Assembly: GCA_017893485.1 (NCBI GenBank)
Contig: CM030360.1
Coordinates: forward strand, 11,272,597 to 11,336,596
Source of the DNA: Hemerocallis citrina
Taxonomy: Eukaryota; Streptophyta; Magnoliopsida; Asparagales; Asphodelaceae
Direction of reading: 5' to 3'
Length of the DNA stretch: 64,000 bases
Shown: piece after piece, positions 1 to 64,000 of the stretch
Position numbering within the stretch: the first letter of the stretch is position 1
Layout of the letters: every line of letters begins with the position of its first letter
Notes under the pieces: model-generated
What the model saw: the letters and a program-made list of their open reading frames with translations, nothing else
What the model was told of the DNA's origin: nothing
Database searches by the model: none
Program-made: the position numbers and the translations under genes

Positions 1-2096
1 AATTTAATTCTAAGGAAAATTGGGGATATCCTATAGGGTGTCCAGCAACTACATATAAAATTTCGTGTCCAACGCTTGCTGTTTACACAACTAAATTAAT
101 TCGCAAAGTAAAGGTGTACAGCAGTTTTTTTTTTTGCGAATCTGTGTCCACCGACACAGCTGCAGTAAATCTGCAATAATTCCTAGACCGTAACTCTGAA
201 TTCGAAACTTTCGGAAGCTATCGATATCTAGACATCCAGATCTACATTTTCTATTCAGGGCTCGGGTCCAAATTCTAATGCTAAATAGGTCACAACAGCA
301 AAAGAAGATTCAGGACAGCAACTCGTAAAAATTACTTACTAGTGCAGATTACATGGAAATTTGTCATTTGGCATCTAAGTTATTGTATGATATAAAATAT
401 GGGATAATGGTGGTCGAAACAGCAAATAATAAATGTTTTTCAAGTCATAATGGTTGCGAGTTCATCAAATATTAAATGTAACATGTGTCTACAAATTTAG
501 GGCTCCTTAATTCATATGTCCATGTGTTTCATGTGTTCAAGGGGGTAAAAGAGTCCAATTGATTATTATTTAATACAAGGAAGTTTTGTGACTCTTAGAA
601 TTGTAAATTTGGAGGTTCAATATTGATCTACAACGATATTTCAAAGAGGAGTCACAATCTAACTATTTGTAGTATTTTCAAGGGTACTTGTACTAGAACA
701 ATAAATTTTACAAGGGTACTTGCCTTAAATTGACGACGATAAGCTCCACTTGTTGAAGAAAGTTGGATCGAAAAATCCCGGAAGAAGTCCTCAAAAAGCA
801 CGTGTGAAGATCGACCAAAGAGTGAATTTTTCTCCACACACGATCAGCCAAAACAGCAAACGGCGAGAGTGGATCTGGCGCGCCAAAACACAGAACAACG
901 ATTCCAGCGAATCAGATTGCTCTAATGCAGCAGATCTACGCCAGGACAGGGGACAGCCGAAGTGGGATCTGGTGCGGCAAGAACACGAAACAGCGGAACC
1001 CAGCCAATGGAATTCCTCCAAAGCAGCGGATCTGGCCAAAACACGGGACAGCGTTTCCGGATTTGCTGTGGGCGAACATGGGACAGCGATCATGGATGCG
1101 AATCATGATGCGATCCGATGGCCGAGATTCAATCCTGCCAATCCGAGCGTCTTCTTCTTCTTCGTTCACTTCTTCGACGAACCGGCGAGCGAGAGAGAGA
1201 GAGCGGGGGTACGGCGCAGGCTGGCGCGACGACGGTGCGTGGTCGGAGTTCGACTGAGGAGCAGTCGATGACGGCGATGGGGTGGCGACGGCGGAGCTTG
1301 CGACGAAAATGGCGTGGCTCTGTTCGTGGGTTCGAAACAGGGGAGGAGTTGGATTGGGTTCTGCGGTATTGGCGGTGACGGTTTCGAGGGTGGTGGTGAT
1401 TGACGAGGCATCGAGGGCGAGAGGCGAAGCGAATGGAGGGACGAGGGGCGATGGATTAAAGGCGTCGAGGTGGCGAGGATGGTGGAGGTCGAGAAATGGC
1501 GAAAATGGGGTTGAATGGTTGGGGACGATGATGCGAGATGGTTTCGGGGTGTTGGCGACGCGAGGGGATTGTGGCTGAGGTAGGACGATGGTGGAAGCGA
1601 GGGTGAACGGAGGTTTGATGGTGATCGGAGGAGGCGATCGGAGTGGGTTAATGGTGGTGGACGAGCCATCGAAGGAGATGGGTTTGGCGAGCGGAAAGAG
1701 CGGAGGAAGGCTAAGGATGAGAGCGGCGGGGGTTAATGGGTCAGCACAGTAGTAGGGTAGCGGTTAGGGTTATGGTTAGGGGCTAGGGTTTAAATAGATA
1801 GGGTTTCGGGTAATGGGTTACAGGGTATCCGTTTCAAATAGGATCCAACAGGAGAATTGGTCAAAATGCATCAAAATGGGGAGAAAAGAGATGAATATAA
1901 AGAAATAGTCATTTCTTCGTGAATAATGACACAAGGAGCATACAAACGAATTCGATAAAAGGACCAGAAATTGAGTCGAAAACAAATTGATGGTTTTATT
2001 CGAACGAAAATAAAATACTAGATCTCAATTAGATAAAAGAGTACAATTGAGCAAAATACAGTATAAAAATACAAATACGGGGAAACAGGAGTTACA
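1..2096 (-). mobile_element. Gypsy-type LTR fragment, minus orientation, left end not resolved
   Basis: Read on the minus strand, an LTR starts with TGTAACTCC at 2096. It is preceded at about 2097-2140 by a motif typical of the 3' end of Tekay/Del chromovirus internal regions (AAATTTCGAGGGCGAAATTT). A TATA-like CTATTTAAAC lies near 1785-1797 on the minus strand. Below it is a GC-rich stretch (about 1100-1750) that looks like the transcribed R/U5 leader. Long open frames in that stretch are Pro/Ser/Arg-rich low-complexity products of base composition, not a recognised protein. I could not find the left LTR boundary, so 1-700 may or may not belong to it; I see no gene there. Confidence 0.45.
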
Positions 2097-3452
2097 AATC
2101 CTACCCACCTTACACAAAAATTTCGCCCTCGAAATTTGCTTAGGCGGTACATAGGACAGGGTAAAAGCAATTTAGGGGGGTAACAAACAAGGGATCCAAG
2201 GAAAAGTCAACTTGGTGTTAACAGCAAAATAAGAAGGGAGTGGATAATAACAATGTCAAATGGAATGCATAAAAGAGAATAGACGGTATCAAAAGGAAGG
2301 AACAACACGAGGTAATAAAGCAAGATAAAAAGTCAGCAAAACTGAAATCAGAGAGGGAGAGGACTGGGAAGAATCAACCCATTCAGTGAATCAACGGATG
2401 GGGATGAATACAAGGGACAGAGAGGGAAGCAACAATACAAGGGACTAGTCGCAACAAGGGGATCCCGGGACCTGGGGGTTATGGGCCCACTATGCTTCCG
2501 CTGCGATACTCTGATGGTGACGTTCCAAGTTTAGAGTTTAAGGGATCACCCACATGAAGTTTTGCAAAAATCTCCTTGCTAGCTTGGCTCCTAGCTTTGC
2601 TTGCTTGCTTTCCTTCCTTTACTTTTGTAGAAGCTTTGGCCAATACCTTCTCTTTCTCTACCACTCTTCTCCTCTACCACTACTCAAGGTCTCCTTCTTT
2701 TCCTACTTCTCCTATTCTACTTTTTATTTCTTCTTCTCTATTTTTTTTTGAAGCAATCACAAGACAAGAAGAAGAAGGGATGAGAAGTGAAGTGGAGTAG
2801 GGTCTTTATAGGAGATGGAGGACTAGGGTTTGGAGTGTTTGGCCGGATTTTGATGGAGGGGGAGGATGGGGTAAGGTGGAGTTGTGTGGGAATGGATGGA
2901 TGAGATGTTGCCAACACACCCAAGTAGAAGTTTCTTGGAAACTTCCTTGCAATTTCTAGGAAACGTCCTCATCTCATGGGTCAAAATTCACATGGGGAAA
3001 TACCTCCACCATTGGATCTCATCAAGATCAAGCTATGATCATATGATGCTAGGGTTTCTAGCCCTAGGTTAGGTCAAAGAACCCTAGGTCACCACACCCC
3101 GATTCTAACCCTAGAGCACAAATACAACTCACATTCACTTCAAGCACTAGCTTTATTGAAAATAACCAATACATATAAATTAAAATCCTATAAAAATACA
3201 TGTTTTATAGAAATTATAATTTTCTACCAAAAATTTTCTAGTCAAAACAATCGGGACAAAACCACAGTTTAATCGAGACGATATTCCGAGTTCACCTCAT
3301 CGGATTCAGAACAACTCATGTGTCTGAAATCTCTCAATTAAAACTGATAATTGTTTAGAAAAATATGTAATCATATGCAATACACAGACGTGCATGGATT
3401 ACAATGCAAAAATATCCATATGCTATTTTGCAAGGTATTACACTCCCCCCCA
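2097..3452 (-). mobile_element. Second gypsy-type LTR plus internal fragment, minus orientation
   Basis: A G-rich polypurine tract on the minus strand (plus-strand CTCCCCCCC at about 3440-3450) precedes an LTR start TGTAATACC at 3439. About 630 bp downstream on the minus strand is a clear TATA box, CCTATAAAGACC (plus 2803-2815), so 3439 to about 2815 reads as U3. The R/U5 part continues leftwards into 2100-2560, where it meets the end of the neighbouring element. No gag or pol remains. The right side is joined directly to Athila sequence at about 3453. The lineage is inferred from the TGTAA start and PPT only. Confidence 0.45.
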
Positions 3453-4756
3453 AAAAGCTATCACGTCTGGCTGAAGACTTAAAACTTAGCACTTCTTGGG
3501 AGGCAACCCATGTTTTATTTTACTGCATTTAGGTTTGATTTTTTTTTTCTTTTAGTTTACTTTAATTTTAATTTTTGATTTTATTTTGTAGGATCGCATA
3601 AGTTTTGGAAGTCGCCGGACGGAGATGTTTTCTACACCTACATTGATGTCTGTTTTTTAGCAGGATGGAGTCGGAATCTAAAAAAGTGTTTCAAAGAGAG
3701 ATTGTAGCCAATTGTCTTAGCTACCCAACACAAAAAGAGTCAAGCTATTTGGACACCTACAGCTCCAGATATCGCTGAAATACTTAACGTCGCGCATGCA
3801 GAATTTTAATACGAATCAGGGGAGAAATTCTGAACTTTTTGCATTGTTTTTGTTCTTCCTTTTCCTTTCTCGTTGAGGAGAATGTGATACTCAAGTTTGG
3901 GGGAAGGGATAAAAATTTATTTTTATTTTACATATATATGAAAAGAAAAAAAAAACAAAACAAAAGAAAAAGGGATTTCAATTAGGCTTATCATTACACT
4001 TTTGAGTTCTTTATTGTGCTAAAGCATTGAATTATTTTTTTTAGGATAGAAAATATCGTATAAAGCAAGAGTAAGCATACTTATTTAATTTAGGATTATT
4101 GAATTGCAAAAATCCTTACAAAATTGAAGTCATGTGATTGTATATAAAAGAAACTATAATGCTTTTTCTTGTGATAATTCACTTTGATCTAGTCCTAAAC
4201 AGAGTTTAAGTAAATAGAGTGATAATGATTAAATAATTGATTAAATAAAGTTAATCTACTCCAATGTTTTGAGTTGCTTAGTAACTAGGGGTATTTATCA
4301 CAAATGTTTACTTTTACGTCAAATGGCAACTTGAAATATGAGTATGCAAAGCACTCTAAGTTTGTGACTTGTTGAGTAACCGGGTGAATTCATCGCGTCA
4401 AAAGGCAAGTGACAACTTAGAGAAGAGATTAAAAAGAAAAAAAAGTCTAGTTTGCTATTCGGTTTGAAGTAGTGAGAAGGGGAAAGCACAGATTAAGTTG
4501 TTACATACTATAATTACATTAATTGCATGACAAATATGATTGGGTGAGGAATTATGAATGAATAAATGCACTGGAGAAAGTGAGTATGCTTAGTTTTACT
4601 TTATTTGCTATTGTTTATATTTTTAATTAAAATTTTGATGCTTGCATGATAAGATTTCTTAGTGTGATTAGTTGAGCTTATTATTGATTATTATTATTTT
4701 ATTCATGATTTTACTTTTTGCGTGAGGACAAGCAAAATCTTAAGTTTGGGGGTATT
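3453..4756 (+). mobile_element. Athila-like gypsy 3' internal region, copy 1
   Basis: Non-coding, AT-rich 3' internal region of an Athila-type Ty3/gypsy element. It contains the motif CTTGGGAGGCAACCCATG, typical of this group, near 3498-3516. G-rich purine tracts AGTTTGGGGGAAGG (about 3894) and AGTTTGGGGGTATT (about 4743-4756) follow; the second abuts the LTR start at 4757. The segment is closely similar to 8381-9537, diverging by scattered substitutions and small indels. No open reading frame is recognisable; the coding part that should lie to the left is missing. Confidence 0.7.
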
Positions 4757-6457
4757 TGATGTGTCTATTTTTTATACAAATATTTGTACTCATTTACCCA
4801 TAAAAATTGCTTGTTTTCGTTTATCTTGTTTATAATTTATCTTATTTCCATAGATTTCAGTTAATTAATTATTTTTGAAGCAATAAGATTTTTGATGCAA
4901 AAGGGTGAATATTTTTGGTAAAAATCAACAAACAAAACAAACATATTGATTTATTAATTTTTATTATTTTGTTGAATTTTAAATTTTAAATTTTACAATT
5001 TGGCCGTGTGAAAAGCAAGATAAAAATTTTAATTTGCCAATTGAGATGAAAGTGCAATAAATAATGTTAAAAGGGTTTAAATAGCGAATATGATTTTTAG
5101 ATAGTTTAATTAATTTAAACTAATTATTTTTATTTTTATTTTTAAGTCCTAATTTCTGATTTATTTTGTTTGTATGCAGCACGTGTTTCAAGAAAAAGAA
5201 AGAAGAAAAAGGAAACAAATAAATAAAGAATTGGGGTTTTTCTGCAAAAATAAACCCTAATCTCTACTTACTATGTCTATAAATAGAAGAGCAAACAAGA
5301 GAAGAAGAAAGCGCTGAACGAAGAGTAGCGATGGCTAACCTCTACTTAAAAAAAAATTAAAAAAAGGAAAAAAAGAACAGAGCGTCGCTCTGTCTCTGTG
5401 GGCGCGCGATTTCCAAGCAGAGAGAAGACGGGACATCAGTGAGGAAGAAGAGGGGCGTGGCCAGCTCGGGTGACGTCATCTGCTCAGAGCGGCGAGACCC
5501 AGGGTCAGCTCTGTCTCTGGTGGCGCGTGTCCCAAGGCAGGGTGACGTCAGCAGAATTGACGTAAAGGACAGGCTGAGCTAACGTGGGTGTGCACGTTTT
5601 CCGAGACAAGCAAAGAGATGATCTGACTTGTTTGGGCAGGCAATTCGAGGCATCCCGGTTTACAAATTTTTTAATGAAATTGTTCTTTGTGTATCTCTTT
5701 TCTCTTTGTCTAATTTTATTATGCAATCCAAGACAGTATTTATTAGTTGCAAATTTATTATGAACTAAATTTGTTATTTTAGGGCTTGGATGTAGCCTAG
5801 TTTTCATAACACAAATTTTAATTTCATATTATTTTTCTATTTTTCCATGGTTGTGTTTATTTTCTTTATATCTTAATGCTTACAATTGGTTAACCGACGT
5901 TTGTATGATCTATTAAATCATGGAGAGACCGAACTGGTAATTTGTGATTTTGAATTTATAAAATTAAACACCATTATAAAAGCGAACTGATGTTAATGTG
6001 ACCATTAAGAAATCTATAGATCTTAATGAATTTTCAATCAATTAAATATGTGCATGAACTATGACAAACTGTTAGTTGGAGATATTTTTGGTGTTGTTGG
6101 AGAGAAAGCATTGAATACATAGGGGGTTTTGGTCTAACACTTGGAAAAATAAATTCTTTATTCATATGGAGTTATAAATTGTGTGGGATTAACTAACTGA
6201 AATCAAAAGCCTTAGAATGAATTTTGCAATTAATAAACAAAAAAATTTCACATCCCGCTCTTTTTTAATTCATTTAGTTAAGTCTTTAGATTAATTTAAT
6301 TTAGTCGCTTTCTTTGTTAATTTCGATTTTCCAAATAGTAATACATCTAATAAATTTTGGTACTCAATAAAATAATTAGTCCTTGTGGGTTCGACATACT
6401 TTTCACTTAACTATACTACTTGTTGCGATTTTGTACACTTGCAAATAAATCACATCA
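4757..6457 (+). mobile_element. Athila-like gypsy LTR
   Basis: The LTR begins TGATGTGTCT directly after the polypurine tract and ends near CACATCA at 6457. A primer-binding site TTTGGCGCCATTGTCGGA follows about 5 bp later (about 6463-6480), matching the form usual in Athila elements. At about 1.7 kb the length fits the family. It is flanked by 3' internal sequence on the left and 5' internal sequence on the right, so this one LTR is shared between two element bodies. Short frames inside it (for example 5505-5807 minus) do not resemble proteins. Confidence 0.7.
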
Positions 6458-6662
6458 ATTTTTTTGGCGCCATTGTCGGAGACTAGTTATTCTTTTATTG
6501 ATATTGAAAATTGATAGATTATTACAAGTTTGGATTTTTTTTATTTGTTATTTTTATTTTACCTCTTTCTTTTCTTTTGACTTACTTTTATTTTTATTAA
6601 TTTTTTTTTTAGTTTTTCTATTTTTTTAATACTTATATTTCAGGACATACAAGTACATTATC

Positions 6663-8380
6663 ATGGAGAACGATGAGAACAAGGCTTTGAGAAACTATGC
6701 TATGCCCTCAATTACTGGAGCAACATCAAGCATAATGAGGCCAGTTATTGAAGCTAGCAATTTTGAAATTAAACCGACAATTATTCAAATGATTCAACAA
6801 ACTGATTAATTTTGGGGACTATCGCACGAGGATCCTTATGTTCACATTGCAAACTTTCTAGAAATTTGTGACGAGTATCAGATGATGCAATTCAATTGAC
6901 TCTTTCCTTTTTCACTAAGAGATAAGGCGAAGGCTTGGCTAAATTTTCTACCACCCGGTAGTATTACTACTTGGGAGGGACTTGCACAAAAAAATTTGGC
7001 TAAGTATTTTCTACCGGCAAAGATAGCGAAGCTAAGGAATGATATTACCACCTTCATTCAATTTGAGACCGAGTCTTTGTATGATGCATGGGAGAGGTAT
7101 AAAGAGTTGTTGAGAAAGTTTCCTCATCATGAACTTCCGAAATGGCTACAAATTCAAATATTCTATAATGGTTTGGGAGTTAATCGATCTATGGTTTGAC
7201 GCAGCCGCGGGAGGTGCACTAATAAGAAAAACTCACGAAGCAGCCTATGAACTTTTAGAGGAGATGGCATCAAATAATTACCAGTGATATTCAGAGAGAA
7301 CAATGCCAAGAAAAGTGGCTGGAGTTTTTTAACTTGATCCTATTACTACATTGACTGCACAAATTAACCTTTTATCTAAAAAATTAGGCAATATGAATTT
7401 TAATGCTATTCTATCTAATATGATTTGTGATATATGTGCAGAAAATCACTCAAGTACAGATTGCCAGGTGGGGAACCCTTTTGCTCAATTAAATTTCAAT
7501 CAAGCAAATTACGTGTCCAATTTCCAACATCAAAACAATCCTTATTCGAACACGTATCATCAAGAATGGAAAAACATCCCCAATTTTTCTTGGAACAACA
7601 ATCAAGAAGCAATTAGATCACCTCAAAATTTTCCACAGCAAGAAAAGAAGCTGTCACTTGAAGATATGTTCATGCAATTCTTGCAAAAGACAGAACAATA
7701 CATGCAGGAGACAGATTTTGGCGATACAAAATAATATGACTTCAATTCACAATCTTGAGGCTCAAATTGGTCAGCTTTCAAATATTCTTATAGAGAGAAT
7801 AGCAGGAAACTTACCCCGCAACACCGTGACCAACCCCACTACGGAAGTCAAAGCAATAACACTAAAAAGCGGGATGACAATTGAGCAACCACAAGAAGAA
7901 AATGGTGAACAAAATGTGGTTGAAAAGAAAGAAGAGTACGAACCAATTGTGGAGGAACAAACGCAGCATGAGTAAGTAACCTTTGATGTTTTTAAATTCA
8001 TGAAGTTTCCTATTGAAGAATAGTCGTGTTTTCAAGTAAGTAAAACTGATTTAATTGTGGGCAAGAAACCTAGTACTGAAATTGAAAAGTCACCTATAAA
8101 AGTATGTCCAACAAATTTTGCAACTCTTGAAACTGAGAAAGAAAAGATTTTGAAATATGTTATGTATTTGGATGTTGCACCATCTATTCATCCATTTTCT
8201 CAGCTGACATTCAAGGAGGTGGGGATATCAAAGACTCCATCTTCAAGAAAGAAACGACTGAAATTCGAGCGGCTACCATCAAGCTTGACGGATGCACAGA
8301 AAAACCCTAATCCCCACGTAAAAAGAATATTGAAAAAGAGGCTCGTATGTTGTTGGATCTTGGTGTCACATAACCATCGC
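6663..8380 (+). pseudogene. Athila-like gag remnant, pol deleted
   Basis: Translation from the ATG at 6663 begins MENDENKALRNYAMPS and is typical of Athila gag. The retrotransposon-gag core follows, with DPYVHIANFLEICDEYQ and RDKAKAWLNFLPPGSIT-like motifs (about 6830-7000) continuing to 7199. In-frame stops occur near 6808, 6898 and 7199. The C-terminal gag continues in broken frames at 7351-7734 and 7735-7975, with a Cys/His-containing stretch (CDICAENHSSTDC). A further Lys-rich segment runs 8057-8375. At about 8380 the sequence jumps to the non-coding 3' internal region, so protease, RT, RNase H and integrase are all deleted. The copy cannot move by itself. Confidence 0.75.
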
Positions 8381-9537
8381 AGCTATCACGTCTGGCTGAA
8401 GACTTAAAACTTAGCACTTCTTGGGAGGCAACCCATGTTTTCTTTTACTGCATTTAGATTTGATTTTTTTTATTTTAGTTTACTTTAATTTTAATTTTTG
8501 ATTTTATTTTGTAGGATTGCATAAGTTTGGAAGTCGCCGGACGGAGCTGTTTTCTACACCTACATTGATGTCTATTTTTTAGCAGGATGGAGTAAACATC
8601 TGGAAAAGTTTTTCAAAGAGAGACTGTAGCCAATTGTCTTGGCTTTCCAGTACAAAAATAATCAGGCCATTTGGACACCTACAGCTCCAGATATCGCTGA
8701 AACATTGAACGTCTCGCCTGCAGAATTTTAATACGAATCAGGGGAGAAATTCTGAACTTTTTGCATTGTTTTTGTTTTTCCTTTTCCTTTCCCATTGAGG
8801 ACAATGTGATATTCAAGTTTGGGGGAAGGGATACAAATTTATTTTTATTTTATATATATTTGAAAAGAAGAACAAAACAAAACAAAAAGGGATTTCAATT
8901 AGGCTTATCATTACACTTTTGAGTTCTTTATTGTGCTAAAGCATTGAATCACTTTTTTAGGATAGAAAATATCCTATAAAGCAAGAGTAAGCATACTTAT
9001 TTACTTTAGGATTATTGAATTTCAAAATTCCTTACAAAATTGTAAAATTCGTGTGATTATACATAAAAGAAAAATGTTATGCATTTTATTGTGATTATCC
9101 TCTTTGATCTATACCTAAAAAAAGTTTATGTAAATAGAGTGACAATGATCGAATAATTGAATAAATAAATTTAATCTACTCCAATGTTTTGAGTTGCTTA
9201 GTAACTTGGGGTATTCATTACAAATGTTTACTTTTACGTCAAACGACAACATAAAATATGAGTATGAAAAGCACTCTAAGTTTGTGAATTGTTGAGTAAC
9301 CGGGTGAATTCATCACAAATATTTGCATTCGCGTTAAAAGGCAACTGACAACTTAGAGAAGATATTTTAAATAATAATAATAAAAAAGAAAAAAGAAAAA
9401 ATCTAGTTTGCTACTCGGTTTGTAGTAATGAGAAGGGGAAATCACAGATGAAGTTGTTACCTACTATAATTACATTAATTGCATGACAAATATGAATGGG
9501 TGTGGAATTATGAATGAATAATTGCTCTGGAGAAAGT
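8381..9537 (+). mobile_element. Athila-like gypsy 3' internal region, copy 2 (cut by copia insertion)
   Basis: Starts AGCTATCACGTCTGGCTG exactly as copy 1 does at 3454, and follows it through the GGGAGGCAACCC motif, the purine tract near 8818-8828 and the AT-rich spacer. It stops at GGAGAAAGT (9537), where the Sirevirus-type copia LTR begins. In copy 1 the same sequence continues as GAGAAAGTGAGTATGC. The copia therefore inserted here, with AAAGT (9533-9537) as the probable left target duplication. No gene. Confidence 0.7.
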
Positions 9538-10926
9538 TGTTGGATCATGTAGGCAAGGCAACAAACACTAGAGGGGGGGTGAATAGTGCTTATAAAAAAT
9601 TAAAATGCGGAATTGAGATTTTTCTTCTGTACAGTCGACTTAAGGGATAAACCAGTCGACTGAATTAACAAAATGAAAAGTAATTTAAATAAGTCTGTGA
9701 AGTCGACTTAGAGATGAGACAGTCGACTTAACATACAAATAAACTTCAGAGTAGTACGAGTCTGACCAGTCGACTTATCTGAGTACTCAGTCAACTGTCC
9801 AGACAAGTTTCACAGTAAGAACACAAACTGAGAAAATAGAAATGCAAGTAGAGAAATACAACCACAGAGTGCACACGATGTATCCTGGTTTGGTCCTTCC
9901 GACCTACATCCAGTCCCCAAGCAACCCACTTGAGATTTCCACTATTCTTGAAAAAGTTTACAAGAATACCCTACGGCTTTCAGACAACAACCTTGTCCAA
10001 CCCGTAGTCCTTTCTCTCAACCAGAGAAAGCAACCAACTCTTTCACCAAGAGTGACAAACCTGACTCTACACCCTAGAGTCCTACTCTCCAACCGAGAGG
10101 AAAAGAAAAACAATAGAAGTTGTTTACAATCAACCTATAGCCTTGTTGTGATTGTGATGTAGTACGTGGCTAATTGGTTGACTTCCTAATCCAGTCCAAA
10201 ACGAAATTCAATGTTATGCTAGACTGAAGACAGAGAACCAAATCTTAGTGAAGTTTGAAAGCTTTTATTACTTGAAAGCACAAAACTTAAAGTTGTTCTT
10301 CAAAAATTGCTTGGAGTGTTAAGTATCTTTTCACAGTGAATTCTATTCTCTATTTATAGAGTTAGAAACACTGGATGTTGGGAAACAGTTGTTCCAACTG
10401 TCAACCAACGGAATAAAAGATTTGAATTTGAAAAAAGTGAGTTTAAAACAGAAAACTATCAAAAGCACATGAACAGTCGACTGGGTTGCCATAATAAGTC
10501 GACTGGTCAGAGTTTGAATAAGATTAGGCAGTTTTGTACAGACTCAGTCGACTGGTATAAGTGGCAGTCGACTGGTACTTAACAGCTAATCTAGTTCAAG
10601 CTGTTTTGACCTTTGGATTTGAAAACACACAGTTAAAAAAAAGTTATATGTGGGTGTATGTGTGTGTGACAAGGCTGTACATCATTCTAAGACTCAATAA
10701 AGAAAAATATTACATTTGCTTACAAGACACAAAAAAATAAATGACATTGAAACATAGGTCTTGACTTGAGTCTTGAGTGAGGCCATTGTCTTTAGCCAGA
10801 GCTGTGCTTGTTCATTTGTTCAGCTTTAGAGAAATGAGGCATTTGTGTATACAACCTACAATTATATATAGTATAGCACAGATACATGTTGCATTGTGTT
10901 GTAATCATCAAAATCAAGAATCAACA
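9538..10926 (-). repeat. 3' LTR of the Sirevirus-type copia
   Basis: On the minus strand the LTR starts TGTTGATTCTTG at 10926, right after the purine tract AAAAAGGGGGAGAA, and ends ATCCAACA at 9538, giving TG..CA ends and 1389 bp. It contains nine perfect AGTCGACT palindromes and a run of short hairpins at 9892-10099. The 5' LTR is lost, so age cannot be estimated from LTR divergence. The plus-strand frame at 9842-10162 is a by-product of the hairpin region, not a gene. Confidence 0.8.
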
Positions 10927-11162
10927 TTCTCCCCCTTTTTGATGATGACAACACAATAGCTGATAATAAAAAATAATACAAGCATTGATATGCTCCCCCT
11001 ATCAATAATACAACATGCATAAATTTTCACAAAAATTAACATCAAAAATCATAATACACAATGTATGTCAGTCGACTTATCACAAAGAGGCAGTCGACTT
11101 GAACACAAACATTACTAATAGAGAGTAGAGTATTATCAGTGTTTTCTCCCCCTTTGTCATCA
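10927..11162 (-). promoter_or_regulatory. Multiple polypurine tracts of the Sirevirus-type element
   Basis: Three purine tracts, seen on the plus strand as C-runs: CTCCCCCTTTTTGATGATG (about 10929-10948, adjacent to the LTR), GCTCCCCCTATC (about 10991-11002) and TTCTCCCCCTTTGTCATC (about 11143-11160). Purine tracts prime plus-strand DNA synthesis during reverse transcription; several of them before the 3' LTR is a known Sirevirus feature. The one touching the LTR is the functional position. Confidence 0.65.
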
Positions 11163-11346
11163 ACAAAAGACACAAATGGGAAGAGAAAAAAATAAGCCAA
11201 GGAGACAACATAGGACATACACAAAAAATAAATAGCAACTGAGTTTTTTAAAACAACTGAGTCTTACAAAATAACTGAGTAACTGAGTCTTACAAAATAA
11301 CAAAACAGTAAAGTGCAGCAAAAAAAATACATAGTAAATAAAAACA

Positions 11347-12393
11347 TCAATCTTTGTCTTCGTCGTCGTCACCTTCGACATCTTGAGACGGAGGTGGAAA
11401 TTGAGAGGTGAACAAATGGGTCAGATGGGAAATTTGGGATTCAAGGGTATCTTGACGATCCATGAGGTAGTTAACAGCATTATAGAGACTGCGTGGATCA
11501 TCAAAATCAGCACGGGGGCGAGAAGAGCTAAAGGCTGAAGATGGTTTAGCAGAAGTGGCTAAAGGAACTTGGGTGTGGGGAGAAGTCCTAGTGGTTGAGC
11601 TAGGTGGAGGATCAAAAAGCTTCATGCGTGCTAAACTTGTACGATCGAAGCATTCATAGTGCTTAACAACATTGGTCTCGGAGTCGAGATCAATATCATA
11701 AGCATAGAAAACACGAGTAAGGAGAGCACCAAAGGGTAGAAAGTGGGAATGAGACTTGTGAATTCTAGGAAAAATGACACGACCCCAATTAACATTGATT
11801 TTACCAAAAATTGCATATACTGCTTGTTGCAATTCCATGGAATACTGATCATAACTCCCTGTTTTAGGGATAATATTATAGGACAGTATCCGTGCAACAA
11901 GTTTTGCAATAGGTGTAATGGATTTATTAGACATAGGGGGTCCATGGTTGGGCAAAAAGATTTTAGACATGATAGATGCATCATCCATTATGATCTCTCC
12001 TAAATCAAGTCCTTCATCATCGATACCCATAATTAGATTAATTCGCTCGGATGTGAGTTTGATCTTCTTATTTTTCACAGAAGAATAAATGATAACTTCT
12101 CCATCATCCGATTGAACTACTCTCATATTGGTATAGAATAGATAAATGAGTTGAGGATAATAATGGGGTTGATTTTCTAAGAATAAAAAATCATAAAGGC
12201 TACAGTTTTGAAAGAGAGATACAAGGTTAAACCTATCAAGATCATTGAAATTGACAAATCTACCAGGAAAAATAATAATGGTACAAATAATATACCATTT
12301 TTCCAAGAGATCAGGACTTCTAAGATATTGTGAGTAGTCCTTAGAGGTAGAACTATCATCTACATGAGAAGTTTTGGATCTTTTTGGTGCCAT
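11347..12393 (-). CDS. Extra Sirevirus ORF downstream of pol ('envelope-like' / putative plant transposon protein)
   Basis: Intact 348-residue frame from ATG (MAPKRSKTSHVDD) to a stop at 11347. It lies about 600 bp after the RNase H stop, the position where Sireviruses carry an extra ORF historically called envelope-like. The core (about residues 25-230, with FPGRFVNFNDLDRFN and INLIMGIDDEG) resembles the 'putative plant transposon protein' family, whose function is unknown. I see no signal peptide or convincing membrane segment, so 'envelope' is not supported. The C-terminus is Ser/Pro-rich, then has a short heptad-like stretch (YLMDRQDTLESQISHLTHLF) and an acidic tail (DVEGDDDEDKD). It is the only fully open frame in this element, while pol is broken. 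The family assignment is from memory of the motif style. Confidence 0.7.
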   Translation of the reverse strand: MAPKRSKTSHVDDSSTSKDYSQYLRSPDLLEKWYIICTIIIFPGRFVNFNDLDRFNLVSLFQNCSLYDFLFLENQPHYYPQLIYLFYTNMRVVQSDDGEVIIYSSVKNKKIKLTSERINLIMGIDDEGLDLGEIIMDDASIMSKIFLPNHGPPMSNKSITPIAKLVARILSYNIIPKTGSYDQYSMELQQAVYAIFGKINVNWGRVIFPRIHKSHSHFLPFGALLTRVFYAYDIDLDSETNVVKHYECFDRTSLARMKLFDPPPSSTTRTSPHTQVPLATSAKPSSAFSSSRPRADFDDPRSLYNAVNYLMDRQDTLESQISHLTHLFTSQFPPPSQDVEGDDDEDKD

Positions 12394-12998
12394 AAAAAGA
12401 GTGAAGGGAAAGAGATTTTACCAACAAAAAACAAGGAATCAAACAGCAAAGGGGGCAAGAAATCAACTTCAAGACAGCAGCTCTTCAGTCGACTTCTTCT
12501 ATATTCTTGCTCTTTCTCTTCAAGGTTTCAGATCTGGTGAAAAATGAAGTGGGTAAAAGTGAAAGGAGGGAGGCAGTGAATTAGGGTTTTCAACAGATGC
12601 GAATGGCTGAGATTGAAAGGGAATGAAATCGATGGCCCAAAAAGAAGTCAAGGGCGAGTCAAAGGATAAAAAGTTATCTCAAAATCTGTGCGACGATTCG
12701 AAGTTGAAGACAGACTGATTCGCGATAGTCGACTGTTATTAAGGCACAGCCGACTTAGTCGAGAGAAAAATAAATAATTATCACAACTGATCAGTCGACT
12801 TGTTGAAATCTCAGTCGACTGTTCAGAGAAGAAAATAAGTATAGAAAAAGATACGTGGAAGTCGACTGAACAACATATACAAGTCGACTTACAAAAAAAA
12901 TATTTTCAACAAATATCAAGAAAATCACATATCCCTAGTTCTCTTCTTAAAGTAATAAAGGTGTCTTCTTTAAGGGGTTTGGTAAAGATATCAGCTAC

Positions 12999-15977
12999 TT
13001 ATCTATCAGTAAAGATAAAGTCTAAAGAGATGTCTCCTTTTAAAACATGATCACGTAGAAAATGATGTCGAATATCAATATGTTTCGTACGTGAATATTG
13101 AACCGGATTTTTAGATAAGTTAATTGCACTGGTATTATCACACATTATTGAAGGTCTTTCAAAAGAAATACCATAATCTAATAGGGTTTGCTTCATCCAC
13201 AAAATTTGTGCACATGTCAAACTTGCAGCGATATATTCAGCTTCTGTAGTAGATAGGGATACCGAATTTTGCTTTTTACTGCACCAAGAAACTAGTGAAT
13301 GTCCCAAAAAGTGACATGTCCCACTAGTGCTCTTGCGATCAGTTTTACTACCAGCAAAATCAGCATCACTGTACGACAAAAGTTAGAAATTATCAGTACA
13401 TGGATAGAATAAACCATAATCAGATGTGCCTTTAATATATCTTAAAATTTGTTTCACAGCTTTCAAATGAGATTCTTTAGGACTAGACTGATATCTAGCA
13501 CACAAACATACAATGAACATAATATCTGGTCTACTAGCAGTTATATATAAGAGTGAGCCAATCATACCTCGATAGAGTTTCTGATCGACACTCTTGCCTA
13601 ATATATCTTTGTCAAGGGTAGTGGTAGTAGCCATAGGTGTGGATTTACTACTTGTGCTATCCATGTTAAACCGTTTGAGTAATTCCTTTGCATATTTTCC
13701 TTGATTAATAAATATGCCATTTGGAGACTGCTTAATTTGTAGTCCAAGAAAATAATTGAGTTCACCGATATGACTCATCTCAAACTCGTTTTTCATGGTG
13801 TTAGCAAACTCTTGACATAGATTATTATTAGTAGAGCCAAAAATTATATCATCAACATATATTTGTATGATTAAAATATCATTCTTAATTCTCTTAATAA
13901 ATAAAGTAGTATCTACTTTACCTATCTCAAAACCTGTTTCTAAAAGAAAAGTTTTCAATCGATCATACCAAGCACGCGGTGCTTGTTTAAGACCGTATAA
14001 AGCCTTTTTCAATTTAAAAACATGGTTTGGGAATTGTTCATATTCAAAACCTGGTGGTTGTTTAACATAAACATTCTCTTTTATAAACCCATTAAGAAAT
14101 GCACTTTTCACATCCATTTGATAAAGTATAAAATTCATAAAACAAGCAAAAGATAATAAAATAAGAATTGATTCTAATCTAGCAACAGGAGCATATGTTT
14201 CATCAAAATTTATGCCTTCTTCTTGATTATATCCTTGAGCAACTAGTCTAGCTTTGTTCCTAACAACTTGTCCTGATTCATCTAACTTATTTTTGAATAC
14301 CCATTTAGTACCAATAATAGTATGATCAGGAGGTCGTGGAACTAAATCCCATACATCATTTCTTATGAATTGGTTTAATTCATCTTCCATGGCATTCATC
14401 CAAAATTCATTCTCACATGCTTCTTGTATATTTTTCGGTTCAAAATCTGACAAGAAAGCCGTGTGAGATATCATATTAATATGTGATCGTGTCTGAATAC
14501 CATGAGAGATGTCACCAATTATTAAGTCATGAGGATGATCTCTAACTTCAACAAAAGATTTTGGTAAAGTTGGAGATATCACAATAGGATCAGTCGCCTT
14601 GACAAGATCCTCAGTCGACTGGTTTACATCAGTCGACTTGATGTCCTTATCGGTCGACTTATCCGTGAGACTAGTTTGTTCTAAAGATGTAATTACTTTA
14701 TTTAAAGGTGATGAATCAGTTTCATTATCTTTAATTAAATTTTATGAAGGCAGAGATTCATCGAATGTAACATGCATTGATTCTTCAATAGTCATTGTTG
14801 ACTTGTTGAAAATTCTATATGCTTTACTCCTATTTGAGTATCCTATAAAGATACACTCATTAGATCTAGGATCAAATTTATCTAAATTATCTTTAGTGTT
14901 CAGAATAAAACACTTACAACCAAATGTCTTAAAGTAAGAGACTTTAGGAATTTTGTTAAAAAATAACTCATAACAAGTCTTCTTTAGCTTAGGTCTTATT
15001 AAAATCCTGTTTAAAACATAACAAGATGTAGCAACAGCTTCAGCCCAAAAATACTTAGGTAAATTGCTTTCAACAAACATGGTACGTGCGTATTCTTGCA
15101 AAATCCTATTTTTCCTTTCAACCACTCTATTTTGTGGTGAAGCCCTAGGAAATGCAAATGAATGTGTTATACCATTCTTGTTGCAATATTATGTAAATGT
15201 TTCATTTTCAAATTCTCCACCATGATCACTTCTAATAGTGACTATGGTTAGAGATCTTTGGTTTTGAATTCGTTTACAAAAATTTGCAAATTCATCAAAA
15301 GCATCATTTTTATGTTTTAAGAAGAAGGTCCAAGTGAATCGTGAAAAACCATCTACTAAAACAAATACATATCTACTTTTATTTAAACAAGCAACTCTAG
15401 TAGGGCCAAATAAATCCATATGAATTAATTCGAGCGGCCTACTAGTAGAAATTACTTCTTTTGTCTTAAAAGTATATTTGATTTGTTTACCTAGTTGACA
15501 TGCATCACATAACTTATTATTTTTAAATGATAGTCTTGGCAGTCCTTTAACTAGGTTATACTTAGATACTTTAGAAAGATTTTTTATATTCACATGACCA
15601 AATCGTCTATGCCAAAGCCAAGAGTCATTATTAGAAGCTATTAAGCAAAAATCATTTGAAAACTCATTTGTATTCAAACATAATTCATAAATATTGTTTT
15701 TTCGAAAACCTTGAAAAATAATGTTTTGCATAGAGGAATCATAAATTAAACAAGCATCTTTTTCAAACACAATTTTATAACATTTATCACATAGTTGACT
15801 AATGCTTAACAGGTTATGCTTAAGTCCACTAACTAATAAAACATTTTCTATAGAAGGGTTAGTGTTTTTACCGACCATGCCGATTCCTATGACTTTTCCT
15901 TTATTGTTATCACCAAAAGTAACTGTTCCTCCATTGATGCTTTGTATGGTTGATAGGAGGTTGGCATGACCAGTCAT
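12999..15977 (-). pseudogene. Copia pol: integrase, reverse transcriptase, RNase H (Sirevirus type), interrupted
   Basis: Minus-strand pol in several frames. At 15977-15189: GAG-pre-integrase zinc-binding region (WHRRFGHVN, CDACQLGKQ) then the integrase core (IHMDLFGPTR, RSDHGGEFENE). At 15125-14742: the rest of the integrase (MVERKNRILQEYART). At 14582-13383: RT with [23 protein letters not shown] fingers, [11 protein letters not shown] and the catalytic YVDDIIFGS. At 13379-12999: RNase H (YSDADFAGSKTDRKSTSG, LSTTEAEYIAAS). Stops near 15188, 14741-14583 and 13382 break the polyprotein. Two perfect AGTCGACT motifs plus variants lie in the non-conserved linker at 14592-14659. Confidence 0.85.
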
Positions 15978-16078
15978 ATGCTTAGAACATCCGATGTCAA
16001 GTATCCAACGATCTTTCTTTGGTACCTATAAAATATTTAATGTGAAAATGGTACCCTTTTCATTGGGTCCAAAAACTA

Positions 16079-16840
16079 TTAGTTTGTGGGAAACCAAACC
16101 CATAATGAGTTTGATTTTCCTCCATAAGAAGGAATAAAATTAGCAGAATTACATACATTCAACATATATGAGTTTATATAAGCAGTTCTATCATTCAAAC
16201 TCAAGTTGACTGGAACCCATACAAGTTTGCTCTGTCCAGTCGACTTTATAACACCTTTCAGTCGACTTCTATTGTATGTCAGTCGACTGGATGATAATAT
16301 AGGTCGACTTATATGAGGTTTTGGTCTTGTTGAATAAGACTCAGTACCTTTGGACAGACGACTGGTGGATGGATACAGTCGATTTGGCTGAACTTTATAT
16401 TTTCTTTTATCAATAGAACTTACAAGCTTAGGCTTTTCAAAGAACTCATACAGTTTATGTTTAACACTAGAAATAGATTCAGGTTTATTTATACTAGTGT
16501 TTTTAGAAGAAAGATCCTTTACAAGAGATTTTTTAAAACCAAGTCCAAACTTTTGACTAGATTTTACTTGATTTTGAAGAACATCGTTTAAATTCTCTTT
16601 TCCTTTATTGAACTTAGATACATTCTTGGATATCTCTTCATAATTCTTCTTTAGAGATTCAAGATCCATATCTAAACTTGAAATACGAGAATTTAAAGAT
16701 TTTACTTCTTTATCAAGGTTAAGATTCTCTTGAGAAAGTGTTTGATTAACTTTCTCTAGGTTCTTAACTCTAATCTTTTCCTTTTTCAATTCTTGAAAAT
16801 TTTCATTAACTGCACTAATAGTATGAAAGCATTGACTCAA
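16079..16840 (-). pseudogene. C-terminal part of Sirevirus-type gag, truncated
   Basis: A 253-residue open frame whose first part is a strong coiled coil (Lys/Glu/Leu-rich heptads, about residues 14-75), then a Lys/Ser/Arg-rich basic region, ending near the conserved sequence before protease. The GAG core and zinc knuckle normally found upstream are missing because the element stops at about 16842. The initiator Met is therefore internal. The basic region is encoded across three perfect AGTCGACT motifs and several one-mismatch variants (16238-16385), which appear as repeated Ser-Arg-Leu or Lys-Ser-Thr. Confidence 0.65.
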
Positions 16841-16921
16841 AGAAAAAATAGACTATTTACTTTTTTGGGGTCTCAGTACGCAGTAAGTCAAACAGTAAGA
16901 TGTGTGGAACAAGAACTATAC

Positions 16922-17097
16922 CTGAATGTGGAGAAAAGTTTTGGCATGAGCAGCAAGAATCTGATATCTCGGATGCTTAATGCACCAATGATCTTTCTAT
17001 TAGGCGCATCTACGACAGGAAGTCCACCTATTTGATTGTCTTTCATGCGTTCGAATGCTTCAAAAATTTGCTCATCACTTCTATCTGATAACCACAT
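16922..17097 (-). pseudogene. CBS-domain exon fragment (SnRK1/AMPK gamma-like) carried in CACTA
   Basis: A minus-strand exon encodes DEQIFEAFERMKDNQIGGLPVVDAP, then a Ser-Ile-Arg-Asp-Ile-Arg motif and LLLMPKLFSTFR, ending at a good donor (CAG|GTATAG at 16922/16921). The pattern 'IGGLPVV...I.IRDIR.LLL.P.LFS.FR' is that of the CBS domains in plant SNF4/AMPK gamma-like proteins, which sense adenine nucleotides for SnRK1 kinases. Only this one exon is recognisable. It lies downstream of a GC-rich leader exon within CACTA sequence, so I read it as a captured fragment; a decayed host gene is the alternative. Confidence 0.6.
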
Positions 17098-17468
17098 ATA
17101 AAATTATCAAACCTCAGTAATCAAATAAACTAACTATTATACACAGAAATTATGAATATTGGAGGATTTTCTCATTAACATTACCACTTTTACAAGGAAA
17201 AATGCATTGATGATGCAACTCATGAGGTTAAACCAAACATCCTCACTTAATATGTAAAAAAAACTTAAAATATAAATTTGGCTACTATAGATTGACTTCT
17301 ATGAAGTCCATTACCAACTGCTCAGAACTCATCACTAATCTCTTCATGATTGGCATGTAAACAACAAAAAAACACATATTTGTGAAAACTCTTGGATTAA
17401 ATCAAAGATATACACAAGTTTTCAGTAAATTGATAGACGAAACCCTAAATTTGGGGATAAAAACTCAC

Positions 17469-17837
17469 CTAGGGTTAGGGTTCAGGAATCGAGGAGGAAG
17501 GGACGACGCCGACAGGGGCTAAGAGAGGGATGGCAAGGAGAGAATGGTGACGGGAACGGCGACGAGGGGTGTGAGACGGGGATGGCGACGGAGGAGTGGT
17601 GGCTAGGAGAGGGAAACAGTAGGCCGCCAGGGCTCTCGTGGCGAATAGGGAGGGGAGGCAGTGAAGGAGGAGAACGACGGCAAGGGGGAGAGAGAGTCGG
17701 GGGCGGCGGCGGCGGCGGTGGCGACGACGAGGGGTGAGAGTGGCTAGAGAGAGAGAGAGAGAAAGAGAGATTTGGGGGAAGCGGGGACGGGGAGAGGAAG
17801 GATTGGAGGTTGTTTTATTTTTTAAAATAAATTTCAT
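17469..17837 (-). other. GC-rich leader / first exon of CACTA transcript
   Basis: GC-rich, G-skewed region next to the CACTA subterminal repeats. On the minus strand it has an open frame of low-complexity Arg/Pro/Ser/Leu sequence, including a GGC trinucleotide run and an AG dinucleotide run (about 17747-17768). It ends at a splice donor CTAG|GTGAGT at 17469/17468, followed by an AT-rich intron leading to the CBS exon. A similar module sits at the right end of the other CACTA element (57531-57790). I regard it as a transcribed leader with a promoter nearby; a translated protein is doubtful. Confidence 0.45.
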
Positions 17838-19269
17838 GAGCTATGACTGTGTTTTTTACATAAATGCCGGAATAGAAATGGATTATCCCGGCGTTTCTTT
17901 TATAAACGTCGGAACATTTCTCACCTATGCCGGTGTATAATAAAAACGCCGGGATAGATATGCAAAATAAAATTTAAAATAAACAATGCCTTCTATCCCA
18001 ACGTTTGTACTCAAACGCCGGGATAGAAATGTCATTATTGTAACGCCCTGAATTCCAAACACAGGTAACTCATAGCAAAACAAGATCTTTTACTTCAAAT
18101 TCGTACAAATTTACAAGAAATTTAAAACTTTTCATTTCAACATGTTCTTTACAACAGAACAAGGGAATTTAAATAAATACAACATGATATACAATAATGA
18201 AAATTCTTCAATCTTATAACAACTCATCCTAGTGACTTCAAGTCCATGCCAAGTCCCATCCTGCATCTGGGAAACTATGGGCATGCCAGTTGCATACAAC
18301 TGACGCAATGCTATAATACAAAGATCTCATTAACTTAGCAATCACAAACTTGAATGCAGAAAGAGAAAAAGTGATTATCCTAAACATGTCAGTGTATGAA
18401 ATGAACTTAATGCCTAATGCAGATTTTGCACTACGATCACACTAATGCATACTTGTTTATATTCTATGCATTTCATTCTACATAGGTCCGAGGGCAAGCA
18501 CCTACGTTGTAACGCCCTGAATTCCATTTACATGTAATTCATAGCACAACAGGATTTTTTACTTCAATTCGTACAATTTTACAAGGAGATTAAATTTTTT
18601 TATTATACAACAATGTTCTTTACATCAACGCAGTAGAATTTAAATGAATACAACATGATATATACAACTTTAACATCAACAACAACTTAAATCTGAAGAT
18701 AATCTATAACATCAATTCATCTTATGTCTTTTGCCAATTCAAGCCCTGCACTGGAAAACTGTGGGCACGTCAGTTGCATACAACTGACGCAATGCTATAA
18801 AACAGCAATCTTCTTACTTTAGCAAACACAAACTTGAATGCACAATAAAATGTAAAAGAATGACTATCCTAAACATGTTAGTGTATGATATGACTTAATA
18901 CCTAATGAAAATATTACACTATGAAGACACGAATGCATACTTGTTCGGATTCTATGCATCCCATTCTACATAGGTCTGATGACATGCCCTTACTCCACAT
19001 AATAGGGTTTAATCCCCCACAATGAATATTCTACTACGGTAACAAAAGAAAGTTTTAGACATTCCACGGGTACGGACTCCATCCCTGGAATACACCGTCA
19101 GGCTATACAGAAATCCTCGGCGTACGAACATCCCGCAAGTGCCACTCCAGCCCCGGTATACGCATATATACTGGAGAACGGCCTCCCATCCGCCCGGCTA
19201 TTCATGATACTGGAGTCCACCATCAAATAAATCATAGTTCCGGATTTAATTAAGCCTCGTCTCCATTGC

Positions 19270-19390
19270 AAGCAACCACAGCCCGGAGTTCGACCAGGCT
19301 CGAACCCGCGACCTAAGGAAACCCCCAGGTGACATGTGGCGACGCCAGGCACGCTGGCGCCTGCGCTAGCCACCAAGGCCAAGCACACTT
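19270..19390 (-). other. tRNA-like segment with A- and B-box motifs inside LTR
   Basis: On the minus strand the segment reads GCTTGGCCTTGGTGGCTAGC, and later GCGGGTTCGAGCC. The second matches the RNA polymerase III B box (GGTTCGANNCC) and the first is a plausible A box. The spacing is longer than in a tRNA and no cloverleaf forms. It looks like a tRNA-derived SINE remnant absorbed into the LTR. Confidence 0.35.
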
Positions 19391-20757
19391 ACTGATTGTA
19401 TATATGTTCAGAACCATATAACTCGGCTCTCTGCTTTCCCTTATATTTTAACTTCTTGATTCTAATTAATTTCTATCGTTTGTCTCAAAATTATTTATTT
19501 ATAAAATACATCTCTAAAATTCCACTGGCGACTTCATATTGATTTTATTTATAATAGAGTGATTCTATACATAATAAATGTCGATAACAATTTTTTTGGG
19601 AACTTTTATACACATATGCCTTTCGAAATTACAACTACTACTCTACTAGCATGAATGTGTTTTTCTTTTTAACATTATTTGAGATGATGGGAAAATTCTT
19701 TCCATAAAATTTTATAAAGCACAACTTAAACTCCCTTCACATATATTTACATTTTATCTACAAAACTCAATCATAGTATACTACAATTTGCATGACAACC
19801 ATGTACAATACTCTACTATAAATTGTAGTTGACTACATAGCAATTCTTCATTGTAATTTTTTCATTAGTATGCATTTTTCTAAATTTATCAACCATTAAA
19901 ATACAATATGCATCACATAAAGGAAATAGAAATAAAATAACTCATGCTACATCTACCAATCTAACATGAATTTCCTAAGCAAGCATCCTACACACAATTA
20001 GAAAGCAAGAAGAGACACCCACCTTATTTGATGAAAATTGAGAGAAAAACTCCTAAAAAGATTGGTCCAACACAAACTAGTCTCTTCTCTGCCTAGCAAA
20101 ACAAGGTCGAGCTCCTCTCTTTCTCTCTAGACAAACCGCAAGCCTCTCTTCTTTTCTCTTTTTCTTTTGTTTTCTTTTGATCTTTTGTGAAATGCTCATA
20201 CAATAGGAAGGGTATTTATAGGGTTATTGGGTGAATGAAAAGACTTCCACTACCCACATAATTACCCACTCACACAACCCACTTCACAATCCACTTCTCC
20301 TTCCACTCTCCCTTCTTAATAAGGTCGGCCAACCTCTTGGGTGCACACACGTGCACGTGCACCCAACGTGCACACAATTCTCATTCTTTTAATTATTTGT
20401 TATTAATTCATTTGTAGCTGTTTGTTACTTGTCAAGTGTGTAGGATTTAAAGTATACATTTAAATGTAGAATAAAATCATGGGCTTCTCTTTTTTATTAA
20501 TTTTCTAGTGGGCTTTAAAATAGACTTTAGGCCTATGGGTTATAATAAAAAATCAAATAATACAATTGTGAAAAATAAAATGAGAACAAAAATGTACATA
20601 ACATTGGAAAATTTTAGAGACTAAAATACATAAAATTTTACGTGCAATGCACGTGCAAAAATATTAAAAATTAATTTGAGAGAACGAAAAACAGTCAAAA
20701 TACAAAATACGTAGAACAATAATGTTATGCAAACTTCACGTAACGAAAAATATACGT

Positions 20758-20787
20758 TATAACACCCTGTAATTTTCAAAGAGTATG

Positions 20788-20827
<40 letters not shown>

Positions 20828-21232
20828 TTTGAAAGTAATTTGGTTGTTTGGTATAAAAAGATCTATGGCATTTGTGTAATAATGTCCTAAAGGAATAGTA
20901 ATGGGGGGCACGTGAAAAGAGAACAGCAAAGTAGTTGTGCTGCTCCTGTGTGTGACATCACACACGGTGACATGGCATCTTTCATGGGTGGGTGGGGGGG
21001 GGGGGCACGTGAGTATGGTTTCGGAAGAGAAAGGTAAGTGAATTGTATTAGTCCCATATCGGAATTTGACAAAGAATATAATATTAATAAATAATAATGT
21101 CTATGATCAAGAGTCACCAATCCGGTTAACCACCTTTTGAGAGGTAGCCTGTAGTGGGCAGTTGTACTACATAGTATCTAATTTGTCTTCTAAATTGTAT
21201 AAATTGTCTGAGCTAGGGGCAGAGGTGTTACA
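20758..21232 (-). mobile_element. Nested solo LTR (inner, 475 bp)
   Basis: Begins TATAACACCCTG and ends GAGGTGTTACA, with a perfect TACGT target duplication at 20753-20757 and 21233-21237. The outer LTR shows the uninterrupted site (CACGTAACGG...ATATACGTAATCGGC near 26650). The first dinucleotide TA instead of TG fits one mutation. It contains a (TA)n run (about 20790-20818), a G-rich tract at 20984-21006, and a sequence typical of U3/R of plant LTRs (AGTCCCATATCGGAAT, about 21048). It is a different family from its host, and non-coding. Confidence 0.65.
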
Positions 21233-22694
21233 TACGTAATCGACACGTGTATTGAAAGCACGTGCAATATTCGTAAAACATAAACATTTAAAATAAATGT
21301 TTGAGTTGGCTCAAAATAGGATAAAAACGAGTTTTGAGAAAACAGAAAACATATAATTAATCGAAATACAAAGATACATAGGATATTTATAAAAATACGT
21401 TACGGATATTATCCGTAACGATACAAAATACATGTGCGTAACACACGAGGGGCAAAATTGTCATAACTCAATTTTGCAGGGTGTTACATACGTACTCCAC
21501 ATTATAGGGTTAAATCCCTCACCATGCAACCTACTACTATGAATACTACAAGATTTAGACACTCTGCAAGTATTAATTCTCGCCCCGAAATAATAGAGAT
21601 CAATCCCACTCCGTGGATCATTCTGTGGCCTATTTCATCCATCGTCCCAGAAATACTGGGGATTGTCTCACTCCGTGAGTGATTCTGGAACCCTCACGCA
21701 CAAATACCCTATGAGCATCGCTCCCGTCCCAGAATACTGGAGATCATTTTCTCTCCGTGGATCATTCTGTGGCCTATGACATCCATCGTCCCGGAATACT
21801 GGGGACTGTCTCTCTCCGCGAATCATTCTGGAGTCCATAACTCACGTTTGCTCTTGTTTCATCATATCTCCAACTAGTGTCTGTCCTTAAGTTTAAATTA
21901 TAATTATTAAAACTTAGAGTTCGCTTACCCACCGGGTTTAAACAAAACGCTGAGAGAGTTAGCCCACACTGGCTACTCCTCAAGAGAAAGTCAACCCACA
22001 CTGGTTACTTCTCAAATTTCATACATCACAACTGCCGGTATTCTGGGTCTCGCTCACTCTAGAATAAACAACCATCTCAAAAGAAACCACATAGGTTACA
22101 TCTAACCTCATCATAGATAACTCAATCATTATTCACAATTTCTTCGTTATTCATTTTCCTTACGTTTATCAACCATGAAGTAACCAATTTCAAATGACGA
22201 TTCAATCAATTTTGATCCTTGTAAACAACCCCAACCTATTCACTTCAACAATATTCAATGCCTTTTTAATTAATAGAACCTTGTCGTGCATTTCTTTATT
22301 CCAAATACAATTCTTAATGGAAAATTCTTTAAGATTAAAATGACTAGAAATTTCATATTTCAATCTCGTAATTATATTTTCATTCCATTATAATCCATCT
22401 CAACCATTTACTTAATTCAATGCATTAATATCCATGAAATTTCACAAAGATGAGTTTAACTTTGTATTCTACTTTTAATTCTCTTTAATTCATGCACAAT
22501 TCCATTTTTATTTGAATGCAAAGGTTCCTCTCATACATAATTTAATGTGAATATCACCTCTAATTCCCAAAAATATATCTTAAAAATAATGAGGAATTGT
22601 TTCTAAAGTTATAATATATTTTTAGAATATTATCACATTTTTTTCAAATTTTATAATATGAAAAAACCCCTTAAAACAATAAAAATAAAATTTG

Positions 22695-22775
22695 TATATG
22701 GCCAGGATTGAACCCCAGACCGCACAGCACCCAAGATCGCAAGATCCAACCACTAGGCCAACTCGCGGGTAATGA
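22695..22775 (-). other. tRNA-like segment with A- and B-box motifs inside LTR
   Basis: The minus strand contains TGGCCTAGTGGTTGG (good A-box match) followed about 46 bp later by GGGGTTCAATCC (good B-box match). A weaker similar unit lies at about 22850-22925. No complete tRNA cloverleaf or anticodon stem can be drawn, so it is not called a tRNA gene. Confidence 0.4.
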
Positions 22776-23817
22776 TAGAAAGCCCCTTCAGTTCATTTTT
22801 TTGCCAATCTACTGTGATTTATTTAATTCCAAAAAAAAACGCAAAGGGGAGATCCTCTCCAGGTTTCAAACTCGAGACCAAGAAGGCTCTCTCACTGCGC
22901 ACTAACCACAAAGTCCAAGTGCCTTTCTGATTATATATAGGTTAAAATTCTTTTCTTTCAATTCTCTGTTTCCAAATCTTTTTTAACAAAATTTGTTGAT
23001 TTCAAATTTGCTTTGTATTATCATTTCTAATCACTTCCAGAATTAAAATTTCCCAAAACTATATGTATTTGCAGCAAGATAAAATCTTATAATTATTTAT
23101 TCTCTAAATATAATGAAATCTAACTCCCAATTTGTATAATTTGCTCATATTTCTACAATTTGAACTGTATAAATTTTTACCCCTTATCCAAATAGATTCT
23201 TGAGAAATGCTACACTATTATAATGCACTTAATACCAATGTGTTTTATTTTAATAAAATTCCCACCATCTAAGAATTTATAAAAAATTTACTACACACAT
23301 TAATTCAATTTTTCCACTATGTGATTAACTTAGCAAGTATTAATTAGGTTGCTAGGATATCTCTCTCCACAAAAACTCACTAATCACTACTTTCAAATCT
23401 AACATGAACATTTGTTGAGATATTAGAAATCAAAAACATCTACTCAATCGCACAATAATTATATTAATAATGCACAGTCTACATTCTACATTACTTGTAC
23501 ATTCAACACATTAATTAAATTTAGAAACTACTTATGGTAAAATTAAGCACACACACAATCTACAAAATTAGAAGGTAATAAGAATACCCACCCATTCTTG
23601 ATGCAACTAGCAAGTAGGACTCCTAGAAAAATGCTCCAAGCCTCCTGAAAATCCGAACTACCAAAGCAAGTCATGAAGGCTCCAAAATAACCCACATATG
23701 TATATATATCTCTAATATTATAATGGGAAAAGGCCTTAGTGTCATTTGTAAATCTACCAACTCGTGCATTGCACGTGCATAGTTAATATGAAGGAGGCCT
23801 GGGATTCGAATCCTCAC

Positions 23818-26293
23818 TGTTGGAATTGGGGCGTCAAAAAATGCCATCTGGTCGCAGCGGAACTAATTAGAGCAATGAGGAAGACGAAGTAGACGAGGCG
23901 AATAAATTGAGCAAGCAAGTAGATCCACCAAACTAACACAAACACAACAACGATGACTTATCCCGGTTAGCTTTTGCTTAATCCGGGGAAAAATATAGGG
24001 AGATCTGATATTCAACAAGAAGTGATTACAAGGAGTTACTGATTCACTTGACACAAGGAATTAAACTCACCCACCAAGAACTATCTCTCTCTCAAACCTC
24101 TCTTTGCAATGGAGAAAAGAATCTATGAAGTACTACATCTCATATTGAAGGAGTTTACAATATATAGAGAAGAATAGAGAGAAACCTAGGTCTAATCTTG
24201 ATCCACAGTCGTCCGATAAAATCTGGAAAAGAAGTAATTGAATAGGAGCCACACGATCTAACTTGTAGTTGAAGATTGAGCTGAACCGACATAACAAATC
24301 GAATCCCAAAAATGAATCAGCGCCGTGGGCGGTCGACCGTCCAACAAGACCAATCGACCGTACCACTCTCTGACTTCCCAATACAACGAGCGATCGGGGG
24401 TGCGGTCGACTGTCACCCAGATTGGTCGACCGCAACTAGCCTGCACCTGCTGCTGCTGTTGTTCTCCTTCTACTCGCTTCGACCTCCGTGCTTCATATTT
24501 CCTTCTTTTAATCTGAACAACGAGTATACAAGACACAATCCTAACAAACTCCACCTTGGATTGCATACGAGTGCTATCACATGATGTGTTACTCATCTCC
24601 AAACTCTAACAAATTCCTCTTGCAAAAAAACTTAGAACAATAGATTCTTCTTCTAGTTGAAATGATCTGTACCCAATCTCACCAAATCCAGTGGAGCCCC
24701 TTTAAGGCCCACCTCCGTAGATGTACTCACGAAGTTGCCAAACTCCGCACGAACTCCACCTACCATTAGGCTTTCTCCACCTCTCGACGATATTCGAACG
24801 TCATGGTATGAATCTAGTTGCGGCAAACTAGCTGAGCTTGCGGAAATACCAGGAAAAGGAGCAACACTTGCGCAAGTATTTCGAATTCCCCAAAGCTTGT
24901 AGAGATTGTTTTGGCTTGACCCAACCATTCTAATACCTCTAATTAATCACCTTACGACGACCCTGAAAAATAGACAGAACTCTACCTCGAGTTGTGTACC
25001 TGCAGCCCCGTGCATCAAGAGTTCCCAAGGAAATCAGATTCCGTTTCAACAGAGGAATATGCAAAAAATTCCTTAAAGTGAACATGTATAAACCTGACAT
25101 CTTCAACTCAACTGTCCCCTCACCCACTACTTCACAAATCTCCCCAGTTTTCGTTGTCACACAACGCCCCGTAGAAGACTTATAAGTAGAAAATAATTCC
25201 CTCTTGGAACAAATATGAGAAGAACTCCCTGAGTCAAGAAACCAACTAGAATCCACTTCTAAAGAATTTGAAACAAGAAGACACGAATCGCCTGAATCAA
25301 AGGCACTAACCACATTGGTTGAACTCCCGTTCTTTGCGCTCTCCTGGTTCTGCAATTTCCAACAGTCTTTCTTGATATGCCCTGGCCTCTTGCAATATCG
25401 GCAACGGATCGAATCCTTTTGCAAAGCACTTTGTCTTCCCCCCGAAGGACCATCCACTTCTAGACAACTTGTAGGAATAGACGATGCAGATTTATGAGTC
25501 TCCTTCCTAAGTTGATTTTCCTTCAATGCTTTGATTACACTATCTACCGAAATACTCTCCTTGGCAGATCTACCATGTAGCATGGTCGTGATCAAAGGCT
25601 CGTATGAATCTGACAGTGAATATATCAGGTTGAAAGCTTTATCTTCCTTACACACATCTGCGTTAATCGTCTTAAGTTTAGATAATACCTTATTGAACTC
25701 TGTAATGTGGTCTTTGATATCGGTACCTTCCTTCATAGATAAACGGAATAACTTCCTCTTTCAATGCATCCAATCTAATAACAACGAACCAAAGTACTCA
25801 GTTATAAGTCTTTCCCACAGACTCGCCGTGTCAGTTTCTTCAAGAAATCTGCACTTGACCTCGTCTGCCAAGGATAGTCGGATCAGACTTATGGCTCTTT
25901 CACGAATATCTTCCCAAACATCATCCTTCATATCAGTTGGCTTTTCTTTCTTCTTAACTGCTGACTGCAACCGTTCTTGAACAAGAACATCATACATGTA
26001 TGTCTTCCAAAAATTGAAATTGATCTTACCATCAAACTGCTTGATCTTCAAAATACTGTGGTTTGTCATCTTAACCAAGGAACTCGACAACCTAAAACTC
26101 TGATACCAGTTATTGGGATTTGGGCGTCAACAAACGCCCTCTGGTCGCAGCGGAACTAATTAGAGCAATGAGGAAGACGAAGTAGACGAGACGAATAAAT
26201 TGAGCAAGCAAGTAGATCCACCAAACTAATACAAACACAACAACGATGACTTATTCCGGTTAGCTTTTGCTTAATCCGGGGAGAAATATATGG
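23818..26293 (-). mobile_element. Non-autonomous copia remnant (gag-protease only), 5' LTR truncated
   Basis: The minus-oriented element has a 3' LTR at 23818-24546 (729 bp, TGTTAG..CAACA). A polypurine tract next to it reads CCAAGGTGGAGTT (plus about 24547-24560). Gag and protease frames lie at 24939-26090, and a PBS TGGTATCAGAG complementary to initiator tRNA-Met lies at plus 26099-26109. A partial 5' LTR runs 26111-26293, matching the first 183 bp of the left copy. It breaks off at 26294, where outer chromovirus LTR sequence resumes. Between protease and PPT only about 380 bp of unrecognised sequence remains (24653-24928 frame), so integrase, RT and RNase H are gone. Confidence 0.75.
24939..26090 (-). 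pseudogene. Copia gag and protease
   Basis: The first frame (26090-25761) begins MSSSLVKMTNHSILKIKQF and is a copia gag N-terminus (KINFNFWKTYMYDVL). A frameshift near 25750 leads to the second frame (25736-24939): the UBN2-type gag core (ITEFNKVLSKLKTINADV, LIYSLSDSYEPLITTML), a CCHC zinc knuckle (CRYCKRPGHIKKDC), and the aspartic protease start (WFLDSGSSSHIC) with typical downstream GEGTVELKMSG. The knuckle and the DSGSS active site are present. Translation stops right after the protease, and no integrase follows. Confidence 0.75.
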
Positions 26294-27599
26294 AGTTTTC
26301 ATGCACAAATAAAAATAAATACACACACACTTCATAAATTTTATTTGAAAGAGAATACAACCAACACGCATACTGCAAACACGTGCACTGCACGTAAAAA
26401 TAAATATTCAAATACGAAATAGATTTACTCAACGGAGAAATGTTTATAAATAATCGAAATACAGCATACGAAAAATATATTTCATTAATTTTATATATAC
26501 AACAATGTAATCAACACATATATAAAAAACATGTGCATCACATGTATAAAATTTATATTTGCGTCAAAATAGGAGAAAAATAAATTTCAATTTATAAAAC
26601 GAATTCGGACAAGTTATAGAAATAAATAATTGAAATACGTAGAAATATTACACGTAACGGTGGAATATACGTAATCGGCACATGTATCAAAAGCACGTGC
26701 GATGTACGTTAAAACAAAAAGATTGAAAATTAATATTTAAGTTGGCTCAAATAGGATAAGAATAAATTTTGAGAAGACCGAAAAATGTATAAATAGTCGA
26801 AATACAAAATATATATGATACTTATATTAAAATACGTTACGGATATTACCCGTAACAGTACAAAATACATGTGTGTAACACTTGTGAGAAAAATTGTCAG
26901 AACTCAATTTTACGGGGTGTTACAGTTATATCCCTTGCAGTTTGTAGTGGTGGGTGTAGCTGCACCCATCTACGCTAGGGATGCTTTCGGATCGGATACG
27001 GATCGGATCGGATATCGGATACCAATATCCGTATCCGCATTCCAAAGACGGATTCGGATACGGATACGAATATGACTCGGAAAATAAAAATCATATCCGT
27101 ATCCGCAATTTTCGGATACGGATGCGAATCGGATACGGTCTACCGGATAACGGATACGAATTCGGATATTAAATATAAAGTTTTTGCTATTTATTTTTCT
27201 TAACTAGTCATTTAACATTTGTGTTTCTATTTCCTACTTTATAATGCTCTTATAACTCTTAACACTTGTTGCATTTTTGTTGCAGGCCTAAAATGAGATG
27301 ACTTCAGTATATACAAAATTTAAACAAATTGAAAACAAGACAGAGGAATTTGTAAATTCATGGTGTTGTATTGTATGAGAAATATGCACTATTTGGATCA
27401 GTAGTAGTCATTTGGATTTTGTAAATTATTGTTGCTGTAGAGATTTTGTAAATTCATGATGTCATTTGGCTAAGGTTATTGGATATTTCTCCAATATGTG
27501 TTCCTTGTAATGCGATTATGCAAAGTGTACAACATAATATGCATATGAATTCCCATTTTCATATACTAAATTTGATAAGTGAAATTGTCTTTACACAAT

Positions 27600-27770
27600 A
27601 AAATACTAAATAATTTATAACTAACCTCTCGTGCAACTTGTCAGACATGAAGAGAGAGGGGAAGAACCAAGGGAAAGATGTACCAATAATTCCCAGTGTA
27701 ACTCCACTGATTGCTCCAAGCCTCCAATAACAAGTGACTTCATTAACATCCTTGCCTAACATTGAAATGA
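27600..27770 (-). pseudogene. MATE transporter exon fragment inside hAT
   Basis: The minus strand encodes GAISGVTLGIIGTSFPWFFP followed by SLFMSDKLHE. It resembles the loop and helix 'G..LG..G...PW.FP..FT.D' of plant MATE-family (multidrug and toxin extrusion) transporters, which are multi-pass membrane proteins. Only this one exon is visible, ending at a possible donor near 27625. It lies in the same orientation as the RopGEF exons and the hAT transposase. Confidence 0.5.
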
Positions 27771-28084
27771 GGATATACTCAGCTTATCATATATCAAGAA
27801 AAAGAACATGCTAGACCTAACTATGCAAAAGGAAGGAAATAAAAGGGCACTGAACATTGATCTTGCTTTAAAATCTATGTTTATGTCAGCTACTGGTTTT
27901 ATTTAGAAACCATTAACAATATAGATTTCCAGTAGCATTACATGTACTAGCAAAATCGCAAATATCATTCAAATTGTTCTGAACAACTGAAATTGTTCAG
28001 AACTGAAATTGTTCTGCACAAGTCTTAAACCGGATAACAAACATTCATTCAAATTCTAGGTGTGCGCCTTTGGCAAGGCTTCAA

Positions 28085-29352
28085 TGTATGAGTCGGGTAT
28101 CTCCATTTCCATGAGAATTTAAGCATTAATAGCCATAGCAGCTTTCAGAACTTGATTCACAGACTCTCTTTGAAACTCTATCCATTTTCTAGAGACATCA
28201 GAGAGGCCATCTGGAGGAACTTTTACCACTGGGAGCCACCATTTGTCATTCCCTCCATCTCCATTCTCATCATCGGCATTTTCCTTTTCATACCAAAACT
28301 CATTCTAGTCTTTAAAGTTGTCGAGGAATCCCTACTCCATTCACAATGAAAGATGAAGAAGAAGCTGTCACAATCTTTGGGGACAATATATAACTAAAAG
28401 ATTTAATTAGTATGCATGGCTTTCTCATCATAAGCATGGCATCAAGCTTGCGCAGTGCTGGAATATTCATAAGAAGATCTTTGCGTTGCTGGGTTACCAT
28501 GATCTGTGTAGAAGAAATATGAAGTTTAGAGACAGAAACTTGAATTTAATTAGCTAACAAGGATGCATGCTATCAAATATCGATCAAAATAGTTATGTAA
28601 ATCAAAAAGGGTAAGATAGTTTTGTTAATTTGTGACCTCCATGGTGGTGCCATACTTTGATACTTGTTGCGAAGCGACAAATTCTACAATATGATCAGTG
28701 AGTGATAATAGCCAATCAATTTCCTTCCTCCATCTAGTCTTCCTGTCAGTAGGCATCGGTTCCAATTTGTTTTGTTCGCTGAAAACAGAAGCTGACAGAA
28801 ATATTGTGATTATAATACTAAGGATGTTTTTTATAAGGCTTTTCCTCAATAAAAGAAAAGGGAGAAATGCTCATGAGTTTATAATTTTATTTCAGAACGA
28901 TTGTTAATTTGGATATTGTTGATCGATAACGCCTTTTTTTGTAGTGTGGTGAATACTTTAAGCGTGTTTAGAATATATGTCATGAAAACATTGTTTCTTT
29001 TCTTTTTTCAATGATAGTTTTGAAAACATTGTTAATATATAGCTGAAAACTCTTTCTGTGTCTATGTGCATAACGTCTGTGTGCAAATGGAGCTGAAAGC
29101 TCTTTCTGTGTCCATGACCAATATTGTGACTAATTTCTCCAATTCAGGGATGTGAGGAAAAAAATATACATAATAAATATAATTAAATTTCACATTTCCT
29201 GAAAATAACTGAGAAATGAAAATGGCTAAACTTAATTAAATACCCGCAAGATTTGTGATGGCATTTGAAAGAGCTAAAGCCGAGGAAACTCCTTTTCCGC
29301 AACCTGACATGTCTTCACCAAGAAGGAGCTTTGCAAACTTCTCCTTCATCTG
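28085..29352 (-). pseudogene. RopGEF (PRONE domain) gene fragment, four exons, inside hAT
   Basis: Four minus-strand exons encode consecutive parts of the PRONE domain, the catalytic domain of plant Rho-of-plants exchange factors. Exon A (about 29352-29246): [20 protein letters not shown]. Exon B (about 28795-28640): LEPMPTDRKTRWRKEIDWLL and SLTDHIVEF. Exon C (about 28503-28435): MVTQQRKDLLMNIPALRKLD. Exon D (about 28338-28085): DKWWLPVVKVPPDGLSDVSR, ESVNQVLKAAMAINA and EMEIPDSYIEALP. Splice-site-like AG/GT borders are kept, so the fragment was taken from genomic DNA with introns. Exon D has two in-frame stops (before NEFWY and after AMAINA), so it is a pseudogene. The rest of the domain is missing on both sides. 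Confidence 0.8.
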
Positions 29353-29439
29353 CTGCAAATACAATTGTATCACCAGAAGCTCCTTATCACCAAGAGCTTA
29401 AAGAGTTTCTTATTGAGCACTGGACCAACATCTTGCTCC

Positions 29440-29655
29440 TCTATAGCGGTTGAACAAGCTTGCATCTTTTGTTGGATTCTTTCTACAGTGAAATACTTTT
29501 TAGTCTGCAACTGAACAACGACTTTTGTTTGTACATTTCCTTTCAACAATTTTTTCTGTAATTTAGTAAGAGAAATTCCTTTCTCCAACTCATGCTGCAG
29601 CTCTTTTCTTGCTTCCTCAAACTCATTTCTTGCTTCCTCAAACTCAATCTGGAAT
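29440..29655 (-). other. Unrecognised coding-like segment inside hAT
   Basis: A minus-strand open stretch encodes a charged, helical-looking peptide (FEEARKELQHELEKGISLTK, then QQKMQACSTAIEEQDVGP). It lies upstream of RopGEF exon A in the same orientation. I do not recognise it; it may be another exon of a captured gene or chance. Confidence 0.25.
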
Positions 29656-30705
29656 ATATCGGTTAAAAGTCAGGTTTAAAGAAACTAGTTAACTGGAAAA
29701 CAAACATCTGCATAAAGAACAGTGATTACTTTTATTTTTTGTGCAACACAGAAGTAATTACAATTGAGACTTGAGAGCCCCTAATTTCCATCTAGAAAAC
29801 AAACATCTGCATAAAAAATAGTAATTTTTTTGCAAGGCCAGGAGCCATACTCCAAACGAAAAATAAAGAAAATCAGGACAACTCCATGAGATTCCATGAG
29901 ATGCCCTGTAATAAGCTAAAGAAGCACAACTCCAAATGAAAAATCAAGGAATTAGTAAGTACAATGAGGAGAAAATACAATGAGTATGTGGGATAAGAAC
30001 AATTCCATGGTATTTTTCTGCACCATGAAAATAGGTACATCAGTTAATGATACATTATAACCAAAAATAGTAGAGTCGATCAGTGCAAATAGGACACTGC
30101 AGCTAATTTACCATTCAGGTGCACAACTAGAAGAATAATTAACATAATATTATAAAGAAAAAAGTTGATAAACTTTGATGACTATATGAGACATTAACAT
30201 GAAGAAACAAAATGTGAGAAAATCTTTCCTTTAGTAGTTTACTTTGATTCATAACTCAAAATCCATCCAAAATAACAAAAAGAATGTTAAAACAAATGGC
30301 CCTCCATGCTATCACCTCACATTACATCTATAAATAAACCATATGATGATCAACCAAGTCTTCAAAAGAAAGCGGGCTTCCATCAACCCAGAATGAAAAG
30401 ATCAATAATCATCATCCAATTGTTCAAAGATATATTCATCCACCTCATCGTCACCTTAATATAAAAAAATTAATAAAATTATATTTGTGCAAATAATCAA
30501 AAATTCGTGCAAGTGGTGTAAGTGTGTAAGATTATTTGAATCTCATCATACCTAGAATTGTTGGTATAAGAGTCACATATTCATCCTCCGTTCTAGCATC
30601 TTCATTGACCAAATCATTAGAAAATAGTTCTACTTTGGATGCTACAAATTAACACACAATAGAGATAATTAGATACTGATTAATAAATATATGCAAAAAA
30701 GAGGG

Positions 30706-31538
30706 TGTGGTAGGGTAAAAATGGCATGGGGCCCAACCAGGGCCCAGTACAGCTCTCATGGCTTGGGGCCCAACCAGGGCCCAGTACAGCTTTCACTCAG
30801 AAACAGGAAAAACAAACAATCTGCCTCGGCTTCGAGCCACGACGGGGTCGGCGCCGAACCTCAAAGCTCACCCCCGCAGAACTGACCTCCTCGTATCCAA
30901 CGAGCATCGATGGCCCTCGGCCTCCGACCCACGACAGCCCTCCGGGCCGTCCGCCCATCCTAGTGTAGAATGAAGATGACCTGGCACAGCCTAGGCCCTC
31001 AGATCCTCCCGGGAACACAGGAGCCCCATGATCTGCCATGTCAGCCCCAAATACCACCCAGGGGCTTTGCCACGTCAGCCCTATACCACTCCTGGTATTG
31101 CCACGTCAGCCCTAAACCCCCTGGGCCTTCTGCCACGTCAGGCCCATGGGCTTTTCGGATTTAGACCCGGCCCCCAAGCGGATCCAAACCCAGTTGGATT
31201 CTCTATAAATACTAGTCCCTCCCCCACCTTTTTAGGTAATCAATCTTTTGCCACTTAAATTCTCCTAGTTATTGCTACTCTCTCACAGAGACTGACTAGA
31301 TCGTCGGAGGGTCCGCCACCGGGATAAACCCCGGTGTTTCTGGACCGTCTGCAGGTACACAAGACCTCGGATCCGAACCCCCTGATCCGAGCCGAGACAT
31401 CCACCTCATTCCGAGCCCGTCGTAGGTACCGCCCGGTCACCCGAGGGTCGTCTGACAAGCAGCATTCTCCTTCAATACAAATCGAGTCCGAACTCACACC
31501 TGGTGCATCCACACGTCTCCCAAAAACAAACCGCATCA
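30706..31538 (+). repeat. 5' LTR of Tat gypsy
   Basis: 833 bp, starting TGTGGTAGGG and ending CGCATCA. It contains a tandem GGGGCCCAACCAGGGCCCAG unit (two copies), several GCCACGTCAG motifs at 31061-31141, and a TATA box TATAAATA at 31204-31211 that would start plus-strand transcription of gag-pol. Confidence 0.9.
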
Positions 31539-31618
31539 GGTTGGCGCCGGCTGTGGGAACACTGCTTCAGAAGCCGACCCGAGCCCGACCATCAAGGGAC
31601 CTCGACAACCGAACTTTC

Positions 31619-33244
31619 ATGGCCTCCAAGGGCAAGGGGGCTGCTTCCTCCGTCAGCCGACGGGACTCGCCCCCACCAACTGCTAACGCCGGGCCACGCG
31701 TTTCCAAACACGGGGATCCCCATCAGGAGTCCCAAAGGAGCCTAACCCGTCGAGTCCAGCCTGACCTACGGGGGATTATCGTCAACCGACAGGCTAGCCG
31801 CAGCAGGGGAAGGGCCGCTTCCAACCCGGCCCCGAACCATCCAGGACCGCCGCCCGAGGGACGGAGGCTAGCGCTCAGCCGCATCGGAAGGCAACCTTCA
31901 GACCGACCCAACAGGGTCGAGGGAGCCCCCGTCACTCACAAGGAGTTCCAGGACTTCCGAAGAGAAATTCTTGGGGCTCTCCGACGGGCCCCCAGGGATG
32001 AAGCCCTCCATTCCCAAACCAGGTCGGACGTCGAGACCAGCGTGTACCGCCCGTCAACAATCCAACCAGACAATGACGACGTACTCCTAAGGCACCTCCA
32101 AGAAATGGAGGATTGCCTCGATCACATAGGAGACGGCGACCAACGGGCGGCTCAGGGGTACAGACCTGTCCGTCCTCCTTTCTCCGCCCCCATCCTCCAA
32201 GTGGAAATACCCAGGAATTTCCGACCACCTCAATTCGAGACCAACGACGGCGAGGGAGATCCTGCTGATCACATGGGAGGTTTCAAAACCCTCATGATGA
32301 TTCACAGCGCCTCGGATCCCCTGCTGTGCCGAGCCTTCCCTACCACCCTTCGGGGTCCGGCTCGTGAATGGTTCTCGAAGCTCACCCCCGGCTCCATCTA
32401 CTCCTTCGACCAACTGGAGGGCAATTTCCTTTCCCACTTTGTCACAAGCCGGAAGGCCGAAAGGACCAGCGCCTCTTTACTTGGGCTCAGACAAATAGAG
32501 GGGGAGTCACTCAGAGTGTTCGCCCGGAGATTTACCGCTGAGGCAAGGTCGGTCTCCTCCCTTGATCCAGGCGTCGCCTCGGCGGCATTTCGGCACAATG
32601 TCCGTCATGGACAGCTGAAGGCTTCTTTGGCGAAGAAACCCCCCGTCGATTTTCCCGACCTCCTCAACAGGGTCGAGAAATACATTAGGGCAGAAGAGGC
32701 CCTCAACCCCGAAGAGGCCAGGGAGGCCACCAGGCAGGGAAAATGGAAAACCGAAGAAGTCGAACCATCAAAGGAGGCTCCAAGGGACGCGGGGGCCATG
32801 AAGAAGGTCCCACGGGTCCCCCGCTTCGAGAAGTACACTCCCTTGACACATAGCGTGTCCGCCATCCTCTTAGAGATCGAAGACAAGGGCATGGTCCGAC
32901 TACCTCCCCGACTTAACAACAACAAGAATCGAGATCAGCACTTCTACTGCCGCTTCCACAGAGATCATGGGCACGATACCGACCGATGCTGGGCTCTGAA
33001 AGACGAAATTGAGGACCTCATCTCACGAGGATACCTCCGAGAATTCACCCGGGAGAGCCCACGGGATCGGCAAGATACTAGGAACCGGAGGTTTTCGCCT
33101 CCGAACCCCATTCCGAACCACATTCAGGGTCGGGACCCCGAGTCCGAGGGAGCCGCAGATACGCCATTCATCTTGCAATGTGTGCACGGGGGCCAATGGG
33201 AGGAGGATCAAATACTTCCAGAAAAGCCTTCATCCGAGAGGTAA
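31619..33244 (+). CDS. Tat gypsy gag polyprotein
   Basis: Open frame from ATG 31619 (MASKGKGAASSVSRRD) to a stop at 33244, about 541 residues. The frame is also open upstream into the LTR, but this ATG is the first after the PBS. The N-terminal third is basic and Pro/Arg-rich (RNA-binding-like). The retrotransposon gag core lies near residues 210-310 (DPADHMGGFKTLMMIHSASD, TLRGPAREWFSKL). Then come FARRFTAEARSVSSLDPG and a charged C-terminus with a Cys/His cluster (FYCRFHRDHGHDTDRCWAL) resembling a degenerate zinc knuckle. Gag builds the cytoplasmic virus-like particle. It overlaps the next frame by 67 bp in a different frame, so pol expression would need frameshifting or separate initiation. 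Confidence 0.85.
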   Translation: MASKGKGAASSVSRRDSPPPTANAGPRVSKHGDPHQESQRSLTRRVQPDLRGIIVNRQASRSRGRAASNPAPNHPGPPPEGRRLALSRIGRQPSDRPNRVEGAPVTHKEFQDFRREILGALRRAPRDEALHSQTRSDVETSVYRPSTIQPDNDDVLLRHLQEMEDCLDHIGDGDQRAAQGYRPVRPPFSAPILQVEIPRNFRPPQFETNDGEGDPADHMGGFKTLMMIHSASDPLLCRAFPTTLRGPAREWFSKLTPGSIYSFDQLEGNFLSHFVTSRKAERTSASLLGLRQIEGESLRVFARRFTAEARSVSSLDPGVASAAFRHNVRHGQLKASLAKKPPVDFPDLLNRVEKYIRAEEALNPEEAREATRQGKWKTEEVEPSKEAPRDAGAMKKVPRVPRFEKYTPLTHSVSAILLEIEDKGMVRLPPRLNNNKNRDQHFYCRFHRDHGHDTDRCWALKDEIEDLISRGYLREFTRESPRDRQDTRNRRFSPPNPIPNHIQGRDPESEGAADTPFILQCVHGGQWEEDQILPEKPSSER

Positions 33245-34662
33245 ATGATGTCCAAGACAACTCCCCGACCGAGCTACAACCGATGCCAGTCTCCTTCTCA
33301 GAAGAAGACCTCGAGGGCATTCGCCTAACCCACTACAATGCCCTCGTCATTAGCCTCCACGTGGCTAATTGCGAGGTTCGCCGAATCCTCGTCGACAACG
33401 GCAGCTCAGTCAATATTCTTTTCCTCGAAACCTTCGAGAATCTCAAGATCCCTAAAGGGAAGCTCAAGCCCGCCGGATACAAGTTACAGGGATTCTCCGG
33501 CGTCCCTGTCGGAGTAGAAGGGATTGTTACCCTCGACGTCACCGCGGGAACGGCTCCCGTCAAGAGGACCGAGCCCATGGATTTCGTGATTGTCGACATC
33601 AAGGCAGCTTACAACGCCATTCTCGGCCGACCCGGACTGTGCTCCCTCCAAGCGGTACCTTCGGCCTACCATTTGAAACTTAAATTTCCCACCCCCCAAG
33701 GGGTCGGCATCGTCCGAGGTAGCCAAGAAGCAGCGCGGTCGTGCTACGTGACCGCCGTCGGAGGGGATGCACTCCCCCTCGACGCCATTGAACTCGAGCC
33801 CGAAAGGGACGCCCCAGCTCCCGAGCCTGTCGACAAACTAGAAGAGGTCCTGTTCGACGCCAAGGATGAATCGAAGTGGTTCCGAGTGAGCTGCTCACTC
33901 ACCAAGGACTTGAAGGCAGAGATCATTGCCTGCATCCGCCGCAACGTCGATCTCTTCGCTTGGAAGCCCTCTGACATGCCAGGGATCTCCGAAGACTTGA
34001 TTATGCATCGGCTCAGCGTCATCCCTGACTCTAAGCCGGTCATCCAAAAAAGGCGCAAAGTCGCCCCGGAGAGGCAACAAATTGTGAAGGCACAGGTGGA
34101 CAAGCTCTTGTCCGCTCGATTCATTCAGGAAGTCAGCTACCCCGAGTGGTTGGCCAATGTCGTCATGGTGAAGAAGGCAACAGGGGGCTGGCGAATCTGC
34201 ATCGACTTCACGGATCTTAATAAGGCGTGTCTGAAAGACCCTTTCCCCCTCCCCCGCATCGATGCTTTAATCGACGCAACCTCGGGGCACGAGCTACTAT
34301 CCTTCATGGATGCGTTCTCGGGGTACAATCAGATCCGGATGTTTCCACCAGATATCTCCAAGACCTCGTTCGTCACCGACCAAGGCCTTTTTTGTTACCG
34401 TGTTATGCCCTTCGGGCTGAAAAACGCCGGAGCCACATACCAACGGCTCGTCAACAGGATCTTCAAAGACCTGATCGGCCGCAATGTGGAAGTCTACGTC
34501 GACGACATGCTCGTCAAGAGCCGGGTCGGACCGGACCACGTCGCCGACCTCGAGGAGGCCTTCGGTGTCCTCCGGCGTCACAACATGAGACTCAACCCGG
34601 CTAAATGCGCCTTCGGCGTCTCCACCGGGAAATTCCTGGGGTTCATCGTCAGCAACGCGGCA
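33178..34662 (+). pseudogene. Tat gypsy pol part 1: protease and reverse transcriptase
   Basis: The aspartic protease has LVDNGSSVNILF (active site DNG rather than DSG) near 33390, with the flap-like ILGRPGL near 33620. RT follows: VIQKRRKVAPERQ (34040), WLANVVMVKKATGGWRICID (34147-34206), FSGYNQIRMFPPDISKTSF and the catalytic YVDDMLVKS (34495-34521), then FLGFIVS. At about 34655 the reading frame shifts; pol continues in another frame from 34605-36944, consistent with a single-base loss. The remainder of the original frame to 34872 is non-pol sequence. All RT core residues are present up to the break. Confidence 0.85.
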
Positions 34663-37073
34663 TCGAGGCAAACCCCGAGAAAATCCGAGCCATTATTGAC
34701 ATGTCCCCCCCTCGGAATGTCAAGGAGGTTCAGAGGCTTACGGGCCGACTGGCTGCAATCGGCCGTTTCCTCTCCAAGTCAGGGGAGAAATCTCTCCCCT
34801 TCTTCAAGGCCCTGCGAGGAAAAGGGGGCTTCAAGTGGGGTACCCATCAACAGGAAGCCTTCGAACAGCTGAAGCAATACCTCGCCAACCCGCCTCTCCT
34901 CAGCAAGCCCGAGCTGGGTGAGCCGCTCTGGCTCTACCTGTCCGCCTCGGATAGCGCCCTCAGCGCCGTCCTCGTGCGAGAAGAGGAAGGGGTTCAAAGG
35001 CCATTGTATTATGTGAGCAAAGTCCTACTCCCAGCCGAGACGAGGTACGCAAAGATAGAGAAGGTGGCCTATGCCTTGGTCATGGCAGCCCGGAAGCTTC
35101 GTCCTTACTTCCAGGCCCACTCCGTCCGGGTACTAACCAACCAGCCACTAAAGACCGTCCTTCACAAGCCCGAGAACTCCGGCCGATTAGTCAAGTGGTC
35201 AATTGAGCTGAGTCAGTTCGACATCAGCTATCAGCCAAGGGTGGCTATCAAAGGACAGGCCCTCGCCGAGTTTATAACTGAGTGCACCATCTCCGAGCAG
35301 CCCAGCATCAATGGTTCGGATCCAACCTGGGAGGTCTTTGTCGACGGCTCATCATGCGAAACGGGGAGTGGGGCTGGCATCATCCTTCGTGGCCCCGACC
35401 AATTCCTACTCCAATACTCCCTCTGCCTCAACTTTCTGGCCTCCAATAACGAGGCGGAATACGAGGCCATGATCGCCGGGTTAACCCTCGCCCACCGAGC
35501 CGGAGCCAAGCAAATCCAGGCCTTCAGCGACTCTCAGCTCGTGGTCAATCAGATCACCGGAGAATACGAAGCCCGCGATAATCGCATGACGAAATATTTG
35601 GCGGCAGTCCGGCGACTCTTGGCGTCCTTCAGCTGCGCCACAGTTATACGGGTCCCTAGGGAACAAAACGCTCAAGCAGACACGTTGTCCAAGCTCGCCT
35701 CTTCCTCCTTCGAGGGTCTCGATCAAACGGTGCTCATAGAAATCCTCCTAAAGCCAAGTATCAGTGACCCAGAGCCGGAGGCGATGTGTGTGCAAAATGG
35801 TACCGGCCCGGACGACTGGACCACTCCCATCCGAAGATTCTTAATCAGCGCCGAGCTTCCGGAAGACAGGACCGAGGCCAGACGAGTCAGAGTCCGAGCT
35901 GAAAGGTTTGTCATGATCGACGACATCCTCTTCAAGCGCTCATACACCTTGGCCGACGGCAAACCATACCTCCGCTGCCTCACCAGCGATGAGGCCAGCT
36001 ACGCCCTCAAAGACCTTCATGAGGGGATCGGCGGATGCCACATGGGGAGCAGGACACTCGCTCGAAAGGCTCTAAATCAGGGATACTATTGGCCGACCAT
36101 GCTCCAAGACTCGCAAGACTTAGTCAAGAGGTGCGGCCCCTGCCAAAGGTTCTCCCCTATCAAGAGGCTTCCTCAAGCCAATCTCCGATCCCTGGTGAGC
36201 CCTGCGCCGTTCGCCATGTGGGGTATGGACCTGGTGGGGCCCTTCCCCCTAGCGGTCGGACAAAAGAAATTCCTAATAGTCGCCATCGACTACTTCACCA
36301 AGTGGATCGAAGCCGAGCCCCTGTCAAGCATTACTGAGTGCCAAGTACAACAGTTCTTTTGGAAGAACATCATTTGCCGGTTCGGGATCCCCAGGGTCCT
36401 CGTCACAGACAACGGAACCCAATTCCAAGGTCAGAACTTCCAAACTTTCTGTGCAGACATTGGCATCCAGCAATGCTTCTCCGCTATTTGCCACCCTCAG
36501 TCCAACGGCCAAGTGGAGAACGCGAACAGACAAATCCTCGACGGCCTCAAAAAGCGCCTCGACAGTTCCCCCAAAGGGCTATGGGTCGAGGAACTGCTTA
36601 GCGTACTATGGGCGCACCGCACCACCAAGAGGATCCCCACGGGGGAGACGCCGTTCAGCCTGACCTATGGGACGGAGGCAGTCATCCCCGTCGAGGTCGG
36701 ATTACCTTCTCCCCGGATCATAGCCTTCGATGAAGCTGACAATTCGTCCGGCCTGAGGGCCAACCTGGACCTCGTCGCCGAGGTCCGAGAGAAGTCTTCA
36801 ATCCGGAGAAGCATCTACCGACAACGGATCGAGAAGTTTTACAACAAGAAGGTCCGCCCCACGAACATCGAGGCGGGGGACCTCGTGTTACGAAAACTGT
36901 CCATCTCTGATCCAACCAAGAAGAGGAAATTAGCCCCCAATTGAGAAGGCCCGTACCGTGTAGTTGAGGCTGTACGCCCTGGTACCTACCGACTGGCAGA
37001 TATGGGTGGCCGGCTCATCAGCCGACCCTGGAACGCCGAGCACCTAATGAAATTCTTGGAAGGGAGAACATAG
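34660..37073 (+). pseudogene. Tat gypsy pol part 2: RNase H, archaeal-type RNase H, integrase
   Basis: Continues pol after the frameshift: RT connection (IEANPEKIRAIIDMSPPRNV), first RNase H (LWLYLSASDSALSAVLVREE), then a second, archaeal-type RNase H (VFVDGSSCETGSGAGIIL, NNEAEYEAMIAGL, FSDSQLVVNQI, NAQADTLSKLAS) at about 35335-35700. Integrase shows the HHCC zinc-binding region (36020-36160, ending CGPCQRF) and DDE core (GMDLVGPFP, VTDNGTQFQGQ, PQSNGQVENANRQ). A TGA at 36942-36944 interrupts the integrase C-terminal domain, which stays recognisable downstream (GPYRVVEAVRPGTYRLAD) to a stop at 37073. Two RNase H domains in tandem are a Tat-lineage hallmark. Confidence 0.85.
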
Positions 37074-37491
37074 GTTCTAGCTTGGCTAATGTATATAAAA
37101 TCTTGTGTAAACTCTCGTGTATAAAAGGCCGCTGCAGCGACCCTCCCTATCTTGTATGAAGGAGATCTCTTTTTGTTTGTCAAAAACCCTAATGACTCGG
37201 CAGCTCCGACCTAACATCGGACAATGGGATCGGCACCCGAGTCCTCACTCCGGTATCGTCCCCAACGTCTCGGTGGGACCGACCCAGCTTCAGGCTCGAC
37301 GGAGCACCACTTCGATCCCTCAGGGGTCGACGGAGCCGAACCTCGCCTCCACCATCATTCAGTACACTACTAAACAAAGCAAAGAAGGAACAGAATTCTT
37401 TATCCATACTCTTTTATTTTGGTTCTGGGAAAACAAACAAAGACCGTTACAAGACCACTCCACTCATCTCAAACTGGAGAAAGCCGCCAAC

Positions 37492-40294
37492 TTAGGACCC
37501 CTCGGGTCCGACGAAGGGCGGGACCACTCCTACCGAGCGGCTAGGAGCCCCCTCCTCGTCATGATGGTCCTTGGGCTCAGCCACGGTCGATACACCAGCC
37601 ACGGAGCTCTGGGCATCAACTGGTCGCATACGCTCCAGCAGCAACAGCGCAGAAGGAACCCCCTCCGCTCGCCGACCCACTGAGGAAGATGTCGAGACGC
37701 CCAGCATCGTCTTGTAGCGATGCATCTCCATCTCCTTCTCCACAATGACATCGCGAAGTAACCTCTCAGAAGAGGGCCTCTGCACCGAGGCATTCGACAT
37801 GGTGTATCCAAGTTCGACACCTCCGAGGTCCCGATCCACCATCGCCCTCCTCAGCCGGCTCGCCTCCTCACTTAAGGCCTCAGACTTATTCCGATAATAG
37901 GTAAAGGCCGCATCAGTGTCACGAGCCCCCTTTCGGTAGCGAACCAACGTGGCCTCCAGGGCCTCAACTTTGCTCCGGAGCCACGCCACGTCGGAACGAC
38001 GGGGGTCCATCTCGGGAAGGAGAGCCGCAACCTACAAGAAAACCAGCCAACTCAAAACACATAAGTAAGGAGGGTCGGAAACACCCAAGGTCAAAACAAT
38101 TGGCCGGTCAAAAATCCTTTTTTATAAATTGAGTCGCTTCTTACAAAAATGCGGTGGCCAGTCTGCGGGAGGCAAATACAATCGAGGGAAAGAAAAAGAA
38201 AGACGAAAATTATACAACTGATTTTCCCACCTCAGCATCAGCAGGCCGGTCCACAGGGGGGTCGACAGAAGGATCAAGAGCGGGCCCCTCTTCGCCAGGG
38301 TTCTTCGGGGTCCCCTCAACCTCCATGTCGTACTCGAAGTTGGACAGGTCAAGGGTCGGGTAGAAGTGCCTCACGTGGCTGAGGGCCTTCACATAGCACT
38401 CGTCTTGAGCCTTGATCACCAAGAGCTGACCCGTCTCTGTCAGCTCTTTCCTCTCCTTGGCGAACTCCTTCTCCTGAGCTGCCACCTTCTTCGCCCATTC
38501 CTCCTTCTCCTTGTCAAAGGCCGTCTTCATCTCCTGCTCCCTCTTATGAGAGCCTTCGAGCTCTATCTTCATCTCCTTCGTCTGCTTCACGGCCGTGTCG
38601 GTCCGGTCGCGCTCCCGCTTCAAGGCGGCCTCATAAAGGCCCCTCACGTGGGCCCCCTGCACGGTCGCCTACAGTCACCGAGCACAATTAAGAAAGCCTC
38701 CACTACAACGTAATTACAGGGCAAGGGAGATTGACAAACTTACCAGCACATTGGCCTGTGCAAGGCGAGTATACGCCTCCTCCAGGGTCTCGGTCTTCAT
38801 CTCCGAACGATCCCGAGGGGCCGCCAACTTGCTCGCCACCTCGACGGCCTGCCGCCCTCGGGTCAGGCAGTCTCCCTCGCAGATCGACCAACTCGGCACC
38901 CACGGTCGCCTAAGCCTCTCCTCTACCTCCGGATCCACCGGAGGTCCCTTCCCCTTGTCGAGATCGGTGGCCTTGCCCTGATCCGGGCCGCTCTGAACCG
39001 CCACGTCCTTGGCCGTCTCCGAGCGAGTCCTTTTGACCCTCGGCTGAACAAGGGCCTCGGAAACCGCCTGGGACGACCCCCTCGCCTTCATCGCCTCCGC
39101 CTTCTTCCCGGCCTCCTCCTTCTTCATGGCGAGTCTCTTTGCCTTGATCGACTCTGGATCCATATCTGCAAGAAGACCCAGTAAGGACAATGAGCACAGA
39201 GGAACAACAAAGTCAAAAGAAAGAAACAATTACATACGCAGAACGGCCGGGCTCAGTCCGACGCTCGCCAGGTGGCCCTCGGTCACCTTCGCCCAGTTGA
39301 TACTGTACGACAGGCGGAGGCGCTCAACAAACCCCCACTCCTCGGCCGTCAGGTCCCTCGGCCTCGGCATTTTATAGCTCGGCTTGGAGTGGTTCCATCG
39401 AGTAGGGATGTCCCAAGGTTCCTCACTCCGGATCACCACATATTTCTTCTTCCAGCCCTTGATGGAGTCCGGATGACCGTGGACAACCTTCACCTTACTC
39501 CGAGGCGAAATGTAGTAAACACCCTCAGCCGACGAGCCAATCATCATCATCGCTCGGAATACATTCAACCGAAGGGGCACATTCCGCTCCTCACACAACA
39601 GCACGAAGCAAATGATCTGCTTCCAGGAATTCGGCCTGTATTGCATCGGTGCCAAGGATGCCCAGTTCAGCACCTCGCGAACAAACGGGTGGACTGGCAA
39701 CCTCAGGCCGGAGATGAAGGCATCCACGGGGAAGACGCAATACCAGCCCGGCAGGGGGTCGGTCGGTCGAAGAGTAGAGCTCGGCAACATGAGCTCGTAG
39801 CTGGACCCTATGTGATACGCCAGCTGCAAAGCCTCCAAGTCACCTGCCTCCAGAACGGTCGGGAGTGCATCCATTATCACCCTCTTCCGGCTCGGCGACG
39901 ATGGTTGGACCCCAAACAGCTCCTTGTCAGAAAGATCGTCGGGGTACCGGCGGAACGGCTTAGGTTGCACGGGCGACCCCGTCATCAAGTTACGACAAAC
40001 AGGCACCTGGCTCGAGCCCCCGGTCCCCGACCCCTTCTTCTTCGGAGCCCTCTTCTTCTTGGTCCGCTCAGGCGAGGGGGTAGATAATCGCCCCAGACCT
40101 GTCGGCATGGAACTCGAGCCCACGCCCTGACCTCCTACCTGAGCCCCTTCGACTTCACCCCCTTCGGGACCACCCTCCTCTTCGGAGGCCAGCCCTAGAA
40201 TCTGGACTCCGGCGGAACTACCACCCCCCTCCTCAGAGTCGCTACTCTCCACAACAAAAAGCCTCCGAGACCGCAACGGCTTCACATTATCCAT
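37492..40294 (-). CDS. Antisense four-exon gene of the Tat gypsy (PF04195-like 'putative gypsy type transposon' protein)
   Basis: Opposite strand to gag-pol, between integrase and 3' LTR. Exons: 40294-39238, 39165-38744, 38668-38231 and 38031-37492. Borders follow GT/AG (for example CTGC|GTATGT, TTGCAG|ATATG, GCTG|GTAAGT, TTGTAG|GTTGC). Phases are 1, 0, 0, and no stop interrupts the joined frame until 37492. Exon 1 holds an acidic/Ser N-terminus, a KKKRAPKKK basic patch and a domain with GLRLPVHPFVREVLNWASLA, like the plant 'putative gypsy type transposon' family. Exons 2-4 are Lys/Glu-rich coiled coil. The start is uncertain: an ATG at 40397 is out of frame across a run of eight G (40351-40358), so the first in-frame ATG is 40294. 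Function unknown; antisense ORFs at this position are known in Tat/Retand elements. Confidence 0.75.
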
Positions 40295-40554
40295 AGTCTC
40301 CCCCTCAGGAGCAGGCTCCTCCCACGGAGTCGAGTTGGAGAAAGATTTCACCCCCCCCAGACGTCGACGCTGACGAACCAGACTGAGCCCTGTCCATCTG
40401 TGCCTAAACTAAACAGACTTACCAACTAACCTGGGGTCGCTTCGGAGGAACGAGCCTGGTGCAGCAGACGGTAGAGACGAGCGCTGGAGAATTGGGAGAT
40501 TTTGAAAAAGAAAGAGAGAGGCGAATAAGAAGTGGGCGATAGGGGGAGAAGGGG

Positions 40555-40568
40555 GGACTTTTATAGAG
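40555..40568 (-). promoter_or_regulatory. TATA box for the antisense gene
   Basis: The minus strand reads CTCTATAAAAGTCCC, with TATAAAAG at plus 40558-40565. It lies about 160 bp upstream of the first ATG (40397) and about 265 bp upstream of the first in-frame ATG, with a C/T-rich leader between. Nothing comparable lies nearby on this strand. Confidence 0.6.
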
Positions 40569-40749
40569 GATGAAAATGACCCCTCGATTTCCGCAATTAC
40601 TGTTCACCGATTGACGTGTAACTGCCGCCTGGAAAATCGCACCACGTCCTCGAAACGTGCGCTGCTGACGTCACCCATTGCCAGGCTGGCAGACAGGCAC
40701 GAGGGTCGGTTCGGATAAAGTGTTCCTCAGAGAAAATTTTTCATTGAAA

Positions 40750-41300
40750 ACTTAAGGCTCCAGGGCTCGGTCGGCTCCCCTCTCACCCTCGAACAACTCG
40801 GGGCTTACGGCCTCGGCAGCCGAAACCCCGAATTGTTCGAGGGTGGAAGGAAAGCCACCATCACCTGCGCCCCGAGCTCCAGGGCTCGGTCGGCTCCCCT
40901 CTCACCCGCGAGCAGCTCGGGGCTTACGACCTCGCCAGCCGAAACCCCGAACTGTTTGAGGGTGGGAGAAAAGCCACCATCACCTGAAACCCTATCAGAA
41001 GACAGATCGGACCTCCTCCCCTCGGAGGCGACCCGTCTGACCAAGGTTCTTTATCTCCAAATCCGGAATACGGTTGATCACCCTCCCGTCCTGATCTCTC
41101 TCGGGCCAAACAGCCTTGTCAGGGCCGTCTGACCCGAAAAAGGATCCGGACGGCAAAGTCACCACCAATCCGAGGCTCCTCCTACCCCGGTCCGGATTTC
41201 GGCCGTTATCCCTCTCGCCCTGATCTCCCCTAGATCTGGCTACCGTATCAGGGCCGTCAGATCCGAGAGAAGATCCGGGCGACAGGGTAACCACCCCTCC
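40750..41300. repeat. Two short tandem duplications upstream of the antisense promoter, with hairpins
   Basis: A unit of about 125 bp starting GGCTCCAGGGCTCGGTCGGC occurs near 40756 and again near 40878. Each contains an inverted repeat; the first pairs CCCTCGAACAACTCGGGG (about 40786-40803) with CCCCGAATTGTTCGAGGG (about 40826-40843). A second, more diverged duplication is seen at about 41110-41300 (TCAGGGCCGTC, GATCCG motifs). Non-coding; possibly promoter-proximal control elements. Confidence 0.65.
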
Positions 41301-41573
41301 GGCACAACCAGGGTTAAAATTTTGCAAGAGAAAGACGTCCGCCGAAGCCGACACCTCTAATGGCCAATGGACCACCCTTGCTGTGACCAAACCTGCTGAG
41401 AGGGGAAGGGTATTTATAGCCTCCCCCATGGACCTGACGTTATCGCATCGGAAAAACCAAACAACAGAAGCCCATGTGCCATGCATTTATTAGGCGGCCC
41501 CATTAATGCCCCTAGGAAATTGGAACGCCTGCACAGATCCCGGAGCACCTTCAAAGCTCCGCAAAGGCAGCAG

Positions 41574-42625
41574 GCTCGAGGTTCAGACTGGCACCATGAT
41601 TCTCTTCTCCGGAAGACACACCGGCTCGCCATCACCCTTACCAACCCATAATCCCTCGCCAGCTCGAGGTCCGGTCTGGCACCTGGGTACTCTTCTCAGG
41701 AAGAAGCAACAGCTCGCCACCCCCCTTGCCGACACATAATCCCTCGTCAACTCGAGGTTCGGTCTGGCACCAGGGTTATCTTCTCCGGAAGACACACCGG
41801 CTCGCCATCACCCTTACCGACCCATAATCCCTCGCCAGCTCGAGGTCCGGTCTGGCACCTGGGTACTCTTCTCAAGAAGAAGCAATGGCTTGCCACCCCC
41901 CTTGCCGACACATAATCCCTCGTCATCTCGAGGTTCGGTCTGGCACCAGGGTTATCTTCTCCGGAAGACACACCGGCTCGCCATCACCCTTACCGACCCA
42001 TAATCCCTTGCCAGCTCGAGGTCCAGCCTGGCACCTGGGTACTCTTCTCAGGAAGAAGCAACGGCTCGCCACCCCCCTTGCCGACACATAATCCCTCGTC
42101 ATCTCGAGGTTCGGTCTGGCACCAGGGTTCTCTTCTCCGGAAGACACACCGGCTCGCCATCACCCTTACCGACCCATAATCCCTCGCCAGCTCGAGGTCC
42201 GGTCTGGCACCTGGGTACTCTTCTCAGGAAGAAGCAACGGCTCGCCACCCCCCTTGCCGACACATAATCCCTCGTCCTCTCGAGGTTCGGTCTGGCACCA
42301 GGGTTATCTTCTCCGGAAGACACACCGGCTCGCCATCACCCTTACCGACCCATAATCCCTCGCCAGCTCGAGGTCCGGTCTGGCACCTGGGTACTCTTCT
42401 CAGGAAGAAGCAACGGCTCGCCATCACCCTCGCCGGCTCGAGGTCCGCTCTAACATCAGGGCAACCAACCCTCGTCGGCTCGAGGTTCGCTCTAATCATC
42501 AGGGCAATCTTCTCCGAAAGACTCAACGGCACGCCGTCACCCTCGCCGGCTCGAGGTCCGCTCTAAACATCAGGGCAACCAACCCTCGCCGACTCGAGGT
42601 TCACTCCGACATCGGGGCAACCCCC
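41574..42625. repeat. 176-bp higher-order tandem repeat in Tat gypsy 3' region
   Basis: Nearly identical 176-bp units repeat from about 41574 to 42420. Each is a pair of diverged 88-bp monomers: one begins CTCGAGGTTCGGTCTGGCAC, the other CTCGAGGTCCGGTCTGGCAC. The first has GGAAGACACACCGGCTCGCC and the second GGAAGAAGCAACGGCTCGCC. About 4.8 dimers are present, followed by degenerate shortened monomers to about 42625. Open minus-strand frames across the array are a by-product of the repeat. Tandem repeats before the 3' LTR are common in Tat/Ogre elements. Confidence 0.85.
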
Positions 42626-42719
42626 TCATGAAGGCCCAGCTACTCGCTATCCCATTTTTTACAAACATAAACACTCCTCCACGGATAGCTCCCGCACCCC
42701 CGCAGGAGTGGGGGGCTTG

Positions 42720-43553
42720 TGTGGTAGGGTAAAAATGGCATGGGGCCCAACCAGGGCCCAGTACAGCTCTCATGGCTTGGGGCCCAACCAGGGCCCAGTA
42801 CAGCTCTCACTCAGAAATAGGAAAAACAAACAATCTGCCTCGGCTTCGAGCCACGACGGGGTCGGCGCCGAACCTCAAAGCTCACCCCCGCAGAACTGAC
42901 CTCCTCGTATCCAACGAGCATCGATGGCCCTCGGCCTCCGACCCACGACAGCCCTCCGGGCCGTCCGCCTATCCTGGTGTAGAATGAAGATGACCTGGCA
43001 CAGCCTAGGCCCTCAGATCCTCCCGGGAACACAGGAGCCCCATGATCTGCCATGTCAGCCCCAAATACCACCCAGGGGCTTTGCCACGTCAGCCCTATAC
43101 CACTCCTGGTATTGCCACGTCAGCCCTAAACCCCCTGGGCCTTCTGCCACGTCAGGCCCATGGGCTTTTCGGATTTAGACCCGGCCCCCAAGAGGATCCA
43201 AACCCAGTTGGAATTCTCTATAAATACTAGTCCCTCCCCCACCTTTTCAGGTAATCAATCTTTTGCCACTTAAATTCTCCTAGTTATTGCTACTCTCTCA
43301 CAGAGACTGACTAGATCGTCGGAGGGTCCGCCACCGGGATAAACCCCGGTGTTTCTGGACCGTCTGCAGGTACACAAGACCTCGGATCCGAACCCCCTGA
43401 TCCGAGCCGAGACATCCACCTCATTCCGAGCCCGTCGTAGGTACCGCCCGGTCACCCGAGGGTCGTCTGACAAGCAACATTCTCCTTCAATACAAATCGA
43501 GTCCGAACTCACACCTGGTGCATCCACACGTCTCCCAAAAACAAACCGCATCA
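42720..43553 (+). repeat. 3' LTR of Tat gypsy
   Basis: 834 bp, same ends as the 5' LTR, preceded by the polypurine tract GGAGTGGGGGGCTTG. TATA box at 43219-43226. By eye, 7 substitutions and one 1-bp indel against the 5' LTR, i.e. about 0.8-1% divergence. Confidence 0.9.
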
Positions 43554-46390
43554 GGGGGCGAGTATTGCAAATACCTCCATCCTCTGCTCGTAGCCAATCA
43601 TGAGTTAATATCAAGGCTTCAATTGTTTCCTTCTTCATTCGGCTTCTATGACAACGGATCACACGACCACTAGTGCTAAAGGTGGATTCAGAAGCTACTG
43701 TGGAAACCGGAACAGCAAAAACATCTTTTGCAATCCTTGCAAGTATAGGATACTTTCCTATATTCCCTCTCCACCAAGCTAATATATCAAAATTTTCCAT
43801 TGTAGAATCATCCCACATAAGAACACCCTCCTCCATATATATGTCTAAATCCGTCTTCGTAGGCAAGCTTTGACAACTATGAATATATTGATTAAATCTA
43901 CTCTTTCTCTTTTCACCAACACTTTCAACTCTTCGTGAAGAATTGCTTGAGCCAACTCCTTGTGGTATAGATTGACTTTTCTCATGAGAATTTTGCGAAT
44001 ATTCACCATGAAGTTCCTTGATTAAGTTGACAATATTTTCTAACCGCCTTGCACCATCAAAACCATATATCTCTTCATAATACAACTTAATGGCAACTAA
44101 TTTATATCTTGGGTCAAGAAAAGTTGCAACGGTAAAAAGCTTGTTAGCTTTCAACCAATACTTCATGAACTTCTTCATCGCAGTTGCCATTCTCACAATT
44201 TTAGTATCTGGACTTCTCTCCCATTCATTTAGAAGTAATAAAACTTCACAAAATTCCTCGAAAAGAAGATTAGCAGTACAATAATCGGAACCGGAAATAA
44301 GCTTAGTTAGATCACTAAAATGCTTCAAGCAATTACTCAAGGTATCAATATAATTCCATTCATCTCCCGATGGGCAAGAATTGTATTTGTTGTCTTTGAG
44401 ACGGAATTTACTAAAGACTTGCTTATATTCTAGTGCAACACTTAACATATCATAAGTGGAATTCCATCTTGTGCAAACATCAAGGAAAACATGTCTTCCA
44501 TTCATACCAAGTTGTTTAGCAATATCATAGAAACTTTCTTGCACTTGTGGTGACATTGTAATATATTTAATACTTTTCCTCACATTATGAATAGCTTCGG
44601 AGATTTGCTTCAAACCATCTTGGACAACAAGATTAATAATATGTGCGGCACATCTCACATGAAAAAAAAACCCTTGCAAGGAAGTGTATCCAAAATGCGA
44701 TCCTTTGCCAAAGAGATAGCAACATCATTAGCCGTGTCATTATCAACGGTAACGGTAAAAATCTTACTATCAATATTCCATTGAAGCATGCACGACATAA
44801 AAACATCACAAATAATAATTCCCGTACCCCCTCTAACTTTAATAAAACCGACAACCCTCCGTTGCAAATTCCAATTAGCATCAATGAAATGAGAAGTAAC
44901 ACACAAGTATGACTTTTGTTGTGAAGATGCGGTCCACTTATCCATTGTGAAACTTATCCTACTTGTATGCGAGGAAAATGTGTCCAACAGCTTCTTCTTG
45001 TAATCAACATAGACATTCATACACAATTCCGTGATTGTATTGCGAGAAGGAACTGTGTTCGGGACGAAGAGATTGCAAATAATCCAAAAACCTTCTATGT
45101 GTCACTATATTGAATGGGTATTCATGAGCAATAATTGCTTGTGCAAGTTTATAACGACTTTTCTCATTGTCAAATTGAAAATTTTCTAGGCTACAAGTTC
45201 CATCATCTTTCTTGGAGGATGCTCGTATCAACATTTGGCGTATATCGGCTCTCGGTTTCTTTGAACATGTTGTTATATGGTTCCTTAGGTGTGTAGTTTC
45301 AAGTCTACTATCCGCATTAGTTTTGAAATGACAATGTATGCACTCGGCTTTTTTGCGTTTTGTCACTATCTCTTTCCCACCTACCATTTCTTTTACATCC
45401 TCATCATATTTTACAAAATCTTTCCACACCTCCGATCTACTTCTTGGTGATTTTCGTATTTGAGCATTTGAGTTACTTGATGATTCTGTATTAATGGGTT
45501 GGGTGATAGATTGTTCATTAGGAGAAGACATGATGAACACTATTTTGAACCTATGAAAAAAAATAACATATAAATATATAATATATAATTAATCACTTTG
45601 CACCTATGAATATGCAGCAACTTAAATACTTAAACTACCAAAATACAGTGAATAATATATTGAAAAATAGAGTGAGAAAGAGATTTATACCGTCTCTTCA
45701 ACAAAGTGCGACTCCGACGGCAGCTAGGGGGACAGGGGGAGGCACGACAGGACCGGGATGAAGGCTGCTGCCGTCGACTCTGGCTGCGGGAGAGGAAGGG
45801 GGGAAGAGGCGGGAGCGTGGCTGGCGATGGGGCGTGACGGCGAGGCACTGGCGACTGGCGTGGCTGGCGACGGGGCGCTGGCGACGGGGCTCGCGACGGA
45901 GCGCTGGCGACGGGGCTCGCAACGGGGCGTGGCGACGGGGCGTTGCCGCGCTGGCGACTGGCATGGCTGGCGACGGGGAACGCGAGGTCGATGTGGAGTT
46001 GGGGATGGGGACTGGGTTATTGCCTTATTGGGGATGGGAATTGGGGACGGGGGAGAAGAGGAAGACGGGGGAGAAGAGGAAGGGTCGATTTGGGATTTTG
46101 GATCTGGTGAATACGGGATTTAGCTGATTAGGGTTTAAGTTTACTCATATAACTATTAAATATATATATTAAATAAATAAATATTAAATTAAGCGTATAT
46201 CCGTATCCGAATCCGCTTTTTTAGGAATATCCGTATCCGTATCCGAATCTGAATTTTTTTGGATTTGGATATCCGAATCCGTATCCGTATCCGTATCCGT
46301 CCGGATACGGATTTTTCATATCCGTATCCGCCAAAAATCGGATTCGGATGCGGATCGAATCGGATATATCCTTATCCGAAAGCACCCCTA

Positions 46391-46902
46391 ATCTACGTCC
46401 ACCTGCTTTGCCCCTGTAATCAATGTTCTAAGAATATTATCTCCATTAGGGTTTAAGGTGGCCGCAGAAAATCAAAATCTTTTTAGTGTAAATGGGCCGA
46501 AGTTAGGTCGGTTTATAAGCCAGATACAAAGTCCATAAGTCCAGCAACATTCTTTCGAAAAAACGAGCGTTCCAAATCTGTCTAACATCTTCTTCAACCA
46601 AAACAAGGAAGTCAAGTTGTAGATGTTAACCCACAGAAAGCTTTAATTACTACTATGTTTATTTTTTGCAGCACAATCAACACCCACATTTTACTCTTAG
46701 TAAGTATGTTATATCTCACCAATATTCATACATTTAAACATGAGTAAGATTCCCAAAAAATTGGGTCATAGACACTTATTGCACGATTCTGATCGATAAC
46801 AAGTTTCAAGTATCCCTCGATAAGAACAAGACTCTTGTGAGAACAGATGATGGCAAGTAGTTTGATTGGCCCAGTATAGACAAAGAACAGCAGAAAGCTC
46901 GA
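46391..46902. other. Intergenic sequence between hAT and CACTA
   Basis: Starts with the hAT target duplication ATCTACGT (46391-46398). AT-rich, with no frame, RNA gene or repeat that I recognise. Confidence 0.4.
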
Positions 46903-47441
46903 CACTAAAAATCACAACGGCTTTAGCGGCATTTTTATATGGCTATCCCGGCGTTTTTTAGCGCCGCTATAGCACGTAGTGGTGCTTCTGAAAACGCCGC
47001 CAGAAGCGCTGTTGTAGCGAGTGTCGAGACAGATTTAGGATCTATCCCGGCATTTTTGTAAACACCGATATAGACCCATCTATCCCGGTGTCTAATATCC
47101 AAAACGCCGCTATAGAGCATTTACAAAAACATGAGAAAACCTACATATACCGGTGTTTTTTAACCAAAACACCCGTATATGTTATTAATTTTTTTTTTTT
47201 GAAAAAACACCCTATCACGGTGTTTTCGTGCAAAAACACCGGGATAGGCTAATTCAAAAAAAAAAATAGTTTCCGAATTTTTTATTGAAAAAATACCCTA
47301 CATGAAATGAAATCTCATATATATGTTATAAAACAACCTAGAATTCCTCAATTCCATTCAATACAACCAATTAAAATCAACACAACTAGTTAGTTATAAA
47401 ATGAACACCTTTGACAATACAGCTCCAATAAAACTTTTACA

Positions 47442-47497
47442 ACAAATTACAAATTACAAATTACAAATTACAAATTACAAATTACAAATTACAAAAT
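47442..47497. repeat. Heptanucleotide microsatellite (ACAAATT)n
   Basis: About seven to eight tandem ACAAATT units, flanked on both sides by copies of AAATGAACACCTTT (about 47399 and 47494). This suggests a local duplication around the array. Confidence 0.8.
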
Positions 47498-48358
47498 GAA
47501 CACCTTTAGATGAGTTAAATTTTGACAAACAATCATATACAAGCAAAATGGGATCAATATACCTCTGCTCTGGGCCTCTTCACCTCCAAATCTCATTTTT
47601 AATCTCATCCCTATAGAATGGTTGTTCTTCAGAGACTACTAATCTGTCTGTCCTCAAATGCAGTATCTCTCACCTCAGAAAGTCTGATTATCGACAACCT
47701 GTAGAGAAAAAAGTGATTGCTTCACATGTACAAGAGCTAAGATAAGAGTTCTGATAGACAAAGTTATTATGATTTACAAACTTAAAGACATAAAGAACCA
47801 CAAAGGGAGATGAGAAATAAATTATAAAGATCATGGTTATAGTGCTCTTAGATGTGTGCCGTTTTCATGATCTCACTATGTGAAGATGCTGGGTGTGCGC
47901 ATAGCCCCTTGCAACTAATGGTTACAGATCATGGTCATTAGAGCAACAAATGGTTACAGATCTAAGTTGGTACCATCAATAAGATACCACAAATGAAATT
48001 TTGGTGTGATTTGTAAGGGCATTAGGGATATATTCGAATTTACTAGATAGAACTGAAGAACGCTTATGGTTGAATTTAATCAAATGCCTTCAAACTTAAA
48101 CAGGAACTTCAGCGTTACATCATGCAAAACCATGAAGCTAGCATGCAAGTTATTGTTGTTTCAGTTACTGCTAATAATAACCAGCTAGTACTAAAGTAAA
48201 CTTAGCAATACTAGATACAACCCATTTAAAAAAAGCAGATAATCACTTTCTCATTCCTATCATGATTCTGACTCTTTTCTAACGAAACTGGAGTTAACCA
48301 TAATCACAAATACAAGTGTCCGAACAAAATGTTCATAAGCATCAAAAAGGCAACTTAC

Positions 48359-48768
48359 AGAATAAGGAGTGTTGTATTGCTGGCCTAAGGAATCCCCTCC
48401 AGAAACCATTTGAACCCCTGGAGTTGCATGAATAAATGCTGGGTTTGCAGGTCCTTGCCATGATGCAGGGTTGACTGATATAAATCCGAAGACAAAATCT
48501 CAATGTTGTTCAGCAATTTTTGCTGCAGCAGATGTGTAATCTCCTGTGGCAAGGTTGCCAGCGAAGCTCATTTCAGCTAGCAACAACAGTACCCTCTCTC
48601 TTGGCAACCCCTGCAAATAGTAAGATATAAGCAAAAACTTAAGTACCAGAAAAGGCCAAGTCCCAGGTACAATCTACAATATATTGGAAGTTCTGGAAAC
48701 CTTCAACTTGAGACCATCCACAATTCCAGGTCCATGTATAATGTGTGCATTGAACCTCTCATTCATTA
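48359..48768 (-). pseudogene. UMP synthase (orotidine-5'-phosphate decarboxylase domain) fragment in CACTA
   Basis: Two minus-strand exons. The upstream one (about 48768-48701) encodes NAHIIHGPGIVDGLKLK and ends at a GT donor. The next (48610-48359, bounded by TTTGCAG and TCT|GTAAG) encodes [53 protein letters not shown] and [20 protein letters not shown]. This matches the decarboxylase half of plant UMP synthase, the last two steps of de novo pyrimidine synthesis. A TGA follows AEQH, so it is not functional. The first half and the C-terminus are absent. Confidence 0.85.
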
Positions 48769-48859
48769 GACGAGCTTTGAGATTATGTGCGTTGAACCTC
48801 ATATGAATGAGAAGTGTTAAATCTACTTTTCTAATGAATGAGAAGTGTTAAATCTACTT

Positions 48860-49005
48860 TTCAATATCAAAGATCTGGTCCTTATCACGCAGCTCAAGAA
48901 CTAGCAAGTTAGGTTCTTCCCATGAAGTGATAGGGATCTTAAAATCCTCGAGCCATTTTGGAGACAATGTCTTCTTCTGAATCTTTGTACGGAATCTGGA
49001 TCTAT
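48860..49005 (-). pseudogene. C2-domain exon fragment (NTMC2/synaptotagmin-like) in CACTA
   Basis: The minus strand encodes FRTKIQKKTLSPKWLEDFKI then SWEEPNLLVLELRDKDQIFD. The pattern 'K....TL.P.W.E.F..P...W.....L...V.DKD..FDD' is that of C2 domains (calcium/phospholipid binding). It is closest to my recollection of plant NTMC2-type (N-terminal-TM-C2) proteins. Both ends fade into non-coding sequence. It lies just upstream of the UMP synthase exons in the same orientation. Confidence 0.65.
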
Positions 49006-49864
49006 AGGGATCTTAACTATATAATTACTCACTGGATCTATAGAAGATTAAAGATCTTAATCAGACAGTAACAAATCACAATTTAAGCTCCTTTTCTGCT
49101 TGCTTAATATTTAGTTTCTATAATCACTCAAAATATTATACAACATTTTTAATAGCTTCTTGTTATGCTATTCTGCTTTGTAATAAAGATAGGTGCAACT
49201 TTTCTGGAAAATCCTTACTTGTTGTCGTGACAGTAGAAGTTTAGTGAATAGGTTAAAACTGTACATAGCTCAAAGCTACATATTTATTTTGAGGAAGGCA
49301 GGAAGCAGATAGCAAAGCTTTTTAAAATTTTAAAAAATATTGATCTAAAAATACTGCAGTCATCATTTAGAATGTATGCATTTATTCCCATGCCTAAAGC
49401 ATATTATGGTTTCTTGTCACAATAGATGACACTAGAAATCATATGTAGTAGCAACACTGAAGATCTTAAGAAGGAATAATGATTTGCCGGCATTCATATT
49501 TCAATTAGGGAAAAATTTGCTTAAACAAACTTCATGATTTTACCCCCTTAAAGTTTCAAAATTTAGTACCACATTGAAAGGACGACATAATGCAAATATA
49601 TACGAAGCGAACTGCCAAGTACTCATAATAATTCCATTGGTAATGTAAATACAAACAATAATCTCTGTTGTAAGGGAAATGAAGCATCACATAATAACAT
49701 GATTCAAACCAAACCAAAACAAATAATTTGAGCAGTTAGAAAAGATGCCAAAAGGAATAATCTTAAAGCTGAAACCCCACCATAACTCAACAGGTAATAA
49801 GACCAAAAAGAAAAGAAAAAAAACGTATCAACTCGTTTATAAAAGAGCATATTAAGCCTTACTT

Positions 49865-50785
49865 CATTCCAAGACTTTCCTTGAGCTAATCGTGGGTAAA
49901 CAGGTGCCTTCGGATTCACAAACAATATAGCATTGGAGGTTGCGACCAGCTTTGACTGTATTCACAATAAAAGATATACTAATAAGCTGGTTTGGAATCA
50001 CATAAGATAAAAGAAAAGAAATTATAGGATAACAATAAAAATAATCTTTTAAAAAAATATTGCGATCTTTTAAGCCCATCACTCAGTTATATACCATGAT
50101 TATGCATCAAGCTACTTTTGACAGAATAATCCTAATTTGGGATCTTTCTTAAAATGACAATCAAGAAACTATAGTAAAATACTGAACTTGATACAAAAGT
50201 TACTTTATGTGACATGCAAAGTATAATTCTTATTAGTAATACGAAGAGTTTTAGGTGAAACATACATCTAAGTAACCACCAGAAAACAATGCAAAAGAGA
50301 AATCTGCCCTTTGATTGATTAGTTGAAGCTTCAGAATTCCTTTCCCTGTTTTATTATACTTAGCATTTTGGTAAATCGCAAATTGAGCCTGCAAATGAGA
50401 AAGGTGTGAGCTTCCAAAGAAGCAGTAATTAGTAAGAATATGAATATCACAATAATTGAGAAAGAGCCAACCTTTATTGGATCAGTACACAGAAGCGGGG
50501 CGAATTGCTTATTATTTTATGATTCACAGATAGAAGCATTGGAGATTTCAAGAAATAAAATTATATGAAATCCCTTTAATTTGTAGGATTCAGTTAATAG
50601 TTTCACAGAAAATAACTTGTCCATTCTTTATCTTAAGAGAATGAGCTCAAGAAATTTTCCAGTTCCTTGTAAACAAACTACTCTTACTTGAAGTTTGCAG
50701 GCGAGAAAACGCCTATCCAGTCATCAGGTGATGGATTGGGGTGGCTATATTCTACTGTCACCCATTCACTATCTTCTCCCTGTAA
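49865..50785 (-). pseudogene. Purple acid phosphatase N-terminal fragment, three exons, in CACTA
   Basis: Exon 1 (about 50785-50690): GEDSEWVTVEYSHPNPSPDD then WIGVFSPANFK. Exon 2 (about 50391-50287): AQFAIYQNAKYNKTGKGILK then INQRADFSFALFSGGYL. Exon 3 (about 49960-49868): SKLVATSNAILFVNPKAPVY then PRLAQGKSWNEV. This is the N-terminal, fibronectin-like part of large plant purple acid phosphatases (PAP27/PAP1 type), secreted metallo-phosphatases. All metal-binding motifs lie further downstream in such proteins and are missing here. Introns with GT/AG borders are retained, showing capture of genomic DNA. Confidence 0.85.
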
Positions 50786-51224
50786 TGATACAAATAACTT
50801 CATGAAAAAGTGGAATACACTTTCCTCATTTCTTGTAGAAGTGCATCGGTCATTTCGAAAATCACAACGAAATTAGTGATTGTGCATTCAGATTTTACAT
50901 GTTTCTTGGATCAAACTATCAAAGTAACACTTGTTGCATGTATAGGAACAAGAGAATTATGATTACACATGAATGTACTATCAAGTAGGGAAAAAAATTA
51001 TATGAATTGCAGACTAAGCATTCACGGGAACAAAAAAAATTGGACATATTTCTTAATTAGTCACTCTGATAAAAGAAGATTCATTGGAAATGGAAGGACT
51101 CTTGTAGAATGGATAAACATGGTAAATATCATAAAAAACTTGTAGGTTGGATTACTCGTTACAAATGAAGGATTTGCAAATCTAAATTCATCTAAGATGC
51201 TCAGTACAGGGTTAAAAGAAAGAA

Positions 51225-51370
51225 CCTGATCAAAATCCACAAGGAGTTCCAACCCCTGATCTTAAAAGCATAGAAGCAGGTTTACTACCCACTCCTCCAA
51301 GACCAATGACTATACCAAATGGTTCACACACTTTTCTTTGTGATTCCAGGCTAAAGAATTGAATACTAAT
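51225..51370 (-). pseudogene. ThiF/TcdA-like (E1-fold dehydratase) exon fragment in CACTA
   Basis: The minus strand encodes VIGLGGVGSKPASMLLRSGVG and, after a frame change, LLVDFDQV followed by a GT donor. This is the nucleotide-binding GxGGxGS motif and following strand of the ThiF/UBA superfamily, most like tRNA threonylcarbamoyladenosine dehydratase (TcdA). A frameshift between SGVG and LLVD disables it. Same orientation as the other captured exons. Confidence 0.7.
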
Positions 51371-52695
51371 CCATATATAATTTCAAGCTGACATATATAG
51401 AAAGCTTCTATCAAAATTTGAGTAGTCCTCAATGGATTTATAATGCTATAAGCTACTGCATCCTACCTAGTAGTCATAAAATTAATTATTGTTGATCAGT
51501 CCACTTTATGTATGAAACATGAGTACCTATAAGGCTATAACAGCAGCTTAGTGTGCATTACTATTTTGTCATGTTTGCATTACTATGTTTGATAAGCACT
51601 AGAGAATGTTAAACTATATAAGATAAGCACTATATTAATAAAGAGGGAATAGAAAACATAGAACAATATGAGAGTGGAGACACAAACCTCAATATGAGAA
51701 AATTCTCATTCCTTCAACGAGTGGTTGCATATTTTCCTAATATTTGTTGAAGCTTCCTGAAATTTCAACAAAGTAAACACGAAGAACAAGTGGTGTAAAC
51801 AAATATACCGAAGAACTGAGTTGGCATTTGGGTTAATTGCACAGACCACATTACATTATACAAGATTATTTAAAGTTTTATCCACCATGTTACAAACCTC
51901 AATTCTGCTAAACTAGTTCTAAAAGATGGAGTTCTTACAAATTTATTATATAACTACGTACATTGGGTTCAAAATAAATAAAAACAAATTTATTATGAAG
52001 AAACTTCAAAATAAATAAAAACAACATGAAGTAAAGAACTCCAGTAACAGCATTTAGTTCTCAGATACTGCTGAGAAACGAGAATGAAGTATCCCAAATT
52101 ACAGAAAAGTATTGAACATAATCACTTACCCCAGCTTCTCACTTACAAACTGTAGCTTAACCTGGTCATATGCCAGCCAGTTTGGTGTACATTAGTTTCA
52201 AATAAGATGCTCTGCAAAGCAAAAGAAAAAATCCAACAATTCCGATAAGATAAATCAAAGGAGAACTCAATAAAATGCATGGACCACAGACAGTTACGAT
52301 ACTTCTGCAGATAGTATGAAGGACATCCATACCAAAACAAAGCAATCCCATGATTGAATTAGTCGCCTTCCATCTCACGTTCCCAATCTGACTAAGTACC
52401 CTGTAGTTACTCTACCTCCTAATTCTTTCCTTTACTAGTCATTCAAGAAATTAAAAACTGCAAGTTTGGTTGAAGTCCAAACTTAATTTTGAATTAAGCA
52501 CTTCACTAGCTATCTAAATAAGCACCTGAGATTGAAAAATTACAAATAATTATGCACAAAGTTATACCCGAAATAAAACTGCTCAACTATATCAAGAACA
52601 ACTTGAAACCCAGCATCCAAAATATACCACCAATATCAAAATCTAGTGCTAAGTTAACTTAATAAGAAAATACAACATAATTGGACGGGGAGATT

Positions 52696-55600
52696 TGTTG
52701 GAAGAGAGTAGGAATTTTGTTGGGCTAAATGGCAAACAAATTGAAGATTGGAAACTTGTATTATATTTTATTATAACAACAAGAAGACTCTTCACTCTTT
52801 TGAAACTGGTGTTACTACACCTTCCTGAAACTCTCATTTATAGGGATGGGAGAGAAGCAATAGACAAACTCCCCATTCCCCATTTTCTAAATTGTCGGCA
52901 CCAACCTCTTCATTGTTTCTTTCTCCCTTTTTTTCAACCTTGTTTGGTGGGTGGGGCCCACTTGCCAAACAAGTTTGACAACCAACACTCCCCCTTAAAC
53001 AAGTTTGGTCATCCCGAGTTCTTCTTTGAGCTTGTGAAAAACTTCAGTTTTCAGTGGCTTAGTAAATATATCTGCAAGTTGATCTTCTGTCTTGCAGTAT
53101 GTCAGCTTCACCTTTTTTTCTTTGGCCTGCACTCGAATGAAATGATATTTTAACTCAATGTGCTTATTTCTCCCGTGTGCGACTAGATTTTTTGCCAATG
53201 CTATTGCTAACTTATTGTCAATGTATAGCTCTGTCGGCTCTTCCTGTGGATGATACAATTCTTTCATGAAGTTTCTGAGCGATATCGCTTGACAAGTTCC
53301 TGATGCTGCTGCAATATATTCTGCTTCGCATGATGAGAGTGCAACTACTGACTGCTTCTTTGATGACCACGAAAATGCAGTTGATCTAATATTGAACACG
53401 TAGCCACTTGTGCTCTTCCTTTCATCTAAATCTCCACCAGTTGCTATATGTATAGTTGACTAGCTTCGCAGTGCTTGTGCTTGTGTAGAGTAGTCCTTCG
53501 TTGATACTACCCTTGATGTATCGTAGTATTCTTTTTGCCGCTATGAGGCCTTCCTGTTTCGGCTCCTCCATATATCTACTAACTAGCCCAACAACATACA
53601 TGATATCAGGTCTTGTGATAGTCAAATAGCAAGCTTCCAACCAAGCTTTTAAATAGTGTGGATCTACAGAAATTCCTGGTGAGTCACGGTGGAGCTTCAG
53701 TCAAGTTTCTACTGGAGTGTTAACTGGATTGCAGTTGTTCATGTTGAATCTCTTCAGTATCTGGTCTGCATATTTCTTCTGTGTGATGAAGATTCCTTTC
53801 TCAGATTGTGTCACTTCCATGCCTAGGAAGTAGGACATTTCTCCATTGTACGTCATCTCGAACTCCTTGATCATTGCTTTCTTGAATTCTTCGAACATCT
53901 TTGGATTGTTGCCGGTAAAGATCATATCATCCACATAGAGGCAGACGATCATGATTTCTCCACAATTCTTCTTGGTGTATAAGGAGTGCTCATATGGACT
54001 TTTCTAAAATCCATTTTGCTGAAAGTAGTCATCAATTCTCTTGTTCCATGCTCTAGGTGCCTGTTTGAGACCATACAAAGCCTTCTTCAATTTACAGACT
54101 TTATCTTCTTGATCTTTCACCTCGTAACCGGGAGCTTGTTGAATGTAAAATTCCTCTTCCAAATGGCCATTGAGGAATGCAAACTTGACATCCGTTTGGT
54201 ATATATTCCATCTGTTCAGTGCAGTTAGTGAAGTGAGTAGTCTGATGGTGTCTATCCGTGCTACTGGTGCAAAGACTTCTTCATAATCGATGCCTTCTCG
54301 TTGGTTGTAGCCTTTAGCTACTAGTCTGGCTTTATACTTCTCCACTTTGCCTTCTTTGTTGGTTTTGGTTTTGTATACCCATTTTACACTAATTGCTTTG
54401 TGGCCCTTTGGAAGTGTTGTCAAATCCCACGTGTCATTCCTGTGTAGCGCATGGATTTCTTCATCCATGGCTTTTATCCATTTGAGATCTTGAACGACAT
54501 CCCATAGGCGACTGGATCACATTCTGCAAACAAGCAGAACAATGTATAATCCTCCATCATCTCAATAAGTTCTGTATCATCATAAAGATCTCTAAGGCTT
54601 CCAAATCTTCTAGGTTCTCCCCCAGAAGTATTGCCTTCGCTTGAGCTAGAACTTGATGCCAGTGTTGGTGATGGTGTTGTTGGAGCTGGACTATTTGGAG
54701 GACTTTGTTGCGGTCCTTCTGGTTCTTCTTCTAGATCATCGTCTTTGTCTTCAATGAACAATTTTTTGTTGCTTCTTTCTTCATCACTCCATCTCCAGTG
54801 TTCTCCTTCGTCGAACTCCACGTCTCTTGAAATAATCATCTTCTTAGTAGTTGGATTGTACAGCTTGTATGCCTTGGTCCTTCTGTCATAGCCAATGAAT
54901 ATACATTTCTCTCCACGATCATCGAGCTTCTTTTTTTGCTGCTCCGGAATATGTGCATATGCAATGCACCCGAACACCTTCAAATGGTTGACGCTTGGCA
55001 TGAAACTACTCCACATCTCTAGTGGAATCATGAACTTGACGGCCTTCATTGGACATTTGTTAAGGAGGTAGACAGCGCAGTCTACTGCTTCAGCCCAATA
55101 CGTCTTGGGCAGGAACTTGCTCTTTAGCATGCTTCTCGCCATGTTGAGGATTGTGCGGTTCTTCCTCTCTATTATGCCATCCTGCTGCGGAGTGTAGGCA
55201 ACAGTAAGTTGATGAATAATCCCCTGCTTCTTGAGAAAATCTTGGAATTCCTTCGAGTTGTATTCTCCTCCACGATCTGAACGAAGTACTTTGATGTAGT
55301 GGCCACTTTGCTTCTGGACCATCTCCTTGAATTCTTTGAACTTTTCTAAGGCTTCCGATTTCTCCTTCAAGAAATAAATCCAAGTCTTTTTGCTATAATC
55401 ATCAATAAATGTGAGGAAATATCTATTACCTCCAAGTGACACTACTTCAAATAATCCTGCTATGTCGGTATGTACCAACTGCAGCAGATGTGTTGCTCTT
55501 CTGGATTTTCCAACCTCGAAGCTTCTTCGGTGTTGCTTCCCCTTCAAGCATCCTTCACATAATTGGTATGGATGTTTGATTTGTGGTAAGCCTCTCACCA

Positions 55601-57517
55601 TTTTCTCCTTCCATAGGAGATTGAGGCCATTGAATGCTAGATGCCCGAATCGAAGATGTTAAAGCCATGACTCATCTTTGATGATAGATTGTAGGCATTT
55701 TACAGAATTTGTAGTAAGATTTAAAGTAAACATTCTATTTCTAGACATTAACTTTTGCAATTGTTTCTTCTTTGCTTTTGATGGTGAGAGAGAAATCCTT
55801 CAGATGGATGTCGTAGCCTCTTTCGAGAAGCTATCCCAGACTTAGAATATTGTTACGTAATGCAGGTGCATAATAAACATCAGAAATGTACCTATGATCA
55901 CCGGCTTTTGTCTGGATCATAATATCGCCCTTTCCTTGAATAGAGATCTTGGACTTGTCACCAAAAGCAACTTCGCCTCCAACTGATTCATTCAGCTCAG
56001 TGAAGAATTCTTTGACGCCGCACATATGATTGCTAGCACCTGAGTCCAAGTACCAAACATTTTGGCTTTTGTTCTCATGGTCTTTGTATGCGAGCAGGAC
56101 TACCGAGTTGTCTCCTCAATCTTTTGCGATGAAGTTCGTCTGCTCTACTACTCTTTCGATTTTTTCTGGACAATTATAACTGAAGTGGCCATATCTTCTG
56201 CAGTTGAAGCACTGCGACTGCGATCTGTCTCCTTGCTTGTGTCTCCCATGTCCTCTTGTTCGTGCGCCTCTCCCTCATGCTTGAAAGATGAATTTTTCAC
56301 AGTCAACGTAACGACCTTGGTAATGAGTTCTTTGATTGTACTACATGCCACGACCTCGTTGAAAATTTGAGTTGCCTCTGTAGCCGCCTCTTTCTCTGTA
56401 CCTTCGATCTCGGCTTTGTTGATCATCTGAAATTGTTAGTTGACTTTGAAGGGCTTACTCCAAATTTTTTCCATGGTTCTGATTTATCCTTTGTTCATGG
56501 GCTTGAAGTGAACCTTGTAACTCATCAATAGAAACTTCTGAAAGATATTTTGATTCTTCAATAACAGCAACTACGTAATCAAATTTTAGAACTAATGATC
56601 TTAGATTATTTTCAAGTATTCTAGTATCATCAAATTTTTCTCCATTTCGTTTCATTTAATTAGTAATTGTTTGCACTGTATTGAAGGAATCTGAAATACT
56701 CTCGCCAACTTTCATTTTCAAATTTTCAAAGTCAACTCGCAAGGCTTGTAATCGTACCTTCTTTGCTTTTTCGGCTCGTTGATACGAACTTTTAAAAATC
56801 TCCCAAGCGTGTTTTAAGGTACTCGCATCTGAGATCTTCTCGAACGCAGACTCTTCAACTCCTTGGTAGATTAGGAACAAAGCTTTTTTGTCCCTTTTTC
56901 GAGTTTCCTTTAACTCGGTCTTCTGAACGGCTGGAAGTGCTGCTTCGGTAGTGTGTGACTCTGGTTCAGTATAGCCAGTTTCAACTAGCTCCCACAAATC
57001 TTGCGAGGCAAGCAAGACTCTCATCTGGATGCTCCAATTATCATAGTTGGTCTTCATCAACTTAGGAATCTGCGGCTGGATCTTGTTTGCCATATCGTAA
57101 ACGAGCTCTTCGGTGAACTCCGATCGATCGAACAGGGCTTTGATACCAATTTGTTGGAAGAGAGTAGGAATTTTGTTGGGCTAAATGACAAACAAACTGA
57201 AAATTGGAAACTTGTATTATATTTTATTATAACAACAAGAAGACTCTTCACTCTTTTAAAACTGGTGTTACTACACCTTACAAATATACACTCTCTTCTT
57301 CTTCTTTTTTTCTGCTTGTTTCTTGTTCTTGTCTTGCTTCAGTTTTTATTCTTCCCGAAACTCTCATTTATAGGGATGGGAGAGAAGCAATGGACAAACT
57401 CCCCATTCCCCATTTTCTAAATTGTCGGCACCAACCTCTTCATTGTTTCTTTCTCCCTTTTTTTCAACCTTGTTTGGTGGGTGGGGCCCAATTGCCAAAC
57501 AAGTTTGACAACCAACA
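52696..57517 (-). mobile_element. Ty1-copia retrotransposon (Tnt1/Tork-like), full-length but decayed
   Basis: Flanked by a perfect 5-bp duplication AGATT (52691-52695 and 57518-57522). LTRs are 52696-52987 (292 bp) and 57152-57517 (366 bp), TGTTGG..CCAACA. PBS TGGTATCAAAGCC on the minus strand next to 57152 resembles the complement of initiator tRNA-Met; PPT GTTTAAGGGGGAG on the minus strand next to 52988. The left LTR lacks a stretch of about 74 bp present in the right LTR and differs at about 7 other positions (roughly 2-3%). Inserted in the first intron of the CACTA transcript unit. Confidence 0.9.
52995..57093 (-). pseudogene. Copia gag-pol polyprotein with several stops and frameshifts
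   Basis: Sense order on the minus strand. Gag from ATG 57093 (MANKIQPQIPKLMKTNYDNW) with a stop near 56656. A CCHC zinc knuckle (CFNCRRYGHFSYNC, about 56213-56170) lies out of frame. Protease (MDSGASNHMCG) is at 56049-55831. Integrase (CEGCLKGKQHRR, HTDIAGLF, RSDRGGEYNSKEF, DGIIERKNRTI) is at 55601-54790. RT (TDVKFAFLNGHLEEEFY, LYVDDMIFTG) is at 54468-53701, and RNase H (SSCEAEYIAAASGTCQAISL) at 53399-52995. At least five stops or frameshifts break it (about 56656, 56450, 55700, 54003, 53700, 53420). The catalytic YVDD and DDE residues remain visible. Closest by eye to the Tnt1/Tork group. Confidence 0.85.
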
Positions 57518-57530
57518 AGATTACCTTTAC

Positions 57531-57790
57531 CTCGAGCTTACAAATCGAGGAGGGAAAGGAGAGGTCGGGCTCCTGCGTCGGGATTGGTAAACAAAGAGGA
57601 AAGGAGAGAAGATGAGACGAGGGCTTCGGCATGAGACGACGACGGCGAAAGCAAGGTGGAGTTAGGGTTTTGTAGATGGGGGCGACGATGGCGACGGGTG
57701 CTGGAGACGACGATGGCATCGAGGACAGCGGATACGGGGGTGTTGGCGATGGGGGATGGCGGGGACGGTGGGACTTGATTTTTGATTTTG
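57531..57790 (-). other. GC-rich leader / first exon at the right end of CACTA
   Basis: GC-rich region just inside the right subterminal repeats, G-rich on the plus strand. On the minus strand it ends at a donor CTCGAG|GTAAAG (57531/57530), followed by the intron that received the copia. Position, composition and donor are like the module at 17469-17837 in the other CACTA element. This suggests that transcription runs leftwards from the right terminus into the captured exons. The frame present is low-complexity Pro/Ser/Arg. Confidence 0.45.
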
Positions 57791-58062
57791 GGTTTTGAGA
57801 GAGAGAAGGAAAATAAAAAAAATATTGGATTTTGGGTTTTGAGAGAGAGAGAGGGTTCTATACTTGGTCTATACTTTTGCCACTATGGGTCTATTCCGGC
57901 ATTTGTAAAAAAAACACCGGTATAGACCCTCTATATTCCGACATTTCTAAACAACGTCGGGATAAAATACTGCTTACATGAGGGCAGATTTAACAATGGG
58001 TCTATTCCGGCGCTTCTTTCAAACGCCGGGATAGAAACGCCGGTAGTCTTTTTCTTGTAGTG

Positions 58063-60185
58063 TGATTGGAGCCTAGGCATAGAGAGTATCAAATGAATTT
58101 TACATAGCAAATAACAACCAAACTCCAAATGATTTACAATACCATTATATTAAAAACTTAAATTATTAGAGAAGGTATACTGGAAACAACAACCTGATTT
58201 TTTCCTCCCGTTCAAAATACACTTATTTTTTAAAACAAAAAAAGAGATTGTATTGTAAGTTTGTAACCTCATTACACTCGAAAAATCAAATTCAAACTTT
58301 GCCTTCACATACTTCTGATTTACTGTTTCCTTACCGAATCGCAACAAAATCTTGGGAGAGCTATTTGACATCCTGCAAAATAAACAAAATAGATAAACAA
58401 TATAACATAAAAAGTATTTTTGAGTTAAGGATAATAGTAATTAGAGAATGATTAATAGATGCAGTGAGAAAAATGATTATATCTAAGGTGTGTGACCGAT
58501 AAATATAAGATAACAGGCAAACAATTAAGTTGGTGTGGACATATTTGGGTTGTCAACAGGTTAGTCGAGATGCATACAGTTGAACTCAGAGAGAGGCCCT
58601 TCTATTGATTCAGAATATTATGAGTTAAGGAAAAATGAAGAAAGCAATAAAACAAAGCATGTGAAAAACAACTAAAGAAACTCCACCATCTGAAGAAAAT
58701 GTATGATTTTCATAATACTCAATAACTCTATACGAAACTAATCAAGGGCTACTAAAAGATTTTAAGAAACTTCTAATAACTGGTCACTGAAAAACCACAA
58801 TCTCAAAATCCACAATGCTATGGTCACAAAATTACAAATGCTCTGTGAGCCTCAAAATAATTAGTTACAGTTGTATCGAGGGATAATAACAAATTTATCA
58901 TTTTATTCATTGGTAGAACAAATAAATAGCTATAGTTGTAGGTTTGATTGCCTACTAGGATCGATAATAGTCTGCATATGTGTGAGATTTCATCATTTAG
59001 TGAGACCATATGGTATGACAGTGACCATATAGTCTCACAAGATGATGAAATCTTTTCCATATGCAGAGTTGACAAACAGACTTGCGCAACAACATAATGT
59101 CATAAAGCCAAAGTCATAAGATTAACTTAGTGCACAAAAGTCATGTATAATTACAATGTAACTTACACGGTACAGAAATACACAAACTGAACACATCATA
59201 TATCAAAATATGTTTGCTTAAAGTAATATACAAATGTTATGAAGAATGGATGGTCAGTACTTGTTGGCAGCAACCCAACTATGTTGGTGATTACCAATAA
59301 ATTCAAGCATCTCAATTTTGCAGGAGAATCGTTATGTATTAAAATTATCTTTGAAAAGACCAATGGACTTAAGATGGAGATTCCGCAATTCCAGACAAAA
59401 ACGAGAGTAATAGGAGAAGATGATTCGTGTGGCTCAAAAAATACATGTCAGAACAGTTACCCAATCTTGAGAGGCAACAAGCAACAGAAAATATATTTTA
59501 AAGCTTGCCCTAGATGGAGGTGTGGTGACGTTGAATTTTGAAGTCACTAATGTATTCTTCAGGTATTTCTATGGAAGATGAAGACTTAGCAATGCAGATA
59601 GGTTTAAAGTGGAATGTGTCCCCAAAATTATTATTGCAGGTATAATGGAAGATTGCATGCAACACATGATTAGGTGATGGTTGTTTTATTGAAGTTCTGT
59701 TTTGCAGCTAATTTGTTGAGAAGATAATATCATGTGTTCAATCCCCTTATTTTAAGGTTCTCTTATTAATAGGTCTCCCAGTGATTGGTTTAACCAAGTA
59801 CAAATCTGCGGCAAGAAAATAACTAGATTTGGTATACGATAGTAGCTAAGTGGCTGTGGCGATGGCAGTCCCCAAAAGAAAGAATACACTTCCTACTTCG
59901 TAAATTACATTAATACAACCTAGGAATAAGGACTATAGCACTATAATGTCGCTTCGCCGAACAAAGGAATGAAATCCATTCAGTATATTTTGTTTGTGCA
60001 AGATTCAAAAAATTCTAAAGCAGATATCAAAACTACTATCTGTAAAATTGATAATGATCCTTAAAAGAAAAATTATAGGTTGAGAAACAAAATTGAACTC
60101 CATAATGTAATTAACATATGATCAAGAATTTGTACTATAAACTAATCTATACAGTGAGTATTTATTGTGGAAACAGGAAACATTG
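58063..60185. other. Intergenic sequence right of CACTA, with one unrecognised exon-like segment
   Basis: AT-rich. The only coding-like stretch is on the minus strand at about 58372-58266 (SNSSPKILLRFGKETVNQKY then KAKFEFDFSSVM), bounded by TTTGCAG and a possible GT donor. I do not recognise the protein. A plus-strand frame at 59239-59541 has no recognisable motif. No RNA gene or repeat identified. Confidence 0.35.
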
Positions 60186-60189
60186 AGGC

Positions 60190-60960
60190 AATGGGAAAAA
60201 ATCACATTTTTTTCATCTGCCCGAAAGCTGGGTTAGGTTGGAAAGTAGTATTTGGGGTTTGGACTTGCCGAATCACCCACCGAGACTAGGGATAGTCGGG
60301 GTCCATGGAGAGCTAGAATGATTAGGAGGGAAAATAGTGGGGGTTGGGACATTACGGTAACGACAATTTTGTGGATCATATGGCTAGATAGAAATGATGC
60401 TTGTTTCCGTAATGTAAACAAAGACGATATCTCTCTAGTTTTGAGATGTATTCAAACATGGGCGGGTCTCAAAATCAATTTTACGAAAAGTTGCGTTACT
60501 CCACTCAGCGAAAATCTATCCACTCCGATTAACATTATCAAGGATATGTTGGGTTGCAAGGTGGCTAGTTACCCGATTACGTATCTAGAGATGCCCATCA
60601 AACCAGGGGCGTTAAGGAGAGAGGATTGGCAACCTTTAATAAAGAAAGTGGAAAGAAAACTGGTAGGATGGAAGGGACGGTTCCTTTCACTTGGAGGGAG
60701 GATGACTCTGCTCAACTCGACTCTTAGTAGCCTACTGATGTATCTCATGTCTATATACAAGCTCCCGAAATGGGTTATCAACAGGATTGACAAGAGTAGA
60801 AGAAGGTTCCTCTGGAAAGGAGCGGACGAAAATAACAAGTGATTCCATTTGGTGAATTGGGGAAGGGTGTGTAAAAAGAAAGAATTCGGGGGGTCTAGGA
60901 GTCCTTAACCTAAGAGAGACGATATCCGAACAGAGACTAATTGAAGTTGTGAACAGAATT
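60190..60960 (+). pseudogene. Non-LTR retrotransposon (LINE) ORF2 fragment, rearranged
   Basis: The plus strand first encodes the zinc-binding/C-terminal region typical of the end of plant LINE ORF2 (HIFFICPKAGLGWK-like, TTILWIIWLDRNDACFRNV). Then, without a break in the frame, it encodes a region normally upstream of it (GLKINFTKSC, VERKLVGWKGRFLSLGGRMT, SLLMYLMSIYKLPKWVINRI), the segment that follows the RT core. The usual order is therefore reversed. A stop after ENNK at 60840 is followed by further LINE-like sequence (FHLVNWGRVC) to about 60960. No poly(A) tail or target duplication found. Confidence 0.7.
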
Positions 60961-61045
60961 ATAAAGCCCTTCATGAGCCAGTGAATGAAGTATGTTTCAT
61001 TCACATGAACAAGTTCAAATGAAGACTAATTTTGTCCCCTCACAG

Positions 61046-61052
61046 TTTTTTT

Positions 61053-61093
<41 letters not shown>
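61046..61093. repeat. Homopolymer T17-G31
   Basis: Seventeen T (61046-61062) followed directly by thirty-one G (61063-61093). Such a pure G run is rare in plant DNA; it may be real or an assembly/sequencing artefact. Confidence 0.9.
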
Positions 61094-61096
<3 letters not shown>

Positions 61097-61520
61097 TAAC
61101 AAATTTTAGATAGAACCGTGAGGCCATTGGATTATAAATTTGCTGCTTTCTAACTTGAGGATGGACGTTAGAAATGGAAGTAGCATGAGATATTGTGGTT
61201 ATCGCTCAAGCCAATTAAAATTTCATACAATACATATCAAAAAGGAGCTTAAAAAGATGATAGATTTCGCTAAAAATTCCCTCGACATTTTGTACAACTA
61301 TTATAAAGCCTTTATCCTAACCGTCGAAAAGGAGGAATCATCGCCTCTGGATCACTTGAGAGTTAAAAGTCATCTCCTAAAATAAAAAAGTTAAGAAAGT
61401 GCGACAAACTGACAGAAAAATTGACCAAAAGTTTAAAGTTGGATGTGAATCTAACAGTAACTTTCATTGAGTGAATAATAGAAAAGATCATAAGTGAAGT
61501 AATCCTAGTAAAAATAATCT

Positions 61521-64000
61521 TTAATGAGAACCAATGTAAAACTTACATGCGAATAGGATTTGGCCTTCTTTCGAAATCACTGGAAACTCCAATATTTCTG
61601 GCATAGCTACATCCTTAACAGTGACAAGGGCACTTTCACTGAAACTAACAATCATCGTCTTGAGCGATTGTGCTTTGGCTAAAACAAACTGTATGAACTC
61701 AAGTTCAGCTTTTACACACAATATTTTAGTAATTTTTACTGTTTGAAGTTTATCAAATACACCAAGATGTTCTTGTGCTTCCCAAAAATCTGGCCCAAGT
61801 CCAGTAACTTCCGTACTGTAATAACCAGCCTAAGAAAAAGAAAACAAAAAGTCATAAGAGAAGCAAAAAATCATATACTCAGGCAAATGGATTGGTGAAA
61901 GTTGTGCATGTCTTACCAAATACTCGAATTCTTGTAGATTAGGACTGCTCCTTAGCAGGCAAAGAGTGAGTAATGCTTCTGATTCAAGTTCAAAACATAC
62001 ATCCAAGATCATTATTTTCAGATGGTCAAAGCTGATTGGGAGTCTTCTTGGTATATGGGCTTTATTAGGATGCTAAAATCACCCAAAATGAACAATATGT
62101 CAAGTCACCATTGTAATAACTAAAAATAGTTCGAACAAAAAAGATAAAAAATTGTCCAATGCAATGTGAAAATAAAAATAAAAAGAAAAAGTGGCTTAAA
62201 AGGGTTTATAACTAAGCCTAGGTTCTCACCTGAATTTGGCTTAAAAATCTTAACCCGTTGATGGTTAGCAACCCAAAATGGAACCAATAGATAAAATATA
62301 CAAAGATAAGGTTTTGACATGGTGGTACTAAAGGTCTATATTTTAGGCCTGGTTTAGGATGGTGTTAATTAGTTTACACAAATTCAATTATCTGATGTTA
62401 GTTTACACAACTTCAGTAATCATATCTTCAAAATATTCGAAGACTTTTGTGAGGTCAAGAAACTTTACTTATCTCATCCCGAAAGATAAGAGAGATTGTA
62501 ACAATTGAGCTTATCTCAAATGCACTCTTGCCATAATTTATCAGTCAACTAAGCATGCTCTCTTGTTTTTTTTCCAAATAAAACTCCAGTTATCCCCTCA
62601 CATTAGAAGATAAGTAAAATCAATTTTCAATCAGAGGTAGAGCTAGGTGTAGAGGTCTACTAATAATTTCTGTTATCTTAACTTCTTCCTTAAGGGAGGG
62701 GAGCTTGAAATTAAGCAGGAAAATCTACTTTTATTTAACAATATTTTAAATAATAAGTTTAATTATATATATGTCCGTATTGAAAACATAATTTAAACAA
62801 ACCTCAATATAATCCCTGATCCACAACTCGAGTATCTTAACATTAGGCATTCCCATAAGTTTGCAATCTCCTCTAGGTCCAACCCAATAACAATTACTAA
62901 GCCTAGGATCGAGCACAACCACTTCGAGGACTGGAGCGCTACTTATGGTAAAGTCATCAAGACAGTCATCATAATCCATCTTCACTAATCCGAGCCGTCG
63001 TAGATTAGGAGCAGCAATATCAAGGCATTGCTTTTTGTCTCCCAAACGTAATCCAGAGAGAGTAACTTCCACCAGCAAGGAGCAAGAAGAAAATAACTTG
63101 GAGAGGTGGGCATGGGCACCAAAGCTGACGTGTTGAAGATGCAGGGATCGGAGATTTTTAAGACCAGAAAAGTCTCCATCACCAGTGATAATTACTAAAT
63201 GTTTGTTGTTCCAGAAACTGCCCACGTTCACTAACTTAAGCAATCGGAGATTCGGGGCAATGATATCAAGGTGCTGGGTTTCTTGTAGACGAATTTCTTT
63301 CAGATTGACTTCCTCCAAGAAGTGGCACGCAGAAAATAACTTGGAGAGGTTGGCAGCAAATGTGATGGATTCGAGATGGAGTATTCGGAGATTTTTAAGA
63401 CCAGAAAAGTCTGCATCAATAGTGATAGCTAATTTTCCCTGCACAGCGTCTTTTAACTTCAAGGATCGGAGATTTGGAGCAAAGATATCAAGCTGCTGAC
63501 TTTCAAGTGAATAAATATCTACCAGAGCAGCAGCCTCCAATAAAGGGCATGACGAAAACAACACCGAGACGACGCGATCATAAAAGTATAAATCTTGGAG
63601 ATGTATGGTTCGAAGAGTTTTAAACCCAGAAAAACAGCCAAAGTAGAAGCCTCCTTTGAGTTGGAGATGGGTTAGATTAGGGAAAGAGCGAGCAATGGAA
63701 TCGAGATGGTTGTCGCAATCGAACAAGTGGAGGGTACGGAGGGTGGGGCCGGATTGGACGGGCAGGAAGTTTAAGGCATCGGAGTTGAAATCAGCTTTGA
63801 GGAGGCGAAGTGGGCTGGAGTGGAGGAGGACAATTTGGGTTGCGACCAAGTTGTTGATTTCGGAGAGATCGAGATCGGGGATGGATCGCCAACGGCGGCG
63901 CCATGAGCGGGAGAGGACGGAGGTGCGTACGGCCTCTTTGAAGGGGATTAAACAGAGGATGTCGTGGATGATGGTTTCGGGTAAGTCGGTTAGGGTTTTA
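61521..64000 (-). CDS. F-box/LRR/FBD protein, 5' end beyond the window
   Basis: Three exons: >64000-62803, 62072-61917 and 61830-61521, all joined in phase 0 with GT/AG borders (GAG|GTTTGT, TTTTAG|CATCC, TTTG|GTAAGA, TTCTTAG|GCTGG). Exon 1 begins inside an F-box (LTDLPETIIHDILCLIPFKE, VRTSVLSRSWRRRWRSIPDL), then has repeated leucine-rich units (LKNLRILHLESI, APNLRLLKLVNV, LKNLRSLHLQHV, APNLRRLGLVKM). Exons 2 and 3 carry an FBD-like region (CFELESEALLTLCLLRSSPN, LEFIQFVLAKAQSLKTMIVS). Such proteins are substrate adaptors of SCF ubiquitin ligases. No stop or frameshift is seen. The 3' end is uncertain: a strong donor (GCAT|GTAAGT, about 61548) could splice on to another exon instead of using the stop at 61521. 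This is the only apparently intact host gene here. Confidence 0.85.

Follow-up and report, generated by a model that had tools for sequence, protein, structure and literature searches.

Palindrome doublets common to copia and gypsy retrotransposons of Hemerocallis citrina suggest that unrelated families have come to be read by the same DNA-binding protein

A Sirevirus-type copia element in a 64-kb stretch of Hemerocallis citrina DNA (the window, meaning the whole stretch analysed) carries the palindromic octamer AGTCGACT in pairs about two helical turns apart, which raises the questions of what reads these pairs and how far they extend beyond this element. We counted 22 exact octamers in the window, against 0.58 expected and a maximum of 3 in 100 shuffles. 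All 22 starts match those of a preliminary description of this DNA and there are zero further exact copies in the 64 kb; the one-mismatch partners that it named were all located, and the 18-22 bp partner spacing and the dissimilarity of the spacers between partners were borne out. Other elements in the window are without doublets. A chance origin of the octamers is ruled out by these counts together with the whole-genome control counts given below. An ordinary tandem repeat is likewise ruled out; the repeat families align chiefly via the octamers.

The element lies on the minus strand. Its 3' LTR (9538..10926, about 1.39 kb, TG...CA) was delimited by eye from the AGGGGGAG-AA/TG junction and the CA end, and a different repeat starts at 9537, adjoining the LTR end. 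A TATA-like box, TATAAATA, was found by eye at 10351..10358 on the minus strand. As in Sireviruses, three copies of the AGGGGGAG PPT precede the 3' LTR (by eye) and an inverted repeat flanks the PPT/LTR junction (10893..10957, no strand; arms 10893-10913 and 10937-10957, 95% complementary). The junction itself reads AA/TG; the usual Sirevirus junction is AT/TG. In the envelope position lies ORF3 (11347..12393, minus strand, 348 aa; PF20167, E 6e-16), for which two relatives were found, the best from Asparagus officinalis with 39% identity over 69% of the query; its AlphaFold model, with a mean pLDDT of 46, is too poor for use. The pol region has the copia order, with integrase (gag_pre-integrs and rve by Pfam, 15189..15977, minus) 5' of reverse transcriptase (PF07727, E 4e-77, 13383..14582, minus). 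The C-terminal part of gag (16079..16840, minus) was assigned by position and coiled-coil character, Pfam giving weak coiled-coil matches only. The element is 5'-truncated near 16,850, just upstream of the gag part (by eye), and blastn within the window detected no second LTR in this truncated copy.

The octamer sites, given here without strand, are distributed over LTR, leader and coding DNA. Within the LTR, three doublets (9633/9654, 9701/9721 and 9768/9789, the site at 9789 having one mismatch; 9633..9796) lie downstream of the TATA box at a unit distance of 67-68 bp, and two more (10475/10497 and 10546/10566; 10475..10573) lie upstream of it. Because the element is on the minus strand, the three doublets 12727/12748, 12793/12813 and 12860/12882 (12727..12889, unit distance 66-67 bp) are upstream of ORF3 and the doublet 11070/11092 (11070..11099) is downstream. 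One octamer stands alone (12487..12494), its best partner at 17-24 bp having 5 mismatches. Four sites fall in the linker between integrase and reverse transcriptase (14592..14659; one mismatch at 14592 and 14652), where the two exact octamers are translated as K/Q-S-T. Six more fall in the basic part of gag (16238..16384), with exact octamers at 16238, 16260 and 16281, translated as S-R-L or K-S-T, and one mismatch at 16302, 16356 and 16377.

The same arrangement occurs throughout the genome. In 3.78 Gb there are 224,687 pairs of AGTCGACT with a gap of 0-30 bp, compared to 76 for the reversed control, and 204,136 of them (91%) have a gap of 12-14 bp, equivalent to a spacing of 20-22 bp, compared to 4 in the control. 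We also analysed 20 loci, each trimmed to 10 kb; they form a non-random set, chosen around listed doublets from the first 3 Mb of contig C1, and the short, overlapping L001-L004 were excluded from the statistics. Of 332 exact octamers in the sampled loci, 318 are accompanied by a second site that is exact or one mismatch away, compared to 34 of 5,730 random positions. Neighbour distances of up to 30 bp in these 200 kb, chosen around listed doublets (n=128), peak at 21 bp (62), followed by 20 (45), 22 (14) and 19 bp (4), with single cases at 18, 25 and 29 bp. Thus the 20-22 bp peak on which the preliminary description staked its reading recurs both genome-wide and in the sampled loci, and the spacers, whose homology would have counted against it, are unrelated. 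The observation is confirmed and is larger in extent than first reported. Five IMG/VR contigs contain one doublet apiece; they have no detectable relation to these elements and are taken as chance.

Which elements carry the doublet? By their reverse transcriptase and gag domains, the carriers belong to four LTR-retrotransposon lineages: the Sirevirus copia, another copia, represented by one locus with five doublets (L015), and two gypsy lineages, one of which has a chromodomain in one copy. The original restriction to a Sirevirus was therefore too narrow. A single array that moved between lineages by common descent or sequence exchange, its spacers diverging afterwards, might account for the recurrence of unit spacings close to 67 or 78 bp in several lineages and for the 4 of 2,116 cross-lineage spacer pairs (L006 excluded) that reach 75% identity. 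However, with the octamers masked, 60 segment pairs taken from different lineages yield no match at E 0.01, compared to 51 matching pairs unmasked (best E 7e-11), and no masked-octamer similarity was detected even between the two LTR types of gypsy B. The doublets moreover sit at non-homologous places, four of them within one gypsy ORF. A scan of 120 listed gag relatives, from a total of 293, gave no case of the strict coding signature and one of a broader coding pattern (shuffled mean 0.64). We consider transfer of one array extremely improbable.

The doublets have a further shared feature, an outward tail GnnCnGA. It is present at 99,620 of 408,272 doublet ends genome-wide (ends being twice the doublets at gap 12-14), where about 0.2% would be expected from flank base composition and about 1% given the conserved G at +1. 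The combination of C+4 with G+6 is concentrated on the outer side in every lineage: 19 of 58 outer and 1 of 58 inner ends in the Sirevirus, 21 and 3 of 50 in gypsy A, 16 and 3 of 38 in gypsy B, and 4 and 0 of 10 in the L015 copia. L006, of which the left half is gypsy A and the right half gypsy B, was kept apart (9 and 1 of 20), and the mixed or unassigned L007, L013, L016 and L027 were excluded from these figures. One gypsy B subset shows a fainter tail signal (C+4 with G+6 at 10 of 28 ends, versus 4 of 28 in a swapped control). Spacer, flank-composition, covariation and periodicity statistics were computed after reducing doublets (or gaps) with similar spacers to one representative. Of 50 centre distances in the non-redundant doublet set, 23 fall at 65-71 bp and 16 at 74.5-81 bp. 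In 45 gaps of 30-110 bp the periodicity at 10, 10.5 or 11 bp was matched by none of 2,000 jittered sets, in a test that also favours plain clustering, with a best period of 11.0 rather than 10.5 bp and with distances that may share ancestry.

Palindromes of this kind could instead act as RNA or single-strand hairpins with a 12-14 nt loop, for small-RNA production, packaging or dimerisation, a role that has been proposed for the palindromes of maize Sireviruses. Those palindromes are hotspots of small-RNA mapping (PMC5311732). Any two octamer copies are complementary, and the outer tail would lengthen such a stem. Across the doublet, paired bases are more frequent than expected at +10 (29 vs 19.0, z 2.8) and +12 (26 vs 18.0, z 2.3), and slightly so at +1, +4 and +6 (z 1.6, 0.7 and 1.2). 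In non-redundant doublets, however, no covariation was detected adjacent to the octamers: at free positions there, pairs are no more frequent than chance predicts (+2, 11 vs 18.4 expected; +3, 21 vs 18.2; +5, 18 vs 17.6; inner +1, 29 vs 32.4; inner +2, 10 vs 19.3). A hairpin also needs neither an exact gap of 12-14 nor two preferred distances one turn apart. We reject the RNA hairpin on the missing covariation and rate a hairpin role as very improbable. The suggestion that the 21-bp spacing reflects the size of plant siRNAs is not supported; because spacers differ from doublet to doublet, a single 21-mer would not be expected to match them.

Copies in coding DNA indicate what is under selection. 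The 57 octamers within ORFs fall in every codon phase (43, 10 and 4, with the near-identical copies L008/L017 and L010/L014 counted separately), which rules out a protein-level repeat and argues that DNA rather than protein is selected. In alignments partly seeded by the motif itself, the octamer survives unchanged 81, 81 and 83% of the time at 60-70, 70-80 and 80-90% identity, compared to 10, 24 and 39% of the time when other 8-mers are scored; at more than 90% identity the advantage narrows, to 90 vs 63% and then 96 vs 93%. These data bear on the idea that host silencing machinery reads the sites, which would persist through linkage or because the visible copies are the silenced ones. Such a recogniser would suit the very high copy number of the sites and their presence in several lineages, yet selection on the elements should purge them, whereas coding linkers too contain them and they are better preserved than other 8-mers; we regard it as quite improbable.

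We propose that the doublets are the cooperative dyad site of one putative DNA-binding factor, probably host-encoded, that is used by unrelated retrotransposons, and we consider this explanation somewhat more probable than its negation. The functional unit would be a dyad-symmetric element of ~43 bp, TCnGnnC-AGTCGACT-N(12-14)-AGTCGACT-GnnCnGA, presenting two palindromes on the same DNA face two turns apart, with weaker contacts on the outer sides only. It is a predicted cooperative site for one sequence-specific protein, acting as a dimer of dimers. The preliminary description had already taken the doublet, at about two helical turns, as the unit, which our data support; the non-homologous spacers are supported too, and its cooperative dimeric protein is the best model. 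Four unrelated lineages would have gained and kept doublet arrays, some of them in linkers between protein domains; these gains may have been independent, and the same protein would bind the doublets of all four. Since the sites have been kept and re-gained, binding presumably benefits the element, through promoter activation or open chromatin, although promoter use leaves the sites in coding linkers unexplained. Tat-type gypsy elements that we saw are without doublets, as are the other elements of the window, and the factor is therefore not required by all.

Who encodes this factor? No protein or domain beyond gag-pol was common to the lineages among selected ORFs of at least 150 aa, and because of this missing common ORF we infer a host origin. 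Alternatively, a trans-acting, VANC-like factor may be encoded by a transposon of one lineage, its binding code being copied by lineages that parasitise it. Sites over whole elements, coding parts included, would fit element-wide anti-silencing; VANC works via many short motifs (PMC5735166, PMC10398659); and one lineage has an extra ORF, ORF3, which had been put forward as a candidate binding partner. As a general partner ORF3 is not supported: tblastn at E 1e-4 gave hits in two of the 20 loci, each of them a Sirevirus locus, in a search of loci cut at 10 kb that a diverged form could escape. VANC motifs, in contrast to these doublets, are features of tandem repeats and of non-coding DNA, and a shared extra protein was not seen among the ORFs scanned. 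We judge the element-encoded factor unlikely. Beyond the host-encoded dyad-site factor itself, we advance only tentatively, as a joint claim that we doubt more than we believe, that a single putative factor acts as a licence for retrotransposons of different superfamilies. In this view the copia and gypsy lineages here would have converged on one doublet, in some of them spread over the element and placed in coding linkers, through which the factor would keep the element accessible, as a shared anti-silencing or activation commons and not a family-specific system.

Altogether, the doublet unit, its spacing, the unrelated spacers and a dimeric protein survive from the initial interpretation; the Sirevirus-only scope, the ORF3 partner and siRNAs do not. 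The grammar is now explicit (palindrome, 20-22 bp, outward tail), with about 200,000 occurrences in one genome, and is common to unrelated lineages. This makes the role of Sirevirus palindromes, described since 2010 and left open, directly testable. Convergence of unrelated elements on one code, if true, would also illustrate how the retrotransposons of a single host may grow dependent on a shared protein.

The single box is of a known kind, the Sirevirus repeated motif (RM). Bousios et al. (2010, PMC2829016) describe RM boxes, as found here, as perfect palindromes with divergent flanks that occur at high copy within LTRs and also ahead of the envelope gene; they call them Sirevirus-specific and leave their role open. 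The Vitis RM CGGTCGACCG has the GTCGAC core in common with our octamer, and the Osr10/Osr8 RMs, CGGTC(T/A)GACCG, resemble the common outer-tail form GGTCNGA (PMC2829016). The CGG-CCG core of the RM box is missing from AGTCGACT; Tnd-1 is a published exception to that core. Doublets at 20-22 bp with an outward tail set the present sites apart from RM boxes, and the restriction to Sireviruses and to LTR or linker DNA does not hold here, with sites in gypsy, another copia, and gag and pol coding DNA. Cross-superfamily sharing, the two-turn grammar and the coding copies did not appear in our literature search; no published doublet or copia-gypsy sharing was found in this search, made mostly of titles and abstract openings and with most subscription journals outside its scope. 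Bousios and colleagues reportedly described, in 2016, a palindrome-rich region in maize Sirevirus LTRs. Palindromes in Sirevirus LTRs are the likeness to our sites, small-RNA hotspots being a maize feature (PMC5311732); unlike that region, hairpin pairing is unsupported next to the octamers here and the sites extend beyond LTRs. The VANDAL comparison drawn at the outset holds for many short sites per element, density being important, but not for tandem repeats or restriction to non-coding DNA: VANC motifs are found within tandem repeats, in the non-coding DNA of certain VANDAL DNA transposons (PMC5735166, PMC10398659). Unlike VANC targets as so described, our doublets have unrelated spacers, use coding DNA and follow a code common to unrelated retrotransposons. 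In the heat-response elements of ONSEN LTRs, a retrotransposon makes use of the binding site of a host factor. To our knowledge they concern one family and its LTR only, with no two-turn doublet grammar; by analogy, the likeness would lie in the use of a host factor's site by retrotransposons, as proposed here.

An exact search returned 22 copies of the palindromic octamer AGTCGACT, all at the positions reported in the preliminary description and none elsewhere in the window, whereas 100 dinucleotide shuffles of the window gave 0.58 on average and never more than 3; the one-mismatch partners named in that description were also present as described. The Sirevirus of the window lies on the minus strand, with the gag C-terminus at 16079-16840, integrase at 15189-15977, reverse transcriptase (RT) at 13383-14582, a 348-aa ORF in envelope position (ORF3, PF20167) at 11347-12393 and a 3' LTR at 9538-10926, which is preceded by three AGGGGGAG tracts and an inverted repeat (ends and tracts placed by eye). 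No second copy of this LTR was found within the window and, by eye, gag passes directly into unrelated sequence near 16,850; thus, the element is a truncated copy. On the strand of the abruptly ending gag, 16850-17450 resembles by eye the exons of a CBS-domain gene, and a host gene may contain the truncated Sirevirus or have it at its edge. Two arrays (9633-9796 and 12727-12889) each hold three doublets, i.e. pairs of octamers 20-22 bp apart, at a period of 66-68 bp and with unrelated spacers. The window also holds a 1.15-kb direct repeat (3456-4581 and 8381-9537, 88% identical), the second copy of which starts, by eye, where the Sirevirus LTR stops; a direct repeat (30705-31540 and 42719-43555, 99% identical) that probably represents the LTRs of a GC-rich gypsy element without doublets; tandem repeats internal to that element (41574-42620); and an ORF (43270-44679) resembling by eye the C-terminal part of a hAT transposase.

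We searched the assembly (3,775,421,867 bases, 701 contigs) for octamer pairs. Genome-wide, 224,687 pairs were separated by 0-30 bp (76 for the reversed control), 204,136 by 12-14 bp (control 4) and 70,258 by exactly 13 bp (control 3). A motif-selected sample of 20 loci, each 10 kb round listed doublets in the first 3 Mb of one contig, contained 310 octamers, the second-ranking palindromic octamer being an AT repeat (144 copies). Neighbour distances of up to 30 bp (n=128) were 18-22 bp in 126 cases, and the other two were 25 and 29 bp. Of the 332 exact octamers in loci and window, 318 had a partner at 17-24 bp with no more than one mismatch, whereas this was so for only 34 of 5,730 random positions; thus, the unit is the doublet. 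Where alignment identity was 60-70, 70-80 and 80-90%, the octamer had stayed intact in 81, 81 and 83% of cases, respectively; the corresponding values were 10, 24 and 39% for 8-mers of other sequence and 9, 24 and 40% for CG-containing 8-mers, and the advantage of the octamer was smaller above 90% identity. Because the motif partly seeded the alignments, this evidence for preferential conservation is supportive rather than clean.

We analyzed the flanks of 65 doublets with mutually dissimilar spacers (130 ends). Counted away from the octamer, the outer side was constrained to G at +1 (104 ends), C at +4 (69), G at +6 (80) and A at +7 (63), while the inner, spacer side had G at +1 in 86 of 130 without the +4/+6 signal. 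Genome-wide, this outward tail, GnnCnGA, was found at 49,792 + 49,828 of 408,272 doublet ends (24%), compared with about 0.2% expected by flank composition and about 1% given G at +1. The outward constraint and the genome-wide excess together show that the doublet is a single dyad-symmetric site of ~43 bp. If the octamers instead paired into the stem of a hairpin, free stem positions should covary. Among 19 positions tried, pairing was clearly over expectation at +10 (29 vs 19.0, z 2.8) and +12 (26 vs 18.0, z 2.3), which speaks in favour of a hairpin, and conserved positions +1, +4 and +6 paired slightly over expectation (z 1.6, 0.7 and 1.2). However, there was no covariation at the free outer positions +2 (11 observed, 18.4 expected), +3 (21, 18.2) and +5 (18, 17.6) or the free inner positions +1 (29, 32.4) and +2 (10, 19.3), and a loop would not be expected to keep a strict gap of 12-14. 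Centre distances between successive dyad-symmetric sites (50 non-redundant) formed two classes about one helical turn apart, with 23 at 65-71 bp, 16 at 74.5-81 bp, 11 elsewhere and none between 71 and 74.5 bp. Periodicity at 10, 10.5 and 11 bp (45 gaps of 30-110 bp) was higher than in 2,000 of 2,000 jittered sets, 11.0 bp being the best period tried. Helical phasing of the units is thereby no more than suggested, since clustering alone would also raise the test score and common ancestry of families may inflate the periodicity.

Four retrotransposon lineages carry doublets: the Sirevirus, a second copia element at locus L015, and two gypsy lineages, A and B. Searches with window proteins (tblastn) found close Sirevirus relatives in L005, L009 and L021 and distant matches only in L013, L015 and L016. 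Pfam domains were of gypsy type in L007, L008, L010, L012, L013, L014, L016, L018, L019, L020 and L022, and L015 had a copia gag-pol unlike Sirevirus. RT identity was 86-91% within Sirevirus, 41-46% between L015 and Sirevirus, and 97-98% within gypsy A (L010, L014, L019); in gypsy B, L012 and L007 were 96% and 84% identical to L022, and identity to gypsy A was 36-38%. A chromodomain was detected in one gypsy B copy, L022, with a score barely over the curated cut-off (25.4 against 25.1 bits). Three additional small loci comprise a gypsy B relative (L025, RT 84% to L022), a gypsy B-like fragment (L026) and one unassigned sequence (L027). With octamers masked, blastn detected similarity within lineages, whereas none of the 60 segment pairs from different lineages matched; with the octamers left in place, 51 of these pairs did (best E 7e-11). 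The outer tail was present in every lineage: C+4 with G+6 occurred on the outer side in 19/58 (Sirevirus), 21/50 (gypsy A), 16/38 (gypsy B) and 4/10 (L015), on the inner side in 1/58, 3/50, 3/38 and 0/10, and in the swapped outer-side control in 0/58, 0/50, 4/38 and 1/10. For gypsy elements that we take to be Tat-type, after the RVT_3 domain of L016, no doublets were found in the window copy (RT near 34.2 kb) or in L016, whose one isolated octamer, within an integrase-like stretch, is taken as chance; a third such element is partly visible at the end of L021. Gypsy elements that have a gag ORF, very many doublets and no pol detected are represented at L008 922-2883 and L017 3685-5646, the LTRs of the L017 element being ~4.9 kb apart; these elements are apparently non-autonomous with code retained. 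At L023, a doublet array (585-902) ~4 kb upstream of a GH3-family ORF (4909-5880) is probably a gypsy B LTR remnant.

Octamers in open frames (n=57, near-identical copies counted separately and the L016 octamer included) read (K/Q/E)ST in 43 cases, SRL in 10 and VD in 4. One gypsy ORF, in L014, has doublets near the gag N-terminus and between gag and protease, protease and RT, and RNase H and integrase, the last with 20-bp spacing and a change of phase; in gypsy B copies L012 and L022 doublets lie in the LTRs only. The (K/Q/E)ST heptad was present in 0 of 120 gag relatives among the matches listed, of 293 found. Because the alignments of most gag relatives span only about half the query, and a different palindrome would be translated into other residues, this is no more than a hint that coding sites are peculiar to elements of this host.

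The strict two-turn spacing, the dyad tail and the unrestricted codon phase suggest that double-stranded DNA is read by a putative protein acting as a pair of dimers, and the same word, spacing and tail in four unrelated lineages argue for one common factor. We consider this common-factor DNA-binding model fairly probable, and any particular function of the putative factor less so. A host factor would be the most economical source, since no extra protein common to the lineages was seen among the ORFs scanned; it is also possible that one lineage makes the factor and the others borrow it. Promoter activation is compatible with the LTR doublets lying upstream of the TATA box and with the array that precedes ORF3, and an element-wide chromatin effect fits the coding-linker sites better.

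As far as the texts of the relevant papers describe them, targets of VANC, the VANDAL-encoded anti-silencing protein, resemble doublets in layout only (PMC5735166, PMC10398659). The text of Bousios et al. 2010 describes palindromic repeated motifs in 13 Sireviruses, located both in LTRs and ahead of the envelope gene, and reports them as Sirevirus-specific; with a single exception they have a CGG-CCG core (PMC2829016). By position and symmetry, in which they are alike, the window boxes belong to the same kind; however, they differ in core sequence and in having coding copies, they also occur outside Sireviruses, and, by that paper's text, their doublet grammar sets them apart (PMC2829016).
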